The notes under the pieces: model-generated
The model's database searches: none
Told to the model about the DNA's origin: nothing
The model's input: the letters and a program-made list of their open reading frames with translations, nothing else
Shown here: positions 1 to 64,000 of the stretch, piece after piece
How positions within the stretch are numbered: position 1 is the first letter of the stretch
Layout: every line of letters starts with the position of its first letter
Position numbers and translations under genes: made by a program
Origin: Desulfocapsa sp.
GTDB taxonomy: Bacteria > Desulfobacterota > Desulfobulbia > Desulfobulbales > Desulfocapsaceae
Reading direction: 5' to 3'
Length of the DNA stretch: 64,000 nt
NCBI GenBank assembly: GCA_030145625.1
Contig: JAQYVF010000003.1
Coordinates: 1 to 64,000 of the forward strand

Positions 1-87
1 CATCGTCGTAAAGGGTCACGGACCAGAAGGCATCAACCGGCATGTATTTCGCGGTGAGTATGTACGCGGTCTTACCGTCGTTCTTTT
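1..87 (-). pseudogene. C-terminal part of a DUF1254/DUF1214-type protein, broken at its upstream side
   Basis: Read on the minus strand in the frame whose codons end at base 2, this stretch encodes DGKTAYILTAKYMPVDAFW followed by SVTLYDD and runs off the window. The 'P-V-D-A-F-W-S-V-T-L-Y-D' pattern is typical of DUF1214, found at the C-terminus of DUF1254/DUF1214 proteins (often exported, function poorly known). The similarity begins abruptly at about base 87, exactly where transposase-like sequence in another frame stops, so the visible part has lost its own N-terminus. Family call is from the motif only; whether the remainder of the gene outside the window is intact cannot be seen. Confidence 0.5.
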
Positions 88-216
88 GAGTTCATCCCAT
101 GGAATCGTGTGACTCCATTTGACCGATCGGTTCTCAGAATTCAGCTTTCCTCCAAAAGGGAGGTGAAAGCCTTCCAGGCTGAGTTGGCGACTACTTTTGT
201 ATCGAATCATGTGCAA
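88..216 (-). pseudogene. Transposase N-terminal remnant
   Basis: An ATG at 216 opens a frame beginning MHMIRYKSSRQLSLEGF, followed by FGGKLNSENRSVKWSHTIPW. This matches the usual opening of a large family of IS transposases (pattern 'M-I-R-Y-x-S-x-R-Q-L-S-L-E-x-F ... L-x-x-x-N-R-W-V-K ... I-P-W-D-E-L'). The canonical W after NR is S here. Homology ends at the WDEL motif near base 88, after about 43 residues out of the several hundred expected, and the downstream sequence belongs to a DUF1214-type gene in another frame. It is therefore a truncated relic. The exact IS family was not assigned. Confidence 0.6.
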
Positions 217-407
217 GCCTTTTGAGGAGGTTTACCTAAAATGCTTGCATATTATACCATTTTTCAGGATGTTTAAGTCTATAAAAACGATATGTTGAGA
301 CTTTTTTAGTTGAATCTACCTATTATCAGTACACTTAGGTCGATAGGTGTACTACAGCGACCACGACTCCTGTATCCAATATACTTTCAACCGTTGAGTT
401 AAAAAAG

Positions 408-1334
408 CTACCACGCAAATGATATATTCACTGCCAGCGTATCAGTGTCAGATCCAGTTGATTCTTGTGTACGAGTGCCCAGATAAGTAACCTTGAGACC
501 TAGGTAACGATTGATCGGATGTGCATAGCTCAGTTTCCAGCCAATATTTTGTTTAGTGTCGTCTTTGTCAACACCATTGAGCCTGTTTTCGCCACCATAA
601 TCATAACCTGCGCTAATAGATACCCATTGCCCTGGCTTGAATGTGTGAATGAGATGGTACTGCACGATATACAAAGGTTTCTGGTCGAGCGTATTGCCAT
701 TAAAAAACTCGTCGTTTTTTGTATAGAAAGCAACTTCACCAGTCAGCTCTGTTGTCCAATTTCTACTGGTATGCATGATGCCAAATTGAGGTCTGAACGC
801 AAACCGGTTTTGACCTAGATTAAGCAGCTTATCTTTCTGGTAATTACCTGTTGGCATTCGCACTGTCAGTGCTGCACCTACGATGGTTTTATTATTCACA
901 TTAGATTGATATGCACCAAACTCTTTACCTCGTAAAGGTGGTGCGCCATACAGGTTCATTGCAACACGAACAAAAGTGTCAGATAAGCCATTTCTTGAAG
1001 TTGAAGCAGGAACACCATCCAGTAAGCCCTTCCATTCGCCTTTCTGATAGCCCTGTGTAATATCGATGCGTGATGATTTTTCGATTAACTCGAATGTACG
1101 TATATATTTGACAGCACAGGTGTCTAGCGTCATAGCAACATTTTCGAGCAAAAGAGTAGGATCGAAAGAAATGTCAGCTACTGTGTGGGCGAATGCAAAA
1201 CCACCAAAGTTTCTGTCCATCGGAAGATGGCTCCATTTTCGGGGTTCTAGGTCAAGGGCGAAACACGGAAGTGGTAATCCGATAGTGAAAAGGCAAAATA
1301 GGAACCATCTTCTAAACCTAAGCGTATAATTCAC
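408..1334 (-). CDS. Outer-membrane transporter-like protein (Phenol_MetA_deg type)
   Basis: A 308-residue protein with an N-terminal signal peptide (hydrophobic run about residues 10-26, ending CFA before LDLEPRKW). The rest is beta-rich with alternating aromatic residues and ends in F-A-W, as expected for an outer-membrane barrel with a C-terminal aromatic. The overall layout ('GFAFAHTVADISFDPTLL', 'VRMPTGNY', 'FRPQFGI') fits the family annotated as MetA-pathway phenol-degradation/putative transporters, whose substrates are mostly unknown. The start codon is GTG, chosen because it gives a proper signal peptide. The partial DUF1214 gene downstream on the same strand may be a functional neighbour, since such genes often sit beside these channels. 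Fairly sure of the family, not of the substrate. Confidence 0.7.
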   Translation of the reverse strand: MNYTLRFRRWFLFCLFTIGLPLPCFALDLEPRKWSHLPMDRNFGGFAFAHTVADISFDPTLLLENVAMTLDTCAVKYIRTFELIEKSSRIDITQGYQKGEWKGLLDGVPASTSRNGLSDTFVRVAMNLYGAPPLRGKEFGAYQSNVNNKTIVGAALTVRMPTGNYQKDKLLNLGQNRFAFRPQFGIMHTSRNWTTELTGEVAFYTKNDEFFNGNTLDQKPLYIVQYHLIHTFKPGQWVSISAGYDYGGENRLNGVDKDDTKQNIGWKLSYAHPINRYLGLKVTYLGTRTQESTGSDTDTLAVNISFAW

Positions 1335-1452
1335 AATGTTTGTTGTTTTCAGGAAACCAATGACTTAACTGAGTGTCCACTATTTCATAGCATTCTCAAA
1401 TGTTTCCTTTAGAGACAGTAAGGATAGAAAATGGCAATGAATTCAGTCCATT

Positions 1453-1665
1453 CTACTTCAAAAAGCCCATTATCCTGTCCCATAAAGAATGCAGAAGAGT
1501 CAAACGAAGATTTGCCCCTCCTCCTCTATTTGCACAACTCATTTTAAAGTCGGAATGAAACTTGGCTCCGCATGAAGGACAGGCCATGAGCATCCCACCT
1601 ATGTTGCCAGGGAAGCGTAATTGCTGATCGCAGTTGGGGCACTTCCTTTCAATATGATGAGTCAT
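1453..1665 (-). CDS. Small zinc-ribbon protein
   Basis: A 70-residue protein with two CxxC knuckles, CPNC at residues 9-12 and CPSC at about 29-32, separated by a short G/F-rich linker. This is a classic single zinc-ribbon. The C-terminal half is basic with a hydrophobic end (LRLTLLHSLWDRIMGFLK) that could be amphipathic. It starts at ATG 1665, has only a weak ribosome-binding site, and is not clearly co-transcribed with its neighbours. Function unknown; metal binding is inferred from the cysteines. Confidence 0.5.
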   Translation of the reverse strand: MTHHIERKCPNCDQQLRFPGNIGGMLMACPSCGAKFHSDFKMSCANRGGGANLRLTLLHSLWDRIMGFLK

Positions 1666-2101
1666 CTGTTTATTGATCCCACTGAGGGGGTTGGCTTTTC
1701 TATTCTTGTGTAAATACCCAACGCATTATGCTTCATAAGGCCACCTTGCAAAATTGCCTTTTCGCCCAACCTCTTCGTTATGAGACAAATTTTATCCTCA
1801 GAATATCAAATATATTCCTGCGGTAAAATTTTTCTCATGCCTCGATTTTGAACGGAAATTCTAATTTTTCAAGGTACCCATAAGTATTACCAGGGAATGC
1901 GTGGTGTAACAAGCCGAAAATCCTGATATATTTCTGAGGGTTAAAATTTCATCTTTTGCTTAACTGTATCGCTACAGTTTCCAAACATTTATCAGGCGGG
2001 ACAATTCTTCAGGTTTTCGTGTGTAAATGAGAATGCGGCTGGTGTATTGTTCACCGGTAAAGATTTTTTCTTTCGCATAGGTCGCATCCCCCTTCCCTTC
2101 T
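1666..2101. other. 436-bp intergenic stretch carrying a MITE-like element
   Basis: No gene is apparent between the zinc-ribbon gene and the AEC transporter. The middle (1739-1879) is the first copy of the dispersed element described separately. The rest is AT-rich sequence with no convincing frame or RNA. Confidence 0.6.
1739..1879. repeat. MITE-like element A, copy 1 (141 bp)
   Basis: Begins GGCCACCTTGCAAAATT and ends AATTTTTCAAGGTACCC. The two ends are imperfect inverted repeats of each other. The element is flanked by a perfect 4-bp direct repeat, ATAA at 1735-1738 and 1880-1883, which looks like a target-site duplication. It has no coding capacity. Internal sequence is shared with the copies at 4433 and 9373. 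Confidence 0.75.
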
Positions 2102-3031
2102 CTACTGAATCCCGTACATCCTTAAAAAGAGCAGAATAAGGGTATAACTGACCGCGGACAGTGCGGTCGCCATCATCACTATGGTTCCGGCAAGTTCACC
2201 GTCGCCACCCATATGGCAGGCCATGATATAAGTAGAAACAGCGGTTGGGGCTCCGGCCATGAGCAGGCCGATGGCAAAATCCAGACCTGAAACCTTTAGC
2301 AGCAGCATCAAAATACCGGTCACTAGCGGCAGAAAGAGTAATTTCATTGTGGTAGACAAGGCTGCCTTCCAGATATCACCTTTTAACTTTTCCAGAGAAA
2401 AACTACCGCCGATGGAGAGGAGTGCCAGGGGCAAAGTCATTCCGGTTGCAATGTCTAGTGACCTGTCGAGGATGGTGGGTATGGGTAGATGCAGAAAACT
2501 CCAGAGGAGTCCGAACAGCGAGGCGAGAATCAGTGGGTTTATGAGGATTTGTTTTGCAATCTCCTGATAGCTGGTTCGCTGTTTCTGAGGAAGCAGCAAG
2601 GCAAAGATAGCAAAAAAATTCAGTACCGGAACAAGAAAGCCAATGAGAATACCGGCCCTGGTGAGGCCGCTGTCACCATAGGCATTAAAGACAATGGCTA
2701 ACCCGATGTAAGCCAGATTCCCCCTGAAAGATCCCTGGCAGAAAGAGCCATGAATCGCTGCGGGAAAATTACGCCATTTCCCGTAGAGGTAGGCAACCGA
2801 AAAACAAAAGGCAACACCTGCACTGGAGGCCAGTACCAGCCTGAAGTTAAAATTGCTGGAAAAATCCGCACCAGCTATTTTATAGAAAAGTAACAGCGGC
2901 AGGCAGACATTAAAAACAAGTTTATTGACCTGCTGGTAAAAATTGTCATCCACAAGCCCTTGCCGACGAATAGTATAGCCCAGTCCGATAACAAGAAATA
3001 CCGGTAGAACAATTTCGAGAACATTCAGCAT
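2102..3031 (-). CDS. AEC-family (auxin efflux carrier type) permease
   Basis: A 309-residue inner-membrane protein with about ten hydrophobic segments arranged in two halves of five, as in the AEC family. Family-like features are the opening 'VFLVIGLGYTIRRQG', the 'NKLVFNVCLPLLLFYKIA' second helix, and 'LPLALLSIGGSFSLEKL' plus 'APTAVSTYIMACHMGGD' in the second half. Family members export or import organic acids such as malate or malonate, but the substrate here cannot be told. Full length for the family (about 300-320). It appears monocistronic, with 156 bp to the next gene upstream on the same strand. Confidence 0.85.
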   Translation of the reverse strand: MLNVLEIVLPVFLVIGLGYTIRRQGLVDDNFYQQVNKLVFNVCLPLLLFYKIAGADFSSNFNFRLVLASSAGVAFCFSVAYLYGKWRNFPAAIHGSFCQGSFRGNLAYIGLAIVFNAYGDSGLTRAGILIGFLVPVLNFFAIFALLLPQKQRTSYQEIAKQILINPLILASLFGLLWSFLHLPIPTILDRSLDIATGMTLPLALLSIGGSFSLEKLKGDIWKAALSTTMKLLFLPLVTGILMLLLKVSGLDFAIGLLMAGAPTAVSTYIMACHMGGDGELAGTIVMMATALSAVSYTLILLFLRMYGIQ

Positions 3032-3187
3032 GCTATTATTTGCCCTTAAGAACCCATGCAGGATTTTCTTTCACATCGGAGAAATATTTTCAAGGATGGC
3101 AATGCCTGGAAACGACCCCTCATGAAACATGAAAAAATCGAGTGAGGATTGGGCGTCAAATTGTCTGGCTTAAGCTGGCCTCGCATT

Positions 3188-3655
3188 CTATTTTTCATGG
3201 AAGGCAACCACTGCATCTTTATCGCGGCCAGCTATCTGGCGGGCCACCTTGGCCGGAACGACCTCGTAGCTATCGCCGAGTTTGACAATGGCCAGTAGGC
3301 CGTGGCTGAGCTGATCAGCCATCTCCTCGGAAACGTAGATCCTCTTTATCTGGTTCTTATCAACAAAATTATATCGTTCGCCACGCTCATCCTGATCCAG
3401 TCGATTATCTTCGATGAGTTGTTTTACCTGGGCCTTCTGCTCACTCTGCCGTTTCTCCTCAGCACGCTGCCGGTTGAGTTCCCGGTTACGCCTGGCTTGT
3501 GCCGCCTGCTCCTCCCGAACCTTGTTGCTGATCTCAGCAGTAGTATTTTCTTTGTTCTGCTTGCGGTTGCGGTGTTTTTCGAGCTTGGCCTTCTTCGCCT
3601 GTTTTTTATTGACCAGTCCGGCCTTAAGCAGCTGGTCCCGAAACGGATTTCCCAT
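3188..3655 (-). CDS. DUF2058 family protein (YaiL-like)
   Basis: A 155-residue, highly charged protein. The start 'GNPFRDQLLKAGLVNKKQAKKAK' is the hallmark of DUF2058. It is followed by a long Lys/Arg/Glu/Gln-rich coiled-coil stretch (about residues 20-85) and a compact C-terminal segment 'RYNFVDKNQIKRIYVSEEM'. YaiL-type proteins are soluble and annotated as nucleoprotein- or polynucleotide-associated; their role is not settled. ATG at 3655 is preceded by a good GAGGA ribosome-binding site. Length agrees with the family (about 150-180). Confidence 0.85.
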   Translation of the reverse strand: MGNPFRDQLLKAGLVNKKQAKKAKLEKHRNRKQNKENTTAEISNKVREEQAAQARRNRELNRQRAEEKRQSEQKAQVKQLIEDNRLDQDERGERYNFVDKNQIKRIYVSEEMADQLSHGLLAIVKLGDSYEVVPAKVARQIAGRDKDAVVAFHEK

Positions 3656-3764
3656 GTTTTTTCCTCACGAGAGTAGTAAATCGGGGCTTCTCCCCGAGAA
3701 ATTACTGTCCTTTTTATATGTTTTTGGGAAGTAAATTATTCTATTCCTATTTTCACCAATTTAC

Positions 3765-4226
3765 TCATGCCACACTGCGAAGCTTGTCATACGCCTTTTG
3801 CAATTTACTATTTAAAGGGGACTTGGCTTTTACAGGATTTGTTTTAATCAATTCTTCGAGTTTATGAAAAATCTGTTCTACCAGGTCCTGGTAATTGCTT
3901 TTCCCACTTTTTGTTGTCTTCACTTCAACAAGACTTATGGAGTTCACCAGCTTAAGCAATTCTTTTTCGAGCTGTTCAACTTCAGAAATTTCATCTATGG
4001 GAAGTGCTTGCGCACTTTTCTTTGACTCACTCCCCTTTCGAACAATAATCTTTGCTCCGCGAGGCTCATTTTTCCCCTTTGGCTTGGGTAACCTATCTTC
4101 AAATTCATCATAGGAAAAAGTCTTTACTCCCCTATCCAAACAAAACCTTCGCATGGCAAAATAGGAGCCGACTGAAGGAAGATTGTCTGATAGCGGGCCT
4201 GTTCCCTGGGTCTTTCCTTTGTTCAT
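3765..4226 (-). CDS. Hypothetical charged protein
   Basis: A 153-residue soluble protein I do not recognise. It has no signal peptide or membrane segment. The first half is basic (many K/R between residues 40 and 72). The second half is predicted helical with heptad-like leucines (EVEQLEKELLKLVNSI, DLVEQIFHKLEELIK), suggesting a helical bundle or coiled coil. The steady amino-acid use and lack of a competing frame argue that it is real. The neighbours, a DUF2058 protein and an empty intergenic region, do not suggest a role. Confidence 0.5.
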   Translation of the reverse strand: MNKGKTQGTGPLSDNLPSVGSYFAMRRFCLDRGVKTFSYDEFEDRLPKPKGKNEPRGAKIIVRKGSESKKSAQALPIDEISEVEQLEKELLKLVNSISLVEVKTTKSGKSNYQDLVEQIFHKLEELIKTNPVKAKSPLNSKLQKAYDKLRSVA

Positions 4227-4432
4227 TTTTCAATACTCTCTTATGTAATCGTTTAGCCAATTTTCTTCTCCAGATTCTATACACAACTGCCCTTGGAGAA
4301 GTGTCTGGATAGTATCCATGAGATTAAGGCTTATCTAAAAATTAAAAAACAGCCATATGATCCTTACGACATATTTATAACGGGTATTCCATGAAGCAAC
4401 AATGCAATATTTATTTTATGTGGATAACTAAA

Positions 4433-4570
4433 GGCCACCTCGCGAAATTGCCTTTTCCGCCCAAACTCTTCGTTATGAGATAAGTTTTATCCTTGGAATA
4501 TCAAACTGATACCAACGATATTTCTTTCATACCTCAATCTTGAACGAAAATTCTAATTTTTCAAGGTGCT
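4433..4570. repeat. MITE-like element A, copy 2 (about 138 bp)
   Basis: Begins GGCCACCTCGCGAAATTGCC and ends AATTTTTCAAGGTGCT. It shares the inner 'TTCCGCCCAAACTCTTCG', 'TTATGAGATAAGTTTTATCC' and 'CTCAATCTTGAACGAAAATT' blocks with copies 1 and 3. It is more diverged in the middle, and no direct repeat is visible at its ends, so this is probably the oldest copy. Confidence 0.65.
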
Positions 4571-4579
4571 CTTATTTCG

Positions 4580-4698
4580 AAGTCATTCCCGCGTAAGGGG
4601 GAATGACTTTATTGCAATGGAATAATTGTTGAATATTAAAATACTGACTGGGTTGATTCTTGTTTGGCTGAGTTTGAATGGTGATCACAACATAAAAT
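4580..4698. repeat. Repeat B, copy 1: GTCATTCCC hairpin plus conserved tail
   Basis: Starts with the inverted pair AAGTCATTCCC/GGGAATGACTT (4580-4608). It is followed by about 90 bp shared with 22618-22697, including TTGTTTGGCTGAGTTTGAAT and GGTGATCACAA. The GTCATTCCCGCG palindrome is a common intergenic REP-like motif in proteobacteria. The shared tail shows that it is a longer dispersed unit here. Confidence 0.6.
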
Positions 4699-4853
4699 AA
4701 CCTTGCAGCTGTACGGCTGGCATGCTAAAAACTCCACTTTTTCAAGAAGAAGTAAATTGTTTTCAAAATCTTAGCAAGCCACGCTTTCAAGGGCTATATT
4801 CCCCGCAGGCACCCAACTGACCTGACTGTTTTTTTCTTATTACGAGACTTTTT

Positions 4854-6476
4854 ATGATTCACCTGACCAATATCAGCAAACAACATGGCAGCCAGGTACT
4901 CTTTACCAATGCCAGCCTTCAGATCCTGCCCGGTGTACGTACCGGTCTGGTCGGACCAAACGGTGCCGGTAAAAGTACCATCTTCCGCTTGATTACCGGC
5001 GAAGAGGAAGTGGACCGCGGTGAGATATCCTGCTCTAAGAAAACTGTAATAGGTTATTTCTCCCAGGAAGTTGGCGAGATGGCCGGCCGCTCGGCCCTTG
5101 AAGAAACAATGTCTGCTGTGGCCCAGGTCATGGCCCTGGCCGTTAAAATTCAGGAGATGGAAGCCTCCATGGCACAGCCCATGGGCGATGACGAACTGGC
5201 TGCGCTGCTGGAACGCTATGGAGATGCCCAGGAAGAGTTTGAGCACAGAGGAGGTTATGACCTTGAAACCCGTGCTAAATCTGTGCTCACCGGTCTGGGT
5301 ATCGGACCAGATGACTTTGAACGTCCGGTGGAGTCCTTTAGCGGAGGCTGGAAGATGCGTATCGCTTTGGCCAAGATCCTGACCATCAATCCCGATGTCC
5401 TGCTTCTTGACGAGCCCACCAACCATCTGGACATCGAATCCATCCTCTGGCTTGAAGAGTGGCTCAAAAATGAATTTAAGGGTGCCGTGCTCATGACCAG
5501 CCATGACCGGACCTTCATGAACTCCATCGTCAGCCGGATTATCGAAGTGGCTAATAAAACAATCACCACCTATGGCGGCAACTATGATTTCTACCTGCAC
5601 GAACGTGAAATTCGCCGAAAAAATCTTCTCGCCAGTTACCGTCGTCAACAGGAGATGCTTGCCAAGGAGGAAGATTTTATAGCCCGTTTTGCCGCCCGAG
5701 TCTCCCATGCGGCCCAGGTGCAGTCGCGTATCAAAAAGCTGGAAAAAATAGATCGCATCGAGTTGCCGCCAGAACAGAGGGTCATGCGTTTCGAATTTGT
5801 GGAACCACCCCGCAGCGGAGACGATGTGGTGGCCATGGAAGGACTTGGCAAGACCTGGATACTTGAGGATAAAAGCGAAAAAAAGGTATTCAGCGGCGTA
5901 ACTGGCATGATCAGACGTCAGGAAAAAATCGCAGTGGTCGGGGTGAACGGTGCCGGTAAATCTACCTTCTTAAAAGTCCTGGCCGACAAAACCGAACCAA
6001 GCAGTGGCAGCGTCACTCTTGGTGCTAACGTGGCAGTTGGCTATTTCAGCCAGCACTCAATGGACGTCCTTGACGGTAACAGAACAGTATTTGAGACGAT
6101 ACAAGATGCCATGCCGCAGGCACATATGGGCACGATTCATAACCTGTGTGCAGCTTTTCTCTTCCAGGGTGATGACGCGGACAAACGTATCAGCCAGCTC
6201 TCGGGTGGCGAAAAAAGCAGAGTCGTTTTGGCCACCCTTTTAGCTCGCCCCCTCAACTTCCTGATTCTGGATGAACCCACCAACCATCTGGACATGCAAT
6301 CCCGCGAAATCCTGTTTGAGGCACTCAAAAAATTTACAGGCACAGTAATCCTGGTGAGCCATGATCGCCACTTCCTGCGCTCCCTGGTGGACCATGTCAT
6401 GGAAATAGATCACGGTGAAATGCGATTGTATGGCGGTGACTACGATTATTACTTGCAAAAATCGACAAAAGCTTAG
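4854..6476 (+). CDS. ABC-F family ATPase
   Basis: A 540-residue soluble protein with two ABC ATPase domains in one chain and no membrane part. Domain 1 has Walker A GPNGAGKST at residues 34-42, signature SFSGGWKMRIALA near 160 and Walker B LLLDEPTNHLD. A charged linker (about 235-300) corresponds to the P-site tRNA interaction motif region. Domain 2 has Walker A GVNGAGKST near 363, signature LSGGEKSRVVLA near 448 and LILDEPTNHLD. ABC-F proteins act on ribosomes, for example EttA, YbiT and Uup, which relieve stalling; the exact subgroup was not settled. The length fits YbiT-like members. Monocistronic. Confidence 0.9.
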   Translation: MIHLTNISKQHGSQVLFTNASLQILPGVRTGLVGPNGAGKSTIFRLITGEEEVDRGEISCSKKTVIGYFSQEVGEMAGRSALEETMSAVAQVMALAVKIQEMEASMAQPMGDDELAALLERYGDAQEEFEHRGGYDLETRAKSVLTGLGIGPDDFERPVESFSGGWKMRIALAKILTINPDVLLLDEPTNHLDIESILWLEEWLKNEFKGAVLMTSHDRTFMNSIVSRIIEVANKTITTYGGNYDFYLHEREIRRKNLLASYRRQQEMLAKEEDFIARFAARVSHAAQVQSRIKKLEKIDRIELPPEQRVMRFEFVEPPRSGDDVVAMEGLGKTWILEDKSEKKVFSGVTGMIRRQEKIAVVGVNGAGKSTFLKVLADKTEPSSGSVTLGANVAVGYFSQHSMDVLDGNRTVFETIQDAMPQAHMGTIHNLCAAFLFQGDDADKRISQLSGGEKSRVVLATLLARPLNFLILDEPTNHLDMQSREILFEALKKFTGTVILVSHDRHFLRSLVDHVMEIDHGEMRLYGGDYDYYLQKSTKA

Positions 6477-6957
6477 TGACAATTCAACAACAAGTGATTC
6501 AGGAATATCCACTCTATCAAGTTGGAGCGGCTTCAGCCGCGAACCTCCCTCGTACTACTAAAACAGGTAAAGAGGCATGCCAACCACTGTTCGCGGATAA
6601 ATCCGCTGCTACTAAAACGCACAACTTCTTTTACTCTCCTCCCTCCATTCACACTGCATACCTGGTAAGATAGCCTCTCCATGAGATGGTCAGAATGTGA
6701 ACAACTAGATCAAAAGACAAGGTTGACTGGAAAAAAATAGAGCCAGCCTTGTCAGGATCCATGTTCAATCATTCGCTTCCTAACCTCTGGTTTACTGCTT
6801 TTTCACGCGTACAATATTAAGAAGAGAAGAAAATTCGTTAGTCATGGCTATATGTTGATTACAAGCCATTTTGGCAAAGTATTTGCATCAACAAAAACGA
6901 AAGACCTTTTTTTAAAAACTCACTATTCAGAATAAATCAGGATACTAATTAAAAATT
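6477..6957. other. 481-bp intergenic region with a REP-like pair
   Basis: Apart from the REP-like inverted pair at 6523-6627, I see no gene, RNA or terminator. The final 250 bp are AT-rich and presumably hold the promoter of the Roadblock gene at 6958, but no clean box pair can be picked. Confidence 0.5.
6523..6627. repeat. REP-like inverted pair
   Basis: Two copies of a hairpin-forming motif face each other: GGAGCGGCTTCAGCCGCGAAC at 6524-6544 (itself a GCGGCTTCAGCCGC palindrome) and, inverted, GTTCGCGGATAAATCCGCTG at 6589-6608. Each is followed outward or inward by CTACTAAAAC-like sequence. This resembles the REP/BIME type (GGAGCGGCTTCAGCCGCGA) known from pseudomonads, which RAYT transposases mobilise. 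No such transposase is in the window. Confidence 0.6.
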
Positions 6958-7356
6958 ATGATAGATAAAATTCAATTAATATTAGCGAACATGTCAGATG
7001 CAATACCTGGTGTCTTGACAGCGGCCGTAGTATCAATAAATGATGGGTTATCCATTGCTGAAGACAGTCGCAAAGAGGGCATTGATTCGGCGGCAGCTTC
7101 GGCGTATCTTGCCTCTATCGTCAAATCGAATCTCAACGCCATCAAGTTGCTGACTGGTGATCAGGTAACGGAGGATATTTTGATCACCACCAATGATTAC
7201 TACTTTATCATTCGGTATCTACCTGAACAGCCATTTTTTATCTTTCTTATGACAAACAGGGATTCCTGGCTGGGCAAGGCAAGAATGGTTATGAAAGAGT
7301 ATGACGACCAGTTCAAACAGTTTGCCGAATTTCTGGCAAAAAATTACCTTAATTGA
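6958..7356 (+). CDS. Roadblock/LC7 domain protein
   Basis: A 132-residue single-domain protein. The pattern 'MSDAIPGVLTAAVVSINDGLSIA' (helix, strand, 'DGL' turn), a helix rich in small residues (SAAASAYLASIVKSN) and 'ILITTNDYYFIIRYL' followed by a hydrophobic strand match the Roadblock/LC7 fold. Such proteins bind or regulate small Ras-like GTPases (for example MglB with MglA), but no GTPase gene is visible here. It faces the convergent signalling genes at 7389-13129, one of which also carries a Roadblock domain, so a shared pathway is likely. The family call is good; the role is inferred. Confidence 0.75.
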   Translation: MIDKIQLILANMSDAIPGVLTAAVVSINDGLSIAEDSRKEGIDSAAASAYLASIVKSNLNAIKLLTGDQVTEDILITTNDYYFIIRYLPEQPFFIFLMTNRDSWLGKARMVMKEYDDQFKQFAEFLAKNYLN

Positions 7357-7388
7357 CCATCAGTAACGATCCGACAGGCTTGGGACAA

Positions 7389-8009
7389 TTAACAATCTTC
7401 TATTTTGAGATGATAACAGCACATATTGTTTTCCAGTATCTCGTCTACTTTGTCTATCTCAACACTGTTTTCATTGAGCCATTTTGGAGCCATTCCTTTA
7501 ACACCAGTAGCAGATTTACAACCGAGCTGTGAGATTGAGATATTTTTGCCACCGATCTTGATTTTGTCTGCAAGGGCTGAACGCAAGGGTTGGTGGACTG
7601 CACAAAAAGGACTGACACCTGCCCCCTCACCCACTTTATATTTGGTTGTTATTGGGCTGCTTTTATTAAATTCCGCAGTGAAATTCGCATAACCTTCCGG
7701 CATATCTTTGAACACCTCCTTATAATTGTGAATGGAAGTCTCAAAAGGGCATTTTTCCAGTCCGAAAATCATATTACCGCAATGTGTCGATTTCCCCTCA
7801 ATCCGCGTGATTGGATTAGTGGAATCCTCAATGGCTTCGAGATATTCTTCAAAGGAGGAATATTCAACTTCTTCGGTCCTCTCAGCTGTAGCCAGAGCGT
7901 TTCGTATGAGAATCCCTTTGGCGCTGGCCGGACCACTGAGAGCAATTATGGATTTGATCATATCAATGAAGCTGATATGAGCGATATCAAGGATTTTTCC
8001 GTTTTTCAT
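7389..8009 (-). CDS. Cysteine-rich unknown protein in the Roadblock signalling locus
   Basis: A 206-residue soluble protein I do not recognise. It contains seven cysteines: C77 and C87 (HCGNMIFGLEKCPF), C136 (SPFCAVHQPLR), C164 (LGCKSATG), the C197-C198 pair and the terminal C206. The first four lie next to histidine, glycine or proline, as metal- or cofactor-binding cysteines often do. There is no signal peptide. It lies 47 bp downstream of the REC-DUF4388-Roadblock gene on the same strand and is probably co-transcribed, suggesting an output or sensor part of that pathway. A heme-, iron-sulfur- or V4R-like ligand-binding role is possible but unproven. Confidence 0.55.
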   Translation of the reverse strand: MKNGKILDIAHISFIDMIKSIIALSGPASAKGILIRNALATAERTEEVEYSSFEEYLEAIEDSTNPITRIEGKSTHCGNMIFGLEKCPFETSIHNYKEVFKDMPEGYANFTAEFNKSSPITTKYKVGEGAGVSPFCAVHQPLRSALADKIKIGGKNISISQLGCKSATGVKGMAPKWLNENSVEIDKVDEILENNMCCYHLKIEDC

Positions 8010-8056
8010 AGCCTGTTATTCCTGTTTTTCTAATAATAATTGAATGATTTCTGCTG

Positions 8057-9223
8057 TTACAGCGAAGCATTTTCGGCAATTGTTTTTGAGTTCTTTTTGA
8101 TAGACAATCTTACCCAGCCCAAATTGGTTTCTTTGTCAGCGACGATAACCAGAAATGCCTCAGTCCCTACTGGAGCAAACATAACTGGTCCGTTTTCGTA
8201 CTCGATCATAGTCATGGTCAAGTTCCCCTGACCAAGTTGACCACCCATTGAATACGCAGAACCGAAACCACTGGAAGCAATTGCACCTATCATCTCAGCA
8301 TCAACGCTTTGTCTTGCAATATGGTTAAGAATAAAACCATCTCTACCGACCAGGCAAGCTGTGTGTACACCTTCAATACTTGTAAATTCAGATAGAATTG
8401 TTTCAATTTCATTCATCTCTTCATCCTCACTGGTTAACTGTTTATCTCCAAATATTTGGATATTGACCGGTCCCGACAAGGCATTTAAAGTAAGCTTCTC
8501 ATCAATCGGTTCCAAAACCGTTATTTTCTCATCTGCATCTGTTTCGGTAAAAAGCTGGTCGGCCCTCGTGGCACCTTCCAGAATAAGGGCATCAATATTC
8601 TTTCTGATACTGTTCAAAGGGGGTTCGACCCCTCTCATGTTTTCGATTGTACCCCCTTGGAAGGTCAGGATTTTGTAAAAAGCCTCTTCTCCTGTTGCCT
8701 GCCCGCACATAGCGTGAATAACGGCCCCATCTTTAAAAAAAATCATTCCTTCTTCCTCTCCCGTCTTTACCTTTAGAGCCGAGGTCGATTTGGAGAGACC
8801 GTTAAATTGCACAATGTCTATAAGTTCGATACCATCAACGACCCCTCTAAAGTGATCATCTTTGAACAAGACCTCTTGTACCTGTTCTCTTAATTCATGT
8901 ATGTCAAAAGGTTTTTCAATGAACCTGAGACTACCGTTCATCATGGCCTTATCTTTGTAATCACTTGAAGGGTAAGCGGTCATGATCATGACGCCGGTTT
9001 CAGGATAGAGGTTTTTGATTTCAATGAGTAAATCAAGACCGTTGATGCCCGGCATATTGATGTCGGTGATTACCAGATCAATCTTGTTTTCACCCAGAAT
9101 ACCTAAACCCTCTTCACCGGAATGAGCAGCGAGAATCTCAACATCATCCATGTTTTTGTTGAGTTTTCGTTGCAACATCCACAACATATCGTCTTCATCG
9201 TCAACAACAAGTATCCTTTTCAT
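8057..9223 (-). CDS. Response regulator with DUF4388 and Roadblock/LC7 domains
   Basis: A 388-residue protein of three parts. Residues 1-120 form a receiver domain (acidic pocket DDED at 8-11, phospho-acceptor D54 in VITDINMPG, lysine in IEKPFD). Residues of about 125-230 match DUF4388/PATAN-like sequence (GVVDGIELIDIVQFNGLSKS, IFFKDGAVIHA). Residues of about 265-380 are a Roadblock/LC7 domain (SIEGVHTACLVGRDGFILNH, GPVMFAPVG). There is no DNA-binding domain, so output probably goes through protein contact. A good ribosome-binding site (AAGGGG) precedes ATG 9223. It lies in a run with the kinase and NtrC genes upstream, although a 500-bp gap with a repeat separates them. Confidence 0.85.
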   Translation of the reverse strand: MKRILVVDDEDDMLWMLQRKLNKNMDDVEILAAHSGEEGLGILGENKIDLVITDINMPGINGLDLLIEIKNLYPETGVMIMTAYPSSDYKDKAMMNGSLRFIEKPFDIHELREQVQEVLFKDDHFRGVVDGIELIDIVQFNGLSKSTSALKVKTGEEEGMIFFKDGAVIHAMCGQATGEEAFYKILTFQGGTIENMRGVEPPLNSIRKNIDALILEGATRADQLFTETDADEKITVLEPIDEKLTLNALSGPVNIQIFGDKQLTSEDEEMNEIETILSEFTSIEGVHTACLVGRDGFILNHIARQSVDAEMIGAIASSGFGSAYSMGGQLGQGNLTMTMIEYENGPVMFAPVGTEAFLVIVADKETNLGWVRLSIKKNSKTIAENASL

Positions 9224-9730
9224 CGTGTTCCCCTTGGGTATAAATCAAGATGTTTCACCGTTATCGTCCATGTTTCTGCGTAACAAGAACCAGTGCGAAG
9301 CAACAAGAAATTATCTGATTTCCACATACGTGCAGGTATTCATACGTACAAGTTGTTCCGATTAAACATTGAGGCCACCTTGCAAAATTTCCTTTTCGCC
9401 CAAACTCTTCGTTATGAAAAAAAATTTATCCTCGGAATATCAAATATATGCACCCCAAGGGCACTTGTACCCGTAGTTAGGGTGATTCCTGCGGGGCGCC
9501 TGCGGTAAAATTTTTCCCATGCCTCGATTTTGAACGTAAATTCTAATTTTCCAAGGTATCCTTGAGTCTATCGTGGTGTATTTGCAAAAAATATGCCCGG
9601 AAGAGGCCACAGGAAAAACAATTATCAAACAAGAAAAGAAAGGAGCAGAGAAGTAAGTGGCAGAAAAAGATTAGGCGGTTGAGCCCCTCTATACGGTCAG
9701 AATTTAGCCATGTGGTCAGAAATTGACCAG
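9224..9730. other. 507-bp intergenic region with MITE-like element A copy 3
   Basis: It separates the NtrC-type gene from the downstream Roadblock regulator. It contains the third element A copy (9373-9561). Downstream of that is purine-rich sequence, then a short tandem-like GGTCAGAATT/GGTCAGAAATTGACC near 9700-9733. Short open frames inside the repeat are judged spurious. Confidence 0.6.
9373..9561. repeat. MITE-like element A, copy 3 (189 bp)
   Basis: Same ends as copy 1 (GGCCACCTTGCAAAATTTCC ... AATTTTCCAAGGTATCC) and a perfect 4-bp direct repeat, TTGA, at 9369-9372 and 9562-9565. Compared with copy 1 it carries about 50 extra bases in the middle, starting GCACCCCAAGGGCAC and ending in the GC-rich GGGGCGCC. 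Either this is an insertion or copy 1 lost it through the CCTGCGG direct repeats that flank the difference. Confidence 0.75.
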
Positions 9731-11038
9731 TTACAGCTTTTCTCTGAGAGTGGTGCGGGAGATGCCAAGGAGACGCGCAGCTTTTGATTTGTTATTGGAA
9801 CTTTTATTTAGAATCTCTTGGATATACTTTTTTTCCATCTCTTTGAGCGGCAATATAGCATTGGCATCAGATTCAATGGTTTTATGGTCCGATTGCAAAC
9901 AATGCATTGTCAACCACTCACCCTTGCAGAAAATCACTTCACGTTCGATAAGATTCCTCAATTCTCTTACATTACCCTGCCACTTATGAGCCAACATGGC
10001 ACAGCAAGCACCCGGTGTAAATCCTTTGATACTTTTACGCATTTCCTTTTTAAACCTGTGAAGAAAGTAGTTAGCCAAAAGTAAAATGTCATCTTTCCTG
10101 TCTCGCAGCGGCGGAAGGACAATGGGGAGAACATTCAAGCGATAATAGAGGTCTTCTCTGAAACGCCCATTTCTTATCTCTTTTTCAATATCGCAGTTGG
10201 TAGCAGCAATAATTCGTATTTGCACCTTAATGTCTTTCAGTCCACCAATCTTTCTAAATGTAGAATCCTCGATCAAGCGAAGGAGCTTAGGTTGCAAAGA
10301 GATCGGTAAATTACCAATCTCATCCAGGAAGAGTGTCCCGCCATTAGCCATTTCAACCAGTCCTTTTTTGTCGTGGGAGGCGTCGGTAAAAGAGCCTTTA
10401 GCATAACCAAAAAGCTCGGATTCTACGAGATTCTCAGAGAGTGCTCCGCAGTCAACTTTAACAAAGACCGCTCTTTTATTATTCCCAAGACCCTGTTCAT
10501 GGATGGCTTGAGCAACCAGCTCTTTACCGGTACCGGTTTCACCAGTGACAAGAACAGACGCACTCACTTCTGCAGCCATATGAATGGCCTTTTGAACCGG
10601 TTTCATGGCTTCCGATGAACAAATCATTTTTCCCGTATCAGTATGCTGCCAACATAGATGTACTTTTTTACGCATCAATATTGATTGCATAACACGACTC
10701 AAAATCGATTTGAATTCAATGAGTTCAAATGGTTTGACGATATAATCGATTGCTCCTTCTTTAAGTGCTTCAACAACACTTTTTGCCTCATTAACACCGG
10801 TAATCATAACGATATCAATGTCCGGGGTGATGTTTTTAATGATCGGAATCAATTTAATTCCGTCACTGTCGGGCAAGCCGATGTCGAGGAAGATCAAGTC
10901 GATTATATTGCTTCTGATTATTTCCAGACATTCTGCACCGCTAGCTGCCGTAAAAACAGAGCAACCTTCTTTTTTAACAATATTGGACAAAGAGTAGCAC
11001 ATGTCCTCCATGTCATCGACGATCAGTATGGAGCCCAT
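9731..11038 (-). CDS. NtrC-family sigma-54-dependent response regulator
   Basis: A 435-residue protein: receiver domain (phospho-acceptor D52 in IFLDIGLPDSDG), AAA+ domain (Walker A GETGTGKE at 166-173, DEIGNLP Walker B region, arginine finger region 'FREDLYYRLNVLP'), and a Fis-type helix-turn-helix at about 395-435 (SKAARLLGISRTTLREKL). The sigma-54 contact loop reads GSFTDA at 215-220 rather than GAFTGA. The protein stops right after the recognition helix, slightly shorter than usual. A good ribosome-binding site (AGGAA) precedes ATG 11038. It lies 45 bp after the histidine kinase gene, so the two very likely form a two-component pair. Confidence 0.9.
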   Translation of the reverse strand: MGSILIVDDMEDMCYSLSNIVKKEGCSVFTAASGAECLEIIRSNIIDLIFLDIGLPDSDGIKLIPIIKNITPDIDIVMITGVNEAKSVVEALKEGAIDYIVKPFELIEFKSILSRVMQSILMRKKVHLCWQHTDTGKMICSSEAMKPVQKAIHMAAEVSASVLVTGETGTGKELVAQAIHEQGLGNNKRAVFVKVDCGALSENLVESELFGYAKGSFTDASHDKKGLVEMANGGTLFLDEIGNLPISLQPKLLRLIEDSTFRKIGGLKDIKVQIRIIAATNCDIEKEIRNGRFREDLYYRLNVLPIVLPPLRDRKDDILLLANYFLHRFKKEMRKSIKGFTPGACCAMLAHKWQGNVRELRNLIEREVIFCKGEWLTMHCLQSDHKTIESDANAILPLKEMEKKYIQEILNKSSNNKSKAARLLGISRTTLREKL

Positions 11039-11083
11039 ATTTATTCCTGAATGTATGAGTCACTGTTGCGAAAAACGACTGGT

Positions 11084-13129
11084 TTATTGCTCCAACGACT
11101 CTGGGATAATTTCAAAAAACATCGTAAATGTGGTACCTTTACTCTTTTTGTTTCCCACAAAAATAGCCGCTTTATTTTCTGTCAAGATTCGATAGACGAT
11201 GGAAAGCCCAAGACCAACCCCAGTTTTTTTTGTTGTAAAAAACGGCTCAAAAATCTTTCCAGCAACTTCAGGCTCTATACCGCTACCATTGTCAGAAAAG
11301 AGGACCTGAATATATTCGCCCCCCTGCAGGACAGTAGGATGTTTCCGTTTATATTCCTGCAGAAGCAGCGGATCCGGTTTTCCTATTTCAATTACAACCT
11401 CTCCAGTTTCACCGATAGCATCAATGCTGTTAAAAAAAAGATTAAGAAAAACCTGTTGCATCTGATTTGGGTCGGCCATGATGGAGCATGTTTTGTCAGG
11501 AAACTTCTCAACGAGACGAATATTTTTTTTCATCAGTTTGTTCACAACCAAAGGCTTTATCTCTGCCAAAATCGTATCGATTGAGGTTGATCTTCTTCTG
11601 GGCGTAAGCGGACGCGCGTAAGTGAAAAATTCAGTCAGGAGTTGGTTGAGCCGGTCTACCTGATTCGTGATTCTACTGGAACATTCCATTAATTCTTCTA
11701 CATTGTCTGGATGTTCCTGTATGGATTGGGCCATGATTTTAATGCCCGCCAGAGGATTGCGGACTTCATGGGCAACTGCGGAAGCGAGCTCAGCAACGGT
11801 CGACAGTCGGTTCATTTTCTCCATTTCTTTTCGAACATATGTGAGCTCAGTCATATCACTGAATGAAATAACGTAACCAACCTGTCTAGACGACATATCC
11901 TCCCGTGGCACAATGGAAAAGCTGATAATTTTTTCCACAGCTTTATCTTTTGTTGTCAAGGTAATATCCTGCTGCAGAAGATTAACTGCAGAAGGCATGT
12001 ATCCGGCAGAAGAGATGATCTGTTCCGCCGCTTCAAAACCGAAAATCTGATCGATAGATTTCTTGTCGAGGGTCTTACTGAAGGGCTCTAGAATCTGCCT
12101 TGCCATGGAGTTACTTTTGAGGACGACAAAATTGAGATCGGTTACGATCAAACCATGGTTGAGCCCCCGGATAACTGATTCTGAAAATTTCTTTTCATCC
12201 TCCAACTCCATAACAGTAAGCTTTAAGCTGTTTACACTCCTCATCAGCTGTTCATTAACCTTTCGGCTATCAATAATTCCTGCAACAATATTGGAGATGG
12301 CAACAAGCAGGTCTTCCTCATTCCTGCTTTGGATATGACCTTCTGCAACATACAGACAGATGACACCGAGGAGACGAGTTTCTTTTATGATGGGGAGGCA
12401 ATAATGACCATGGGGTTTTGTATCATTATAGATAATCTCATGATCATTGCTGATGCAATCGACAAACTGAATATTTCGAGTCGAAGCAGCACGGCCGCAA
12501 TGACAGAGACCAAACTCAACATTTTCACAGACGTTTTTTTGTTCCTTTGAGAAGCCATGTTCGGCAACCAGGAGTAGTGAGTCCGTATTCGGACTTTTCA
12601 GTAATATCCCTCCAATTGGCAAGAGCTGCAGAGTTTTAATGGTGAGAATGTAGTCGAGGATATATTCCAGTTGTGTCTTCAGGTCATGGGGTTCAATTGC
12701 TGTCTTCAGTATATTATTGACTGCATTTTGGGCACTTTGAACAGCCACTTCTGGTTCAACTTTCGACGTCAGATCAAAAACAACAACAATAAATAGATCA
12801 GGGGCAACAGTTGAAGCCACTAATTCAACAGGAATTTGATGACCGTCGCAATGACGTGTTGTTTTAATAATCGGTTTTGCGTTGGTTCCTGTTTTTTCAT
12901 CACACTCAATCATTGCCTTTAACGACAACTGTTGGTCACTCTCAACAGATCCGGACAGAATAAGCTCAAAGAGATTTTTCCCTATGGTATCTTTATCGCT
13001 ATACCCAAAAATATTCTCAGCATTTTTATTCCAGGTGATAATTTTTTCATTGGAATTGCAGGTAACAATGGCATGGGAAGCATGATCCCGGCAGTGTGGA
13101 GATCTTTGTACTTTTAACGCAGAGGGCAT
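11084..13129 (-). CDS. PAS/GAF sensor histidine kinase
   Basis: A soluble sensor kinase with PAS (about residues 10-115, 'ATVTCNSNEK...WNKNAENIFGYSDKD' type), GAF (about 150-290), second PAS (about 315-425, 'RGLNHGLIVTDLNF'), HisKA with H-box AHEVRNPLAGI, and HATPase with N-box 'FFNSIDAIGE', DNGSGIEP and GVGLGLSIVYRI. It is NtrB-like in its kinase half and pairs with the adjacent NtrC-type regulator. I prefer ATG 13129 as start; an in-frame TTG at 13192 would add 21 hydrophobic residues. Neither start has a clear ribosome-binding site, so the N-terminus is uncertain. No membrane segments otherwise, so it senses a cytoplasmic signal. Confidence 0.88.
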   Translation of the reverse strand: MPSALKVQRSPHCRDHASHAIVTCNSNEKIITWNKNAENIFGYSDKDTIGKNLFELILSGSVESDQQLSLKAMIECDEKTGTNAKPIIKTTRHCDGHQIPVELVASTVAPDLFIVVVFDLTSKVEPEVAVQSAQNAVNNILKTAIEPHDLKTQLEYILDYILTIKTLQLLPIGGILLKSPNTDSLLLVAEHGFSKEQKNVCENVEFGLCHCGRAASTRNIQFVDCISNDHEIIYNDTKPHGHYCLPIIKETRLLGVICLYVAEGHIQSRNEEDLLVAISNIVAGIIDSRKVNEQLMRSVNSLKLTVMELEDEKKFSESVIRGLNHGLIVTDLNFVVLKSNSMARQILEPFSKTLDKKSIDQIFGFEAAEQIISSAGYMPSAVNLLQQDITLTTKDKAVEKIISFSIVPREDMSSRQVGYVISFSDMTELTYVRKEMEKMNRLSTVAELASAVAHEVRNPLAGIKIMAQSIQEHPDNVEELMECSSRITNQVDRLNQLLTEFFTYARPLTPRRRSTSIDTILAEIKPLVVNKLMKKNIRLVEKFPDKTCSIMADPNQMQQVFLNLFFNSIDAIGETGEVVIEIGKPDPLLLQEYKRKHPTVLQGGEYIQVLFSDNGSGIEPEVAGKIFEPFFTTKKTGVGLGLSIVYRILTENKAAIFVGNKKSKGTTFTMFFEIIPESLEQ

Positions 13130-13562
13130 AATGTTCACACGAATTAAAACAATCAGCTCAAGGACAAGGCCGTAATAGCATATCAGGTACAATACAGCTG
13201 CAGTAACAAAAGTGTAATGGTTGCAGGATGTGCTACAGAGTGGGACACACTCACTCTACATATTTTCATACCCTGTTGTCAATCTTCCTGAATTAACAAT
13301 GGAATATTTTTTTTATTAAAGCGTTTCCTGCGAGGAAAAAATGATGAATGGAGGGCATCAAGGAAGGGACAATCTTTTAGAATGTGTAAGTCGAATGGAC
13401 GTTTGAGAAATAGAATCAGAAGAGGTCAACAAGGCCTGAATTCAAGAGAACAACAGCAGGACTTGCCAATCAGGATGACTCATATAGATGGATATAAATT
13501 TGCCAGCCTGATTGGTCAAATCTAGAAGCTGCTAACCTGTTAGCTTGCCGCGCCCCTGATCC
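13130..13562. other. 433-bp intergenic region with inverted repeats
   Basis: No convincing gene. It holds an inverted pair CCAATCAGG/CCTGATTGG (13466-13474 and 13507-13515) and the palindrome GCTAACCTGTTAGC at 13531-13544, just downstream of the pyruvoyl-enzyme-like gene. The latter may end its transcript, but no T-run follows. Confidence 0.45.
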
Positions 13563-14228
13563 TTATTTCATTTTGTTTTCAATTGGAATGGGATCAAGAT
13601 ACATAAAGCTTAGAAAGCCCAGCTGTGCCAAAGCTATTCCATACCTTTTCTCAATATGGATTGTGGTGATGTTAAAGGTGATCTCTCCGATCTGTTCCAG
13701 GTTTCTGATAGTCAATTCATGCTGTAAGGACTTCGTCAGTTGCTTTTTGGCATCCTCTTCAGCTTTTTCTGACGATATTTTCAGCCCTGGATAAATAAAT
13801 TCGTATTCTGCTGCAAATCCACCAATCTTTTTTCCTGTTGCCAGGTCTCTGGCCCATATTCGACCAACTCCTGCGGCCACGGTATCACCCTTTACTCCTC
13901 CGGCTTTGGCCATTATGGATTCGAGTACTGCTCCATGATGAAAATATTTTTTTGCCTGAACAAGGGAAATCTCATATGATTCCAGTGGCAGAACCGAGGT
14001 GTAATAAATAACATTAAAGTTTTCAATACCTGCTTCCTGCAAGGCCAGATCATAGGAAAAGGTTTCATAAGGATCAGGGGGAAGACCTTCATCCGACTGG
14101 CCGGTACCTGTCGTTGCAATATAGGCAGTGGGTACTCTGACACCAAAGGAAGTTTCAGCAAGAACAACATTTACACTTAGGAAAACGGTTAAACAAACAG
14201 ACACAGCAAGTGCTCTCAACATGATCAT
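13563..14228 (-). CDS. Exported pyruvoyl-dependent arginine decarboxylase-like protein
   Basis: A 221-residue protein. After a signal peptide (hydrophobic residues 4-22, cleavage likely after VLA at 24) the sequence resembles PvlArgDC: 'VPTAYIATTGTGQSD', 'SYDLALQEAGIENFNVIYY', 'TSVLPLES', 'KGDTVAAGVGRIWAR', 'GGFAAEYE'. In the family the chain cuts itself before a serine to make the pyruvoyl group; the matching site here is T77-S78. ATG 14228 is chosen because a strong AGGAG lies 6 bases upstream; an earlier in-frame ATG lacks this. Family enzymes convert arginine to agmatine in the cytoplasm, so an export signal is unusual. Activity is not proven; neighbours give no pathway. Confidence 0.7.
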   Translation of the reverse strand: MIMLRALAVSVCLTVFLSVNVVLAETSFGVRVPTAYIATTGTGQSDEGLPPDPYETFSYDLALQEAGIENFNVIYYTSVLPLESYEISLVQAKKYFHHGAVLESIMAKAGGVKGDTVAAGVGRIWARDLATGKKIGGFAAEYEFIYPGLKISSEKAEEDAKKQLTKSLQHELTIRNLEQIGEITFNITTIHIEKRYGIALAQLGFLSFMYLDPIPIENKMK

Positions 14229-14354
14229 ACTTTTCTCCTTTTTGGGTTGAAAAACAAACAAAAGGGATACTCACCTTCTTCCCCGAAATACATTTTGTGT
14301 ATACAAAACTGTGACCTATTTTGGTGCTCCTGTCCGGACAATTGACAGATTGAT

Positions 14355-14918
14355 TTAAGCCCCACCACCCTCCCCTGCTTTTTCCAATCGTTCTTTCTGT
14401 TCCACTGCAGCCTTCATCACCCTGAAGAGCTCACGGTAATGGAGTTTATTGTGGGTCTTCACGTACTGATAAATGACCATGCGGATTTCTTCTTCTTCGG
14501 CACCTGGATACTCGTCAATAATTTGTGGAATAACATCACTGTGCCAACTTGGCTCAAAGGGGATTTGCTGAGTAAAACAATTCTTTTGAGCCTCCATGGC
14601 TTCATTGATCAAGGTGTCTCGAATTCTTTCTGCTGCATGAAACTGTTTTTTTGTATGCAGGCTCGAGCCTTTTCTTTTTGCCACGAAGAGATAGATATCA
14701 TCAAGAGGGCCCTGGCGTAGAACTTTGGCAAGGTATTTGATCTGCCTTTTTTTTGAACCACCCTTCAGTCCACGGGTGGCAAGGATCTCTTCGTGAATCA
14801 CGGCACCACCTGGAAATTTTTTTAAGTCCTTATCAGAGAGATCCGCCACCTCTCTGGCAAGCTCTTCCACCTGTTTGTAAATACGTTTCTGCTCAGATCT
14901 GCTTATTAATTCGGCCAT
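14355..14918 (-). CDS. darP: DUF615 ribosome-associated protein (DarP/YjgA-like)
   Basis: A 187-residue, all-helical, charged protein. The opening 'ISRSEQKRIYKQVEELAREVADLS', 'LKKFP', 'KRQIKYLAKVLRQ' and the C-terminal 'YRELFRVMKAA' match DUF615. E. coli DarP (YjgA) binds late 50S ribosomal precursors and helps in their maturation. The length is usual (about 170-190). It is followed by a PPC-domain gene on the same strand 32 bp upstream in coordinate terms, so the two may be expressed together. Family call firm; function by homology. Confidence 0.8.
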   Translation of the reverse strand: MAELISRSEQKRIYKQVEELAREVADLSDKDLKKFPGGAVIHEEILATRGLKGGSKKRQIKYLAKVLRQGPLDDIYLFVAKRKGSSLHTKKQFHAAERIRDTLINEAMEAQKNCFTQQIPFEPSWHSDVIPQIIDEYPGAEEEEIRMVIYQYVKTHNKLHYRELFRVMKAAVEQKERLEKAGEGGGA

Positions 14919-14950
14919 ATTATCTCGATTTATAAAAGTTTTTTTACTAT

Positions 14951-15388
14951 TCAGGTAAAAGTCAGACGATTAAAGCCGCCCTCTTCATACCATGGTCTGC
15001 CGGCCTCGATACCCTGCAGTTCAAAAAGAATCACTTCCAGAATGAGGTATACCTTGGTGTTTTTGCGGATGCAGGCTGTAAGAGTATCTCCGTGGTGGCC
15101 CATGGCAGCATGGAGATGTATCCGGGGTTCTTCACCTTCCATATGCACCGAACCACTGCCAAGCACTTCACGAGCCTCTTCCACATCGCGCCAGACAGGA
15201 TCAGGCGGCATGACCGGGTGTTTTGGTCCGGTGACAACGCCTGCCTTCCGCACACCACCAAGTATCTGAAACCAACTACTTTTAATCTTTTCTTTCAGGA
15301 CAACCTCTTTTAATCCCTCAAGAAGGTCATCTCCATGGTCAAATCGTATGGTCAGTACCCGACCGATGGTTCCTGTTCTATAGTCCAT
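14951..15388 (-). CDS. PPC/DUF296 domain protein
   Basis: A 145-residue single-domain protein. 'VLTIRFDHGDDLLEGLKEVV', the helix/strand 'SSWFQILGGVRKAGV', and the metal-site-like 'IHLHAAMGHHGDTLTACIR' match the PPC (DUF296) family, which forms trimers and in bacteria is usually a stand-alone protein. In plants the domain sits in AT-hook proteins, hence 'DNA-binding' in databases, but bacterial function is unknown. Good AGGA ribosome-binding site before ATG 15388. Histidines H92, H94, H98 and H99 could bind a metal. Confidence 0.8.
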   Translation of the reverse strand: MDYRTGTIGRVLTIRFDHGDDLLEGLKEVVLKEKIKSSWFQILGGVRKAGVVTGPKHPVMPPDPVWRDVEEAREVLGSGSVHMEGEEPRIHLHAAMGHHGDTLTACIRKNTKVYLILEVILFELQGIEAGRPWYEEGGFNRLTFT

Positions 15389-15482
15389 AATTTTTCCTAA
15401 AAATAGTTCAATGCGGGAGACAGATTCAATTTTTCTTACAAAGATAAGGGACTGAATTTTTTTTCGTGGCTTTTTGCGAAAT

Positions 15483-17972
15483 TCATTCTGTCTCCTGGCG
15501 GCGTAAACCTTGGAGCTCTTGCAATAAGAGTGGCAGCGCCGTCTGTCGTGTGGCCGTATCCATGTTACGGATGGCCATAGTCAAAGCCTGCCTGGTTCCC
15601 ACAAAAACTGCAAGCTTTTTAGCCCTGGTAAGTCCGGTATATATCAGATTTCTGAAAAGCATCTTATAATGCTGAGAAACAAGGGGAATGATAACACAAT
15701 CAAATTCACTGCCCTGTGATTTATGGATAGTGATGGCATAGGCCAACTCCAGTTCACTGATTTGATCACGCTGATACTCTACTTCCCTCTTATCGGAAAA
15801 AAAACGAACGACACAGGTGAGATCTATGGAATTTATCTTTGTGATCTCACCAATATCCCCATTATACACACCGAGGTCATAGTTGTTTTTTCGATGAATC
15901 ACCCGATCACCGACACGAAAAACCCTCTCGCCAAGGGCAATTTGTCCTTTGGAGTTATTCGCCGGATTAACACATGTCTGCAGGGCGTTATTGAGTTTAA
16001 CTGTACCGAGGCTGGCCCTGTTCATAGGTGAAAGGACCTGGATTTCGCAGGATTTCCCAAAATATTTGGGAATCCACTCACTATACAGTCGCAAAATTAC
16101 CTGTTCGGCCGTGAGCCCATAGTAGAGAGAGGACCAGGGGTGGACCTGCTTAAGGACTGCCCGCAATTCTTCTGCCTTATTTTCGGCTGTCTGCAGCAAG
16201 CCAAAATTGATATGATCGTATTTACCGGGCTGACTCTTTACAGAGGAAACCTTTTCTGTTTGAGAAACATCTTCCTGTGCAAATAACCTTTCTTCTCCGA
16301 ACTCTTCTTCCCTTTCCGTAAGCTGAAGCTGCTCCTTGGCCCTGGAAATAACTCGCAACTGTTCCTGGGTAGCTTCATTAGAATCAAGGAAAAGGCAGTC
16401 TCGCTGTTTGTTCCAGAGTTCAGGTAACTTGAAAGGTGAAGGGATTTTCGGTATTTTGCCGTTATTAATATCATGGGCATAGGATATAATGTGTGACTCC
16501 TGGGCTTGGCGAAAAACCGCTTTCAAAGTAAATACAGGAACCACACCAGAGGCCAGAAGATCACCAAGAACATTTCCGGCCCCCACTGAAGGAAGCTGAT
16601 CTGCATCTCCCACCAGTACCAGTTGCGCATCCTGCGGTATGGCTGAGAGTAAGGCGGCACTAAGACTGATGTCAAGCATGGAACATTCATCAACCACCAA
16701 AACATCGACAGGCAATGGATTTTCTTTATTTCGTTTGAAAGAGCCGCCTTGGAACTCCAGGAGTCGATGTATGGTTTTCGCCTCAAGGCCTATCACCTCT
16801 TCCATGCGTTGGGCTGCCCGGCCTGTGGGTGCTGCGAGCAGGACATCTTTATCCATAGCCAGGAAGAGTTTGACCAGGGTATTGGTGGTGGTCGTCTTTC
16901 CGCAGCCTGGTCCCCCGGTAAGGATTGAACAGCCGCAGGAAACAATCCCTCTCACTGCTCCCTCTTGTTCGGGACTAAGAGTTATGTGCTGTTTTTGGCC
17001 ATAATCATCTATCCACTTGTCAACACGCTGGCTATCTACAGAGATGTCTCGGCAGAGAGCGTGCAGGGATTCAGCCGTTTCTTTTTCATCAAAATAAAGA
17101 GATTTTGAATAATAACAAGGGAGTTGGGAATGATCTTCCTGGATGAGGAGACGCCGTTTGAGAAGGCGTTCCTGTTCCATTAGCTGAAGGTAGGTTTCAA
17201 GCAGGCCGGTCAATTCTAGGTCTAGCAGTTGTCTGACCCCATCCTGTATCTGAGTCATGGTGAGATAACAATGTCCTTGCTCTCTGGATGCAGCAAGAAT
17301 ATGTCTGATAGCTGCAAATATTCGCATAGGAGCATTTTTTTCAACCCCCAGTGACAGGGCAACCTTATCTGCTGAAAAAAAGCCAATTCCATAAAAGTCA
17401 TTGGCCAGTCGATACGGATTTTCCGTCACCAGAACAATAGCGCGCTGACCATATTTCTTAAATATGCGTACAGCAAAAAGAGTCGAGATCCCATGTCCCT
17501 GAAGGAACAGCATGACATCACGAATCACCTTATGTTCCTCCCAGGCCTCTTTAATCCCTTTAAGTTTTTTTGCTGCAATACCTGGAACCTGAAGTAAATC
17601 GTTAATCCTTCCTTCAAAGACCGGCAAAGTCTGATCACCAAAGTAAGAGACAATTCTTTTAGCAGTTTTGGGTCCAACTCCTTTGATCAATCCAGAGCCG
17701 AGGTACTTTTCCAAGGCAGCGGCTGATGCAGGTTTCCGCTCTTCGGCACGATCTGCCGAAAACTGCCTGCCAAATTTTGGGTGATTGGCCCAGGAACCAT
17801 AAAATTTCATGGTAGCACCGGCAAAAACCTTAGTTTGATGAACAATAACGGTTACCGGTTCAAATTCATTAAAACATTTTACCCGAAGTACACTCCAGCC
17901 GTTTGCCTCATTGTGAAAGGTGACACGGTCAACAATTCCCTGAATGGTTTCAGTGACTACCCCATTACGCAC
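15483..17972 (-). CDS. recD2: RecD2-type ATP-dependent DNA helicase
   Basis: An 829-residue SF1B helicase. The N-terminal OB-like and helix-hairpin-helix part (ARG..'VTFHNEANGWSVLRVK', 'GVGPKTAKRIVSYFG', 'YRLANDFYGIGFFSADKVA') is typical of RecD2/YrrC and absent from RecBCD RecD. The motor has Walker A GGPGCGKTTT, Walker B VVDECSMLD, 'LVGDADQLPSVGAGNVL' and the C-terminal 'YAITIHKSQGSEFDCVIIPL' with 'LIYTGLTRAKK'. RecD2 unwinds DNA 5'-3' in recBCD-independent repair. A charged insert (about residues 550-600) is longer than usual. The GTG start at 17972 is supported by AGGAGAGG upstream. No recB/recC nearby, in line with RecD2. Confidence 0.92.
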   Translation of the reverse strand: MRNGVVTETIQGIVDRVTFHNEANGWSVLRVKCFNEFEPVTVIVHQTKVFAGATMKFYGSWANHPKFGRQFSADRAEERKPASAAALEKYLGSGLIKGVGPKTAKRIVSYFGDQTLPVFEGRINDLLQVPGIAAKKLKGIKEAWEEHKVIRDVMLFLQGHGISTLFAVRIFKKYGQRAIVLVTENPYRLANDFYGIGFFSADKVALSLGVEKNAPMRIFAAIRHILAASREQGHCYLTMTQIQDGVRQLLDLELTGLLETYLQLMEQERLLKRRLLIQEDHSQLPCYYSKSLYFDEKETAESLHALCRDISVDSQRVDKWIDDYGQKQHITLSPEQEGAVRGIVSCGCSILTGGPGCGKTTTTNTLVKLFLAMDKDVLLAAPTGRAAQRMEEVIGLEAKTIHRLLEFQGGSFKRNKENPLPVDVLVVDECSMLDISLSAALLSAIPQDAQLVLVGDADQLPSVGAGNVLGDLLASGVVPVFTLKAVFRQAQESHIISYAHDINNGKIPKIPSPFKLPELWNKQRDCLFLDSNEATQEQLRVISRAKEQLQLTEREEEFGEERLFAQEDVSQTEKVSSVKSQPGKYDHINFGLLQTAENKAEELRAVLKQVHPWSSLYYGLTAEQVILRLYSEWIPKYFGKSCEIQVLSPMNRASLGTVKLNNALQTCVNPANNSKGQIALGERVFRVGDRVIHRKNNYDLGVYNGDIGEITKINSIDLTCVVRFFSDKREVEYQRDQISELELAYAITIHKSQGSEFDCVIIPLVSQHYKMLFRNLIYTGLTRAKKLAVFVGTRQALTMAIRNMDTATRQTALPLLLQELQGLRRQETE

Positions 17973-18311
17973 GATTTATCCTCTCCTGGTCGTTGTGTAA
18001 AGCATCTAAGATGGTGTATAATACAAAAAATGACGAGTATACTTCATAAGTAACCAACTGCAGAATAAAGAAAGTATACATATTTTTTTATAATGTTGAT
18101 AGGTTAACCTGGGCTTTACTCATTGAAAGAAGGGCTTTTTAAGTTTTTGCTTGACTAGAAATGATTATTATGTCAGACTTATCCGTTCTTATATAGAAGA
18201 CGTTGCACGGGTCCATACTGTGAAAAATTCACAGACCCCACTTCTTTAAAGGGGAACATATTGAACCCGCCGGAAGTAATATTCTGGGAACTGGAATGAG
18301 GGAGAATCACA
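17973..18311. other. 339-bp divergent intergenic region with a nested palindrome
   Basis: Lies between the divergent helicase and hydrolase genes and must hold both promoters. The only clear structure is CTGTGAAAAATTCACAG at 18218-18234, flanked by GGGT/ACCC (18209-18212, 18235-18238). It could be an operator or an mRNA hairpin upstream of the hydrolase. No further gene seen. Confidence 0.5.
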
Positions 18312-18674
18312 ATGACATTTCTGGAAGGATTGCTTTGGCTGACGCTGAATGTATACCATGAAGCGCGATCAGAACCTGAAATTGGCCAGGTGGCAGTAGC
18401 CCACGTCACCCTGAATCGTGCCGCCCAGAAACACCTCAGTATCAAAACTGTTGTAAACCAGCCCTATCAATTCAGCTGGATTCAGCAGAAAGACTCTTTT
18501 ATCCCCGAAGATCCGAGGGCATTTTTCCAGTGTATGAAGTCAGTGTATATCGCTTTGAACACACCTGATTTCACTGCAGGTTCCACCTTTTATCATCTGG
18601 ATAATATCGATCCATACTGGACTTCCGACGTTACCTTTGTTGATCAATACGGAAGCCATAAGTTTTACAAATAA
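18312..18674 (+). CDS. SleB-type cell-wall hydrolase domain protein
   Basis: A 120-residue single-domain protein. 'NVYHEARSEPEIGQVAVAHVTLNRA' carries the catalytic-glutamate region of the Hydrolase_2 (SleB/CwlJ) family, and 'QPYQFSWI', 'STFYHLDNIDPYW' and 'VTFVDQYGSHKFYK' match its conserved C-terminal part. These enzymes cut peptidoglycan glycan strands. There is no signal peptide, so it resembles endolysin-like stand-alone members, often of phage origin; no holin or phage gene is nearby. A good ribosome-binding site (GAGGGAG) precedes ATG 18312. Confidence 0.82.
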   Translation: MTFLEGLLWLTLNVYHEARSEPEIGQVAVAHVTLNRAAQKHLSIKTVVNQPYQFSWIQQKDSFIPEDPRAFFQCMKSVYIALNTPDFTAGSTFYHLDNIDPYWTSDVTFVDQYGSHKFYK

Positions 18675-18734
18675 AACTACAGGAAAAGAGAGCGTAGAAC
18701 AAAAGCTGTAGAAAAAAAACGCATTCGCAAAAAA

Positions 18735-18768
18735 GGGTGATGGAGAGTTCCTCCATCACCCTTTTTTT
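18735..18768. terminator. Bidirectional intrinsic terminator
   Basis: Perfect 11-bp stem GGGTGATGGAG/CTCCATCACCC with a 5-base loop. It is followed by TTTTTTT on the plus strand and TTTTTT on the minus strand, and lies between the convergent SleB-like gene and the aminotransferase gene. Confidence 0.9.
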
Positions 18769-18779
18769 ATGGCTCTAGA

Positions 18780-19982
18780 TCAGGCTGTTGCTGCTTTTTT
18801 CAGGGCCTGACAAATTTTATCCAACTGCTCTTCACTCATCTTGATAGATACCGGATAGACCAAAGTCCTGGACATGAGATCCGCAGACTTTGGTAACGCC
18901 TCAGGATCATAAACAACCCTTCGTTTCCCCCCTGGCTCAGCAAAAGGCCAACCACCGGCAGCAGTCGTGGAGCCTTGAAGCAGATGTTCCCATTTAGGGT
19001 AAAAATGCCAAGTGTTTTCACTGAAATTAATAGCTCCTACTCCTTCACCTGCCAGAACTTCATTCACCTTCCGACACTGTTCACTGGACTCCAGAATAAA
19101 TGCGAAAAAGGTCGCCGTATCGCCTGCCTCATCCACCAATGTCCGGAATTTCACACCAGGAATGGCCGATGCTGCATCACGTAGGCGTTTCTTGTTTGCT
19201 TTTTGGGCAACGATCATTGAATCGAGCTTTGCCAGCTGTGCTATTCCCATTGCTCCCTGAAGTTCCATCATCCTATAGTTAAATCCGATAAAACTGCGCC
19301 CTTCTCCACCACGTCCACCAGGATTGACAGCATGGTCGTGCCCATGATCATGATACTCGGACATGGTACGCCACATCTTTTCATCATTGGTTATTATCAT
19401 CCCGCCTTCCCCTGTGGTCATGGTTTTAACCGAATCAAAAGAAAAGGTTCCGCACTGACCAAAGGTACCAAGGTGCTGACCGTTTATCCGTCCTCCGGCT
19501 GCCTGGGCGGTATCTTCAAGAACAGGGATATTATGTTTCCCAGCTATTTCGATAATCTCTGAGATGCGTGCCTGAGCACCAAGCATATGTACAGGGATGA
19601 TACACCGGGTTTTATCCGTGATTTTTTCGGCAAGATCAACAGGATCCATATTCAAGGTCTCATCGACCTCGGTAAAAACAGGGATAGCACCGATATCAAG
19701 AATAGCTTCCCAGGTGGCAACAAAGGTAAATCCCTGGGTGATTACTTCATCACCAGGACCTACACCCAACGCAGCAAGGGCAACTTTCAGGGCAGCAGTA
19801 CCTGAGGTGACTGCCTGACCAAAACCGGCCCCGCAATAATCAGCAAATTTCTTTTCAAATTCTAAAACTTTATAAACACCCTGGCGCTGATCACCAAATT
19901 CATAACGAAAGAGGATTCCTGTGTCCAGAACATCCATAATTTCCTTCTTTTCTTCATCTCCAAAAACTTCAAAGCCTGGCAT
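18780..19982 (-). CDS. DegT/DnrJ/EryC1-family aminotransferase, KdnA-like
   Basis: A 400-residue PLP-dependent sugar aminotransferase. Key parts are 'VTSGTAALKVALAALGVGPGDEVI', 'LEDTAQAAGG', the PLP-lysine segment FSFDSVKTMTTGEGG and 'YHDHGHDH'. The opening MPGFEVFGDEEKKEI and the 'DHGHDH' motif resemble KdnA, which aminates a Kdo precursor to 8-amino-3,8-dideoxy-octulosonate in Shewanella. The partner oxidoreductase gene kdnB is not adjacent, so this assignment is tentative; another nucleotide-sugar or keto-sugar substrate is possible. ATG 19982 has a strong AGGAG. It stands alone, separated from panD by a short repeat. Confidence 0.8.
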   Translation of the reverse strand: MPGFEVFGDEEKKEIMDVLDTGILFRYEFGDQRQGVYKVLEFEKKFADYCGAGFGQAVTSGTAALKVALAALGVGPGDEVITQGFTFVATWEAILDIGAIPVFTEVDETLNMDPVDLAEKITDKTRCIIPVHMLGAQARISEIIEIAGKHNIPVLEDTAQAAGGRINGQHLGTFGQCGTFSFDSVKTMTTGEGGMIITNDEKMWRTMSEYHDHGHDHAVNPGGRGGEGRSFIGFNYRMMELQGAMGIAQLAKLDSMIVAQKANKKRLRDAASAIPGVKFRTLVDEAGDTATFFAFILESSEQCRKVNEVLAGEGVGAINFSENTWHFYPKWEHLLQGSTTAAGGWPFAEPGGKRRVVYDPEALPKSADLMSRTLVYPVSIKMSEEQLDKICQALKKAATA

Positions 19983-20011
19983 GGGCTACTCCTAATTGTA
20001 CAATTTTTTAT

Positions 20012-20048
20012 GGTCACCTTGCAAAAATTCAAATTTATCAAGGTACCC
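20012..20048. repeat. MITE-like element A, copy 4: 37-bp mini-version
   Basis: Only the two element ends remain: GGTCACCTTGCAAAAATTC joined to ATTTATCAAGGTACCC. A perfect 4-bp direct repeat TTAT flanks it (20008-20011, 20049-20052). The intact flanking duplication suggests that this internally deleted form itself moved as a unit, or lost its core after insertion. Confidence 0.65.
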
Positions 20049-20137
20049 TTATGGTTATCAATAACATTCAACCGAGGACTGTCTGCAATACGCTCGGAAC
20101 TCAATATTTGATACGTATCAAATATTGCATTGCAAAG

Positions 20138-20500
20138 TTACCTGGTGAGCATTTTTTTTATCTTATTTTTCTCGTCGAGCAAAGCTATGTCTGGATGAAA
20201 TCCCTCAAGCTCACTCTCTGGGTAAAATCCAAAGGTCACAATAATAATAAGGTCTCCAACCATCCCTTTTCTGGCAGCGGCACCATTAAGGCCAATGACG
20301 CCTGATCCAGCCTCACCTTCGATGGCATAGGTGTCAAAACGTTCACCGTTATTAATATTATAGACCTTTACTCGTTCAAAGGGGACTATCCCCACAGCAT
20401 CGAGTAAATCTTTATCGATTGTCAAACTCCCCTCATAATCGAGGTTTGCCTTGGTAATGGTGGCCCTGTGAAGCTTGGCCCTGAGCATTTGACGTAGCAT
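20138..20500 (-). CDS. panD: Aspartate 1-decarboxylase (pyruvoyl enzyme)
   Basis: A 120-residue proenzyme that converts L-aspartate to beta-alanine for pantothenate and CoA synthesis. It cuts itself between G24 and S25 (YEGSLTID) to form the pyruvoyl cofactor. Also seen: the start [16 protein letters not shown], '[16 protein letters not shown]', and '[13 protein letters not shown]' with its conserved glycines. Length is normal (115-130). A good ribosome-binding site (AGGTAACAG) lies upstream. It lies after panC on the same strand with a 160-bp gap. Confidence 0.96.
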
Positions 20501-20660
20501 ATCTGTTACCTGTTAAATTTAATGGTGTTGTATTTATTATGCCCTTTCGGGTAAAAAACTATTCGTAGCTTCGTGATTGCGAGAGTAACACGCCTCCCAA
20601 ATCAACTTTTTTCTAGTTTTTTAGATAGTTACCTAGTTATAGGTTTGATTTAATACACTA

Positions 20661-21512
20661 TTATGTAATTAATAATGAATTATCGATTAGGCGAATACGC
20701 TGATTAATTTTGACGGCCAAAACCAGCATACTTTCAGGGCTTATCCGATCACAAGGCTGCAGGGATGTGCGATCAACGATCTCAACATAATCTATTGAAC
20801 ACTGGGGGTGGCTGACAATGACCCTCGCGGCCTCCTCTTTTACCTGTTCCGGAGAATGGCTTGCATCCTGTTTTAGCAAGTTCTTGGCAGACACTATTGC
20901 CTTTGACAGAGAATGGGCCGCATCCATTTCATCTTCTTTTAAATAACTATTACGTGAACTCATAGCCAACCCGCTTTGTTCACGTACGATAGGATGACCG
21001 ATAATCTCTATGGGGAAATCCAGGTCTCTGACCATCTGCCGTATCACAGCAAGCTGCTGAAAATCTTTTTCTCCAAAGACAGCCACATGGGGAAGAGTCT
21101 GATTAAAAAGCTTGGCCACCACTGTTGTAACACCGTCAAAATGACCTGGCCTGCTGGCCCCGCACAAACCTGTGGTCAGCCCACTCACCCGTACACTGGT
21201 TTTAAAGTCCTCAGGATACATGCCGTCAACATCAGGAGCGTAGAGTACATCAACCCCCTCTGCTTCGGCAAGGCTGCGATCCCGCTCAAGATCATGAGGG
21301 TAGTTATCCAAATCCTCAGTGGGAGCAAACTGAATGGGATTGACAAAAAGAGTAACAATAACCTTATCTGCAATTGCACGGGCCTTACGCATCAGCGAAA
21401 GATGTCCCTCATGGAACCAGCCCATGGTAGGTACAAGTCCTACTGTCAGCCCCTCCCCCTTCCAGGTCAGGGCCAAGGCCTGCATTTCTTGAGGAGTGGT
21501 GAGCAACTTCAT
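20661..21512 (-). CDS. panC: Pantothenate synthetase
   Basis: A 283-residue enzyme joining pantoate and beta-alanine with ATP to give pantothenate. It shows the nucleotidyltransferase signature VPTMGWFHEGHLSLM (HxGH-type motif HEGH), 'TLFVNPIQFAPTEDLDNYPHD', 'GHFDGVTTVVAKLFN', 'FGEKDFQQL' and 'MSSRNSYL'. It makes an ATP-AMP-pantoyl intermediate in the cytoplasm. The ATG overlaps the stop of the upstream TPR gene by one base (TAATG), so translation is probably coupled. With panD downstream, this is the last part of the vitamin B5 pathway; panB is not in the window. Confidence 0.97.
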   Translation of the reverse strand: MKLLTTPQEMQALALTWKGEGLTVGLVPTMGWFHEGHLSLMRKARAIADKVIVTLFVNPIQFAPTEDLDNYPHDLERDRSLAEAEGVDVLYAPDVDGMYPEDFKTSVRVSGLTTGLCGASRPGHFDGVTTVVAKLFNQTLPHVAVFGEKDFQQLAVIRQMVRDLDFPIEIIGHPIVREQSGLAMSSRNSYLKEDEMDAAHSLSKAIVSAKNLLKQDASHSPEQVKEEAARVIVSHPQCSIDYVEIVDRTSLQPCDRISPESMLVLAVKINQRIRLIDNSLLIT

Positions 21513-22204
21513 TACTGCACACGAAGTCGAGTAATTTTTTCCATGATTATTTTCCTGTTCGCATCATTTTGCGTCTCTCCGAGAAAGGTCCCCAGGTACT
21601 CTTCATAAACCGCCAGAGCTTTATCATTTTGGCCCTGTGCTTCAAAGACTCGTGCCATCCCTCTGTATCCCTGGTCTTTGAACCCCTCTATATCTTTAAG
21701 AGTGGAGTAGGCAGAAGCAGCAGCATCATAATTTTTCCCTGCCTCATTGGCCTGGGCAATGCCATAGCTGACCAGGTTATACATAGGATTCGAACTGCTA
21801 ATTTTATCGAGTACCTGTGAATATTGTTTGATGGCTTCCGTATACAGACTATCTCTCATGGCCTGATGGCCAAGCTCTGTGGTTGCCCAGAGGGAAGAGG
21901 GAGTACCTGAATAATCATCAGCCACTTGCTGTAGACCCTTAACTCTAGCATCACCTTTTTCTTCAAGAGCCAACGCCAGACCACTCGCTGCATTTTCAAA
22001 ACGTTTGGTGCGATAGCTTTTATAGAGAGAACCGGCAATAACCACTAGAATAACAATAGCCGCTATTACCTGGATCATTCTTTGATTCTCTCTTATAAAG
22101 CGGATTACTCCAGGTGGAAGATTCAGCTGATCCAACAATCCGCTGGTTTCGCTGTAGGCCTGCTCTGCAACCACTCTTTGATCAAACGCATTCTGTTCGT
22201 TCAT
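21512..22204 (-). CDS. Membrane-anchored TPR protein (YfgM-like)
   Basis: A 230-residue protein with a cytoplasmic N-terminus, one membrane helix at about residues 44-62 and a periplasmic part with TPR-like helices ('GTPSSLWATTELGHQAMRDSLYTEAIKQYSQVL', 'GYRGMARVFEAQGQNDKALAVYEEYL'). This layout matches the YfgM/tetratricopeptide family, in which E. coli YfgM associates with the Sec translocon and periplasmic chaperones. Strong ribosome-binding site GGGAG before ATG 22204. It sits directly ahead of panC with a stop-start overlap, which is probably an operon of convenience rather than a pathway link. Confidence 0.75.
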   Translation of the reverse strand: MNEQNAFDQRVVAEQAYSETSGLLDQLNLPPGVIRFIRENQRMIQVIAAIVILVVIAGSLYKSYRTKRFENAASGLALALEEKGDARVKGLQQVADDYSGTPSSLWATTELGHQAMRDSLYTEAIKQYSQVLDKISSSNPMYNLVSYGIAQANEAGKNYDAAASAYSTLKDIEGFKDQGYRGMARVFEAQGQNDKALAVYEEYLGTFLGETQNDANRKIIMEKITRLRVQ

Positions 22205-22772
22205 CCTTTTCTCCCTAACCCTTTTTTCTTTACCTATGATTTAGACATTATGGTAATATCTTTCTCATTCATTAAACATCAAGTAGCTCTAAAAGTACTG
22301 CACACAGTAGCTTAACACTACAATTTACTCTATCCAGACAACCATGTCTATTCTCAAACCTTAGAACGCTATAAAAACTAAAAAATTCAGAGAAGAAAAA
22401 AGACAAGCCCCCTGACCAACAAGGCATAATCCGCAGCGTCGAAAGCTTCATATGCGAGACATATTCATGCACGATTCATGTGCAAAAACCATATCATTCC
22501 GGGATGCTGAAACACTTCAAAACAGTATGAACTTTCTAAGACGAAACAAATAAAAATGTTCTTACCACTAATCTTCAACTCATCTCGGTGTCATTCCCGC
22601 GCGGGAATGACACCGAGGCAAGGAAATAATTGTGAGATATCAATGTGCAACTGGATTACTACTTGTTTGGCTGAGTTTTAATGGTAATCACAAATAAAAA
22701 AGAGTTACAACGTCATCAAACTAAAACTTCGCCGTTTTTCCTTCAACGGCATACTATTTTATACAATCCATC
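22205..22772. other. 568-bp intergenic region with repeat B copy 2
   Basis: Lies between divergent genes (YfgM-like and xseA). The only structure found is the repeat at 22584-22697. A 66-residue minus-strand frame at 22272-22472 has poor coding character and is not called. Confidence 0.5.
22584..22697. repeat. Repeat B, copy 2: 34-bp perfect palindrome plus conserved tail
   Basis: CTCGGTGTCATTCCCGC followed directly by its exact reverse complement (22584-22617), then about 80 bp shared with copy 1 at 4609-4698 (AATAATTGTG, CTTGTTTGGCTGAGTTTTAA, GGTAATCACAA). The zero-loop palindrome would form a cruciform or strong RNA hairpin. Confidence 0.65.
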
Positions 22773-24128
22773 ATGACTACAACTGATCATACAAATGTTT
22801 ATTCAGTCAGTTCGCTAACCAGAGAGTTAAAGAATCTTGTCGAGAATAAATTTCGCTTCATTCGCGTACAGGGCGAGATATCCAACCTCAAACGCCCTTA
22901 TTCCGGGCACAGTTATTTTACTCTAAAGGATGATGGCGCACAGCTGAGAGCGGTATTGTTCAAAGGACAGCTACGCTACCTGGAAAAAGATATTGCGGAT
23001 GGTCAGCAAGTTGTCTGCCATGGACGTATATCTGTCTACGAACCACGTGGTGATTACCAGATAATCATAGACACCATAGATTTTCACGGGAGTGGCCTGT
23101 TACAGCTGCGTTTTGAAAAATTAAAAAAATTGCTCGCTGCAGAAGGATTATTTGCAAGAGAGAAAAAAAAGGTACTCCCTTCTTTTCCAAAAGAAATAAT
23201 CCTTGTCACATCGCCCAGCGGCGCCGCAGTACACGATTTTCTCAAGGTGTGGAGAAAGAGAGCTTTCCCGGCCAGTATCAAAGTGTTTCCGGTTCGCGTG
23301 CAGGGAACAGGTGCGGCAGAGGAAATTGCCACAGCCCTAGCTACAATTAACCTGAAAATGAAAACGGCAGACGCCATAGTCCTCTGCCGTGGCGGTGGCT
23401 CACTGGAAGACTTATGGGCCTTCAATGAAGAAATACTTGCCAGGGCAATAGCAGCTTCACGGCTACCTGTGGTCTCAGCAGTAGGTCATGAGGTGGATTT
23501 TACCATAAGCGATTTCTGTGCAGATTTAAGAGCAGCAACTCCCACGGCAGCTGCTGAACAAATTTTCCCCGACACTACGGAACTTATGAGAAAAATAACT
23601 TCCCTGCAGGAGAAGATGGCATACACGGTATGGGATCGCCTTGATAACTATCAGCAGCGAATCTACCAGAACAGTCGTCTCCTGGGAGACATGAGATTCC
23701 TCTTTACCAATACCACTCTCCGCCTGGATCATGCCTATGAGAGCCTCTTGGCTGCCATGCGGAAGGGTCTGGAAAAACGTCAGACTCAATGTGAGGATCT
23801 GTCCTCTCGCCTACACAGTCATTCCCCAGCCGCCAAAGTTCTTATCCAGGAACAGCGGCTTCACTTTGCCACAGAAAAACTCCTTTATCTGTTCCGACAA
23901 AACTTAGACAACAAAAAGATGGCGCTTAGCAGACAGGCTGCACTGCTCGACGCAGTCAGTCCCCTTGCCACACTGGCCAGAGGCTATGCCATTGCCGGAA
24001 AGCTAGATCCTAAAACGGGAAAAACAACGTTGCTCAGAAACAGCAGGCAGGTTGTGCAAGATGACAGGATTGAGATCCGTCTGCACCAGGGAAGATTAGA
24101 ATGCGGAGTTATTGAGGTGAAAGAGTAA
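22773..24128 (+). CDS. xseA: Exodeoxyribonuclease VII large subunit
   Basis: A 451-residue catalytic subunit of ExoVII, which digests single-stranded DNA from both ends. An N-terminal OB fold (about 8-105, 'FRFIRVQGEISNLKRPYSGHSYFTLKD') is followed by the nuclease core with 'VTSPSGAAVHDFL', 'CRGGGSLEDLWAFNE', and 'SAVGHEVDFTISDFCADLRAATPTAAAE', and a coiled-coil C-terminal half that binds small subunits. Length normal (about 400-460). xseB is not adjacent, though the two are often neighbours, so it must lie elsewhere. Appears monocistronic; a half-end of element A lies over its stop region (24131). Confidence 0.95.
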   Translation: MTTTDHTNVYSVSSLTRELKNLVENKFRFIRVQGEISNLKRPYSGHSYFTLKDDGAQLRAVLFKGQLRYLEKDIADGQQVVCHGRISVYEPRGDYQIIIDTIDFHGSGLLQLRFEKLKKLLAAEGLFAREKKKVLPSFPKEIILVTSPSGAAVHDFLKVWRKRAFPASIKVFPVRVQGTGAAEEIATALATINLKMKTADAIVLCRGGGSLEDLWAFNEEILARAIAASRLPVVSAVGHEVDFTISDFCADLRAATPTAAAEQIFPDTTELMRKITSLQEKMAYTVWDRLDNYQQRIYQNSRLLGDMRFLFTNTTLRLDHAYESLLAAMRKGLEKRQTQCEDLSSRLHSHSPAAKVLIQEQRLHFATEKLLYLFRQNLDNKKMALSRQAALLDAVSPLATLARGYAIAGKLDPKTGKTTLLRNSRQVVQDDRIEIRLHQGRLECGVIEVKE

Positions 24129-24144
24129 AGGCCATCTTGAAAAA

Positions 24145-24657
24145 TTAATTCAATGACAACAATTCATCCACTTCGTATTCAATGGAGTGGATTACCGGGG
24201 TTATTTGCGCGGATGAGCTGGCCACTGCCTTGCGCAGCTGACTCCCCCATTGCTTCAGCATATCTGTGGATATCTTACGAATATCATTTTTCTTACACCA
24301 TTCGCTCCCGATCTTGTCACCAAGAACCTGCATGGTCAGCTGGGCCTTGACCTTCTCTTCCTCAGGAACTTTAGCGACCACATCTTCGCTTATATCCTGC
24401 CAGCCATCAAAGAATAAGCCACCTTTCTGAAATTTATCATACCACTTTTTCTCTTCGCGGTTTAACTTTCCCGTGCTCATGGTTGAATACATAGACAAGC
24501 GTTTTTCAATGGAAGCAAGATTTGCAGCATGCTGGCAATCATTGAGATTGGCAGCCAGAGCCATATCCCTATGAGCACCTGCAAGGAGGAAAGTTATGGC
24601 TAGAAACGAAGCCAAAGCTGTATGTCTTTTTTTCAGAAGCATAGAAAACCTATCCAT
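24145..24657 (-). CDS. Secreted protein of unknown function
   Basis: A 170-residue protein with a signal peptide (basic KKRH, then hydrophobic 'LASFLAITFLLAGA', likely cut after the ALAA region near residue 36). The mature part is hydrophilic and helical with two cysteines (in 'NDCQHAANLA' and 'SEWCKKNDI') that could form a disulfide. I recognise no family. It follows the cobalamin genes on the same strand with 63 bp between, but has no obvious link to them. An internal ATG (residue 6) is an alternative start. Confidence 0.55.
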   Translation of the reverse strand: MDRFSMLLKKRHTALASFLAITFLLAGAHRDMALAANLNDCQHAANLASIEKRLSMYSTMSTGKLNREEKKWYDKFQKGGLFFDGWQDISEDVVAKVPEEEKVKAQLTMQVLGDKIGSEWCKKNDIRKISTDMLKQWGSQLRKAVASSSAQITPVIHSIEYEVDELLSLN

Positions 24658-24720
24658 TAGTAAAATGTGTTATAGTTAAAACATATCTCTCTTGTACAGC
24701 AAAGTCAAGCCCCTGCTCAC

Positions 24721-25359
24721 TTAGACAAGACGCAAAAGAGCATTAATAATGGCAACCGACACAGTGGTTCCCCCTTTTCGGCCAAGAGATGTAATAGAAG
24801 GAAAATCCTGTTCGTAAAGGATATCTTTTGATTCTTCTGCATTAACAAAGCCAACCGGCACTCCAATGACCAGATCAGGGTTCGCCCGTCCTTCTTCAAT
24901 AAGCTTTATTGCTGCCAACAGGGCTGTGGGTGCGTTGCCGATGGCAACTATTCCCACATTTTCCGCGATTCCCTCCTCAAGGGCAGTCTCTGATCTGGTT
25001 TTCCCCTGAGTCCTTGCAAGGACTGCAATCTCTGGATCAGCCACCCTGCAGATGATTTTCCCGCCATAAGGCTCGAGTAAAGTGCGGCTGATTCCGGCAG
25101 TGGCCATGTTGACATCAGTGAGGATACTTTTTCCAGAACGGATAGCAGCCAGACCTGCCTCAATGGCACGGTCATGAAAACGAATACTTGCAGCAAAGGA
25201 AAAATCACCGGTGGCATGGATTACCCGTCGGATGACAGCAAACTCACTCGGATCAAGGGTGTCTGGATTTATTCCTGTGCGCTCTTCAAACTCCTCTTCA
25301 ATAATTCGAAAGCTTTCCGTTTCTATGTCCTGTGGCTCTATCTTGAGTATTCTTTTCAT
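24721..25359 (-). CDS. cbiC: Cobalt-precorrin-8 methylmutase
   Basis: A 212-residue enzyme moving a methyl group from C-11 to C-12 of cobalt-precorrin-8 to give cobyrinate. Recognised by 'RRVIHATGDFSFAASIRF' (with the conserved histidine), 'LTDVNMATAGI' and 'VIGVPVGFVNAEESKDIL'. Length about 210 is standard. Last gene of the minus-strand cobalamin operon, 56 bp after cbiA. The start context has AGGAAAAAAAT. Confidence 0.95.
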   Translation of the reverse strand: MKRILKIEPQDIETESFRIIEEEFEERTGINPDTLDPSEFAVIRRVIHATGDFSFAASIRFHDRAIEAGLAAIRSGKSILTDVNMATAGISRTLLEPYGGKIICRVADPEIAVLARTQGKTRSETALEEGIAENVGIVAIGNAPTALLAAIKLIEEGRANPDLVIGVPVGFVNAEESKDILYEQDFPSITSLGRKGGTTVSVAIINALLRLV

Positions 25360-25415
25360 ATTTTTTTCCTGCTTTCAATAAACTGCTTTAATTTTACAAA
25401 CAGAGGATCATCGTG

Positions 25416-26771
25416 TCAGCTGATCTCAGAGGCCTTACTCAAAGAGTTAATAAAATTTTCCACATTTGCACGGCTCCTGCCAAAATGAAGATGGATATAG
25501 CCACCAAGCACATTCCTGTATTGATACCCTTCATTACGACCATCTTCCAATCCATAGAGGGTTATTACATCTTCAGGGATATCTATAAGCTCTGAATAAT
25601 GAAATTCATGACCATGCAGCCATTCTCCCTTCTTTCCAAAGAAACAATCCTTTTCCAGTTGCGGTCTGCGATATCCCAATCGGGAAAAACGTGTTTTCAT
25701 CCGTACCTGAAAGGGAAAAATTCCACACATGGCGTGAGACACCTGATCGATGTCACTGATCTGCTTACAAAGATACATAAATCCACCACATTCCGCATAG
25801 ATTATACCACCAGAGATCGCAAATTGGTAAACAGATGCCAGCATCTCATGATTGGCGCCAAGAGTTGCTGCGTGAAGTTCCGGGTAACCTCCGCCAAAAT
25901 AGACACCATGACATCCTCTGGGTAATGCATGATCTGTCAAAGGGCTGAAGAAGACCAACTCTGCACCAGCCTCTTCCAACATGCGAAGATTTTCCTGGTA
26001 ATAAAAACAGAAGGCCTTGTCTTGGGCTACGGCCAAACGTACTTTTGCTGGAGTCTTAGCAACAACCTTCTTACTCAGAGAACGGGTAGTGGGCGACCTC
26101 TTTGTCAGCTGCAGCAACTGATCAAGATCGATATGCCGTTCCACATTTTCAATAAGACCAGTCAGCTGTTCACTGCTCAAGGGATTTTCGTCACCCATAT
26201 GCAAGCCCAAATGTCGATCAGGAATCTCAAAACGGAGATCACGGGGGAAAAAACCAAGAATACGACTCTTACAGTTAGACTGGACCGCCTGCTCAATAAG
26301 TTCACGATGACGGGGTGAGCCGACCCTGTTAAAGATGATTCCACAGATATTGACCCCTGAGGAGTATTCTTCAAACCCTTTGACCACAGCAGCCACACTC
26401 TCTCCGGCAGAACGGGAATCTACAACCAGAACAACAGGGAGCTGAAGAACAGTGGCCAGAGAGGCTGAACTGGCCCTCCCGCCATCAAAGAGTCCCATCA
26501 CTCCTTCCACCACAGCAACGTCCTGTCCTGCCAAATGATCACTAAACACATCGGAGCAAAAGGCTTTCCCACACATCCTGAGATCAAGATTGGAGGAAAC
26601 ATGACCTGTAACCATTTTATGAAGACTGGGATCGATAAAATCAGGCCCACACTTAAAAGGCTGCACTTGCAATTCTCTTGCCTTGAGGGCGGCCATAATG
26701 CCAAGTGTTAAGGTGGTCTTCCCGGAACCGCTGGTGGTTCCGCCTATGAGAAAGGCAGATAATGTGTTCAT
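25416..26771 (-). CDS. cbiA: Cobyrinate a,c-diamide synthase
   Basis: A 451-residue glutamine amidotransferase that amidates the a and c side chains of cobyrinate with ATP. The N-terminal dethiobiotin-synthetase-like ATP domain has the P-loop GTTSGSGKTTL and 'FKCGPDFIDPSLH'. The C-terminal GATase domain has the nucleophile in 'YAECGGFMYL' and the histidine in 'HGHEFHYSEL'. Length normal (about 450). Its start overlaps the cbiB stop by 4 bases (ATGA-type), giving coupled translation. Confidence 0.95.
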   Translation of the reverse strand: MNTLSAFLIGGTTSGSGKTTLTLGIMAALKARELQVQPFKCGPDFIDPSLHKMVTGHVSSNLDLRMCGKAFCSDVFSDHLAGQDVAVVEGVMGLFDGGRASSASLATVLQLPVVLVVDSRSAGESVAAVVKGFEEYSSGVNICGIIFNRVGSPRHRELIEQAVQSNCKSRILGFFPRDLRFEIPDRHLGLHMGDENPLSSEQLTGLIENVERHIDLDQLLQLTKRSPTTRSLSKKVVAKTPAKVRLAVAQDKAFCFYYQENLRMLEEAGAELVFFSPLTDHALPRGCHGVYFGGGYPELHAATLGANHEMLASVYQFAISGGIIYAECGGFMYLCKQISDIDQVSHAMCGIFPFQVRMKTRFSRLGYRRPQLEKDCFFGKKGEWLHGHEFHYSELIDIPEDVITLYGLEDGRNEGYQYRNVLGGYIHLHFGRSRANVENFINSLSKASEIS

Positions 26772-27775
26772 AGCAGAAAATAAAGAAAGGCTCTTCGCAA
26801 TAAGAGCATCAAGAGAAGAAAGAGAAAAGATCCCAGGAGCATAAGTTTGTTGGATCTCAGAATATCGGTAGCCTCTATTTCACGACCGGGTTCTCCGATA
26901 CAAGGCTTGCTCACCACTTTCCCAAAATAATTTGAGACACCACCAAGCTGAACGCCCAGGGCTCCGGCCACTGCCGCTTCAGGATGTCCAGCATTTGGGC
27001 TTGCATGTGCAAGCCTGTCCTTAACAAAAACCCTGAATGCCCCCTGACAGTCCAGGCCGAGAAAAAGTGCAGCCGGGACAAGAAGCAGTCCACTGATCCG
27101 TGCCGGGACAAAATTGACCAGATCATCCAGTCGAGCTGCGCATCTGCCGAAAAAGAGATAACGATCATTTTTATAACCAATCATAGAATCCATGGTATTC
27201 ACCGCCTTGTAGGCCATGGCTCCCAAGGCTGCCAACACTATTGGATCTGTTCCGGTCACTGGAGCAAGCATTGAAAAAAGAATAGCGTAAAAAAGTGGCG
27301 CTGTCACACCATCTACCATGTTTTCGGCCACGGTTTCCACGCAGGCTCGAATAATTCCGGCCCTGCTGAGTGTTTCAGTGTCTCTCCCCACTATTTGTGA
27401 GATTGCAATTCTGGCCCGCTCCAGGGAAGTGGTATCCTCTAATGCCAGGTAAACTGATTTGGAATGGACAACCAGATCCCGTGCAGCAACGGAGGTGTAG
27501 AGAACGAAAACAGCAAGGACCTGAGCGAGTATGACAGAGAGCAATGAAGCGCTTACAAGAAGGATTGCTGTCACACTAAGGGTCAGACCAATAACCGAAG
27601 CGACGGTCAATGCTCCAGCAAGGAGCTGAGATTTCACAAGACGCCCAAAGACTGCTTCACACCAGGTACAGAACAGTCCTATAAGTCGTACCGGATGAGG
27701 AAACCAGCGAGGATCACCACAAAAGAGATCGAGGAGCACTGCAGCCCAGAGCTGTAGTTCAAACAAATAGGTCAT
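26768..27775 (-). CDS. cbiB: Adenosylcobinamide-phosphate synthase
   Basis: A 335-residue inner-membrane protein joining aminopropanol phosphate (or aminopropanol) to adenosylcobyric acid. It shows the family opening 'LLDLFCGDPRWFPHPVRLIG', 'ACVETVAENMVDGVTAPLFYA', 'NTMDSMIGYKNDRY' and 'SPNAGHPEAAVAGALGVQLGG', with about five membrane segments. Length is typical (310-340). Sits 9 bp after the cobD-cbiP fusion, consistent with the reaction order: the fusion supplies both the linker and cobyric acid, and CbiB joins them. Confidence 0.95.
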   Translation of the reverse strand: MTYLFELQLWAAVLLDLFCGDPRWFPHPVRLIGLFCTWCEAVFGRLVKSQLLAGALTVASVIGLTLSVTAILLVSASLLSVILAQVLAVFVLYTSVAARDLVVHSKSVYLALEDTTSLERARIAISQIVGRDTETLSRAGIIRACVETVAENMVDGVTAPLFYAILFSMLAPVTGTDPIVLAALGAMAYKAVNTMDSMIGYKNDRYLFFGRCAARLDDLVNFVPARISGLLLVPAALFLGLDCQGAFRVFVKDRLAHASPNAGHPEAAVAGALGVQLGGVSNYFGKVVSKPCIGEPGREIEATDILRSNKLMLLGSFLFLLLMLLLRRAFLYFLL

Positions 27776-27784
27776 AGTAAGCGA

Positions 27785-30400
27785 TCAAAGACCAAGCAAT
27801 TGGTAAACCCTGTCCATATCCATTCCCCTGCGCACTACATCTGCTAAGCGGTCAAAGGCAGGTTCCAGATTATAGGAACAAAGGGGACCTTCATACGGTT
27901 CCAATCCTTTTCGCTGCCGCACCCGATCTATGAACCATCGACGAAAGAGATCTGAATCAAAGACGCCGTGAAGATAACTGCCCCAGATGAGCCCGTCCTC
28001 AGAAGCAGTGCCGCAGGACGAATTGTCATCATAAGAGAAAAGAGAATCGCTGCTGGTGCGAGTGAGTCCATGATGAATCTCGTAACCGACAACTGCCTGC
28101 CCGGAAGGGATATGAATACCCTCCTTTCTTACCAGGGTCTTGTCCGGAGCCAAAAAGGTGTGCATATCGATAAGTGCCAGCCCCTGGATCTTATGATTTG
28201 TAGACTCAATCCCATGTGGGTCTTCAATGCTGGATCCAAGCATCTGATAGCCGCCGCATATGCCAACCACCTCACACCCCTGCTCTGCCCTCTTTTGAAT
28301 TTCGGCAGCTATTCCTGACTCAATGAGAAAGAGAAGATCACCTATCACATTTTTGGAACCGGGCAATAGAATTACATCAGGTGAGCCCAGGTCTGCAGGC
28401 TGAGAAACCATCCGCAGATAGACATCCGGTTCTTCGATGAAAGGTTCGATATCGGTGAAGTTTGAAATGTGAGGCAGGCTGACAAGCGCAATTTCGATAT
28501 GTTCCCGATCAGGTTTCGTACCTTGAAAAAGACCGTCTTTGAAGGATACGGAATCCTCTTCAGGGATACCATGATTGGCAAGGTAGGGAATCACACCCAG
28601 AACTTCCTTACCGGTGTGGGCAGCAACATAGTCATGGGCATCCTGAAGCAGTGAGCTCTTTCCTCGGAAACGGTTAACCAGAAATCCTGCCACCAAGCTA
28701 CGTTCCCACTGGTTGAGCACCTCCATGGTGCCGACAAAGGAGGCATACACCCCGCCTCTGTCAATGTCGCCCACCAGGATCACCGGTGATTCTGCATAAC
28801 GAGCCATGCGCATGTTGACTATGTCATGCCGCTTGAGATTGACTTCACCAGGTGACCCTGCTCCTTCCAGAACTATGGCCTGATAATCTGCAGCCAATGC
28901 ATCATAACAGGAACAGGCCTCTTGCATGGCCTGTTCCTTGTAATGCACATATTCCATAACTGTCATGTTTCCAACCGGCCGTCCCTTAACGATGACCTGA
29001 CTGCCAGTATCGGAGTTGGGTTTAAGAAGTACGGGATTCATGCGTACATCCGGGTCCAGGCGTGCGGCCTGGGCCTGCACCACCTGAGCCCTGCCCATCT
29101 CAAGACCGTCAAGAGTAACAAAGGAGTTGAGAGACATATTCTGGGCCTTAAACGGTGCCACCCGCACCCCGTCCTGGAGCAAGATGCGACACAGAGCAGC
29201 GGTGAGTACTGATTTCCCGGCATTGGAAGAAGTCCCCTGAAACATGATAGCCGGTGTCTTCTTTGGCCTTGTGTTGTTTCTCTGCTTTTGCTCGGAACCC
29301 GGCATAATCTTTGATAACGCATCAAGGAAATGCCTGTTTTCCTGGTGATTGCGCACTGCTATCCGGAAATAACCCGTACCAAGGCCACGATAGTTGGCGC
29401 AGTCCCTGATCAGAATATTCTGTTCTTCCAGTTTTTCTTGTACCTCGCTGACCGTAAGTCTTCCTTTCAGATGAAGAAGAAGATAATTGGCCTCGGAGGG
29501 AAACAGCTGCAGATCACCAAAAGCGGACAAACCCTTTTGCAAAGAATCCCTGCACTCGACACAGTACTGCCTGGATTCCTGCCAGTACGCTCTGTCCAGA
29601 AGGGCTCGCTGCCCAACCTTCTGAGCCAGGCTGTTCACCGTCCAGGGAGGCAGCAGACGCCGCAGATTGTTGGCTATGGCAGCAGGAAAGATACCAAAGC
29701 CAAGGCGCAGTCCAGGGATGGCATAAAATTTAGTCAGGGAATGGAGGGTGAGGATATTTGGCGCTGCAGCGGCGACACTCTGTCCGTCCTCTACAAAATC
29801 GAGGAAGGCCTCATCGACAAGAAAAAGAACCTGGGGATGCTCTTCTGCCAGCTCCACAATATCCGCCGCTGCCATACATCTGCCGGTCGGGTTATTTGGT
29901 GTTCCGAGGATAAGCAGATCCCCTGGGAGAAGAGCAGCACTGATCTGTTTCGGGTCTGGCACGAAATTCTGGGAAGGATCGAGAGAAAGAGTCTGCACCG
30001 GAATTCCGGCAAGTTCCATCACCTTGATGTAATCGATATAACAGGGAACAGGAATGATAGCCCTTTTGCAGTCAAGAACACGTGGCAGCTGATAGAGGAG
30101 TTCGGTAGAGCCGTTGGCCACCAGTACTGTTTCAGAGGGAACCTCGTAGCTCTCACTTATGATCCCGGCAAGTTGCGAAGCAGAGGGATCAGGATAATGG
30201 AGGATGGAGTCCACCTCCCTGCTCAGACAGGGACGAAGCCACTCGGGGGGCCCCAGGGGATTAATGTTGGCACTGAAATCCAGGATAGAGTCCAGTTCAA
30301 CCCCTTTGCTTCTGGACACGGCGTGGACATTCCCTCCATGTCCGTATGAGATATCTCCTGCTTTCATATTTTCAACATGCTCTAAGAGTGATGACGGCAT
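27785..30400 (-). CDS. Fused threonine-phosphate decarboxylase and cobyric acid synthase
   Basis: An 871-residue two-enzyme protein. Residues of about 20-365 are a PLP aminotransferase-fold domain like CobD/CobC: 'GHGGNVHAVSR', 'LDFSANINPLGPPEWL', the PLP lysine in 'LHSLTKFYAIPGLRLGF' near 226. It would make aminopropanol phosphate from threonine phosphate. Residues of about 383-871 are cobyric acid synthase (CbiP/CobQ): P-loop GTSSNAGKSVL near 392, 'FKAQNMSLNSFVT', 'GDIDRGGVYASFVGT', nucleophile cysteine in GICGGYQMLG near 716, and 'GSYLHGVFDSD'. Both halves look complete. Separate genes in most organisms; the fusion links two branches meeting at CbiB. Confidence 0.93.
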   Translation of the reverse strand: MPSSLLEHVENMKAGDISYGHGGNVHAVSRSKGVELDSILDFSANINPLGPPEWLRPCLSREVDSILHYPDPSASQLAGIISESYEVPSETVLVANGSTELLYQLPRVLDCKRAIIPVPCYIDYIKVMELAGIPVQTLSLDPSQNFVPDPKQISAALLPGDLLILGTPNNPTGRCMAAADIVELAEEHPQVLFLVDEAFLDFVEDGQSVAAAAPNILTLHSLTKFYAIPGLRLGFGIFPAAIANNLRRLLPPWTVNSLAQKVGQRALLDRAYWQESRQYCVECRDSLQKGLSAFGDLQLFPSEANYLLLHLKGRLTVSEVQEKLEEQNILIRDCANYRGLGTGYFRIAVRNHQENRHFLDALSKIMPGSEQKQRNNTRPKKTPAIMFQGTSSNAGKSVLTAALCRILLQDGVRVAPFKAQNMSLNSFVTLDGLEMGRAQVVQAQAARLDPDVRMNPVLLKPNSDTGSQVIVKGRPVGNMTVMEYVHYKEQAMQEACSCYDALAADYQAIVLEGAGSPGEVNLKRHDIVNMRMARYAESPVILVGDIDRGGVYASFVGTMEVLNQWERSLVAGFLVNRFRGKSSLLQDAHDYVAAHTGKEVLGVIPYLANHGIPEEDSVSFKDGLFQGTKPDREHIEIALVSLPHISNFTDIEPFIEEPDVYLRMVSQPADLGSPDVILLPGSKNVIGDLLFLIESGIAAEIQKRAEQGCEVVGICGGYQMLGSSIEDPHGIESTNHKIQGLALIDMHTFLAPDKTLVRKEGIHIPSGQAVVGYEIHHGLTRTSSDSLFSYDDNSSCGTASEDGLIWGSYLHGVFDSDLFRRWFIDRVRQRKGLEPYEGPLCSYNLEPAFDRLADVVRRGMDMDRVYQLLGL

Positions 30401-30440
30401 AAAAGTACTTCATCTGAACGTGTGAATTCCAATAATCTTG

Positions 30441-31235
30441 TTAAAAAGAAACAGTGAAGACAACGGCAGTGGCAAGTTCCGTAAGCTCACAGACCGCACC
30501 CAGGGTGTCTCCGGTGGCCCCGCCGATTTTACGAAAACAACAGAAGGAAAAGAGCGCAACCGTTACCAGAAGAGCTGCCAGCAACAGAAAGGCAATTTTC
30601 CAGGAAAAGATGAGTGCAACCAAGGCATAAAAGAACAGAGTGGCCAGGCCAAGTATACGGCTGTCTGCAGAGTAGAAAAGACCGCCAAGACCTTCGGTTG
30701 TGCGTGCATAGGGAAGAACAGCCATGGTAAGTAAGATGGCAGTCCTTCCGGCCAGAGGCATGAGAAAGACAGCCATGACCATAGTGGCAACGGGCATAGC
30801 AGAGAGTGCACCATATTTCCCAAGGAGCACAAAGATAAGTACAATCACGCCCATGGCTCCACTGCGACTGTCACGCATGATATCAAGGGCCTGTTCGCGA
30901 GGCCGGGCACTGAGCAGCCCATCTCCACTGTCCGCCAGACCGTCCAGATGCAAACAGCCGGATATTCCTGCCATAAAAACAATTGCCAGAACAGCAACCA
31001 GAGAAGGAGGCAGAACAGTCCCTCCCAGAAAGACAACAGCTGCAGCCATCACTCCGATCAGCAGTCCAACAAGGGGAAACCAGATCAAACTGGCCTGAAA
31101 AAAACGACCATCTTCTTTGCTTTTCCAGGAAATGGGAATGATGGTGAGAAAGCGCAGGGCAGTGAGCAGAGAGGCTAGGGGGAAACGCAGCCCGAGCCAC
31201 AAAGCATTCTCATGCCCGGCAGAGTCACCTCCCAT
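30441..31235 (-). CDS. cobS: Adenosylcobinamide-GDP ribazoletransferase (cobalamin synthase)
   Basis: A 264-residue membrane enzyme joining adenosylcobinamide-GDP with alpha-ribazole(-phosphate), the final assembly step. It shows 'LLTALRFLTIIPI', 'GCLHLDGLADSGDGLL' (conserved D-x-x-x-D-x-x-D), 'DSRSGAMGV' and 'KIGGATGDTLGAVCELTE', with six or seven membrane helices. I chose ATG 31235, just one base past the cobT stop; an in-frame ATG at 31298 would add 21 residues overlapping cobT and without family similarity. Length agrees with the family (about 250-265). Confidence 0.94.
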   Translation of the reverse strand: MGGDSAGHENALWLGLRFPLASLLTALRFLTIIPISWKSKEDGRFFQASLIWFPLVGLLIGVMAAAVVFLGGTVLPPSLVAVLAIVFMAGISGCLHLDGLADSGDGLLSARPREQALDIMRDSRSGAMGVIVLIFVLLGKYGALSAMPVATMVMAVFLMPLAGRTAILLTMAVLPYARTTEGLGGLFYSADSRILGLATLFFYALVALIFSWKIAFLLLAALLVTVALFSFCCFRKIGGATGDTLGAVCELTELATAVVFTVSF

Positions 31236-31236
31236 C

Positions 31237-32301
31237 TTATTTGTCGGATCCGGCAACGGCTGCCTCTTCAAAGGTAGCGACTTCGGTGAGTACGGCAACA
31301 GCAGCTTCCACCAGGTTCATGGCCAGCGCTGCACCTGTTCCTTCACCCAGACGGAGATTCATGTCAAGCAGTGGCCTGCAGCCGATCTTCTCCTGCATGT
31401 AACGATGTCCCGGTTCCATGGAACGATGGGCACAGATAATATAATCCCTGACAAAAGGCTCAATGGCAATGGCAATAAGTGCGCCTGCTGTTGAAATAAA
31501 GCCGTCTACTACGACTGGTTTCTTCAATGCAGCAGCTCCGAGAATAAGACCGGCTATGCCGCCGATTTCAAAGCCGCCAACCTTGGCCAGGATATCGATG
31601 CCGTTTTTTGGATCCGGTTTGTTACATGCGAGAATCTTCTTGATCACTTCCTGTTTGTGCTCCAGCTGTTCATCGTCAAGACCGGTACCTCGACCCGTGA
31701 GCTCTTCAACGGATTTCCCGGTAATGACCGCGGCGATTGCGGTGGAAGGCGTGGTGTTTCCTATGCCCATATCGCCGGTACCAAAGACATCCACCCTACC
31801 TGCTAATTCATTGGCAATATCGATCCCTGATTCAATGGAACGAATGGCCATGGCATTACTCATGGCAGGTCCCCGGGCAATATTATCAGTGCCCAGCCCT
31901 ACTTTTTTATTTATGATTTTACCCTCCCTGGCAAGATCATTCAAATCTGCGGCCACTCCCATGTCCACCACCACCACATCTGCACCGGCCTGTCTGGCCA
32001 AGGCATTGATCCCTGCTCCGCCATTGACAAAGTTATAAACCATCTGCGGAGTTACTTCCTGGGGAAATTTGGACACCCCTTCTGCAACCACCCCGTGATC
32101 ACCTGCCATGGTGATTATGGCCTTTTTTGCCACCGGCGGGGCCATGGAATGGGTCATTCCGGCAAGGTCGATGGCCAGATCCATCAGATCACCCAAGGCC
32201 CAGTGCGGCATCGCCAGTTGATCCAGTCGTTCTTTGGCACGATCTCGGAAATCGCTATCCTGGGGAAAAATATCTTTCAGTGTTCGATCAAGTAAGCTCA
32301 T
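31237..32301 (-). CDS. cobT: Nicotinate-nucleotide-dimethylbenzimidazole phosphoribosyltransferase
   Basis: A 354-residue enzyme making alpha-ribazole phosphate from the lower-ligand base and nicotinate mononucleotide. Typical segments: 'GDHGVVAEGVSKFPQEVTPQM', 'INALARQAGADVVVVDMGV', 'GDMGIGNTTPSTAI' and 'EIGGIAGLILGAA'. ATG 32301 is chosen because AAGGA lies 8 bases upstream and residues before it are not family-like. The base specificity (dimethylbenzimidazole or another benzimidazole) cannot be read from sequence. Located between cobU and cobS. Confidence 0.95.
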   Translation of the reverse strand: MSLLDRTLKDIFPQDSDFRDRAKERLDQLAMPHWALGDLMDLAIDLAGMTHSMAPPVAKKAIITMAGDHGVVAEGVSKFPQEVTPQMVYNFVNGGAGINALARQAGADVVVVDMGVAADLNDLAREGKIINKKVGLGTDNIARGPAMSNAMAIRSIESGIDIANELAGRVDVFGTGDMGIGNTTPSTAIAAVITGKSVEELTGRGTGLDDEQLEHKQEVIKKILACNKPDPKNGIDILAKVGGFEIGGIAGLILGAAALKKPVVVDGFISTAGALIAIAIEPFVRDYIICAHRSMEPGHRYMQEKIGCRPLLDMNLRLGEGTGAALAMNLVEAAVAVLTEVATFEEAAVAGSDK

Positions 32302-32364
32302 TATATATTCCTTTCTTATCTGCATACCCTTAAAGGGTTGCTATAAAGAGTATGCAGATTGTGT

Positions 32365-32916
32365 TTATTTATTTTCAGATTCTTTTAAAAAAAGTGGGAG
32401 ACCGCAGCTGACAAGGATTACTTCATCGGCAGCCGCTGCCACCATTCTATTACAACGCCCTACCAAATCACGATACAATCTGGCCGACACATTATCAGGA
32501 ACAATCCCCATCCCCACCTCGTTGGAAACACAAATCAAGGTTCCCCGGTATTTGGCAGCTGCGTCAATCAATGCTTCACACCTTGCCTGAACCTCACCTT
32601 CGCCAAAGGACATACCCGACTGTTCAGCTAGATACAGAAGATTGTTAACCCAAAGGGTTAGACAATCAATGAGACATACCGAATCAGATTCCAGTGAACT
32701 GACAATTCCGGCCAGCTCAAGTTCCTCTTCTATGGTTTGCCACATGCCATTCTCACGATCAGCCTTATGCCTGGATATCCGATCATCCATCTCCGGATCT
32801 ATGACCGGGCAGGTGGCCAGAAAGAAATAGGGTCCGGGCAGGGCCTGGGCTCGCGTCAGGGCATAATCACTCTTCCCACTCCTGGCTCCCCCTGTCACAA
32901 GAATCAACCTTCCCAC
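32365..32916 (-). CDS. cobU: Adenosylcobinamide kinase / guanylyltransferase
   Basis: A 183-residue bifunctional enzyme that phosphorylates adenosylcobinamide and then forms adenosylcobinamide-GDP. P-loop GGARSGKSDYAL at residues 8-19, 'RISRHKADRENGMW' with the guanylated histidine (H in RHKADR), and the C-terminal 'SNEVGMGIVP' and 'LYRDLVGRCNRMVAAAADEV'. Length is standard (about 180). Overlaps the cobC-like gene by 13 bases, a sign of a tight operon. Confidence 0.96.
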   Translation of the reverse strand: MGRLILVTGGARSGKSDYALTRAQALPGPYFFLATCPVIDPEMDDRISRHKADRENGMWQTIEEELELAGIVSSLESDSVCLIDCLTLWVNNLLYLAEQSGMSFGEGEVQARCEALIDAAAKYRGTLICVSNEVGMGIVPDNVSARLYRDLVGRCNRMVAAAADEVILVSCGLPLFLKESENK

Positions 32917-33503
32917 GCGCTTTCCCCCAAATTAAGACCGGTGAGAACGCCGCCCTCACTAAAAAGATCCAGAGTGGCAAATCTGCCCTTGTTTATCTGG
33001 AAAAGGAGAAAGTCACTTGGAGCAAGATTCAGAAAATAACAGAGAAGGGTTCGGATAACACCACCATGTGCAATCAAGAGTGTCGTTTTTTCCTGAGAAA
33101 GCAATATTCTTTCACCAACACTGTGTATCCGATCAACAAAGCTGCCAATACGCTCTCCTTGCGGAAAACAAAATTCAGGTGACCAGTTAGCCCACAGCTC
33201 AACCAGTTCGGGGTCGGCTTCTTTTATTTCCCTAAAACTTAAGCCCTCCCATCGACCAAAATCGATTTCACGCAACTCGTTATCATAGCGGACAGAAGAT
33301 TCCGGAAACAGAATTTCAGCACACTGCCTGCAGCGCTCCATGGGACTGGAGAGGATCAGATCGACTTCCTGATGCCGGAAAATATTCTGCAGAGAGGAAA
33401 TCTGGGAAACCCCTTCGGACGAAAGCGGAACGTCAGTGGCACCAACATATTTTTCAGAAAACCCAGTCTTGCCATGTCTCAGCAGAATAAGCCGCCGGTT
33501 CAT
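32904..33503 (-). CDS. cobC: Alpha-ribazole phosphatase-like histidine phosphatase
   Basis: A 199-residue phosphoglycerate-mutase-fold phosphatase. LLRHGKTGFSEKYVGATDVPLS holds the catalytic RHG motif, and 'LREIDFGRWEGLSFREI' and the second histidine 'LLIAHGGVIRTLLC' are typical of CobC. It removes the phosphate from alpha-ribazole-5'-phosphate or cobalamin phosphate. The histidine-phosphatase family is broad, but the position between cbiH and cobU makes the CobC role very likely. Overlaps cbiH by 4 bases (ATGA). Confidence 0.88.
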   Translation of the reverse strand: MNRRLILLRHGKTGFSEKYVGATDVPLSSEGVSQISSLQNIFRHQEVDLILSSPMERCRQCAEILFPESSVRYDNELREIDFGRWEGLSFREIKEADPELVELWANWSPEFCFPQGERIGSFVDRIHSVGERILLSQEKTTLLIAHGGVIRTLLCYFLNLAPSDFLLFQINKGRFATLDLFSEGGVLTGLNLGESAWEG

Positions 33504-34318
33504 TCGTTTTTACCATCCTTTTCAGCCCTTCCCAGTTCATACTTATCCTTATAGCCCCTGGGAGTAATCATGAAGCCATTCCAGGAAAAAGTAGTTGAGT
33601 TGCCAATGATAACAGTAGACTGCATGTTAATTTCGGCCTCAAGCATATGATCCAGACTGGTGAGACAGATCGATTCGTTCTCCCGACTGGCAGCGGTAAC
33701 AATACCAACCGGTGTTTTACCGTCTCTATGGCGAAGCATGATCTCTCTGGCTTTAACGATATGTTCGGTACGTTTTTTAGACTTTGGATTATAGAGAGCA
33801 ATAACAAAATCGGCAGATGCAGCAGCATCAAGTCGTTTTTCTATCATCTCCCAGGGGGTAAGCAGGTCGGAAAGACTGATTGCGGCAAAATCATGCATAA
33901 GCGGGGCACCAAGCCGTGCTGCACAGCCATTGACTGCAGCAATCCCGGGAATCACCTCGATTCTGACCCGACTGTCAGTCTTGGCAGCGATCTCAAATAC
34001 AAGCCCTGCCATGGCATAAATCCCTGGATCTCCGCCTGAGACAAGAGCTACATTTTTGCCGGCAGCAGCGAGTTCAAAAGATGCGTTGCAGCGATCCACC
34101 TCCTGCATCATCGCAGAGGAAAGGACCTCTTTCCCTTTCAGCAGTTCCGGGATAAGATCCAGATAAGTCTTATACCCAATAATGACATCCGCTTTTTCCA
34201 GGGCATTCACTGCCTGAGGCGTCATATTTTCTCTACTTCCGGTCCCGGTGCCGACTACACTGATCAAGCCGAGAGCCGGATCCGCTTTATGGCCACGGCT
34301 GCTGTTACATCCTTCCAT
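33500..34318 (-). CDS. cbiH: Cobalt-precorrin-3 C17-methyltransferase
   Basis: A 272-residue SAM-dependent tetrapyrrole methylase that methylates C-17 and drives ring contraction. 'ISVVGTGTGSRENMTPQAVNAL', 'DVIIGYKTYLDLIPEL', 'LVSGGDPGIYAMAGLVFE', 'VIPGIAAVNGCAARLGAPLMHDF' and 'ALYNPKSKKRTEHI' match CbiH/CobJ. Starts inside the end of cbiG (55-base overlap); the first 16 residues (MEGCNSSRGHKADPAL) are not family-like. A later non-ATG start (a CTG or TTG near residue 16-19) is conceivable. Confidence 0.93.
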   Translation of the reverse strand: MEGCNSSRGHKADPALGLISVVGTGTGSRENMTPQAVNALEKADVIIGYKTYLDLIPELLKGKEVLSSAMMQEVDRCNASFELAAAGKNVALVSGGDPGIYAMAGLVFEIAAKTDSRVRIEVIPGIAAVNGCAARLGAPLMHDFAAISLSDLLTPWEMIEKRLDAAASADFVIALYNPKSKKRTEHIVKAREIMLRHRDGKTPVGIVTAASRENESICLTSLDHMLEAEINMQSTVIIGNSTTFSWNGFMITPRGYKDKYELGRAEKDGKNE

Positions 34319-35256
34319 TTTCTTTTCCTTAGTATCAGTTGGCCTGGGCCGAGATCTGTTTTTGCACCAAGAACGGCAGCCGGTTCAGCCACCCCTTTAG
34401 CACCAGTGGCTGCAACAACCGCTGCAGAAGTAGAAACTCCCTGCACTTCATTTAACTGCTCCTTGCTGTAAAACCGTAGGGGGAGTCCCTCATCGGAAGC
34501 AAAATCGAGCAAGCCCTGTTCATCATTTTTTAAATCAATGGAGGCAAAACCACAAATCGCATTACGAGCCAATCCTTCATCATGAAAAAATTCATCGAGA
34601 GCTGCCTGAAAGTCCCCTTTTCCTGTTCCTCTGTTACATCCCAGTCCTACCATAAGGGCACAGGGTCGCAAAAGAAGCGCTCGACTGTCAGGAAAATCTC
34701 TATCGGAAACTACGATATCAGCGCTCTCCGGGGTAAAAACAAGCTGAAAATCATCTGGCAGAGATTGATTTTCATATTCTGAAAAGATTTGCAGCTGTCC
34801 CTCGTTGACAAGTTTTGCAGACATTGCAGTCAAGAGTTTCCTGTTTTCTACAAGCAGGCCGTTTTTTTCTACCCAAAGATCAAGTGCGGTGTGACCGGTT
34901 ACATCAGAGGCAGTGGTAATAACTGCTTGTCCTCCAAGCTTGTCGGCAATGTCGGTTGCCAGTTGATTGCCTCCTCCAAGATGTCCGGAAAGAAGACTGA
35001 CAACAAAAGATCCTTTCTCATCAAGAACCAATACACAAGGATCATGTTTTTTGTCCCGGCAAAGTTGAACCAGCCCACGGACCACAATTCCTGCTGCCAT
35101 AACACATACTAGAGCATCCACCTCCTGCCAGAGTTCAGCCATTTTGGTAAAGACCGGAATATCTCTGTTATCCAGAAAACAATCAGGTTGCAGACGGCAG
35201 ATCTTATCCGCCAGTTCTTTACCTCCTCTGGTCAGTGTGATAACAGCTATTTTCAT
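34264..35256 (-). CDS. cbiG: Cobalt-precorrin-5A hydrolase
   Basis: A 330-residue enzyme opening the delta-lactone of cobalt-precorrin-5A with loss of acetaldehyde, a step found only in the oxygen-independent route. N-terminal part: 'FTKMAELWQEVDALVCVMAAGIVVR', 'DEKGSFVVSLLSGHLGGGNQLA'. C-terminal CbiG_C part: 'VGLGCNRGTG', 'SIDLKNDEQGLLDFA', 'GVAEPAAVLGA'. First gene of the operon on this strand. Its presence, rather than CobG, shows the pathway is the anaerobic one. The 305 bp upstream hold no recognisable B12 riboswitch. Confidence 0.95.
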   Translation of the reverse strand: MKIAVITLTRGGKELADKICRLQPDCFLDNRDIPVFTKMAELWQEVDALVCVMAAGIVVRGLVQLCRDKKHDPCVLVLDEKGSFVVSLLSGHLGGGNQLATDIADKLGGQAVITTASDVTGHTALDLWVEKNGLLVENRKLLTAMSAKLVNEGQLQIFSEYENQSLPDDFQLVFTPESADIVVSDRDFPDSRALLLRPCALMVGLGCNRGTGKGDFQAALDEFFHDEGLARNAICGFASIDLKNDEQGLLDFASDEGLPLRFYSKEQLNEVQGVSTSAAVVAATGAKGVAEPAAVLGAKTDLGPGQLILRKRKWKDVTAAVAIKRIRLSA

Positions 35257-35561
35257 GACAGATTAGATGAAAAGTAATCAGGTGAATCTCTCAGATACGG
35301 GATGGAGAAATTAGCATATAGAGTCAACGAATGCAAGGATGAGGTGAGGATGAAAATAACAAGATGTTCCTTTTACTCCTCATCTTTTCTCAAGAATGCA
35401 CACCCGGTTTCCTGATCGAAAAATATTTTACTGTTTCTTGCTCTATCAATATGATAGTATTAATTTTTTCTATATCTCTCAAGTTGTCAGAAGATACAGC
35501 GCTACACACAATATTCAAATACGAACTGTTCCAATTGACTCACCTGTAAAGGAGTGTTTGC
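35257..35561. other. 305-bp divergent intergenic region
   Basis: Separates the cobalamin operon from the divergent two-component genes. I looked for a cobalamin-riboswitch B12 box and the usual conserved pairing elements and did not recognise them by eye on the minus strand. Sequence is AT-rich after 35390. No gene seen. Confidence 0.45.
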
Positions 35562-36620
35562 ATGGTTAGCAAGGTCCTCATCGTGGATGATGAACCCATT
35601 AATGTTAAACTGATTGAAGAAATTCTTGAATATGAAGAAGCTTTCACCTGTAAAACTGCTGTCAACGGTGACGAAGCCCTGTCCATTCTGAACGATTACC
35701 ACCCTGACATCATTCTACTCGATATCATGATGCCTGGAATGAGCGGCTATGATGTGTGCCGCAGAATAAAAAAAGACAAAAGACATAAATTCGCCAAGGT
35801 ATTGATGATCAGTGGCAAGGCAATGGTTGAAGAGCGGCTTGAGGGGTATGAGGCAGGAGCCGACGACTATATCACCAAACCATTTATAGACGACGAACTG
35901 CTTGCCAAACTAAAAGTCTTTTCCAAATTGAAGAAAACTGAAGAGATCGATGAGCTAAAGACCTCCATCCTTCAACTTTTTTCACATGAGACCAAAACCC
36001 CTTTAAACGGTATACTCCTTGGCAGCGAACTTATTTTAGACCACTCCTCATTGCCTGAGAAAATTTTAGATTACGCAATGTTGATCAAGATTTCCGGTGA
36101 AAGAATCCATAATCTGGTTCGAAAGATCCTCCTTCTCAGCAGCCTGAAAAATAATCAAGAATTAGTATTCAAGAGCCAATCTGTTCAAAAATACCTGCAG
36201 GAACTGACAGAACAGCTGAATCAGACCAGCAAATGCTCCATACACCTTAACTGCCCAACGGATTTCAACATGACCGTAGACTGGAATCTTTTTCATGAAG
36301 CTTTTTATGCTGTTGTGGACAATGCGCTAAAATTTTCTCCGGAAAAAGAAACGGTCGAAATAGAAGCCACCTGTCACAACTCGGGCCCGTTTTTTCGCGT
36401 CACTGATCATGGAAAGGGATTAGACCCATCCAGCAAAGAGAAGATATTTGATGAATTCTGCTCACAGCATATCGAAAACCACTCCAACGGAACAGCTCTC
36501 AGTCTGGCCATCGCCAGAGAAATAATGACACTTCATCAAGGTAGATTAAATGTGGAAAGTGATATTGATCAGGGAGCCAGTTTTCTTTTCACACTTCCCC
36601 CAAATACAATAACTCCCTGA
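35562..36620 (+). CDS. Receiver-histidine kinase (REC at the N-terminus)
   Basis: A 352-residue soluble protein. Receiver domain 1-120 (phospho-acceptor D54 in ILLDIMMPGMSG; K106 in YITKPF), then HisKA with H142 in FSHETKTPLNG, and HATPase with N-box 'EAFYAVVDNALKFSP', DHGKGLDP and a degenerate G2 box NGTALSLAIA where GTGLGLAIA is usual. The order REC-kinase fits a signal relay that is switched by another kinase. Ribosome-binding site AAGGAG 9 bases before ATG 35562. The next gene (10 bp on) is a membrane kinase, so the two likely exchange phosphate. Confidence 0.85.
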   Translation: MVSKVLIVDDEPINVKLIEEILEYEEAFTCKTAVNGDEALSILNDYHPDIILLDIMMPGMSGYDVCRRIKKDKRHKFAKVLMISGKAMVEERLEGYEAGADDYITKPFIDDELLAKLKVFSKLKKTEEIDELKTSILQLFSHETKTPLNGILLGSELILDHSSLPEKILDYAMLIKISGERIHNLVRKILLLSSLKNNQELVFKSQSVQKYLQELTEQLNQTSKCSIHLNCPTDFNMTVDWNLFHEAFYAVVDNALKFSPEKETVEIEATCHNSGPFFRVTDHGKGLDPSSKEKIFDEFCSQHIENHSNGTALSLAIAREIMTLHQGRLNVESDIDQGASFLFTLPPNTITP

Positions 36621-36630
36621 AAATCATTCT

Positions 36631-38889
36631 ATGTTTTTTCTCCATGAACTAGATCGTTACCAAAACACCCTGGCAAAAGAATTTGATGCTGGGGAACTTG
36701 CGGCAATGACCATCCACGCACTTCGCGACCTGAGAAACCGATCCATTGCCGGAGCCATCATCGTTCCTCTCTCCTATCTCCTAGGAGGTTTTGTCACTGA
36801 CTATGCCTCAGACCATTGGATTCTCTTCTCAACACTTGGCATCCTGCTCTTAATCGCCCTTACCTTTCGTATATTAACCATCAACGCCTTCTCCAATAAA
36901 GAATTAAGAGAAAAGCGGTATTGGCAACCAATCTATTTTTGGGCCAACCTTTTTATGGGGCTCATTTTTGGCTGTTTTGTCGGAAGCGCTGTCCTTTTTT
37001 ATCATGATTCGCTGCCTCTCACGCTAATCATCATACTCCTGGCTGGAATCGGTGGTGGTTCAATGGCCAGTTACTGTATCTGGAGGCTGCTCTCATACAC
37101 CTATCTCCTGGTTATTCTTCTTCCTGCTATTGCTGCAGGATTTTTTATAGGAGACAGTGTGACTATTCCCATTGCCATCGCATTTTCTTTTTTCCTGATC
37201 TTTAATCTTTTTCAGGCAAAACATTGGAATGCTAATTACTGGCAATCAGTTATCAATATATTCCTGGTAGAAAAAAACTCACTTGAACTGAAGAAAGTGA
37301 ACACACAACTGGCTGACGAAATTACAGGTCATAAAACCACTGCTCGAAATATTGCTACCAGCCATCAAAAACTTCAGGATATTTACAATTCCGCCCATGA
37401 CGCTATTTTAATATTCAATCTTGAAGGACAGCTCATCGATGTCAACAAGACCATGCTCGAACTGTTTGAAGCAGACCGACAGGAGACCCTGAAATTCAAC
37501 ATCACCAAAAGTTCCCACTCCACAGCGAATCCACAGGTTGACCTGATAACAATCTGGCAGAAAACTCTGCAGGGAAAAAATCAGGAATTTGAATGGCTGG
37601 CAAAAAAAAATAAAACCAAACAACTGTTTTATGTCCAGGTTAATATGCGAAGAACCCAGTGGGGAGAAGACACGGTAGTGATCGCCACCGTTCGTGATAT
37701 CAATGCCAGAAAACTTTCAGAAGAGCGAGAACAACAGACACGTAAGTCCCTTGTCAAAACAGAAGGATACCTGCTCTCTATTCTGGAAAATGCCAACCTT
37801 CCCATCTTCTGTAAAGATGCTGAGTTCAACTACATCCTCGTCAACAAGGCATTTGAACAACTCACAGGACTCTCTGGGCAGAAATTGACATCCAAGTCTG
37901 ATTTTGTCATCTTCCCCAAGTCTTTGGCCGAAGAGTTCAGAGCAGAAGACGAAATGGTTACGGAAAAAGGCATTCCTATGGAATTTCAGACAAAACTTCC
38001 TTTTTCTGATGGTGAACATGTATTCACTACTGCCAAATTCCCACTCCGTGACAAAGAACATAACGTATATGGTATTGGTGGAATTTGTACAGACATCACC
38101 CAGCAGATACATGAGATGAACGCTGCTCAGTCCGCCAATCTTGCAAAATCTGAATTTCTGGCCAATATTTCCCACGAGCTACGCACTCCTATGCACGGAA
38201 TACTTGGCTATGCCCGATTGGGACAAAAACGGTCAGATATGGTATCGAAGGCGAAACTCAATGAATATTTTTCCGTCATCACTGAATCCGGATCAAGGCT
38301 CATGGAGATGCTTAACAACCTTCTTGACTTCTCCAGGCTGGAAGTGGGAAAAATGCGATACACGATGAGCAAAAACGACCTGCTTCCACGCATACATCAA
38401 GTAATTTATGAGCTAACTCCACTGGCTGCTGAAAAACAGCTCAGCTTCCAGGTAAAAAGTGACGGTGACATGATTCTTGCATTTTGCGACCAGGAAAAAA
38501 TCGCCCAGGTCATCCGGAATCTCATATCCAATGCCATAAAATTCAGTTTTGCAGAGACTCTCATTACCATCAGTTGCAAAGGAACCTGCGATAAAAACGG
38601 TTCTCCCCTGCAGCAAATCAGTATCAGCAATATTGGGGTTGAGATTCCTGCAGATGAACAAACATCCATTTTTGAAAAGTTCATCCAATCATCAGCCACC
38701 AAAAACGGTGCAGGAGGAACAGGACTTGGCCTGGCTATCTGCAAACAGATTCTAACTGATCACAACAGCAGGATATGGGCTGAAAACAGTCAAGAAGGGA
38801 CAACTATCATTCATTTCCTGCTGCCTGTAGGCGAAGAACGACTTTTTTCTCAAAGCAAGATAATAGAAGTCTCATCCGAAACCTCTTAG
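36631..38889 (+). CDS. Membrane PAS-PAS histidine kinase
   Basis: A 752-residue sensor kinase. About six or seven N-terminal membrane helices (roughly residues 35-195) form an integral sensor resembling MASE-type domains. Two PAS domains follow (about 245-365 'IYNSAHDAILIFNLEGQLIDVNK'; about 380-495 'ILENANLPIFCKDAEFNYILVNK'), then HisKA (H in ISHELRTPMHGILG) and HATPase with 'NLISNAIKFSF' and 'GGTGLGLAICKQI'. No receiver of its own; it follows the REC-kinase gene by 10 bp. Ligand unknown; the PAS pair suggests an internal redox or small-molecule cue. Confidence 0.88.
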   Translation: MFFLHELDRYQNTLAKEFDAGELAAMTIHALRDLRNRSIAGAIIVPLSYLLGGFVTDYASDHWILFSTLGILLLIALTFRILTINAFSNKELREKRYWQPIYFWANLFMGLIFGCFVGSAVLFYHDSLPLTLIIILLAGIGGGSMASYCIWRLLSYTYLLVILLPAIAAGFFIGDSVTIPIAIAFSFFLIFNLFQAKHWNANYWQSVINIFLVEKNSLELKKVNTQLADEITGHKTTARNIATSHQKLQDIYNSAHDAILIFNLEGQLIDVNKTMLELFEADRQETLKFNITKSSHSTANPQVDLITIWQKTLQGKNQEFEWLAKKNKTKQLFYVQVNMRRTQWGEDTVVIATVRDINARKLSEEREQQTRKSLVKTEGYLLSILENANLPIFCKDAEFNYILVNKAFEQLTGLSGQKLTSKSDFVIFPKSLAEEFRAEDEMVTEKGIPMEFQTKLPFSDGEHVFTTAKFPLRDKEHNVYGIGGICTDITQQIHEMNAAQSANLAKSEFLANISHELRTPMHGILGYARLGQKRSDMVSKAKLNEYFSVITESGSRLMEMLNNLLDFSRLEVGKMRYTMSKNDLLPRIHQVIYELTPLAAEKQLSFQVKSDGDMILAFCDQEKIAQVIRNLISNAIKFSFAETLITISCKGTCDKNGSPLQQISISNIGVEIPADEQTSIFEKFIQSSATKNGAGGTGLGLAICKQILTDHNSRIWAENSQEGTTIIHFLLPVGEERLFSQSKIIEVSSETS

Positions 38890-39686
38890 GGAGTGGATTT
38901 CATCGATTCTATTTCTTTATAGAGAAGAAGAGAAAACTCCTGAGCTTGCCTCAGTTCTTCTTTGTTTAGCCTGGATTCTAAAAAGTTCTTTGCCATTTCT
39001 CCGTCAGCATGGCCATTGGCTGCAGCCAGACTGAACCAGGCATAGGCCTTCACTGGGTCCATAGCAGGAACACCATTTCCAGTGTACCAGAGTATACCAA
39101 CATTATATTGAGCTAGTGGATACCCTTTTTCTGCGGCCTGCTTAAACCAGTGGTGGGCCTTTTCGTAATCCCTTTCCACTTCATTTCCGGTGAAATAGAG
39201 ATATGCCAGTTCATTCTGGGCCTCAAGATCCCCCCCTTCAGCAGCAAGTTCATACCACTGCAGGGCCTTGGTATAATTTCGAGGAACGCCTTGACCGGTG
39301 AGAAAAAACTCGGCAAGAATTTTTTGTGATTCTTTGGAACTTCGACCATTCTCAGCCGCATCGTGGAGCCATTTAAAGGCCTCGGCCCTGTTTACCGGAG
39401 TTCCCTGCCCCTTCATATACATACCACCGACTATAAACATGGCATCGGCATCGCCCTGCTCTGCAGCTTTAAGATACAATCGAAAAGCCTGGTTGAGATT
39501 TTTTTTAACACCAAGCCCGTAATAGTACCTCAGGGCCTTTGATTTCAAAATTTCATCAGACCCAGCTGTCAATCCGGACACTGGGAGAAAAAAGAGAAGA
39601 GCAAACACGAATATCATCAGATATTTTACCATGGGATAACGACAAGAAATCAGTTTTCTTCGTTTCCCCTCTGCAAAAAATCTCAT
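38886..39686 (-). CDS. Exported Sel1-repeat protein
   Basis: A protein of about 266 residues with a signal peptide (hydrophobic 'YLMIFVFALLFFLPVSGLTAG') followed by five or six Sel1-like repeats, for example 'AFRLYLKAAEQGDADAMFIVGGMYMKG', 'ALQWYELAAEGGDLEAQNELAYLYFTG' and 'AHHWFKQAAEKGYPLAQYNVGILWYTG'. Sel1 repeats form a helical scaffold for protein contacts in the periplasm. I prefer ATG 39686, preceded by AGGAG at 11 bases, over the upstream ATG at 39755. Its stop overlaps the end of the kinase gene on the other strand. Confidence 0.8.
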   Translation of the reverse strand: MRFFAEGKRRKLISCRYPMVKYLMIFVFALLFFLPVSGLTAGSDEILKSKALRYYYGLGVKKNLNQAFRLYLKAAEQGDADAMFIVGGMYMKGQGTPVNRAEAFKWLHDAAENGRSSKESQKILAEFFLTGQGVPRNYTKALQWYELAAEGGDLEAQNELAYLYFTGNEVERDYEKAHHWFKQAAEKGYPLAQYNVGILWYTGNGVPAMDPVKAYAWFSLAAANGHADGEMAKNFLESRLNKEELRQAQEFSLLLYKEIESMKSTP

Positions 39687-39930
39687 TTTTATAGTCTCTC
39701 CTGTTGTTGACACTATGCCTTCACTCCAATAAGAATGGAGACAAGACGTTTCCATGAATTACACAATATCTTTTTTTCACCTCCCTTTCAAGCAAAGCCT
39801 CCAGGATAATAAATTGGCTTTTACCATACCCAACCTGTTTGACTTCAAAAACCAATAATGCTATACAAGAGTGCATAATCAAAAATTTATCAGCTAAGTT
39901 ACTCTCTCTCACAAAACAGATATTTTCATT

Positions 39931-40398
39931 ATGAATACAATCACTCCACAGTCACGCATACATAGAACTATTTTCTATACCGCCGCACTTTTTCTTCTCC
40001 TCCCAAGCCTGGCACTGGGCGCTCAGACAGTCAGTGTTAAAAAGGATGGAGTCAATGTCCGTACCGGCCCGGGAACAAACTTTCCTGTCCATATGCAGCT
40101 CTTCAAGGGCTATCCACTGAAAGTTACGGAAACAAAAGGCGACTGGCTCAAAGTGTCTGATTTTGAAAACGACAACGGCTGGATCTATTCTCCTCTTGTC
40201 ACTCCCGGAACAACAGTGATCGTCAATGCCCAAAAAACAATTAATATGCGATCAAAACCAACTACCGATGCCTCAATCATCGCTACGGTTGACCGTGGAG
40301 TCGTACTCACCAAACTCTCAACCCAGGGAGAATGGATAAAAGTCAAGTACGGTAAGGGAACAATCGGCTGGATTCACATCTCCCTGCTCTGGCCCTAA
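39931..40398 (+). CDS. Exported protein with two SH3b domains
   Basis: A 155-residue protein with a signal peptide (hydrophobic 'TIFYTAALFLLLPSLALGA', cut near residue 30) and two bacterial SH3 domains: 'VSVKKDGVNVRTGPGTNFPVH...GDWLKVSDFE...GWIYS' (about 33-88) and 'VNAQKTINMRSKPTTDASII...GEWIKVKY...GWIH' (about 95-152). Such modules bind peptidoglycan or other envelope ligands. No catalytic domain is attached. Family level is clear; binding partner unknown. Confidence 0.82.
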   Translation: MNTITPQSRIHRTIFYTAALFLLLPSLALGAQTVSVKKDGVNVRTGPGTNFPVHMQLFKGYPLKVTETKGDWLKVSDFENDNGWIYSPLVTPGTTVIVNAQKTINMRSKPTTDASIIATVDRGVVLTKLSTQGEWIKVKYGKGTIGWIHISLLWP

Positions 40399-40444
40399 AC
40401 CCGGCATATTTTTTTTTTACCAGCCCCGCCTTTTTTTGAGTTTA

Positions 40445-40476
40445 TCTAAGATCACCCACCTTGGGGTGATCTTAGA
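40445..40476. terminator. Inverted repeat between convergent genes, possible terminator
   Basis: TCTAAGATCACCC and GGGTGATCTTAGA form a perfect 13-bp stem with a 6-base loop between the convergent SH3b and helicase genes. No T-run follows on either strand, so termination is only inferred from position. Confidence 0.5.
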
Positions 40477-40575
40477 CACTGGCACCCTTCTTCTGCAATA
40501 CTGAGGGCACTATGCAATAAAGTGCACATGTAATGTGAATGCAGCACCATTCTCTGCCCCCATTAGCAATTTTTC

Positions 40576-43560
40576 TCAAACCTGAACTGTTCTGGAAATC
40601 ACCCTGCCGAGATCAATGGGCAGGCGTACCACCTTTCCTGCTTTATTCTGAAAAAGAAAATAACCATATTCCAGACCGTGCAAAAAGAGATCCCTGGTTA
40701 TGGCAACATCCTTTCGACAGTAGTGGCAAATTTTTTCTATTTCTCCTTCCCGATACCATTTCAACGCCTGAAGTCCATCAGCCGATTTTTTTGTCCCTAG
40801 AGTATGGTGTGCAAGCCGATCCAGACTCAAGCGATACCCGAGCCTCTCCTGCACGACTTCAAGGAGATCAAGAATCGGCATTTGAGAGAGATCCTGGGAG
40901 GTGTAGGCCCCCAGCACCTTATTATCAAAACGGCGATTGTTAAAGCCAACAACCAGCTCCAGTCGATTCAAATGATCAAGTAAACGGTTTGTCTCATTCT
41001 CCAGATAGGTCACAAAGTCATCCAGTCCGGAATCGTAGACAACAGCAACGGAAATCCCCATCTTATGCGCGTTATGCCAGCCCCCTACCTCCTGGGCCGA
41101 ATATTTTGTTTCCAGATCAAACACTCCGAAGTGGCGGGGTAAGAGAGAAAGGCCATTGGAGGTAACTTGTAACATCTCTGGATTTCGTCCATGCCCCCCC
41201 CCACCCGTCCTCACTTCTTCAGTATCTTTTGACAAGATTTCTTTGAATCCCCCACCGGTAAAACGTTTATTCGCAGGAGAACGCAGGTGTTTTGTAAGGA
41301 CAAGACAGGCATCCTTGTCAATCGGCCTGTTTCCTGAACCGCATTTCGGAGAATGGACACAGGAAGGGCAGCCTGTCTCGCAACTGCAGGCCGCTACAGT
41401 TTTTTCCGTCTGTTCGAGAAGTTCATCTATGCGTAAAAAGGCCTCAGAGCATAGCCCTATGCCACCTGGATACCCATCGTAAATAAACACTACCGCTCCT
41501 GATGTCTGGTGATGGACAGGACAGGAGATTCCTCCAATATCATTTCTGTCACAGAGAATAAGGAGAGGGAACATGCCAATCATTGCATGTTCCAAAGCAT
41601 GTATGGCTCCCATAAAATGATACTGCTTCCCTTCCATCTCCTCCTGAGTAGCCCCTGGAATTTCCAGCCAGATCCCTACGGTCTCAAAACTCTGCTCAGG
41701 AAGTTCAAGGGGAAGTGTTGCAATGAGTTTATTGCTTCCATTGTTTTTTTTCTGATACCCGGTGACCTGCTCCCGCACCAGCAGTCGCCCAAGCGAGACC
41801 CCATATCCACGAAAGGTTTTTCTCTCAAACACATCTAAAATTTCAGTATGTTTCTCACTCATAGGACGTGTGTAGTAGTTACCCGTAAAAGGTGAAACAA
41901 TGATTTCCTGGCTCTCAAGGTCGGCCTTCTTCACAAGCCAGGTTGTAGCAGAATGCAAATAGACAGCTCCCGGGTGACATTCTTTCAAGGCTCGCTGACT
42001 GTCGATCTCTCCGAATATTTCACCACTTTCTTCTCTGATAATCTGTAGCTGCTTGCCTCCCCCACGCAGATTAACCAGCCGCTGAGGAAATTTTCGAGTA
42101 GCAAACCATTCTTCACCGTTGCTCGACTGGAGCAGCGTTCCCTCTTTGGTTAATTCTATGACAGCCAACCTGATTTGGCTCTGCCAGCTCTTTACCTCTT
42201 TTTCAGTCAACGTCAATTCAGCAGCAGCACAGTGCAGGTGTTTATTCATGATTTCAGGATTGAATGGATTGAGTACTGCAGACTCCATGTCGCGATTAAA
42301 AAAATCTTCAGGATTTCGCATAAAATACTGATCAAGGGCATCTTCCTGAGCAACAAGAATAACTGCCGATTCACGCATTCCCCTGCCAACACGTCCACCA
42401 CGCTGCCAGGAAGCCATAATGGAGCCTGGATATCCGACCAGCAGGCAGAGATCGAGATCGCCGATATCAATCCCCAACTCCAGGGCCGAGGTAGAGATCA
42501 CCCCTAACAACTCACCTTCGGAAAGTCTCCGTTCAATATCTCGTCGTTCTTCAGGGAGAAAACCTGACCGATAGGAACTCAGCTTTTCTGCCAACTCACC
42601 AAGTCGCGGCCTGCTCCACATGGTGATCAACTCCGTCATCTTTCGGGATTGCGTATAGACGATGGTTCGAAGTCCCCTTTTTAAGGCTGCCTCCAGAAGC
42701 TGACTGGCCGTGTGTGCTGCACTGTCCCAAGGGTTCAAAAAGAGCATATGACGCTTTGCCCGAGGTGCTCCACTACTTGTAATGGTTACCACGGGTTTTC
42801 CTATGAGCATTTGTCCAAGCTCTTGTGGATTGCCGATGGTTGCAGAAAGAAGAATAAATGTCGGCCTGGCACCATAGTGATCGAGTAGACGCTGCAGCCG
42901 GCGCAGCACCCAAGCCATATGTGAGCCAAACACACCACGATAGGTATGAACTTCGTCAATCACTATATAGCGAAGATGTTTAAAAAAATGGACCCAGTTA
43001 GCATGATAAGGAAGCAGAGAAAGGTGAAGCATATCCGGATTGGTGATCAGGATATGGGGTGGATGGGTACGGATTTTCTTTCTATGCCAGGCAGAGGTAT
43101 CACCATCGTAGAGTGCAGCCAAAGGAGCATGGGACAACATTTCTTCCATACCCAGAAGATTTTCAAACCGGCGAAGCACACGAAACTGATCCTGAGCCAG
43201 GGCCTTTAAAGGAAAAAGATACAGCCCTCTGGCCTCATTGTCAGCCAGGATGGTCTCAAGCATCGGCAAATTATAGATCATGCTTTTTCCGGATGCTGTC
43301 GGAGTTGCCGTGAGAATATCTTTACCTTCCCGTAGCAATTTCAGAGCTCTTGCCTGATGTTCATAGAGATCGGATATTCCGAAATGATGCAGACAGGTGA
43401 TGAGCTTTGGAGAAAGATCCGGTGATGATGACCACTGGGGATTTTCTTCAGGAAAAGATTTGTGACAAACGACCTGCGGCCCATATTTGCGAGATCCTTT
43501 CAGTGCCTGCAAATATTCAGCGACAGTGTCTTGCTGCGTGAAAGATGATGAACTTGGCAT
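40576..43560 (-). CDS. Helicase-exonuclease fusion (MrfA-like DUF1998 helicase plus MrfB/YprB-like domain)
   Basis: A 994-residue protein. N-terminal DEAD/DEAH helicase: Walker A PTASGKSM near 90, DEVHTYRG near 203, 'GVISTSALELGIDIGDLDLCL' and 'QRGGRVGRG'. A DUF1998/MrfA-type Zn module follows with CSCETGCPSCVHSPKC near 725. The C-terminus (about 810-975) is an RNase H-fold exonuclease domain: 'FDLETK' (DxE), 'VVGFNNRRFDNKVL' and 'HYCRKDVAITRDLF' give the four acidic residues. In Bacillus, MrfA (YprA) and MrfB (YprB) are separate partners in mitomycin-lesion repair. Here both activities are in one chain, supporting a joint DNA-repair role. Confidence 0.88.
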   Translation of the reverse strand: MPSSSSFTQQDTVAEYLQALKGSRKYGPQVVCHKSFPEENPQWSSSPDLSPKLITCLHHFGISDLYEHQARALKLLREGKDILTATPTASGKSMIYNLPMLETILADNEARGLYLFPLKALAQDQFRVLRRFENLLGMEEMLSHAPLAALYDGDTSAWHRKKIRTHPPHILITNPDMLHLSLLPYHANWVHFFKHLRYIVIDEVHTYRGVFGSHMAWVLRRLQRLLDHYGARPTFILLSATIGNPQELGQMLIGKPVVTITSSGAPRAKRHMLFLNPWDSAAHTASQLLEAALKRGLRTIVYTQSRKMTELITMWSRPRLGELAEKLSSYRSGFLPEERRDIERRLSEGELLGVISTSALELGIDIGDLDLCLLVGYPGSIMASWQRGGRVGRGMRESAVILVAQEDALDQYFMRNPEDFFNRDMESAVLNPFNPEIMNKHLHCAAAELTLTEKEVKSWQSQIRLAVIELTKEGTLLQSSNGEEWFATRKFPQRLVNLRGGGKQLQIIREESGEIFGEIDSQRALKECHPGAVYLHSATTWLVKKADLESQEIIVSPFTGNYYTRPMSEKHTEILDVFERKTFRGYGVSLGRLLVREQVTGYQKKNNGSNKLIATLPLELPEQSFETVGIWLEIPGATQEEMEGKQYHFMGAIHALEHAMIGMFPLLILCDRNDIGGISCPVHHQTSGAVVFIYDGYPGGIGLCSEAFLRIDELLEQTEKTVAACSCETGCPSCVHSPKCGSGNRPIDKDACLVLTKHLRSPANKRFTGGGFKEILSKDTEEVRTGGGGHGRNPEMLQVTSNGLSLLPRHFGVFDLETKYSAQEVGGWHNAHKMGISVAVVYDSGLDDFVTYLENETNRLLDHLNRLELVVGFNNRRFDNKVLGAYTSQDLSQMPILDLLEVVQERLGYRLSLDRLAHHTLGTKKSADGLQALKWYREGEIEKICHYCRKDVAITRDLFLHGLEYGYFLFQNKAGKVVRLPIDLGRVISRTVQV

Positions 43561-43738
43561 TTTTTTGATAGCCCACCTATACTATTATCCTTGATAAAAA
43601 TGAGGACGACATGAAATTTCAAGTGGCGCCGGAACGTGTGAACAAAGAATTTAATGGGATGGCTTGCCTAAACCGAGTAAAGTGTATACTTTGCCAGCAC
43701 AGAAAATATACAGAAAATTTAACATATCCCAACAGACA

Positions 43739-45424
43739 ATGATCAGCATAGCAACACTTGGCCCACAGGGTTCTGATGGATACAGGGCAGCACTCCAATA
43801 TGCACCGAATGCCGACATCCATCTTTATAACCGCATCCCAGACATAATCAATGCCTTTCTCAAAGAAGACGTAGATTGCGCATTGGTACCCATTTACAAC
43901 ACCCGCGAAGGTGAGATCAAAGAGTATTTTCGCCTCATGGAGCTACTCCGCCAGGGCTATTGGATAGACAATCTAGTACTCCCCATTCACCTCTCTTTTG
44001 GCTGCTTGAAACAAGGGAAACTACCGGTTACCCCTAAAGTCATCATAGGCCGTGGTTCTGTATTCAAACAGTGTGAAGACTATATCAGTGAATATTACCC
44101 CGATTCCACACTCATGACCGTTCCCGATATCGGGACAGCCATGCAGGAGATCAAAAAAGAAAAACGACTTGATTACGGTATAGTTGATTCCGAAGAACTG
44201 CTCCTGGAATATGGCTTTGAAATCAAAGATCGAGAAATCGCAGCACACAACAGAACCCGTTTTGCCATCCTTGGGGCAACTCTCAGTAGTGAATCCGGTT
44301 ACGATGCCACAGCTGTTATTACCAAGCCTTTGAAAGATCGGGTTGGTATGCTGGTGGACATTTTAGGCGAATTTACCAAAAGAGGAATCAATATCCTGGA
44401 CCTTCGTTCTGAAAATGATATCAAATCACAAAAACTTCAGATCTACCTTGAGGTTGAAGGACACATAGGTAACGACTTGCTTCGGGAAGCCCTGAAGTGC
44501 ATTGAAAAAGAAGTAATACATGAAGATGACTGTCTGCGTCTTCTTGGATCTTTTCCCCGTGTTGACATGCGTGTCAAGAAGATACGCTCCTTTGGCTTTA
44601 TCGGTTCAGGAGATATGAGTGTCTGGTTTGCCGAACGGTTGGAAAACGAAGGATACCAAACCATGATGACCGGCAGATCATCAACGCTTCGACCAGAAGC
44701 GATGATTCCTCAAGTAGATGTGGTAATGATCTGCGTGCCCATCTCCGTCACCGCGGATACCATCCGTCAATACGGACCATTGCTTCAAGACGGTCAGGCG
44801 CTTATTCTCCTGGCCGGTGAATCGGAACAGACCTTAAAAGCTGCAACAAACGTGACAAGTCAGGGAGTTGAACTGATGTTGGTTCATAATCTCTGGGGTC
44901 CGCAGGCCCTGAGCATGAAAGACAAGAATACCACTGTGGTGCGCACGCCGCGCAGCGGAAGCTTCTGTTCTGAAGTTGAAGCCTTTCTCTATAAACATGG
45001 CGCAGATATCTCCCATGACAGTCCGACTCAGCACGATCTGCTTATGGGTGTGGGCCAAAAACTGCCGACGACCATCTCTGTGGCCTTAGCCAAGACCCTG
45101 CAACAGCATGCAATCGATTGTGATGATATCGGCACCCACTCCACCCTCACGTCCCTTTATGGGATCATTGCCATGGCAAGGATCCATAACCAGAACCCTC
45201 GCACCTATGCCGAAATCATGGCCACCGGCGGTGACGGTCAGAAAATAGTACGCAGTTTTGCTGAAAACCTTCTCAACGTTATAGAATTAGCCGAATCACA
45301 GAAGATCCCTGAGCTTTGTGATCTCATGGAAAATAATCGTTCTTCTCTTACCGAGGACTTCTTGAATGTTCGCATGAAACAGTCCAGGGCAGTGGATGCG
45401 GTGCTGAGTAAGTCACTCAAATAA
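43739..45424 (+). CDS. Fused prephenate dehydratase-ACT-prephenate dehydrogenase
   Basis: A protein of about 561 residues joining both prephenate branches. Residues of about 1-190 are like prephenate dehydratase ('ISIATLGPQGSDGYRAAL', 'DCALVPIYNTREGEI', 'AAHNRTRFAIL' with the catalytic TR motif). Then an ACT regulatory domain (about 200-275, 'LKDRVGMLVDILGEFTKRGINILDLRSE'). From about 285 a TyrA-type NAD(P) dehydrogenase ('FGFIGSGDMSVWFAERLENEG', 'VHNLWGPQALSM', 'DLLMGVGQKLPTT'). It would make phenylpyruvate and hydroxyphenylpyruvate. I chose ATG 43739; a TTG at 43664 would add 25 unlike residues. No chorismate mutase domain is present. Confidence 0.85.
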   Translation: MISIATLGPQGSDGYRAALQYAPNADIHLYNRIPDIINAFLKEDVDCALVPIYNTREGEIKEYFRLMELLRQGYWIDNLVLPIHLSFGCLKQGKLPVTPKVIIGRGSVFKQCEDYISEYYPDSTLMTVPDIGTAMQEIKKEKRLDYGIVDSEELLLEYGFEIKDREIAAHNRTRFAILGATLSSESGYDATAVITKPLKDRVGMLVDILGEFTKRGINILDLRSENDIKSQKLQIYLEVEGHIGNDLLREALKCIEKEVIHEDDCLRLLGSFPRVDMRVKKIRSFGFIGSGDMSVWFAERLENEGYQTMMTGRSSTLRPEAMIPQVDVVMICVPISVTADTIRQYGPLLQDGQALILLAGESEQTLKAATNVTSQGVELMLVHNLWGPQALSMKDKNTTVVRTPRSGSFCSEVEAFLYKHGADISHDSPTQHDLLMGVGQKLPTTISVALAKTLQQHAIDCDDIGTHSTLTSLYGIIAMARIHNQNPRTYAEIMATGGDGQKIVRSFAENLLNVIELAESQKIPELCDLMENNRSSLTEDFLNVRMKQSRAVDAVLSKSLK

Positions 45425-45436
45425 TCCCATATCATT

Positions 45437-45571
45437 ATGGAACAGAAAAAAAATCAAGAGCAGAAAGCTAAAAACAAAAAAGGCCTGCCCAACAATACCT
45501 TAGTTGCCATTATAATAGCATGCTGGCTGGTTTTTTATGTCGTTATCAGCATCTCCGGAGGAACAGGGTGA
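45437..45571 (+). CDS. 44-residue single-helix membrane protein
   Basis: ATG 45437 starts a short frame 15 bp after the prephenate fusion gene: a lysine/glutamine-rich N-terminus (MEQKKNQEQKAKNKKGLPNN) followed by one hydrophobic helix (LVAIIIACWLVFYVVISIS) and a short G-rich tail. The charge pattern fits an N-in membrane microprotein. No family known to me. It could be a translational by-product, but composition and placement make it plausible. Confidence 0.45.
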   Translation: MEQKKNQEQKAKNKKGLPNNTLVAIIIACWLVFYVVISISGGTG

Positions 45572-45714
45572 GGCCCCTCATTCCTTCCGTCGGAAGGAGC
45601 CCAATGTGATCTGCCAGAAAACTTTCAAACAGGCTCACGATCTGTTTCCAAATAAAATTTAATAAGAATTGCTGCCATGGTTCTGATCCTGCAGCTCAAC
45701 AAAGGAGTGTTACA

Positions 45715-46365
45715 ATGAATATTCAAGACCTCAGTGTTCTGGATGAAGAACATATCTGCCCTTCCTGTAAAAACAAAATGTCCTGCTGTGAAGTACCGCC
45801 CGTCCATGTTGGTGATGGGCTCGGCTGGGGCTCCGAAGTTCTTTTCATCTGTCTCAATGATGACTGCCCGACCTTTTCCAAGGGATGGGATAAAGTTGAT
45901 GTCAATTACGGCCACAAAGCCTCCTTTAGAAACATGCAACTTCCTGGTAGTACTGAACAAAATGTAATGATGGTCGGCAGCAAGATTGCCTTTACAGGGA
46001 GCATCGTAGACCCCGAAGAGATGCGTGAACAAAACGAACGCTATACAAATGAGAAAAAGGCCCTGGTAGCCCTTGAAACCTGCCTTCAAGACAAGGATAT
46101 CACTCCTGTCATGACCCTTGTTCTCGACGAAGCGGCTGACAACATCGGCCGATTAAAAGCGATTGATCTACTTCAAGAGTTCAATGATCTGTCTTGTGTC
46201 GACGCCATCAGAAACCATAGCTTCAAAAAGACGGACCTTGAACAAAAATGCAATCTGGTTATTTCACAGATGCTGAAGAACCATTTCAAGAAGGAATGTC
46301 CCTATTGTGCCGAGATTATCAAGGCCCAGGCGAACAAATGTATGCATTGTAATGCAGATCTTTAA
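45715..46365 (+). CDS. Protein with N- and C-terminal zinc ribbons
   Basis: A 216-residue soluble protein. The N-terminus holds CPSCKNKMSCC (C15, C18, C24, C25) and CLNDDC, a likely first zinc site. The C-terminus ends CPYCAEIIKAQANKCMHCNADL, a standard double-knuckle zinc ribbon. The middle (about 95-185) is helical. I see no catalytic motif. ATG 45715 has a good AAGGAG upstream. Related proteins are hypothetical zinc-ribbon proteins; the role is unknown. It lies directly ahead of tRNA-His. Confidence 0.6.
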   Translation: MNIQDLSVLDEEHICPSCKNKMSCCEVPPVHVGDGLGWGSEVLFICLNDDCPTFSKGWDKVDVNYGHKASFRNMQLPGSTEQNVMMVGSKIAFTGSIVDPEEMREQNERYTNEKKALVALETCLQDKDITPVMTLVLDEAADNIGRLKAIDLLQEFNDLSCVDAIRNHSFKKTDLEQKCNLVISQMLKNHFKKECPYCAEIIKAQANKCMHCNADL

Positions 46366-46376
46366 AAACTTTATTC

Positions 46377-46405
46377 TTGCCAAATAAGATGGTAACGGGT
46401 ATACA
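46377..46405 (+). promoter_or_regulatory. Sigma-70-type promoter of tRNA-His
   Basis: TTGCCA at 46377-46382 and TATACA at 46400-46405, separated by exactly 17 bases and ending 20 bases before the tRNA. This is close to the TTGACA/TATAAT consensus. Confidence 0.65.
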
Positions 46406-46425
46406 GACAGCGCAAATTCATCTGC

Positions 46426-46503
46426 GGTGGGTGTAGCTCAGCTGGTGGTAGCACCTGGTTGTGGCCCAGGAGGTCGTGGGTTCAAGTCCCATCACTCACC
46501 CCA
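46426..46503 (+). tRNA. tRNA-His (GTG anticodon)
   Basis: The cloverleaf reads directly: acceptor GTGGGTG pairs with CACTCAC (one G-U), D-arm GCTC...GAGC-like (AGCTCAGCTGGTGGTAGCAC), anticodon arm CCTGGTTGTGGCCCAGG with GTG in the loop, T-arm GTGGGTTCAAGTCCCAT. A G precedes the acceptor and pairs with C73, the -1 G that identifies histidine tRNA. The 3' CCA is encoded. Confidence 0.97.
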
Positions 46504-46507
46504 AATC

Positions 46508-46549
46508 AAAAAGAGTTTCAGGCCACAAGGTTTGAAACTCTTTTTTTTT
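46508..46549 (+). terminator. Intrinsic terminator after tRNA-His
   Basis: AAGAGTTTCA/TGAAACTCTT stem with an 11-base loop, followed by a run of T, starting five bases past the tRNA CCA end. Confidence 0.85.
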
Positions 46550-46566
46550 ATTACAACCTCTCTCCT

Positions 46567-47190
46567 ATGCGATACATATATATTTTCTCTTCCCTTCTTA
46601 TTATCGGTATCTTTCTCACCTCCTGCTCTGCAAACAGATTGCTCTTTAGCTGGACAGATGAAACCCTTAACCAATATCGCCTGGAAAAGGTTCTGGTAGT
46701 TGGGGTTGCAAAGGATGAGACCAAACGTCGGATTTACGAAGACACCTTTGTCTCAAGTTTGGCTGAAATTGATATCCCGGCAGTTCCCAGTTATGCTGTC
46801 TGTAAACAGGCGATTGAACCAAGCGCTGAAAGCCTAAGAGAAGTAGTCGGAAAAACCGGAACAAGTGCAGTTCTCATCACCCATCTTGTCGGGATAAATG
46901 AAGAAGACTACTACCACCCTCCTCAACGCATTAACTCCGTTGACACCCATTTTTCCCATGGTCTCTACGGATATTACCCCGCCATTTACCACTCGGTCTA
47001 CATGCCCGGAAATTATTCCGGCAACACCAAAGTAATTCTTGAAACAAATCTTTATGATGTGCAGACAGAAAAGCTGATCTGGTCAGCCCGTTCTCAATCC
47101 ATAGATCCGGTGATGACAAGAAAATATTATCAGGAATTGATCAATCTCTTCCTGGATGACCTTGAAAGACAAAAAATTATTTTACCCTGA
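46567..47190 (+). CDS. Putative lipoprotein (DUF4136-like)
   Basis: A 207-residue protein. Start MRYIYIFSSLLIIGIFLTSC has a lipobox (LTSC, lipid on C20), so it should be a membrane-attached lipoprotein. The mature part contains 'EKVLVVGVAKDETKRRIYEDTFVSSL', a beta-alpha pattern common in small envelope lipoproteins, and 'VILETNLYDVQTEKLIWSARSQSID', reminiscent of DUF4136. I use ATG 46567, because an earlier in-frame ATG falls inside the tRNA. Preceded by a terminator, so it must have its own promoter. Function unknown. Confidence 0.7.
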   Translation: MRYIYIFSSLLIIGIFLTSCSANRLLFSWTDETLNQYRLEKVLVVGVAKDETKRRIYEDTFVSSLAEIDIPAVPSYAVCKQAIEPSAESLREVVGKTGTSAVLITHLVGINEEDYYHPPQRINSVDTHFSHGLYGYYPAIYHSVYMPGNYSGNTKVILETNLYDVQTEKLIWSARSQSIDPVMTRKYYQELINLFLDDLERQKIILP

Positions 47191-47260
47191 TGAACTTTAT
47201 TTTTCACCTTCATTGGATGAGCAGATAGTTTAACAACATAATCGAATCAAGAGTGCAGCC

Positions 47261-47461
47261 GTGACTTTTCACTGTAAGAATTACGATATTGTCAATGACA
47301 AATGCAAACGACTGCATGGGGAATGCGTGCCGGGAAGGCGAGGCTGTGTAGTGGAAGGCCGCGTGGCACTCAGTGAGGAATTAGAAGAAAAAATAAAAGC
47401 CCTGAACGAAAGTGTTTCTCAAGAACTGCTCGATTTGCTCGATACCTTAAAAAAACCTTAG
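47261..47461 (+). CDS. Small cysteine-rich protein
   Basis: A 66-residue protein with four cysteines in its first 30 residues (C5, C15, C22, C29), within 'KNYDIVNDKCKRLHGECVPGRRGCVV', then a helical, acidic C-terminal half (LSEELEEKIKALNESVSQELLDLL). The cysteine spacing suggests a metal-binding or disulfide knot, but I know no family. GTG start; weak upstream AAGAG. It is followed by a perfect hairpin. Confidence 0.5.
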   Translation: MTFHCKNYDIVNDKCKRLHGECVPGRRGCVVEGRVALSEELEEKIKALNESVSQELLDLLDTLKKP

Positions 47462-47479
47462 TAAATAAAAAATGTTTTA

Positions 47480-47519
47480 GAGCAGGAGGTTTTCTGGCAA
47501 ACCAGAAAACCTCCTGCTC
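47480..47519. terminator. Strong 18-bp hairpin between convergent genes
   Basis: GAGCAGGAGGTTTTCTGG and CCAGAAAACCTCCTGCTC form a perfect 18-bp stem with a 4-base loop, located between convergent genes at 47461 and 47534. On the minus strand it is followed, after five A/C-rich bases, by a T-rich stretch. A bidirectional terminator is likely. Confidence 0.65.
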
Positions 47520-47533
47520 AATTACAAGTGATC

Positions 47534-48457
47534 TTAGGCTGCATCCTCTTGTCGTTTCTGTTTTTTGGCAAAATTGGCAGCTTCCATGCCTGCTATACAC
47601 CCTTCTCCCACAGCTTTGGCCATCTGATACGGATGCCCGGCAATATCCCCTGCCGCATAGACCCCTGCCACATTCGTCTCTGTTTTTTTATTGATTTCTA
47701 TATGACTCATGGTATCGATGTCCAGCTGTATACCAATCTCCAGAGCCAACTCCATTGCCCCTTTAGCACCAAGCTCAATAAAGACTCCATCCAGACTTAA
47801 CTCCTTACCATTTTCCAGCAGCAGCGTCTGCACTGCATCATCTCCCTGTATTTCGCTGACCCAGGTACCGCTAACGCTCTCAACTGAGGATTCTTCAAGT
47901 TTGTTTAACAGGCCTGAAGAAGCAACAAGTTCACGGCTTATCAGGTAAACTTTTGAGGCATAGCCGGTAAGGGTCAGGGCGCCGTCGATGGCAGCACTTG
48001 CATTACCAACGACTGCCACAGTGGCATTTCTATAAAAATTGGCATCACAATCAACACAGTACGAAACCCCTCTGCCGAAAAGTTCTTTTTCTCCAGGGAC
48101 TTTCAGTTTTTTTCGTGAGGTACCATTGGCAAAGATGATGCTCCTGGTCAAAACAGTAGAGCCTCCCTCAAGATCAAGAGCAAACCCTCCTTCTTCATCC
48201 TGGTGGATCTTCAGTACATCATCATCCATCAACGCAGCGCCAAAATCCCTTACCTGGGAGATTCCGGCCTCCAGAAGCTCCTGGCCGGACGTAACGCCGG
48301 CAACACAGGCATAATTTTCCACATGCGCACTATAGAGGGCACTTCTTTCAATCCGTCCCAAAAGCAATACATCACATTTTTTACGAACAGCATGGATGGC
48401 AGCCTGGATTCCTCCGGGCCCCGCACCAATAATCACAACATCTTTTTTTTCACTCAT
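47534..48457 (-). CDS. Thioredoxin-reductase-like FAD/NAD(P) oxidoreductase
   Basis: A 307-residue flavoprotein of TrxB architecture. FAD-binding GxGxxG in IIGAGPGGIQAA (9-20), redox-active pair C134-V-D-C137 in VSYCVDCDANF, a second Rossmann motif VAVVGNASAAIDGA, and the closing 'GVYAAGDIAGHPYQMAKAVGEG' with the flavin-contacting GD. The second motif reads GNASAA rather than GGGDSA, so NADPH may be weakly or differently bound. ATG 48457 has GGAGAAAGA upstream. Reduces thioredoxin or a related partner. Confidence 0.82.
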   Translation of the reverse strand: MSEKKDVVIIGAGPGGIQAAIHAVRKKCDVLLLGRIERSALYSAHVENYACVAGVTSGQELLEAGISQVRDFGAALMDDDVLKIHQDEEGGFALDLEGGSTVLTRSIIFANGTSRKKLKVPGEKELFGRGVSYCVDCDANFYRNATVAVVGNASAAIDGALTLTGYASKVYLISRELVASSGLLNKLEESSVESVSGTWVSEIQGDDAVQTLLLENGKELSLDGVFIELGAKGAMELALEIGIQLDIDTMSHIEINKKTETNVAGVYAAGDIAGHPYQMAKAVGEGCIAGMEAANFAKKQKRQEDAA

Positions 48458-48681
48458 TCTCTTTCTCCATCCCCGGCAATTTCCCGACAAAAAGGCTACA
48501 ATTCTAATAAAAGGCGCATTGCTCTTGAATTTTACAAAAATTTATCATAAAGGTTATCCTTGGTTGTATACTCAGTCAAAGAATTTGTTTACGATGTTAA
48601 AGAGGTCTGAAAACAATTTTCCAGCCCTTTTCAGCAGAGAACCACTATAATCAGCCCCATTCATTTCGTCAATCTACTACC

Positions 48682-49920
48682 ATGGATATACAACAACACA
48701 GAATCGTCATTACCGGTGTTGGCCTTGCTGCGCCAAACGCCGACAATCTCACCGATTTTCGCAAGAAACTTTTAGCAGGTACCAGTGAAATAACTGAGAT
48801 TGATCTACGCTACTTCGGTAAAGCTCCTGCCGGTATCTGCAGTTTTCCCGAAACTAAATACAGAAAGAAAAAAGAAAACAAACGGGGAACCCGAGCCGGT
48901 TGTCTTGGCGTTTACTGTGCCAACGAAGCCCTGGCAGACGGAAATCTACCAATTGACCACTACTCCTCTTCCCGCATAGGGGTCTATGTTGGACTGACAG
49001 AACATGGTACTGTAGAAACGGAAAATGAGGTCTACAACATCAGCCAGTACGACTATAACGTTGACTATTGGACCCATCATCACAACCCAAGGACCGTACT
49101 CAATAACCCGGCCGGTGAGATCACCATGAATCTTGGCATCACCGGACCTCACTATGCCATTGGTGCGGCCTGTGCTGCCGGCAATGCCTCTCTCATCCAG
49201 GGCGTGCAGATGCTGCGCCTGGGGGAAGTGGACATGGCCCTTGCCGGAGGGATATCCGAATCAACCGGTTCATTTGGCATCTTTGCCAGTTTTCAGGCCC
49301 AGGGTGCTCTAGGTGCTGCGGAAGACCCCAGACAGGCTTGCAGACCCTTTGACCTTTCCCGTAACGGTATTGTTGTTTCGGAAGGTGCCTGTATTTATGT
49401 CCTTGAACGGTTGGATAACGCCCTGGCACGAGGAGCAAAAATTTATGCGGAAATCGTCGGCTATGCCATGAACTCAGATGCCCGTGACTATGTCCTACCC
49501 TATGATGTCCGTCAGGCAGAATGTATTGAACTGGCGCTTGAAAGAGCTGGACTTACCCCTGAGGATATCGATATTATCAATACCCATGCCACTGGTACAA
49601 AACAGGGTGATATTGAAGAATGTAAGGCCATCCGAAAAATCTTTGCCAATGCACCTGAGACCTATATTAACAATACAAAAAGTATTATCGGTCATGCCAT
49701 GGGGGCAGCCGGTGTTCTTGAACTTGCAGGAAACCTTCCTGCCTTTGAAGACAATCTTGTGCACCCGACCATCAACGTCAAAAATCTTGATCCTGAGTGC
49801 AGCCTGAACAATATGGTTATAGATCGTCCGGTTCAGCTTGATTCGGTGCAAACCATCCTCAACAACTCCTTTGGCATGGTAGGAATCAACTCTGTAGTCA
49901 TTGTAAAAAAATACCAATAA
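48682..49920 (+). CDS. Beta-ketoacyl-ACP synthase (FabF-like)
   Basis: A 412-residue ketosynthase with the full C-H-H active site: C164 in GAACAAGNAS, H302 in NTHATGTKQGD, H338 in NTKSIIGHAMGAAG. It condenses an acyl starter with malonyl-ACP. The segment around residues 105-140 (Y/N/H-rich 'NISQYDYNVDYWTHHHNPRT') is unlike housekeeping FabF and probably lines the substrate pocket, hinting at an unusual acyl chain. It opens the operon with ACP, two CrtI-like oxidoreductases, ketoreductase and dehydratase. Function in the cluster is inferred from context. Confidence 0.87.
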   Translation: MDIQQHRIVITGVGLAAPNADNLTDFRKKLLAGTSEITEIDLRYFGKAPAGICSFPETKYRKKKENKRGTRAGCLGVYCANEALADGNLPIDHYSSSRIGVYVGLTEHGTVETENEVYNISQYDYNVDYWTHHHNPRTVLNNPAGEITMNLGITGPHYAIGAACAAGNASLIQGVQMLRLGEVDMALAGGISESTGSFGIFASFQAQGALGAAEDPRQACRPFDLSRNGIVVSEGACIYVLERLDNALARGAKIYAEIVGYAMNSDARDYVLPYDVRQAECIELALERAGLTPEDIDIINTHATGTKQGDIEECKAIRKIFANAPETYINNTKSIIGHAMGAAGVLELAGNLPAFEDNLVHPTINVKNLDPECSLNNMVIDRPVQLDSVQTILNNSFGMVGINSVVIVKKYQ

Positions 49921-50091
49921 ACAACCATTTGTATATAAACAAGATGTTTTTTAAAATAATTATAATAAAGTCATTCCAGGTATGGTATAAAGAGCAGTTT
50001 TCCTGACGCATCTGGACCTATTACTGTTTTATTTTATACTGATATAACATCTTCAATTGAAGATTCAGGCCACCCATGGCCGGAGAATGAT

Positions 50092-50343
50092 ATGACACGT
50101 GACGAAATAAAAGACCTTATTCTGGAAATCATAGAAGATATTGATGAAGACGCCGATTTTGATGCCCTTCAGGCAGACAAACCCTTACGCGATCAGCTCG
50201 ATCTCGACTCAATGGATTTTCTGGATATCGTAATGGAATTACGCAAACGCCATAAGCTCCAGATCCCTGAAGAGGATTACCCTCAGCTTGCCACCCTCGA
50301 CTCCTGCGTGAACTACCTGGAGCCTCTTCTTACCGACGCGTAA
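50092..50343 (+). CDS. Acyl carrier protein
   Basis: An 83-residue ACP with phosphopantetheine-accepting S40 in LDLDSMDFLDIV, acidic helix 2 and normal length. A good GGAGAA ribosome-binding site lies before ATG 50092. It is 171 bp after the ketosynthase and only 3 bp before the next gene, so it is a dedicated carrier for this operon. It presumably carries the growing chain between the KS, SDR, dehydratase and oxidoreductases. Confidence 0.92.
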   Translation: MTRDEIKDLILEIIEDIDEDADFDALQADKPLRDQLDLDSMDFLDIVMELRKRHKLQIPEEDYPQLATLDSCVNYLEPLLTDA

Positions 50344-50346
50344 CAA

Positions 50347-51732
50347 GTGCATGTGCCCTTTCTGATTATCGGCGGCGGTCTTTCCGGACTAGCCGCCGCT
50401 CTTCGTTTTGCCCGTTTTCTACCCGACGTTCTGATCCTTGAGAAACATTCACGTGTGGGCGGTCTCAACTCCTATTACTACCGAAATAACAGGCTGTTTG
50501 AGACAGGTCTGCATGCCATCACCAATTACGCCCCTGCCAAGACAAAAAATGCTCCCTTAAATCGCTTGCTACGGCAGCTGAAAATCAAGCGTAACGAACT
50601 GGATCTGCATCAACAAATAGAAAGCGAAGTCCGATTCCTTAACCAAGAAGCCCTTCGTTTCTCCAATGACTTTTCCTTGCTTGACGCAGAAATTGCTGCC
50701 AAATTCCCCACCTCCTATAATCGTTTCAGACAACTGCTGCAACAGATAGAGGATTACGATCCTTTTCGTCCCGCGCCCTTTATTTCTGCAAAAAAAATTC
50801 TACATGAGACCCTTGGTGACAAACTACTGGTCGACATGCTGCTTTGTCCGCTGATGTACTACGGATCTTCTCTGGAAAACGACATGGACTTTGGCCAGTT
50901 TGTCATCATGTTCCGGGCAATTTTTCTAGAAGGGATGTTCCGTCCGGGAGGGACAATCAAAGACCTCCTTGACCTGCTCCTGAACCATTATCGAGACTAC
51001 GGTGGGAAAATCAGGACCAAGGCTGCCGTCTCCCATATTCTCTATTCGGGGAAAAAGGTAATTGGAGTCGAACTTACAAACGGTGAGGAGATTCGTTGTG
51101 ATTACCTGCTTTCCACCATCGGTTCAGAGGAGACCTTTGCACTTCTGGATAAGCCATCTCCCCTGGAATCTTTGCCAAGACTCGGCTTTGTGGAAACCAT
51201 ATTTGAACTTTCTCCAGAGACTTCCCTGGAACATTCTGAGAACCGCACAATCATCTTCTACAATTCTTCTAAAACATTTTCTTATCAACAACCACAATCG
51301 CTTGTTGACTTTGACAGCGGCGTAATCTGCATGCCGCAGAATTTTCAAGATCTCCCCCCTTCTCCCTTCAAAGAGGTGCGAACTACCCATTTGGCAAGTT
51401 ATGACCAATGGTACAATCTTCACGACAATCAATCTTCTTATAATTCGGCTAAAGATGATACAGCCCTTGCATCACGTGAAGTTGCTGAGAAAATCCTTGG
51501 TAATTTTGCCGAAAACATTGTATATCGTGATACTTTCACGCCGTTGACCATTGAACGTTTTACCGCAAAAAAGCAAGGAGCCATTTACGGCAATCCGGTA
51601 AAAATCAAAGATGGCGACATAGGATATGACAACCTCTTTCTGGCAGGGACAGACCAAGGATTCCTGGGCATTGTAGGTTCCATGTTAAGTGGTGTCTCCA
51701 TTGTCAACCAGCATATCCTTTCCCGCCTCTAA
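50347..51732 (+). CDS. CrtI-like FAD-dependent oxidoreductase 1
   Basis: A 461-residue flavoprotein of the phytoene desaturase/amine oxidase class: FAD motif GGGLSGLAAALRFA at about 9-22, 'EKHSRVGGLNSYYYRNNRLFETGLHAI', and C-terminal 'DNLFLAGTDQGFLGIVGSMLSGVSI'. Residues in the middle do not place it with carotenoid enzymes, and no phytoene synthase is near, so the substrate is probably an acyl chain on the adjacent ACP (desaturation, isomerisation or saturation). The GTG start follows the ACP stop by 3 bp. Distinct from the second copy downstream: only the FAD framework is shared. Confidence 0.83.
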   Translation: MHVPFLIIGGGLSGLAAALRFARFLPDVLILEKHSRVGGLNSYYYRNNRLFETGLHAITNYAPAKTKNAPLNRLLRQLKIKRNELDLHQQIESEVRFLNQEALRFSNDFSLLDAEIAAKFPTSYNRFRQLLQQIEDYDPFRPAPFISAKKILHETLGDKLLVDMLLCPLMYYGSSLENDMDFGQFVIMFRAIFLEGMFRPGGTIKDLLDLLLNHYRDYGGKIRTKAAVSHILYSGKKVIGVELTNGEEIRCDYLLSTIGSEETFALLDKPSPLESLPRLGFVETIFELSPETSLEHSENRTIIFYNSSKTFSYQQPQSLVDFDSGVICMPQNFQDLPPSPFKEVRTTHLASYDQWYNLHDNQSSYNSAKDDTALASREVAEKILGNFAENIVYRDTFTPLTIERFTAKKQGAIYGNPVKIKDGDIGYDNLFLAGTDQGFLGIVGSMLSGVSIVNQHILSRL

Positions 51733-51771
51733 ACCCAAATACAGACTTTCATTTCCACCAAAAACTTCATT

Positions 51772-53181
51772 ATGCCAGTTCCATTTGCTCAAGCCAGTGA
51801 TAAATATGATGTTATTGTAATCGGTTCAGGTCTAGGCGGACTAACCTCTGCCAATCGCCTTGCTTATTGCGGCTACAAGGTCCTCCTCCTTGAATTTCAC
51901 AGTCAACTTGGGGGGCTTGCCACCTGGTTCAAACGAAAGGGGCATATTTTTGATGTCTCTCTGCACGGTTTTCCTTACGGAATGGTAAAGACCTGTAAGA
52001 AATACTGGAACAGGGAAATCATGAACTCCATTGTTCAGCTCAAAAATATCATTTTTGATAATCCTCAGTTTCACCTGAAAACCACATTTGACCGTATAGA
52101 CTTCACAGAGAAACTTCTGTCTCATTTCAAAATTCCGCAATCAACCATCGATGCCTTTTTTACACGAGTGGCCGGGATGAATTTCTATGACGATCAAACC
52201 ATGACCACCAGGGAACTTTTTGATGAATACTTCCCCGGCCGCAGTGACGTCCATCGCCTGCTCATGGAGCCCATCAGCTACGCCAACGGCTCCACCCTTG
52301 ATGATCCTGCCATTACCTATGGAATCGTCTTTTCAAATTTCATGAACAAAGGAGTGTTTACCTTTGAAGGCGGAACCGATAAGCTGATCGGAATGATGGC
52401 CAATGAGCTTGAAAAAAATGGTGTCACTATCTGTACCAACTGCAAAGTGGATCGTATCGTCGTTGATAAAGGCCAGGTAAGAGGCGTTGAGTGCAGAGGT
52501 AAAATGATCTCCGCCCGAAGTGTAGTCTCCAATTCCGGGATCACCAATACCATTTATAATCTGGCAGGAAAAGACGCCTTCTCCGACACCTTCATGGAAA
52601 AGGCTGATAAGATACGAGTCAACAACTCATCCTGCCAGGTCTACATGGGCATTAAAAAGGAAGAATCCTTTGTAGATATTGGCGATCTGCTCTTCACCTC
52701 CACGGCACCTGAGTTCAACTCTACCGAGCTCTGCGACCTGCATACCCGCTCAAAGACTTTTTCCGTCTATTATCCAAAAACCAGGCCCGGCCATGATCGT
52801 TACACCATAGTGGCCTCGATGAACGCCAACTACGATGACTGGAAAAAATTTAATAAAGAACAGTATGCAGCAGAGAAAGACGCTCTCATTGGAAGGACCC
52901 TTGTTGACCTTGAGCGCTATCTCCCCGGCGTCAAAGATAAAATAGACTGGGTAGAGGCCGCCACTCCCAGCACCTTTAATCGCTACACCCTTCATACCCA
53001 AGGCACCTCTTTCGGGACCAAATTCGAGGGACTCGACGTCTCTCGCTCTATATTCAAAGAGGTGGGTGGACTCTTTCATGTAGGCTCAGTTGGGATTATT
53101 ATGTCTGGATGGCTAGGGGCCATCAATTACGGTGTCATTGCCTCCAACGATGTAGACGCATTCATGCGCAGCAGGGAATAA
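51772..53181 (+). CDS. CrtI-like FAD-dependent oxidoreductase 2
   Basis: A 469-residue flavoprotein of the same class. FAD motif VIGSGLGGLTSANRLAYCG, 'EFHSQLGGLATWFKRKGHIFDVSLHGFPYG', a long central substrate region, and the closing 'LFHVGSVGIIMSGWLGAINYGVIASNDV'. It resembles phytoene desaturase- and retinol saturase-like proteins that act on polyene chains. Together with oxidoreductase 1 it gives the operon two different redox steps on an acyl chain. It lies 39 bp after the first. No membrane anchor seen. Confidence 0.83.
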   Translation: MPVPFAQASDKYDVIVIGSGLGGLTSANRLAYCGYKVLLLEFHSQLGGLATWFKRKGHIFDVSLHGFPYGMVKTCKKYWNREIMNSIVQLKNIIFDNPQFHLKTTFDRIDFTEKLLSHFKIPQSTIDAFFTRVAGMNFYDDQTMTTRELFDEYFPGRSDVHRLLMEPISYANGSTLDDPAITYGIVFSNFMNKGVFTFEGGTDKLIGMMANELEKNGVTICTNCKVDRIVVDKGQVRGVECRGKMISARSVVSNSGITNTIYNLAGKDAFSDTFMEKADKIRVNNSSCQVYMGIKKEESFVDIGDLLFTSTAPEFNSTELCDLHTRSKTFSVYYPKTRPGHDRYTIVASMNANYDDWKKFNKEQYAAEKDALIGRTLVDLERYLPGVKDKIDWVEAATPSTFNRYTLHTQGTSFGTKFEGLDVSRSIFKEVGGLFHVGSVGIIMSGWLGAINYGVIASNDVDAFMRSRE

Positions 53182-53187
53182 GCAAGC

Positions 53188-53928
53188 ATGCAAGATTTCA
53201 CAGGACAAAAAGTTGTTATCAGTGGGGCCAGCCGAGGCATTGGCAAAGGAATCAGTCTCGCCTTTCTCCGACAAGGTGCCACAGTTATAGGCGTTTATGG
53301 CGGAAACCGCGAAGCGGCGGACAAGCTGCAGGAGGAATGCAGTGAGTTTGGTGAGCGACTCCAGCTCCATCAGTGCGATGTGTCCAAGGCCTCTCAGGTT
53401 GAGACCTTTTTTCAACAAGTTGAAGAACAATTTGACACCATTGATATCCTGATTAACAATGCAGGTATCCGCCGTGACAAACTCCTGGCCCTGATGGATA
53501 TGGAAAGCTGGCAACAGGTACTTGACATCAACCTGACCGGAACCTTCACCATGTCGCAAAAAGCGGTTTTGTTGATGCTCAAACAGAAATATGGTCGCAT
53601 TATCAACATCACCTCTCCTGTTGCCAGCATGGGTTTTGCAGGCCAGACGAATTATGGAGCTTCCAAGGCCGGCCAGATTGGTCTTACGAGGAGTCTTTGC
53701 AAGGAAACCGCCAGAAAAAAAATCACGGTCAACTGCATCTCTCCCGGCTTCATCGATACCGATTTACTCGACGACCTTTCTGATGAGCAGATGAAGGCCT
53801 ATAAAAAATTGGTCCCAATGCGTCGATTCGGTAAGATTGAGGAAGTTGCTGCTGCAGTACTTTTTCTCGCCTCAAAAGACGCCGCCTACATCACCGGTTC
53901 TGTACTTGATATCAACGGAGGACTGTGA
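53188..53928 (+). CDS. FabG-like 3-ketoacyl-ACP reductase (SDR)
   Basis: A 246-residue short-chain dehydrogenase. Nucleotide motif SGASRGIG (12-19), NNAG at 90-93, catalytic S143, Y156 and K160 (YGASK), and the C-terminal 'GSVLDINGGL'. The residue after the first strand and the R at 16 favour NADPH. It reduces the ketone made by the ketosynthase. Starts 6 bp after oxidoreductase 2 and is followed after 3 bp by the dehydratase. Confidence 0.9.
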   Translation: MQDFTGQKVVISGASRGIGKGISLAFLRQGATVIGVYGGNREAADKLQEECSEFGERLQLHQCDVSKASQVETFFQQVEEQFDTIDILINNAGIRRDKLLALMDMESWQQVLDINLTGTFTMSQKAVLLMLKQKYGRIINITSPVASMGFAGQTNYGASKAGQIGLTRSLCKETARKKITVNCISPGFIDTDLLDDLSDEQMKAYKKLVPMRRFGKIEEVAAAVLFLASKDAAYITGSVLDINGGL

Positions 53929-53931
53929 TCA

Positions 53932-54372
53932 GTGATTGAAGATATAGCAATCACCGACCTTATTCCACACCGCCCCCCCTTTCTCTGGGTCGACACCCTG
54001 TTGGAATATGATTCCTTGTCACTGGTAGCAGAAAAACACATCCCGGAAACGCTCGATGTTTTCCAGGGACATTATCCCGAACATCCCATCCTTCCCGGTG
54101 TACTGCTTTGCGAGGCCCTCTTCCAAACTGGCGCCATCCTTATCGCCCTCATCCTTAAAGAGAGCAAAGATACGCGATCAGGAGTCCCTGTATTGACCCG
54201 CATAGAAGGCGCCAGGTTCAAACGCCCGGTAGCCCCTGGTGACACAATTCGCATGCAAGTCCGCATCAAAGAGAGCCTTGGCGGAGCCTGGTTTTTAAAG
54301 GGAACTCTGCGCATAAAAGGGAAGGTGGCTGTCAGCGTTGACTTTTCCTGTACCCTGGCAGAACTGCAATGA
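53932..54372 (+). CDS. FabZ/FabA-like hotdog dehydratase
   Basis: A 146-residue single-hotdog dehydratase. The signature 'FQGHYPEHPILPGVLLCEAL' has catalytic H47 and E61, matching FabZ's GHFPxxPxxPGVLxxEAL. It removes water from 3-hydroxyacyl-ACP to give a trans-2-enoyl chain. GTG start. It ends in the 4-base overlap ATGA with the next small ORF, so translation of the two is coupled. Confidence 0.88.
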   Translation: MIEDIAITDLIPHRPPFLWVDTLLEYDSLSLVAEKHIPETLDVFQGHYPEHPILPGVLLCEALFQTGAILIALILKESKDTRSGVPVLTRIEGARFKRPVAPGDTIRMQVRIKESLGGAWFLKGTLRIKGKVAVSVDFSCTLAELQ

Positions 54373-54569
54373 CACACGTAACGGAACAAGAAGAACTGGA
54401 ACCTCTTTTTACCTGCATCTTCTGCAATGAACAAAGTGGTCACCTGCAAGGGTGCTGACACAACGCCATTGTTATCTGCACGGCGTGCGGAATGGAAACT
54501 GCAGCATCTGCATACAACGATCAACTGCAGAAGCATATCGACAACCTTTGTCTGCTTGCTGAAGATTGA
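54369..54569 (+). CDS. Small zinc-ribbon protein with an in-frame UGA, possible selenoprotein
   Basis: ATG 54369 overlaps the dehydratase stop. The frame runs 29 codons to C29, then TGA (54456-54458), then 36 more codons without a stop to 54569. Read through, it gives C16-I-F-C19, a GC-U30-H motif and C37-T-A-C40, so the zinc-knuckle pairs lie on both sides of the TGA, and 'HNAIVICTACGMETAASAYND' continues coding-like. A hairpin 17 nt past the UGA resembles a bacterial SECIS. Alternatives: a nonsense mutation in a normal gene, or a sequencing error. The two CxxC pairs favour function. Role in the lipid operon unknown. Confidence 0.55.
54476..54490 (+). promoter_or_regulatory. Bacterial-SECIS-like hairpin
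   Basis: CTGCAC/GTGCGG forms a 6-bp stem (one G-U) with a 3-base loop GGC starting 24 nt after the UGA. Bacterial SECIS hairpins sit just downstream of the UGA with a short loop holding G at its first positions. Drawn by eye only; folding and SelB binding are untested. Confidence 0.4.
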
Positions 54570-54601
54570 CCTTTTATAAAAATCGATATACAAAGTAAGA
54601 A

Positions 54602-54745
54602 GTAACTGCTCAGGTATCCAGCTGAAAAAAAGGATACACGATGCAGATGAATTTATTATAGATTGTTATCCGTCCGGACCAAATGGACATCATAATTTTG
54701 TGTAACCTTCTGCCTTGTCATCAGTCTATTCATCTGAGCAGTTAC
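54602..54745. repeat. Spaced 12-bp perfect inverted repeat
   Basis: GTAACTGCTCAG at 54602-54613 and CTGAGCAGTTAC at 54734-54745, 120 bp apart, between the lipid-type operon and tolQ. Could be the ends of a small mobile relic or a long stem. No flanking duplication is seen. Confidence 0.4.
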
Positions 54746-54816
54746 AGTACGTACCAAACAATCAGAATCCATCCAACTTGGAATAATAAAATTATCTTTA
54801 CGAGGAAATAAAGCCA

Positions 54817-55518
54817 GTGCAGCTCTCAATTTCCAACATGATCATGCATGCCGGTCCCATGGGACAGATGGTTATGCTCACCCTCCTGATTTTTTCTCTT
54901 GCCTCATGGTCCATCGTCTTCATGAAGGTTAGACTGTTTAAAAAAGCCGGCAACGAAAGCGAGGAATTTCTCGACTCTTTCTGGTCTTCCAATACGCTGA
55001 GCGATGCTGCTGCTTCTGCTGAACGCTACCCATTAAGCCCTGAAGCCATGATCTTCTCCTCAGGCTTTGCGGAACTGCAAAAAATCAACAAAATCCGTAA
55101 CCGTAAGGAAGGAAGAGAAGGTTCTGAAACTCTGGAGATGCAGCTGGCTACTATGGATAACCTTAAACGGGCCATACGTCGTGCCGAATCCCAGGAAATC
55201 AACGAACTCGGCAGGTCTCTTCCCTTTCTGGCAACCACTGGATCCGCTGCGCCCTTCATCGGACTTTTTGGTACAGTATGGGGAATCATGGCTTCATTTC
55301 ATGATATCGGTCTTCGTGGTTCAGCATCCCTGGCAGTCGTTGCTCCCGGCATCTCTGAAGCCCTGGTAGCGACAGCAGCAGGCCTCGCAGTGGCTATTCC
55401 TGCAGTAATCGCCTATAATTATTTTTCCAATAGACTGAACGAAGTTGAAAATGAAATGGAAAATTTTTCCACTGACTTTCTCAATCTGGTGGAAAGAGAT
55501 CTGCTGAGCAAGGTTTGA
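54817..55518 (+). CDS. tolQ: Tol-Pal system inner-membrane protein TolQ
   Basis: A 233-residue MotA/TolQ/ExbB protein with three membrane helices: about 17-37, then a long cytoplasmic loop, then about 135-160 ('LPFLATTGSAAPFIGLFGTVWGIMASF') and about 170-195 ('GISEALVATAAGLAVAIPAVIAYN'). With TolR it forms the proton-driven motor that powers the Tol system at the division site. GTG start after GAGGA. First gene of tolQRAB-cpoB. Length matches (about 230). Confidence 0.95.
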   Translation: MQLSISNMIMHAGPMGQMVMLTLLIFSLASWSIVFMKVRLFKKAGNESEEFLDSFWSSNTLSDAAASAERYPLSPEAMIFSSGFAELQKINKIRNRKEGREGSETLEMQLATMDNLKRAIRRAESQEINELGRSLPFLATTGSAAPFIGLFGTVWGIMASFHDIGLRGSASLAVVAPGISEALVATAAGLAVAIPAVIAYNYFSNRLNEVENEMENFSTDFLNLVERDLLSKV

Positions 55519-55558
55519 ACAGGTACTAAAAACTTAACATTTCAGATGGCACAATAAA

Positions 55559-55978
55559 ATGGCATTCAGTTCAGGAAAAGACCGGAGAGGCCTGGTTTCA
55601 GAAATCAATGTCACCCCGATGGTGGATGTGATGCTGGTACTGCTCATCATCTTCATGGTTACAGCACCGATGATGACCCAGGGCCTGGAGGTAGATCTAC
55701 CGGAAACCACCGCCCGCTCTCTTGTCCAGGAAGATGAACCAATTGTGATTACGCTTGATAAAGAGGGTAAAATCACAGTTGGCAAGCTGGAAGTCGTTAA
55801 GGCTCTCTTGCGGCAGGAGCTGGAAAAAGAATACATGAGAAACAAAGAACAGCCGATCTTTCTCAAGGCAGACAAACAGGTAGCTTACGGCCTGGTGGTT
55901 TCCATTATGGCTGAAATCAAAGCTGCCGGATTTGACAAACTAGGGATGATCACTCAACAAAAAGAAGAAACCCGTTGA
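55559..55978 (+). CDS. tolR: Tol-Pal system protein TolR
   Basis: A 139-residue ExbD/TolR protein. 'RGLVSEINVTPMVDVMLVLLIIFMVTAPMMTQGLEVDLP' contains the single membrane helix with the essential proton-channel aspartate (D in MVDVML). The periplasmic domain follows ('IVITLDKEGKITVG', 'VVSIMAEIKAAGFDKLGMIT'). Sits 40 bp after tolQ and 1 bp before the TolA-like gene. Confidence 0.95.
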   Translation: MAFSSGKDRRGLVSEINVTPMVDVMLVLLIIFMVTAPMMTQGLEVDLPETTARSLVQEDEPIVITLDKEGKITVGKLEVVKALLRQELEKEYMRNKEQPIFLKADKQVAYGLVVSIMAEIKAAGFDKLGMITQQKEETR

Positions 55979-55979
55979 T

Positions 55980-56903
55980 ATGGTTTATAAAGAATATCGC
56001 ATGACAGCTGCCTCCCCTACCGGCTGGAAACTGCCCTTTAATCTGGCAGTTCTCCTTCATTTGCTTCTCCTTTCATCAGCGCTGCTCCTGCCAAAATATC
56101 TGCAAAAGAATCCCATAATCCTTGAATCATATACGGTTGATCTGATCTCCATTGCCGAGCCAGTTGCAGCACCGCCTTCCCCACCTGCCGCAGCCGCTCC
56201 AGAGCCCCCTCAACCTGCTGTCAAAATCCAAAAACTCAAGGAAGTATCTGCCAAAAAAACAGTTCCCATTGCACCTCCGATTGCAGAAACAGTACAGGCT
56301 GAACCGGTGAAGGCCATTTCCATCAAACCCCTTAAACGAAAGATCATAAATAAAAACGCACCTGACCTCCATGTCCAACAGGCCATAAAAAAAAGAGAGT
56401 TAGAGCAAAAACAAAAACAACGCGCACTGGAAGCCAGGCAGCAGACACTTCTCGCAGAAGCCAGGCGGCAACGGGCCGTGGCTGATGCTGAGGCAAAGGT
56501 TGCTGCCAGCGAGGCAGTCAATGCCCTGAAACAAATGCTCATGGCTGATGATGTGGCTTCCTCTACAAGAACCGGGCAACAATCATCAAGACCATCAAAA
56601 AACACCTCAAGCGCCCTTGCAGACCAGTATCATGCCACTATTTTTGCTCACCTCCATAGATACTGGGCCTTGCCGGATATCAAACCCTGGGATCCTGATC
56701 TTACAGCTATTGTCGTTGTTGTCATTTCTCAAAATGGACAAATAATCACCCACAGCTTCGAGAAAAAATCAGGAGACAGAGTGTTTGACCAATTTGTAAG
56801 CAAAACCATTCAAGATGCAAATCCGCTGCCACCAATCCCTGGTGCACTGAAAAAGCAACAACATACCCTTGGCCTTCGCTTTAAACCTGGCGGAATCCAT
56901 TAG
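55980..56903 (+). CDS. tolA: TolA-like protein with TonB C-terminal fold
   Basis: A 307-residue bridge protein. One N-terminal membrane helix (about 19-40, LPFNLAVLLHLLLLSSALLL) is followed by a proline/alanine-rich spacer, then a long Lys/Gln/Arg/Ala helix (about 130-190, KKRELEQKQKQRALEARQQT), and a TonB-like C-terminal domain ('HLHRYWALPDIKPWDPDLTAIVVVVISQNGQI', 'FVSKTIQDANPLPPIPG'). It links the TolQR motor to the outer membrane. Shorter than E. coli TolA (421). One base after tolR, so co-translated. Confidence 0.85.
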   Translation: MVYKEYRMTAASPTGWKLPFNLAVLLHLLLLSSALLLPKYLQKNPIILESYTVDLISIAEPVAAPPSPPAAAAPEPPQPAVKIQKLKEVSAKKTVPIAPPIAETVQAEPVKAISIKPLKRKIINKNAPDLHVQQAIKKRELEQKQKQRALEARQQTLLAEARRQRAVADAEAKVAASEAVNALKQMLMADDVASSTRTGQQSSRPSKNTSSALADQYHATIFAHLHRYWALPDIKPWDPDLTAIVVVVISQNGQIITHSFEKKSGDRVFDQFVSKTIQDANPLPPIPGALKKQQHTLGLRFKPGGIH

Positions 56904-57142
56904 TTGAACAGCACATCCTTTTTAAAGACCTTTTTTGATTTTCGCTAAAAAGGTTGACTGCACTCAAGAACCTTTTATAATCGGTAAAATACATTTTTTG
57001 CGTTCCCATACAGTGAACAATTCTAAGGACCTCTTTTCAACTGCCATGTATGGTAAGGGTTCTTGAACAAGACAATACTGCTTTGGGAATCATTAAATTT
57101 TTTAATTATAGCAAGCAAGAAAATTACTTTGAAGGCACCACA

Positions 57143-58435
57143 ATGCAATCCTTGAAAACACGTTTATTTCTTTCCCTTTTCCTCCTTATTGTCCTGCCTC
57201 TCCACTCACTGCAGGCACAGGAAATAGTCTACCTTGATATCACTTCACCAGAAGCACGCAAAATAAACATCGCTGTCCCCTGGTTTATAAACAAAGGGCA
57301 ACCGGAACAGTTGCAACCATTTGGTCGTGAGCTTGCGAAAACACTTTCCAACACTCTCTTATTTCACGGCATCTTCAATCTCATTGATGAAGAGCAATAT
57401 GGTAAACGCCAAAACGCCAACTGGAAATCGCTTGGGGCCGACTTTGTTGTGCTCGGCAGCTACAGTCTCTCTGGTAAAGGGATACAACTTGAACTTCGTC
57501 TCCTTGATGTTGCCGGCGGTGATATGCTCATGGGTAAACGGTATAATGGAACCAGGGAACAGCAACAGGACATGCTGTTTAAGTTTTGTGATGCCGTTAT
57601 GATGGACCTTACGGGACAGCCTGGTATTGCCAGCTCCAAAATCGCCTTTGTCTCTGATCGCAGTGGTCATAAAGAAATCTATCTCACAGATATCCTCGGG
57701 CAAAAGGAAAGACAGGTAACGCGCCATAAAAACCTCACCGTTTCTCCTCGTTTCCTCCCTGGAGGCAGATACCTCACTTATACCTCCTATCACTCCGGCA
57801 ATCAGAATCTCTACATCACGGACCTGCAGCAGAGCAAGACCACTCGTCCCCTCTCCAGAAGAAAAGGAATGAACCTTGCCCCTGCCTGGTCACCTGATGG
57901 GGATAAGATGGTCCTCACCCTGAGCAAAGATGGCAATCCCGATCTCTTTCTCATGGACCGGAAAGGAAGAATATTAAAACAACTGACTCGCCGATCCGGA
58001 ATAAATGTCTCTCCCGCATGGTCCCCAGACGGCAAAAGATTGGCCTTTGTCTCCGATAGAGGCGGACGTCCTCAGATTTATCTCATGGAACTGGCCAACG
58101 GCAAGGTACAGCGTCTCACCTTCAAAGGATCTGAAAATGCTGAGCCCTGCTGGTCTCCCAAAGGCGATTTGATTACATTTTCCAGTCTTGTCGACGGCTC
58201 TTACCAAATATTCACCATTCCCCCTAATCCTGAAGCCACACCATTCCAGGTTACCAAGGGCCCTGAACATCATGAATCTCCCTCCTGGTCACCTGATGGG
58301 AAACAGATCCTCTACTCACTACGCAAGGGCCAGGAACAGAAGATCTATGCAGTCATGAAAAACGGTAGCTACCAGCGACAACTCTTTAATTCCCCAGGTA
58401 ATCAAACCTATCCCCGCTGGACCGACATTCAATAA
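57143..58435 (+). CDS. tolB: Tol-Pal system beta-propeller protein TolB
   Basis: A 430-residue periplasmic protein: signal peptide (hydrophobic 'LFLSLFLLIVLPLHSLQA', cut after QAQ), an N-terminal domain ('INIAVPWFINKGQPEQL'), then a six-bladed beta-propeller with repeated W-S/T-P-D-G-K-like motifs ('APAWSPDGDKMVLTLSKDGNPDLFLMD', 'SPAWSPDGKRLAFVSDRGGRPQIYLME'). It binds Pal and TolA. I use ATG 57143, with GAAGG upstream, because it gives a proper signal peptide and the exact usual length; the earlier ATG 57050 is not supported. Confidence 0.94.
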   Translation: MQSLKTRLFLSLFLLIVLPLHSLQAQEIVYLDITSPEARKINIAVPWFINKGQPEQLQPFGRELAKTLSNTLLFHGIFNLIDEEQYGKRQNANWKSLGADFVVLGSYSLSGKGIQLELRLLDVAGGDMLMGKRYNGTREQQQDMLFKFCDAVMMDLTGQPGIASSKIAFVSDRSGHKEIYLTDILGQKERQVTRHKNLTVSPRFLPGGRYLTYTSYHSGNQNLYITDLQQSKTTRPLSRRKGMNLAPAWSPDGDKMVLTLSKDGNPDLFLMDRKGRILKQLTRRSGINVSPAWSPDGKRLAFVSDRGGRPQIYLMELANGKVQRLTFKGSENAEPCWSPKGDLITFSSLVDGSYQIFTIPPNPEATPFQVTKGPEHHESPSWSPDGKQILYSLRKGQEQKIYAVMKNGSYQRQLFNSPGNQTYPRWTDIQ

Positions 58436-58628
58436 TAGTATTACTGAGCAGAGAACCAAACTGAAGACAGATTACAAACAAACCAATTAGAACCCTATGA
58501 CCTTGCCAAGGTAGTGATCAATAACCATTTCATTTGAAACGTTTTTTTCAATCTTCAGTCTTCAGCCTTTTGCCTGAACACATAAACAGTTATTAATAAT
58601 TTACGATATTATACATAGAGGCAGTACC

Positions 58629-59639
58629 ATGAAAAAACAATATCTTACTTCAATATTACTCCTTTGCATCATGCCCTTTCTTACCCACTGCGCTTCTCAG
58701 GATGATGTGAAAACCCTGAACTATCATGTCCGCTCACTGAACAAAAAAGTTGAGGACATGAAAGACAATACTGTTGACCAGATGCAACAACGACAGGCGA
58801 GCTCTTCCGGATTGATTGATCAGCTGCAGGCAGATATCCTCCAACTGAGAAGTCAGCTCGACGAAAACAGTCATATGAATCGTATGCTCCAGGAGCAGAA
58901 CAAAGAACTGCAGTTGGCTGTAGCTAATTTAAAGGAACAACAGGAGCAGCAGCTGAACAACAGGCTGGCTGAACACGCCGACAGGATCAAGCGGCAGGAA
59001 GAATCTCTGGCCGCAATCAGGCAGGCGCGAGTTGACGACGCAGAAAGACGTTCCAAAGCGGCAGCAAAGGCAGCAGAAGCCGCCATGCGCAAAGCAAGAG
59101 AAGCAAGTATTGCCCAGGCAGCCGCTCGCAAACCCGGTAGTAGCCATATTAGTGCAACATCACAAAAAATAGTCTACTCTCAGACAGCTGCAAGCCCGGC
59201 AGCTTCAACACCGCAAGCTACGAAAAAAGTCGCACAGCCTACTCCAGCAAAACCTACTGTTATTGCAAAAGACACTGTCGACTTTTTTTCCCAGGGACAA
59301 CAGAAATATAACAAAAAGCAATATAATGAAGCCTATGCTCTTTTTGAAAAGCAGATAAAAAAACAAGGATCAAAATCGTCCACGATCCCTACCCGCTATA
59401 TGATGGGTGAATGTCTCTTTAAAAAAGGTGAATACGATCAGGCCATCATCCAGTATCAACAGATCATTTCTAATTTCCCAGGCAACCCTCAGGCAGCTAA
59501 GGCCCTGTTGCGACAGGGAGAGGCCTTTGAGCAACTCTCTGATAATGATACCGCTAAAATTATCTACAAAAAGGTTACCGCATCTTACGGTTCCACTCCT
59601 GAGGCTGAAATTGCCAGGAAGCGAATGAAATCACTTTGA
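58629..59639 (+). CDS. cpoB: Cell-division coordinator CpoB/YbgF-like
   Basis: A 336-residue protein. Signal peptide with lipobox-like LTHC (C21), then a trimeric coiled coil (about 30-155, 'QLQADILQLRSQLDENSHMNRMLQEQNKEL'), an A/P/T-rich linker, and three C-terminal TPR repeats ('AYALFEKQIKKQGSKSSTIPTRYMMGECLFKKGEYDQAI', 'NFPGNPQAAKALLRQGEAFEQL'). CpoB couples Tol-Pal to peptidoglycan synthesis at division. E. coli CpoB is soluble, while this one looks lipid-anchored. No pal gene lies between tolB and this gene. Confidence 0.9.
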   Translation: MKKQYLTSILLLCIMPFLTHCASQDDVKTLNYHVRSLNKKVEDMKDNTVDQMQQRQASSSGLIDQLQADILQLRSQLDENSHMNRMLQEQNKELQLAVANLKEQQEQQLNNRLAEHADRIKRQEESLAAIRQARVDDAERRSKAAAKAAEAAMRKAREASIAQAAARKPGSSHISATSQKIVYSQTAASPAASTPQATKKVAQPTPAKPTVIAKDTVDFFSQGQQKYNKKQYNEAYALFEKQIKKQGSKSSTIPTRYMMGECLFKKGEYDQAIIQYQQIISNFPGNPQAAKALLRQGEAFEQLSDNDTAKIIYKKVTASYGSTPEAEIARKRMKSL

Positions 59640-59736
59640 TCGGCTCATCATACAATGAATAAATCATTCGCAATCACACATGCTTCATCTTTGATTGCCG
59701 GCAGGATTTTTATCATAGCATGCAGTTATACACATT

Positions 59737-60480
59737 GTGGCCAGTCACAAAAAAATACGTCTAGATGAAATTCTTGTCCGTCGTGGACTGAGCAGCGATC
59801 TGCAACAGGCCCGAGGTGTTATCGGTGCTGGTGAAGTCTTTGTCAAAGGTCAGCGGGTTGATAAGGCAGGAAGTCAATTCACAGAGGACATTCAGCCGGA
59901 GATCCGGGAAAAATGTCCCTATGTCTCACGAGGTGGATTTAAGCTCAAAGGTGGCCTGGACTCCTTTTCCTTCGACCCTTCCGGGCTAATCTGTATCGAT
60001 ATAGGTGCCTCCAGCGGGGGATTTACCGATTGCCTCCTCCAACATGGGGCCAAAAAAGTCTATGCGGTGGATGTTGCCTATGGGCAACTGGACTGGAAAT
60101 TACGCCAGGATGAACGCGTGGTGGTCATTGAAAGATTCAATGCCAGGAAAATCTGCAGGGAACAGGTTCCTGAGCCCGTTGATCTGGCAGTTATAGATGC
60201 TGCATTTATCTCACTTAGCAAATTAATCCCGCCTCTCATCCCCCTGTTTTCTGAAACAGTCACCATCATCTGTCTGATCAAACCGCAATTTGAGCTCCCC
60301 CGGAAACTCATTCCTCAAGGAGGCGTCGTTCGCGATCCCGACCATCATCAGCAAGCCATCGACTCGGTTATTGATTTTGTAGAACAGATCGGCCTTCATG
60401 CCAAAGAGGTCGTGCCAAGTCCCATTCTCGGTCCAAAGGGGAACCGTGAATTTCTTCTTTTGATCACGAATTACGAGTAA
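59737..60480 (+). CDS. tlyA: TlyA-family rRNA methyltransferase/hemolysin
   Basis: A 247-residue protein. An S4 RNA-binding domain at the N-terminus ('RLDEILVRRGLSSDLQQARGVIGAGEVFVKGQRVDKAG') is followed by an FtsJ-like SAM methyltransferase ('CIDIGASSGGFTDCLLQHGAKKVYAVDVAYGQL', 'KPQFELPRKLIPQGGVVRDP'). TlyA methylates 16S and 23S rRNA 2'-hydroxyls. The 'hemolysin' name is historical. GTG start. Length is normal (about 250-270). Stands alone. Confidence 0.92.
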   Translation: MASHKKIRLDEILVRRGLSSDLQQARGVIGAGEVFVKGQRVDKAGSQFTEDIQPEIREKCPYVSRGGFKLKGGLDSFSFDPSGLICIDIGASSGGFTDCLLQHGAKKVYAVDVAYGQLDWKLRQDERVVVIERFNARKICREQVPEPVDLAVIDAAFISLSKLIPPLIPLFSETVTIICLIKPQFELPRKLIPQGGVVRDPDHHQQAIDSVIDFVEQIGLHAKEVVPSPILGPKGNREFLLLITNYE

Positions 60481-60556
60481 TTCGATTGGATAACTAAACC
60501 GCAAAAGTAAAAGCTTGCTCGCTTTTGCGCAGTCTTGATTGACTGCTGGGGAGAGG

Positions 60557-60985
60557 TTACTTCTTTTGCTCCATGCTTTTTCTGATTTTTTCAAGTTCTT
60601 CAACAACTGGATTTCGTTCACCTGCAGAGCCCATGTACTGACGGAGATCAACTCGGTTCACTTCTCCAACCTTCTTTCCAAGGAATTCACATACGGCTGT
60701 GACGTTGAATTGCGTAGGAGAAACATTCGGTTGTGTATTTTCTCCGAAAAGTGTCCAGCTCGATCCAAGAGCCAAAATCAGTTCGGCTTCGGGTGGGAAG
60801 CTATCAATGGGAATCAAAAATACGCTTTTGATTCGAAGATTCTTTTTAGCAACATCCTTTTTCAATTTTCCACGTGAACTCAACTTGTCAAGAATAGCTC
60901 CTATTTCTTGCAAAGAATCACCCACGATTTCCCCATCAACGCAACGCCTCCTCCTCACAGTAGCCAACATTTTATTAGGGAGCAC
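60557..60985 (-). CDS. Hypothetical protein
   Basis: A 142-residue frame without recognisable domain. It begins with a GTG and basic residues (RRRR), and has a mixed strand/helix body ('SVFLIPIDSFPPEAELILALGSSW', 'FNVTAVCEFLGKKVGEVNR') and a charged helical tail (VVEELEKIRKSMEQKK). Competing frames on both strands have worse composition. The first 20 residues lack a ribosome-binding site, and a GTG near residue 21 may be the real start. I am only moderately sure that it is a gene. Confidence 0.4.
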   Translation of the reverse strand: MLPNKMLATVRRRRCVDGEIVGDSLQEIGAILDKLSSRGKLKKDVAKKNLRIKSVFLIPIDSFPPEAELILALGSSWTLFGENTQPNVSPTQFNVTAVCEFLGKKVGEVNRVDLRQYMGSAGERNPVVEELEKIRKSMEQKK

Positions 60986-61334
60986 AATGGAATAACTTCC
61001 CCTTTATGTAGGGCTGTTGCCTTCCCTCTATTCCGCACCGGCTACTCCGGCGCTTACGATCTGCCCTCTCCGCCTCAACCTATTGTTTTACTGTTCCATT
61101 TTTCCGCTAGGCTATCAAAATAAAATTTAAAAAAACGTGTGGACTTAAGGGAAATCGTGTGAGAGAGTCCAGTAATAATAGATTTCTTTATTACTCATAG
61201 CAATGCAGGTCAAGACACCGAAAACGGTTAAAAAAGGCATATGCAACTTTCTAACCTAACACGGCTGTTTAGAGGTACGCTTTAGTCGGATGAGCCAATA
61301 CTTTTTTTGAAAAAAATTTCCCAGGTGTGTACGC
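60986..61334. other. 349-bp intergenic region
   Basis: Upstream of the chemoreceptor. It starts with a C/T-rich, more GC-rich stretch (60993-61100) containing the imperfect palindrome GCACCGG-CTACT-CCGGCGC near 61036-61054. The rest is AT-rich. No gene recognised. Confidence 0.4.
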
Positions 61335-63383
61335 ATGAAAAACATGAAACTCAGTGTAAAGTTAATAGGTGGTTTTATCATCACTGCAATTATCATCCTC
61401 GGAGTTGGCATCACTGCAATGGTGCAACAGGAGAAAATGCACGATCTCCAGATTGAATTAGCTGAACAGGATCTACCATCAGTTGCACACATGCTTGAAA
61501 TAAAGGGTGAACTAGCCAATATCGCAGGATTGATGCGTACTCTCCTCACTCCCTATGCCACAGCAGAACAGAGAGAACAGGTACACCAGGGGTTACTCGA
61601 TGGAAGGAAAGTATACGGGGCTGCAAAGGAAGATTTTCTAGTCCTCGACTTTGCTAAAACGATTGAGTCGGAATGGAAAGAATTTTCTGACGACTTAGGT
61701 AAATGGGTGAAAGTTAACAACAAAGCGGTAGATATTTCAAAGGGACTCATCGCCTCCGATATGGTTAACCCTACAAAATTGAACAATCATATGAACGCCT
61801 TTGAAATCGCTCACCAGTCACTGCTCGCTAAAGTAGGAAAACTTCTTGTCCTTAATCAAGATTTTGCCGGGGGGACTGACGGTACCGCCTGTTCACTTGG
61901 AAAATGGCTGGACAACATGGATACTACCAACTCTCAAATTGTCTCAATAACCAAAGAGTTACGACCAGTCCACCTGAACCTTCACAAAGCAGTCGCCAAA
62001 ATTAAAGAAAACGCCAACCAACAACAAACAATTCAAGCTCAGGATATAGCGAGCAATGAGCTGTTTCCTTTGTCTGAAAAAGTATTTGAATTTGTCCATG
62101 AAATGAAGGTGATAAGCGATATAACAAATAACTCGTTTACAGAAATGAATAAACTCCTCCTCTTTGAGGCCGCAGAACATCAGGCCAACGCTTTCAAAAC
62201 TATGGATGACATTGTGCACAAGGCTGAACAGGGAGCTGAAAACACCGTATTAAGGGGCGAGAGTATTGCAAATCAGAGCTTTGTCATTACAACCATTTGC
62301 ATAATCATAGGTGTGATTCTTGCTCTAGGTCTCGGTTGTTACCTCACATTCAGTATCACCAGGCCGCTATTTAAAGGTGTTGAGCTTTCTAAGGCGATGG
62401 CAGAGGGTGACCTGACGAAAACCATGGACGTGGACCAAAAAGACGAAATCGGTACCCTCGCATTATCCCTAAATCAAATGGCAGGCAATCTCAGAACAAT
62501 GATATCAGAAATTGGTGATGGGGTTAATAGTGTTGACGACTCCTCCAGCCAACTTGCCGCAATTTCTGACCAGATGTCATCAGGGGCAGAGACCACAGCG
62601 GCAAAATCTGGTCAGGTTGCCACATCAGCAGAAGAAATGAGTGCAAACCAGAGCTCTGTCGCAGCAGCGATGGAACAGGCTTCAGTCAATATCAATATGG
62701 TTGCAGTTGCTACTGAAGAGATGAACGCCACCATTACAGAAATTGCCCAGAACTCCACACGTGGAAAAGACATAACCAGCCAGGCAGTTGTTCAATCCCA
62801 GCAAGCATCCGAAAAAGTCGATGAACTTGGCCGGGCTGCAGACGAAATCAACAAAGTGACCGAGGTTATCACAGAAATCTCTGAACAAACTAATCTCCTG
62901 GCGTTAAATGCCACCATTGAAGCAGCAAGAGCCGGTGAGGCGGGTAAAGGTTTTGCTGTCGTAGCAAATGAGATTAAAGATCTTGCCAAACAAACCGCTG
63001 ACGCCACTCTTGAGATCAAAAACAAAATTCAAGGAATTCAACAGGCAACCGGAGTAACCGTCAAGGAGATTAATGCAATTGCAACGGTAATTACAGATGT
63101 TGATCAGATTGTAGCAACAATTGCCACTGCGGTTGAAGAACAGACCGCAACAACCAAAGAGATTGCGGAAAATGTTGGACAGGCCTCTAATGGCATCAAC
63201 GAGGTTAACGAAAACATCGCTCAAACTTCTACTGTTGCAGAAGAAATTGCAGCTGATATCGCTGACGTCAACAATAGTGCCAATGAAATGAGCGGTGCGA
63301 GTTCCCAGGTAAAGGAGAACGCCAGAGATCTTTCCTCGGTAGCAGGAAGTCTTCAACAGATGGTTGCAAAATTTAAGATCTAA
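61335..63383 (+). CDS. Methyl-accepting chemotaxis protein with a CZB-like sensor
   Basis: A 682-residue chemoreceptor: TM1 (about 9-30), periplasmic region (31-315), TM2 (about 316-338), HAMP (about 340-392), a long methylated coiled coil and the signalling tip '[31 protein letters not shown]'. The periplasmic part contains a CZB-like set H160...C186(SLGKW)...H213-x3-H217, the three His and one Cys that bind zinc in CZB domains. Zinc- or oxidant-linked sensing is therefore possible. It would signal to CheA/CheW, which are not in the window. AGGTG precedes ATG 61335. Confidence 0.92.
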
Positions 63384-63396
63384 CTCCCTCAGATCA

Positions 63397-63435
63397 GTAT
63401 CAATGAATGCCTTCCACCGAGGTGTTCATTGATAC
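63397..63435. terminator. Inverted repeat between convergent genes, possible terminator
   Basis: GTATCAATGAA and TTCATTGATAC form an 11-bp stem with a 17-base loop between the chemoreceptor stop and the convergent TPR gene. No clear T-run follows. Confidence 0.4.
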
Positions 63436-63471
63436 AATCTCCGCGTTAAAGGCTAACAGCCTTAGGTCATT

Positions 63472-64000
63472 TCACTTTTTCTTTAGTAGTTTTTCGATGG
63501 TTTCCTGCATCATTTTGCCTTCCTGCCGCAGATCTTCAGCTAACCCATGGTCGTTAAGGGCAACCTGAATGCTCTGCTTGGCAAGCTTCAATCGTCCCTC
63601 GTAAAGATAATATTTCGCCAGATAGTATGAGGCTGCGCCATTATCCCCTTTGGCTGCCCTGAGCCTTCCAAGCTCAAAGTAGACCTTTGAATAAAGGGGC
63701 ATAAAATCTTCCACCTCCAGCAGATACCTCTCAGCCGGATCAATATTTCCAAGTTCCAAATTGATCCTTGCCAACTGAAAGGTAGCCCACATATCGTCAC
63801 GATTACGCTTATAAGCGGCTCTTATCAATTCCAGGGCCCGCTCTTTATTACCATCCTCCATTTCCACCAGACCAAGATCCACCAGCAGAATTGACCTATC
63901 CGGGTAATGGGCAATCACCTTTTGGAGAAGCTTTCGACTGGAATCAAAATTATTTTCCATTCTGTCCAACTGCGACAGCCCGTATTGAAGCATAATTTTC
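63472..64000 (-). CDS. C-terminal TPR region of a probable M48-type metalloprotease (partial)
   Basis: The frame is open to the window edge and an internal ATG at 63993 is not necessarily the start, so the gene is probably cut off. About 175 residues visible: TPR helices ('YGLSQLDRMENNFDSSRKLLQKVIAHYPDRS', 'ATFQLARINLELGNIDPAERYLLEV') and 'YFELGRLRAAKGDNGAASYYLAKYYLYEGRLKLAKQSIQVAL', typical of the C-terminus of M48 proteases such as BepA/YfgC from Desulfobacterota. The catalytic HExxH domain would lie outside. Could also be another TPR protein. Confidence 0.5.
   Translation of the reverse strand, partial: KIMLQYGLSQLDRMENNFDSSRKLLQKVIAHYPDRSILLVDLGLVEMEDGNKERALELIRAAYKRNRDDMWATFQLARINLELGNIDPAERYLLEVEDFMPLYSKVYFELGRLRAAKGDNGAASYYLAKYYLYEGRLKLAKQSIQVALNDHGLAEDLRQEGKMMQETIEKLLKKK

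Follow-up and report, generated by a model that had tools for sequence, protein, structure and literature searches.

The gene at 13563-14228 of the window, the stretch of 64,000 nucleotides from Desulfocapsa sp. (contig JAQYVF010000003.1) analysed here, encodes a pyruvoyl arginine decarboxylase homologue (PvlArgDC) that starts with a predicted Sec signal peptide and is almost certainly exported. As judged from sequence comparisons, the exported PvlArgDC is a new branch of a known enzyme family, which occurs in several phyla and has recurrent exported partners. On balance, we favour the view that the protein decarboxylates arginine after export and self-maturation, as one of a set of enzymes that break down amino acids outside the cytoplasm.

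The window gene and its active site

The open reading frame coincides exactly with these coordinates (Table 1), and its product scores 91.6 bits against the Pfam PvlArgDC family (PF01862, cut-off 22.7). The strong AGGAG that a prior sequence-only reading had placed before the chosen start is where it should be. That reading had also found no polyamine genes next to PvlArgDC, which holds for the window, where the neighbourhood contains genes for DarP, RecD2, a PCC-domain protein and a two-component pair; it missed, however, that partners exist elsewhere, in the form of exported decarboxylases and an exported asparaginase rather than polyamine genes. The gene, its signal and the order PCC-DarP-PvlArgDC are retained in a second genome of the genus (G002, locus L003; the window gene is locus L034 of its own genome, G000), with 90% protein identity, a dN of 0.051 and a dS of 0.70. 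The gene is under purifying selection in the genus. No match was found in phages and no relative in viral contigs, the only annotated plasmid relatives were two distant ones (43% and 30% identity), and there was no PADLOC match; a phage or plasmid origin and a defence function were accordingly set aside. RNA regulation was likewise set aside, as an Rfam search around the gene gave no match; promoter and terminator patterns were at chance level. Elsewhere in the window, 8057-9223 encodes a response regulator with fused DUF4388 and Roadblock/LC7 domains, and a run resembling cobalamin biosynthesis genes, judged by eye from the translations, extends over 24721-35256.

Alignment to the Methanocaldococcus jannaschii proenzyme (1n2m, an S53A mutant, so that Ala stands at S53 in the alignment) pairs D60, N72, T77-S78 and E141 of the window protein with D35, N47, S52-S53 and E109, respectively. 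None of these window residues varies in an alignment of 21 rows that includes AaxB-type enzymes. We take D35 of the M. jannaschii enzyme to contact the substrate and E109 to donate the proton. An AlphaFold2 model built on the 21 rows (pLDDT 89.1) matched the M. jannaschii enzyme best, with a Z-score of 19.9 and 1.8 Å over 152 residues for 2qqd_H and a Foldseek E-value of 6.7e-12, histidine decarboxylase, another pyruvoyl enzyme, being far behind (Z 8.3). L069, which has a stop codon in the range, was left out of that alignment, and a repeat was also run without L079, L086, L093, L105, L112 and L118. Thus, the T77-S78 pair, the GGFAAEYE region and the other catalytic residues that the earlier reading had led us to expect are present, in a fold that matches the solved enzyme (1n2m, 2qqd, 1mt1). 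Identity to the M. jannaschii protein is only about 23%; the latter has 165 residues against 221 and no signal. From alignment and model together, we regard the conservation of the active site with high confidence, and self-cleavage at T77-S78 as very probable. PMC2720952 describes AaxB as cleaving itself at Ser53, with Glu109 facilitating cleavage.

Table 1. Features of the exported PvlArgDC gene in the window, and aspartate 4-decarboxylase (AspD) genes with export-type signals in other contigs.
Feature	Position	Strand	Basis or source
Exported PvlArgDC gene, 221 aa plus stop	13563..14228	-	ORF, translation, Pfam PF01862 91.6 bits
AGGAG ribosome-binding site, 6 bases before ATG at 14228	14235..14239	-	sequence
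Predicted Sec-type signal peptide, residues 1-24, cut between VLA and ET	14157..14228	-	rule-based survey, cut prediction, homology start
Predicted mature PvlArgDC domain, residues 25-221, no cysteine	13566..14156	-	alignment, AlphaFold2 model pLDDT 89.1
T77-S78, putative site of self-cleavage; S78 would be converted to the pyruvoyl group	13995..14000	-	alignment with S52-S53 of 1n2m
D60, matching D35 of M. jannaschii PvlArgDC	14049..14051	-	alignments
N72, equivalent of N47	14013..14015	-	alignments
GGFAAEYE, residues 136-143, E141 equivalent to E109	13800..13823	-	alignments
AspD with Tat-like signal	L180:7641-9389 (G000:C139)		own genome
AspD with Tat-like signal	L181:9084-10832		G002, sister genome
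AspD with Tat-like signal	L183:8007-9773		Dethiosulfatarculus
AspD with Sec-like signal	L182:8744-10450		

The nearest sequence group without a signal is that of AaxB, from the chlamydial aaxABC arginine:agmatine exchange, which belongs to the same Pfam family. Cytosolic AaxB-type proteins, including Chlamydia L078, are 44-48% identical to the window protein and share with it the Thr-Ser before VLP and the GGxAAEY strand; L078 differs in having no signal. According to PMC2720952, AaxB works with a porin (aaxA) and an antiporter (aaxC); no porin or antiporter is found among the genes scanned beside the window PvlArgDC. The window protein stays below both NCBIfam equivalog cut-offs for arginine decarboxylase (43.5 of 106.95 bits for TIGR00286 and 38.3 of 207 for NF009064). 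Since the cytosolic AaxB-type L054 does so as well (23.6 and 24.0 bits), these models do not reach the AaxB-like part of the family, and we dropped the low scores as evidence against arginine.

A signal-bearing branch of the family

The N-terminus (MIMLRALAVSVCLTVFLSVNVVLA, with the predicted cut before ET) has the n-, h- and c-region pattern of a Sec signal, namely a charged n-region, a hydrophobic core and an AXA-like cut site, and no lipobox Cys follows the cut. Signals were judged by a rule of our own and not by SignalP. For the window gene this rule picked an upstream TTG; from the ATG of the near-identical G002 gene, the predicted cut falls between VVLA and ETS. Homology to signal-less relatives begins at residues 25-29, just where the signal would end.

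A contig scan of about 85,000 genomes, which relied on two peptide patterns so that exported members without both patterns were missed, led us to keep 80 loci of 283 relatives. A signal was found in 8 of the 80 (L039-L046), which are the eight best, and in none of the other 72 (L047-L118); the rule also marks the window gene and its G002 counterpart. Thirty canonical PvlArgDC loci (L004-L033) make a poor control for the rule, as anchoring failed in many rows. Besides G000 and G002, seven further genomes hold relatives that start with signals, and the hosts of exported PvlArgDC include WOR-1, Omnitrophota, Thermodesulfovibrionales, a Deltaproteobacteria MAG, Pseudodesulfovibrio and Dethiosulfatarculus. 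The export signal first read from a single gene is therefore conserved across a clade, and the sequence search for exported homologues points to a subfamily rather than a one-off.

Identity of the exported rows to the window protein is 90% for L039, which is the G002 record, lies at 58-67% for the next rows and falls to 47% in L046; the latter is no closer than the best cytosolic rows, whereas the other exported rows are the closest relatives. L046 is the most divergent exported PvlArgDC, and its genome (G449) also holds a canonical PvlArgDC. In a tree of 83 rows with the signal region left out, a branch with an SH-aLRT of 100 separates the nine exported rows from the rest. This tree was built without L039, L002 and L004-L033. 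A more careful tree of 45 rows, from which the long branch L046 and every second cytosolic row were also omitted, splits off eight exported rows with support of 100/100. Because canonical PvlArgDC is absent from them, both trees are unrooted as to whether export is derived. The mature part is free of cysteine in 7 of 9 exported rows, the exceptions being L044 (one) and L045 (two), and in none of 74 others, which carry one to five; the Fisher value for this contrast ignores relatedness. Loss of cysteine is expected of proteins that left the reducing cytoplasm. Canonical PvlArgDC is common in the phylum, some PF01862 match being present in 184 of 395 sampled genomes, and the exported type is not: besides G000, only two cytosolic AaxB-type proteins reach 1e-15 with the A1 profile. 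We hold export of the window protein, as read from these comparisons, with high confidence.

The premise that PvlArgDC enzymes are cytoplasmic is normally right, but not for the exported branch. Nor are arginine decarboxylases overall strictly cytoplasmic. SpeA is the PLP-type biosynthetic arginine decarboxylase, unrelated to PvlArgDC in fold and cofactor. For the E. coli enzyme, PMC8674398 reports, with reference to Buch and Boyle (1985) and to Meydan et al. (2019), a location in the cell envelope and, in part, the periplasm, so that arginine decarboxylation outside the cytoplasm has a precedent. G000 has a separate SpeA without visible signal (731 bits, above cut-off), adjoining an agmatinase that is also above cut-off and a carboxynorspermidine-synthase-like gene that is below it. 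Agmatine for polyamines can thus be made inside, which leaves another job for the exported enzyme. As G000 has a single PvlArgDC, the latter is not a duplicate of a cytosolic copy. In G443, G445, G446 and G448, neither a second PvlArgDC nor a SpeA above cut-off was found; there the exported enzyme might be the sole arginine decarboxylase, a point against our best explanation.

Recurrent exported partners

In several genomes the exported PvlArgDC is found with an exported protein of the PSD/PsiD family of pyruvoyl decarboxylases (PF02666). In WOR-1 (L040), PvlArgDC precedes two PSD-like genes that have an asparaginase gene between them, all of them with signals. In Omnitrophota (L043), the order is aspartate 4-decarboxylase (AspD), aspartate:alanine antiporter, PvlArgDC, exported C69 peptidase, exported PSD-like gene and exported asparaginase. 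In Thermodesulfovibrionales (L042:4287-6155), PvlArgDC and the PSD-like domain form one protein of 622 residues, led by a single signal and with no second one where the two parts meet; the mean pLDDT of its predicted fold, 42.2, is too low to lend support. Another contig of this genome carries AspD, the antiporter and an exported asparaginase together. Identity to the PSD-like protein of G000, which is of the exported type and unlinked to PvlArgDC, is 65-72% for the main PSD-like proteins of the three loci L040, L042 and L043. The GGS motif is kept in all of them and in G000, and so are the invariant Asp and His. Presumably, these are the catalytic residues. The partner differs from PSD and PsiD in its own signal, in a long extra N-terminal half and in scores below the NCBIfam PSD cut-offs; scored with its profile, solved phosphatidylserine decarboxylases do just as well as PsiD-type tryptophan decarboxylases.

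Among the nine genomes with exported PvlArgDC, strong PSD-like matches were found in five (G000, G002, G443, G445 and G446) and a weak one in G448. At E-values up to 1e-60, the PSD-like protein occurs in 4 of 395 genomes of the phylum and in 4 of 56 relatives sampled. Within the genus, both PvlArgDC genomes are among the three PSD-like genomes of 20 (P = 0.016, weak as statistics). Several observations count against our best explanation. The PSD-like profile found no match in G444, G447 or G449; G019, a genome 72% complete, has a PSD-like gene without PvlArgDC; no exported asparaginase was matched in G000 or G002; and in the window PvlArgDC adjoins none of its supposed partners. G026 (fragments) also has PSD-like sequence without PvlArgDC.

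A second exported PSD-like type (about 519-534 bits with the A4 profile) mostly stands alone (L140-L142, L145, L148:9220-10515, L150, L151 and L152). It lies beside a glutamate-decarboxylase-like gene in G205 and in tandem with the first type in G019. An identical 3' fragment of a PSD-like gene is found at two contig ends of the window's genome (G000:C134:2-193 and G000:C165:2-193), perhaps an unassembled repeat of a second copy.

AspD above cut-off was detected in 6 of the 9 genomes with exported PvlArgDC (G000, G002, G444, G445, G446 and G449), but in none of 3 comparators (two of which look like one genome) or 14 controls; the Fisher contrast, 6 of 9 against 0 of 16 (the controls and two comparators), ignores relatedness. 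Tat-like N-termini were seen in G000 and G002 (both SRRDFFK) and in G449 (KRREFLK), whereas the protein of G444 starts with a Sec-like stretch and those of G445 and G446 with neither. All six keep the SYSKYFG region, which we take to be that of the PLP lysine. The AspD of G449 adjoins a C45-family hydrolase with a signal-like start, and the G002 stretch with the Tat-type AspD also carries a glutamate decarboxylase above cut-off and a carbamoylputrescine-amidase-like gene (L181:1-2576, G002:C7). Overall, at least one further exported decarboxylase, either a strong PSD-like match or an exported AspD, was found in 7 of the 9 genomes; G448 is doubtful and none was found in G447. That exported PvlArgDC often stands alongside other exported amino-acid decarboxylases suggests that some bacteria degrade amino acids outside the inner membrane.

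Proposed role and its alternatives

In the reading we favour, PvlArgDC would be made with a Sec signal and sent unfolded to the periplasm, where it would fold and then cut itself between T77 and S78, S78 becoming the pyruvoyl cofactor. Periplasmic arginine would then be converted to agmatine and CO2, with a proton taken up outside the cytoplasm. Sec moves unfolded chains. A cofactor built from the enzyme's own chain needs no imported PLP, which would make the pyruvoyl type well suited to Sec export; in contrast, a PLP enzyme such as AspD must fold inside and would leave by Tat. The observed signals fit this division, except for the Sec-like AspD of G444. The recurrent companions of the exported PvlArgDC are the PSD-like enzyme (adjacent, fused or unlinked), an asparaginase and, in part of the genomes, an AspD whose signal is Tat- or Sec-like. 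As decarboxylation consumes a proton and asparaginase releases ammonia, such a set would make its compartment more alkaline; possible purposes are acid defence, supply of CO2 or amines, and depriving neighbours of arginine.

These elements differ in strength. Arginine is somewhat more probable than not as the substrate. That the enzymes share an extracytoplasmic decarboxylation role is possible, and at best about an even matter. More tentative still is a dedicated system beyond the inner membrane that would parallel the acid-resistance decarboxylases of the cytoplasm. In it, the Sec pyruvoyl enzyme would act on arginine, a Tat PLP enzyme on aspartate (fed by asparaginase in some genomes) and the Sec PSD-like enzyme on a third substrate, with protons consumed and CO2 and amines released in the periplasm. 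The earlier suggestion that agmatine might be made outside the cytoplasm is, overall, supported; acid resistance or signalling, which it offered as purposes, are candidates only.

It also seems conceivable, if rather unlikely, that the exported enzyme, paired with the PSD-like one, no longer acts on free arginine but, for example, on a different amino acid, the end of a peptide or an aminoacyl lipid. The equal relatedness of the PSD-like partner to phosphatidylserine and tryptophan decarboxylases indicates that pyruvoyl folds switch substrates, the window protein is 44-48% identical to its cytosolic AaxB-type relatives in the 21-row alignment, and changes particular to the exported branch are seen close to the active site (ETFSYDLAL for ETFCYDSAL); against this, D60, N72 and E141 are invariant in that alignment, AaxB-type enzymes included. 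A protein without activity, serving in binding, is improbable: the whole branch retains the residues that self-cleavage and proton donation require, and selection in the genus is purifying.

The position of the protein can be read in other ways too. The hydrophobic stretch, with low charge ahead of its core (one Arg) and residues 2-19 helical in the model, could be an uncut anchor that tethers the enzyme to the inner membrane facing the periplasm; A-X-A-like cut sites after the core in the exported rows make this a minor alternative, slightly better placed than an inactive protein. Least probable of all is that the enzyme is cytoplasmic and its N-terminal extension spurious or its start wrongly called. 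Our home-made rule is no proof of export, yet signals occur in 9 of 9 branch members, a ribosome-binding site precedes the chosen start, the order PCC-DarP-PvlArgDC is kept in G002, and cysteines have been lost.

In openly licensed papers we found no account of a pyruvoyl arginine decarboxylase that is exported, nor of an aspartate decarboxylase that leaves by Tat. Among the entries of PMC3234257 is an arginine decarboxylase predicted to be periplasmic that lacks a signal peptide; by term counts, a 2025 survey of gut decarboxylases (PMC12484125) mentions neither signal peptide nor periplasm.

Amino-acid decarboxylases of acid resistance or polyamine synthesis are generally placed in the cytoplasm, where they operate behind an antiporter. 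If our favoured reading is true, amino-acid decarboxylation would move outside the inner membrane with this exported branch, which makes its own cofactor, is in one case fused to a second pyruvoyl decarboxylase and occurs with a Tat-signalled AspD in three genomes, and this would explain why the pyruvoyl enzymes are those exported by Sec. It also means that genome-based counts of polyamine capacity can take an exported enzyme for a biosynthetic one.

Follow-up and report, generated by a model that had tools for sequence, protein, structure and literature searches.

The window analysed here, a 64,000-nucleotide stretch of Desulfocapsa sp. DNA, carries a small reading frame between a FabA-like dehydratase gene and tolQ (Table 1). 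Its ATG overlaps the dehydratase stop by four bases (ATGA), and the frame then runs for 29 codons, meets a TGA, and stays open for another 36 codons up to a second TGA, with the residues G-C-U-H around the first TGA if U (selenocysteine, Sec) is placed there. The first-pass annotation had located the start overlap, both open stretches, the two CxxC motifs and the G-C-U-H motif just where we find them. A standard gene caller would end this protein at residue 29. Because openings of at least 36 codons also follow 17% of the TGA triplets in the window, the open stretch is not significant by itself; the signal beyond chance, as read from the alignments described below, is that the TGA and the protein downstream of it are kept in 55 of 56 homologues from related genomes. 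Upstream, a forward-strand run (48682–54372) encodes a beta-ketoacyl synthase, an acyl carrier protein, two FAD amine-oxidase-like proteins, a short-chain reductase and the FabA-like dehydratase, and resembles a polyene or fatty-acid-type biosynthetic cluster.

Table 1 Features of the putative selenoprotein locus, in window coordinates.
Feature	Position	Strand	Basis or remark
FabA-like dehydratase gene	53932–54372	+	PF07977, E 8.4e-19
Selenoprotein gene (very probable), 66 residues, Sec at 30	54369–54569	+	Ending TGA at 54567–54569
First CxxC knuckle, residues 16–19	54414–54425	+	Invariant in 49 aligned members
UGA codon very probably read as Sec, residue 30	54456–54458	+	TGA in 100 distinct genomes, TGC (Cys) in two
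Hairpin, probable SECIS element, 7 bp, loop GGC	54475–54491	+	Recoding test, covariation, local fold
Second CxxC knuckle, residues 37–40, encoded inside the hairpin	54477–54488	+	Invariant in 49 aligned members
tolQ (MotA/TolQ/ExbB) gene, downstream	54817–55518	+	PF01618, E 6.2e-37

Homologues were collected by searching the protein, with Cys at position 30, against 144 related genomes, 56 of which hold a true homologue (three extra rows at E 0.005–0.01 were unrelated and are excluded from this count). The codon aligned to residue 30 is TGA in 55 of the 56, and the alignment continues beyond it. The exception, L024 in genome G002 of the same genus, carries CGA (Arg) in place of the Sec codon and its frame breaks off shortly downstream, on both of which counts it looks decayed; its genome has selC. 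Another copy, L027 in genome G016, keeps the Sec TGA and has two in-frame TAG codons in the region of the C-terminal helix, and is possibly truncated or decaying. At the level of the phylum, a profile of the aligned members run against 395 genomes identified 52 bearers, with TGA in 50 and TGC (Cys) in two, the latter (L199 and L200) belonging to one genus and placing their Cys in the Sec column; with both sets combined, one decayed genome stands beside those counted in Table 1. The columns invariant in a 49-member alignment are the four knuckle Cys, Gly28 and Sec, and all 97 scorable members of the clade have Gly two residues before the Sec or Cys (hereafter the G-x-U clade). No relative of the selenoprotein was found among the viral contigs searched. 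A sequencing error was rejected as the source of the TGA, since the identical triplet recurs in many separately assembled genomes and a base-calling error is thereby very unlikely.

The alignment thus has the pattern looked for in a bacterial selenoprotein, with the UGA aligned to UGA or Cys codons and homology on both sides of it. The first-pass annotation had asked whether homologues run past the UGA and carry Sec or Cys there, and they do, with Cys in two genomes. It had also listed what would tell against readthrough, including homologues that end at the UGA, a sense codon other than Cys in its place and a genome lacking the Sec machinery; none of the testable items was found, the sole non-Cys sense codon being the CGA of the decayed copy.

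Judged by substitution patterns, purifying selection acts on the sequence after the UGA: within the window's genus, the members give a pN/pS of 0.29 upstream of the codon and 0.38 downstream of it, compared with 0.96 beyond the terminal stop, while the two other frames give 0.95 and 1.73. These values bear on one alternative, that the UGA is a true stop and the gene yields a 29-residue peptide or is decaying, with a chance frame behind. The commonness of equally long openings behind the window's TGA triplets and the one decayed relative, L024, count in its favour, but the conservation of downstream residues in 55 homologues, the constraint past the UGA and the Cys found at the position in two genomes make a true stop highly improbable.

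A second alternative, in which the UGA is read as some residue other than Sec (by reassignment to Trp or by near-cognate readthrough), draws on the fact that sequence alone cannot tell which residue goes in. However, UGA terminates both the neighbouring dehydratase gene and the selenoprotein gene itself, and hence serves as a stop elsewhere; the alternative residue in intact homologues is Cys and never Trp, for which reason UGA as Trp was rejected; and the genome encodes a complete Sec machinery. The latter comprises a tRNA-Sec gene (selC) with anticodon TCA, selB (374 bits), selA (491 bits, truncated at the edge of a contig) and two selD genes (L229 and G000:C211:62964–63893) with one in-frame TGA each, which is the full set that the first-pass annotation had proposed to look for. 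On this evidence, we give the insertion of another residue only a very slight chance. Across the phylum, selC occurs in 48 of the 50 TGA-bearing genomes versus 344 of 395 genomes overall, and because it is nearly universal here this co-occurrence is consistent with Sec insertion but uninformative.

Downstream of the UGA, the RNA can form a core hairpin, CUGCAC-GGC-GUGCGG at 54476–54490, which one more U-A pair extends by a base on either side, and which presents a GGN loop about 24 nt past the UGA, as sought in a SECIS-like hairpin. We compared its stability in 55 members with a null of synonymous recoding that used the codon usage of each locus: the mean energy was −7.3 kcal/mol versus −2.9 kcal/mol when recoded (mean z −2.5), and in the window −8.5 versus −3.3 kcal/mol (z −3.2). 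By pair counts, 84.6% of cells are paired, and cells changed on both sides number 15 versus 3.0 in shuffles; the covariation score was 0.170 versus 0.106, with none of 500 shuffles as high. RNAalifold retains only four of eight pairs. In the window, the minimum-energy structure for the 48 nt that begin with the UGA is not this hairpin, which becomes the optimal fold once the 14 nt at the UGA end are omitted. Hence the hairpin that the first-pass annotation had proposed does lie where it was drawn and is conserved and covarying, but it is not the best global fold of those 48 nt. Collectively, these patterns strongly suggest that a conserved, covarying hairpin, stabler than recoding would leave it, steers Sec insertion here.

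With the TGA kept in 55 of 56 homologues, selection past the UGA, the hairpin and the Sec machinery all agreeing, the readthrough favoured by the first-pass annotation holds up, and we are highly confident that the gene encodes a 66-residue selenoprotein with Sec at the UGA. In the mechanism that we propose, the hairpin would direct the SelB/tRNA-Sec pathway to this UGA, where the ribosome would insert Sec.

Structurally, the AlphaFold model (pLDDT 75.5) has strands at residues 24–27 and 34–37, Sec30 in the turn between them, and a helix at residues 46–65. A Foldseek search gave no match at E <= 0.001, and its top rows, all weak, were zinc ribbons of translation factors and ribosomal proteins; a second look with VIA-align reached a best Z of 4.1, and a PDB profile search gave only E values of 0.01–1. 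From the model and these weak matches, a zinc-ribbon fold is likely for the window protein. The protein is accordingly pictured as a predicted zinc-ribbon-like domain, made up of a pair of CxxC knuckles and a helix at the C terminus, with Sec predicted to occupy the turn that separates the knuckles and to keep the near-fixed spacing CxxC-x9/10-U-x6-CxxC. The helix contains a Cys in 66 of 98 members (Cys61 in the window protein), and this Cys could pair with Sec.

The genomic neighbourhood of the gene varies among lineages. In 30 loci, all from the window's taxonomic family apart from one from another family, a FabA-like dehydratase gene lies directly upstream, and in 28 loci of the window's family tolQ lies downstream; in other lineages the neighbours, named by eye from sequence, are topA, dnaX-ybaB-recR, coaE and kinases. 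In the window, a gene 8 kb upstream (45715–46365, forward strand) encodes a protein of 216 aa whose C-terminal part resembles a zinc ribbon (Zn_ribbon_3, slightly below the cut-off). Its homologues (47–57% identical) are encoded immediately before the selenoprotein gene at five loci (L039, L047, L053, L055 and L060) from four other families.

While most lineages have neighbours other than dsr genes, several families carry the selenoprotein gene 0.2–6 kb from them. Two genomes of family f43 have the selenoprotein gene some 0.2 kb ahead of dsrA and in the same orientation, with dsrB and an apparent dsrD coming next; in f62, f69 and f91 it is found next to dsrMKJOP, on the 3′ side, and in f69 a single gene intervenes; in f105 it lies 4.8 kb from dsrA. 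DsrB, DsrK, DsrJ, DsrO and DsrP were confirmed well above cut-off with NCBIfam equivalog models. These dsr-linked families may share ancestry. Alongside the dsr-linked gene, a conserved opposite-strand block (L201, L204, L207, L208, L221, L223, L225 and L226) encodes a TPR protein, a member of the DVU0298 family that begins with a Cys-rich segment, and a small protein rich in Cys. The window's own genome has dsrA and the selenoprotein gene on separate contigs.

Co-occurrence extends the link beyond these neighbourhoods. Among the 395 phylum genomes, dsrA is present in 51 of 52 bearers versus 139 of 343 non-bearers, and, from family lists tallied by hand, in all 18 bearing families versus 54 of 107, both being raw counts that ignore kinship. 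As far as gene content can tell, then, the bearers are almost only bacteria with the sulfite reductase used to breathe sulfate. We found no report of a dsr association of this selenoprotein group in the literature searched.

Functionally, the co-occurrence with dsrA and the linkage to dsr genes lead us to posit, as a hypothesis, a selenol factor of dissimilatory sulfite reduction. The protein would be a small selenol redox or persulfide-handling factor serving DsrAB, DsrC and DsrMKJOP, its selenol acting on a sulfur intermediate or a partner thiol while zinc holds the scaffold. We hold such a role only tentatively, and about as tentative is the specific form in which the G-x-U clade would serve the pathway as a dedicated accessory dependent on selenium, acting for example on the trisulfide of DsrC or on sulfur intermediates once they are released.

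The reading that we consider the likelier one is a real selenoprotein with a general role, such as thiol redox, metal binding or zinc-ribbon regulation of nucleic acid or protein, whose association with dsrA would stem from shared ancestry and anaerobic life with no special tie to sulfite reduction. It fits the differing neighbours among lineages, the overlap of the window copy with a dehydratase gene and the resemblance, if weak, to zinc ribbons of the translation machinery; it accounts less readily for dsrA in all but one of the bearers and for two distinct dsr arrangements, one with the gene ahead of dsrABD and the other with it next to dsrMKJOP. If the clade were nonetheless such a dedicated accessory, sulfate respiration in many sulfate reducers would include a component that has gone unrecognised. 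Within the literature searched, the dsr link is the first concrete functional hypothesis for these small selenoproteins, and it points to the genomes with dsr-linked copies.

The family itself was predicted earlier and is not new; what is new here is the functional lead from the dsr association. The first-pass annotation recognised no family; kin of the protein are already on record. The model NF041197 ('CxxC_Se_CxxC', dual CXXC motif small (seleno)protein) corresponds to OS_HP3, predicted in 2007 with the motif RxU (PMC13188914), and a 2026 inventory also places 'hypothetical protein DW', with the motif GxU, under NF041197 (PMC13188914). DW was predicted by deep-Sep in 2025 (PMC12013277), and its accession SMF39960.1 had been entered under OS_HP3 in 2022 (PMC9312934). 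No function for this selenoprotein family was reported in the literature searched.

Among NCBIfam models, NF041197 is the only related one. The window protein scores 23.8 bits against its cut-off of 40, short of membership by score, and only one of six members scanned (L040, 40.4) exceeds the cut-off, so the G-x-U clade lies mostly below the threshold of the only curated model. Profile comparison by hhalign nevertheless relates the clade to NF041197 with a probability of 96.4% and aligns Sec with its Cys/Sec column. Evolutionarily, in a tree of 124 sequences the G-x-U clade stands apart from the OS_HP3 members and does not group with them (support 100/99), although only 52 columns underlie this tree and long branches meet in it; both Cys members fall within the Sec clade. 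By profile and tree, then, the G-x-U clade is homologous to NF041197/OS_HP3 yet forms a clade of its own. The window's own genome also contains an NF041197 paralogue with Cys (L086, G000:C30:55022–55180), and within the same taxonomic order the OS_HP3 members found carry Cys and the G-x-U members Sec.

Compared with known systems, the Lar restriction alleviation protein (TIGR03655, PF14354) is likewise a small two-knuckle zinc ribbon, and some members match it weakly (E about 1e-3); however, every score is under the curated cut-offs (the best, from other members, being 19.6 versus 39.6 for TIGR03655 and 18.5 versus 28.6 for PF14354) and the window protein itself has no Lar match, and Lar was rejected. 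NF041197/OS_HP3 shares the layout CxxC-x9-[U/C]-x6-CxxC with Sec or Cys in the same column, but it has R-x-U/C where the window's clade has G-x-U. DW has the G-x-U motif, the tie to NF041197, an occurrence in sulfate-reducing Desulfosarcina, and both Sec and Cys homologues; given that G-x-U is found in every scorable member, the clade is, by motif, probably 'hypothetical protein DW'.
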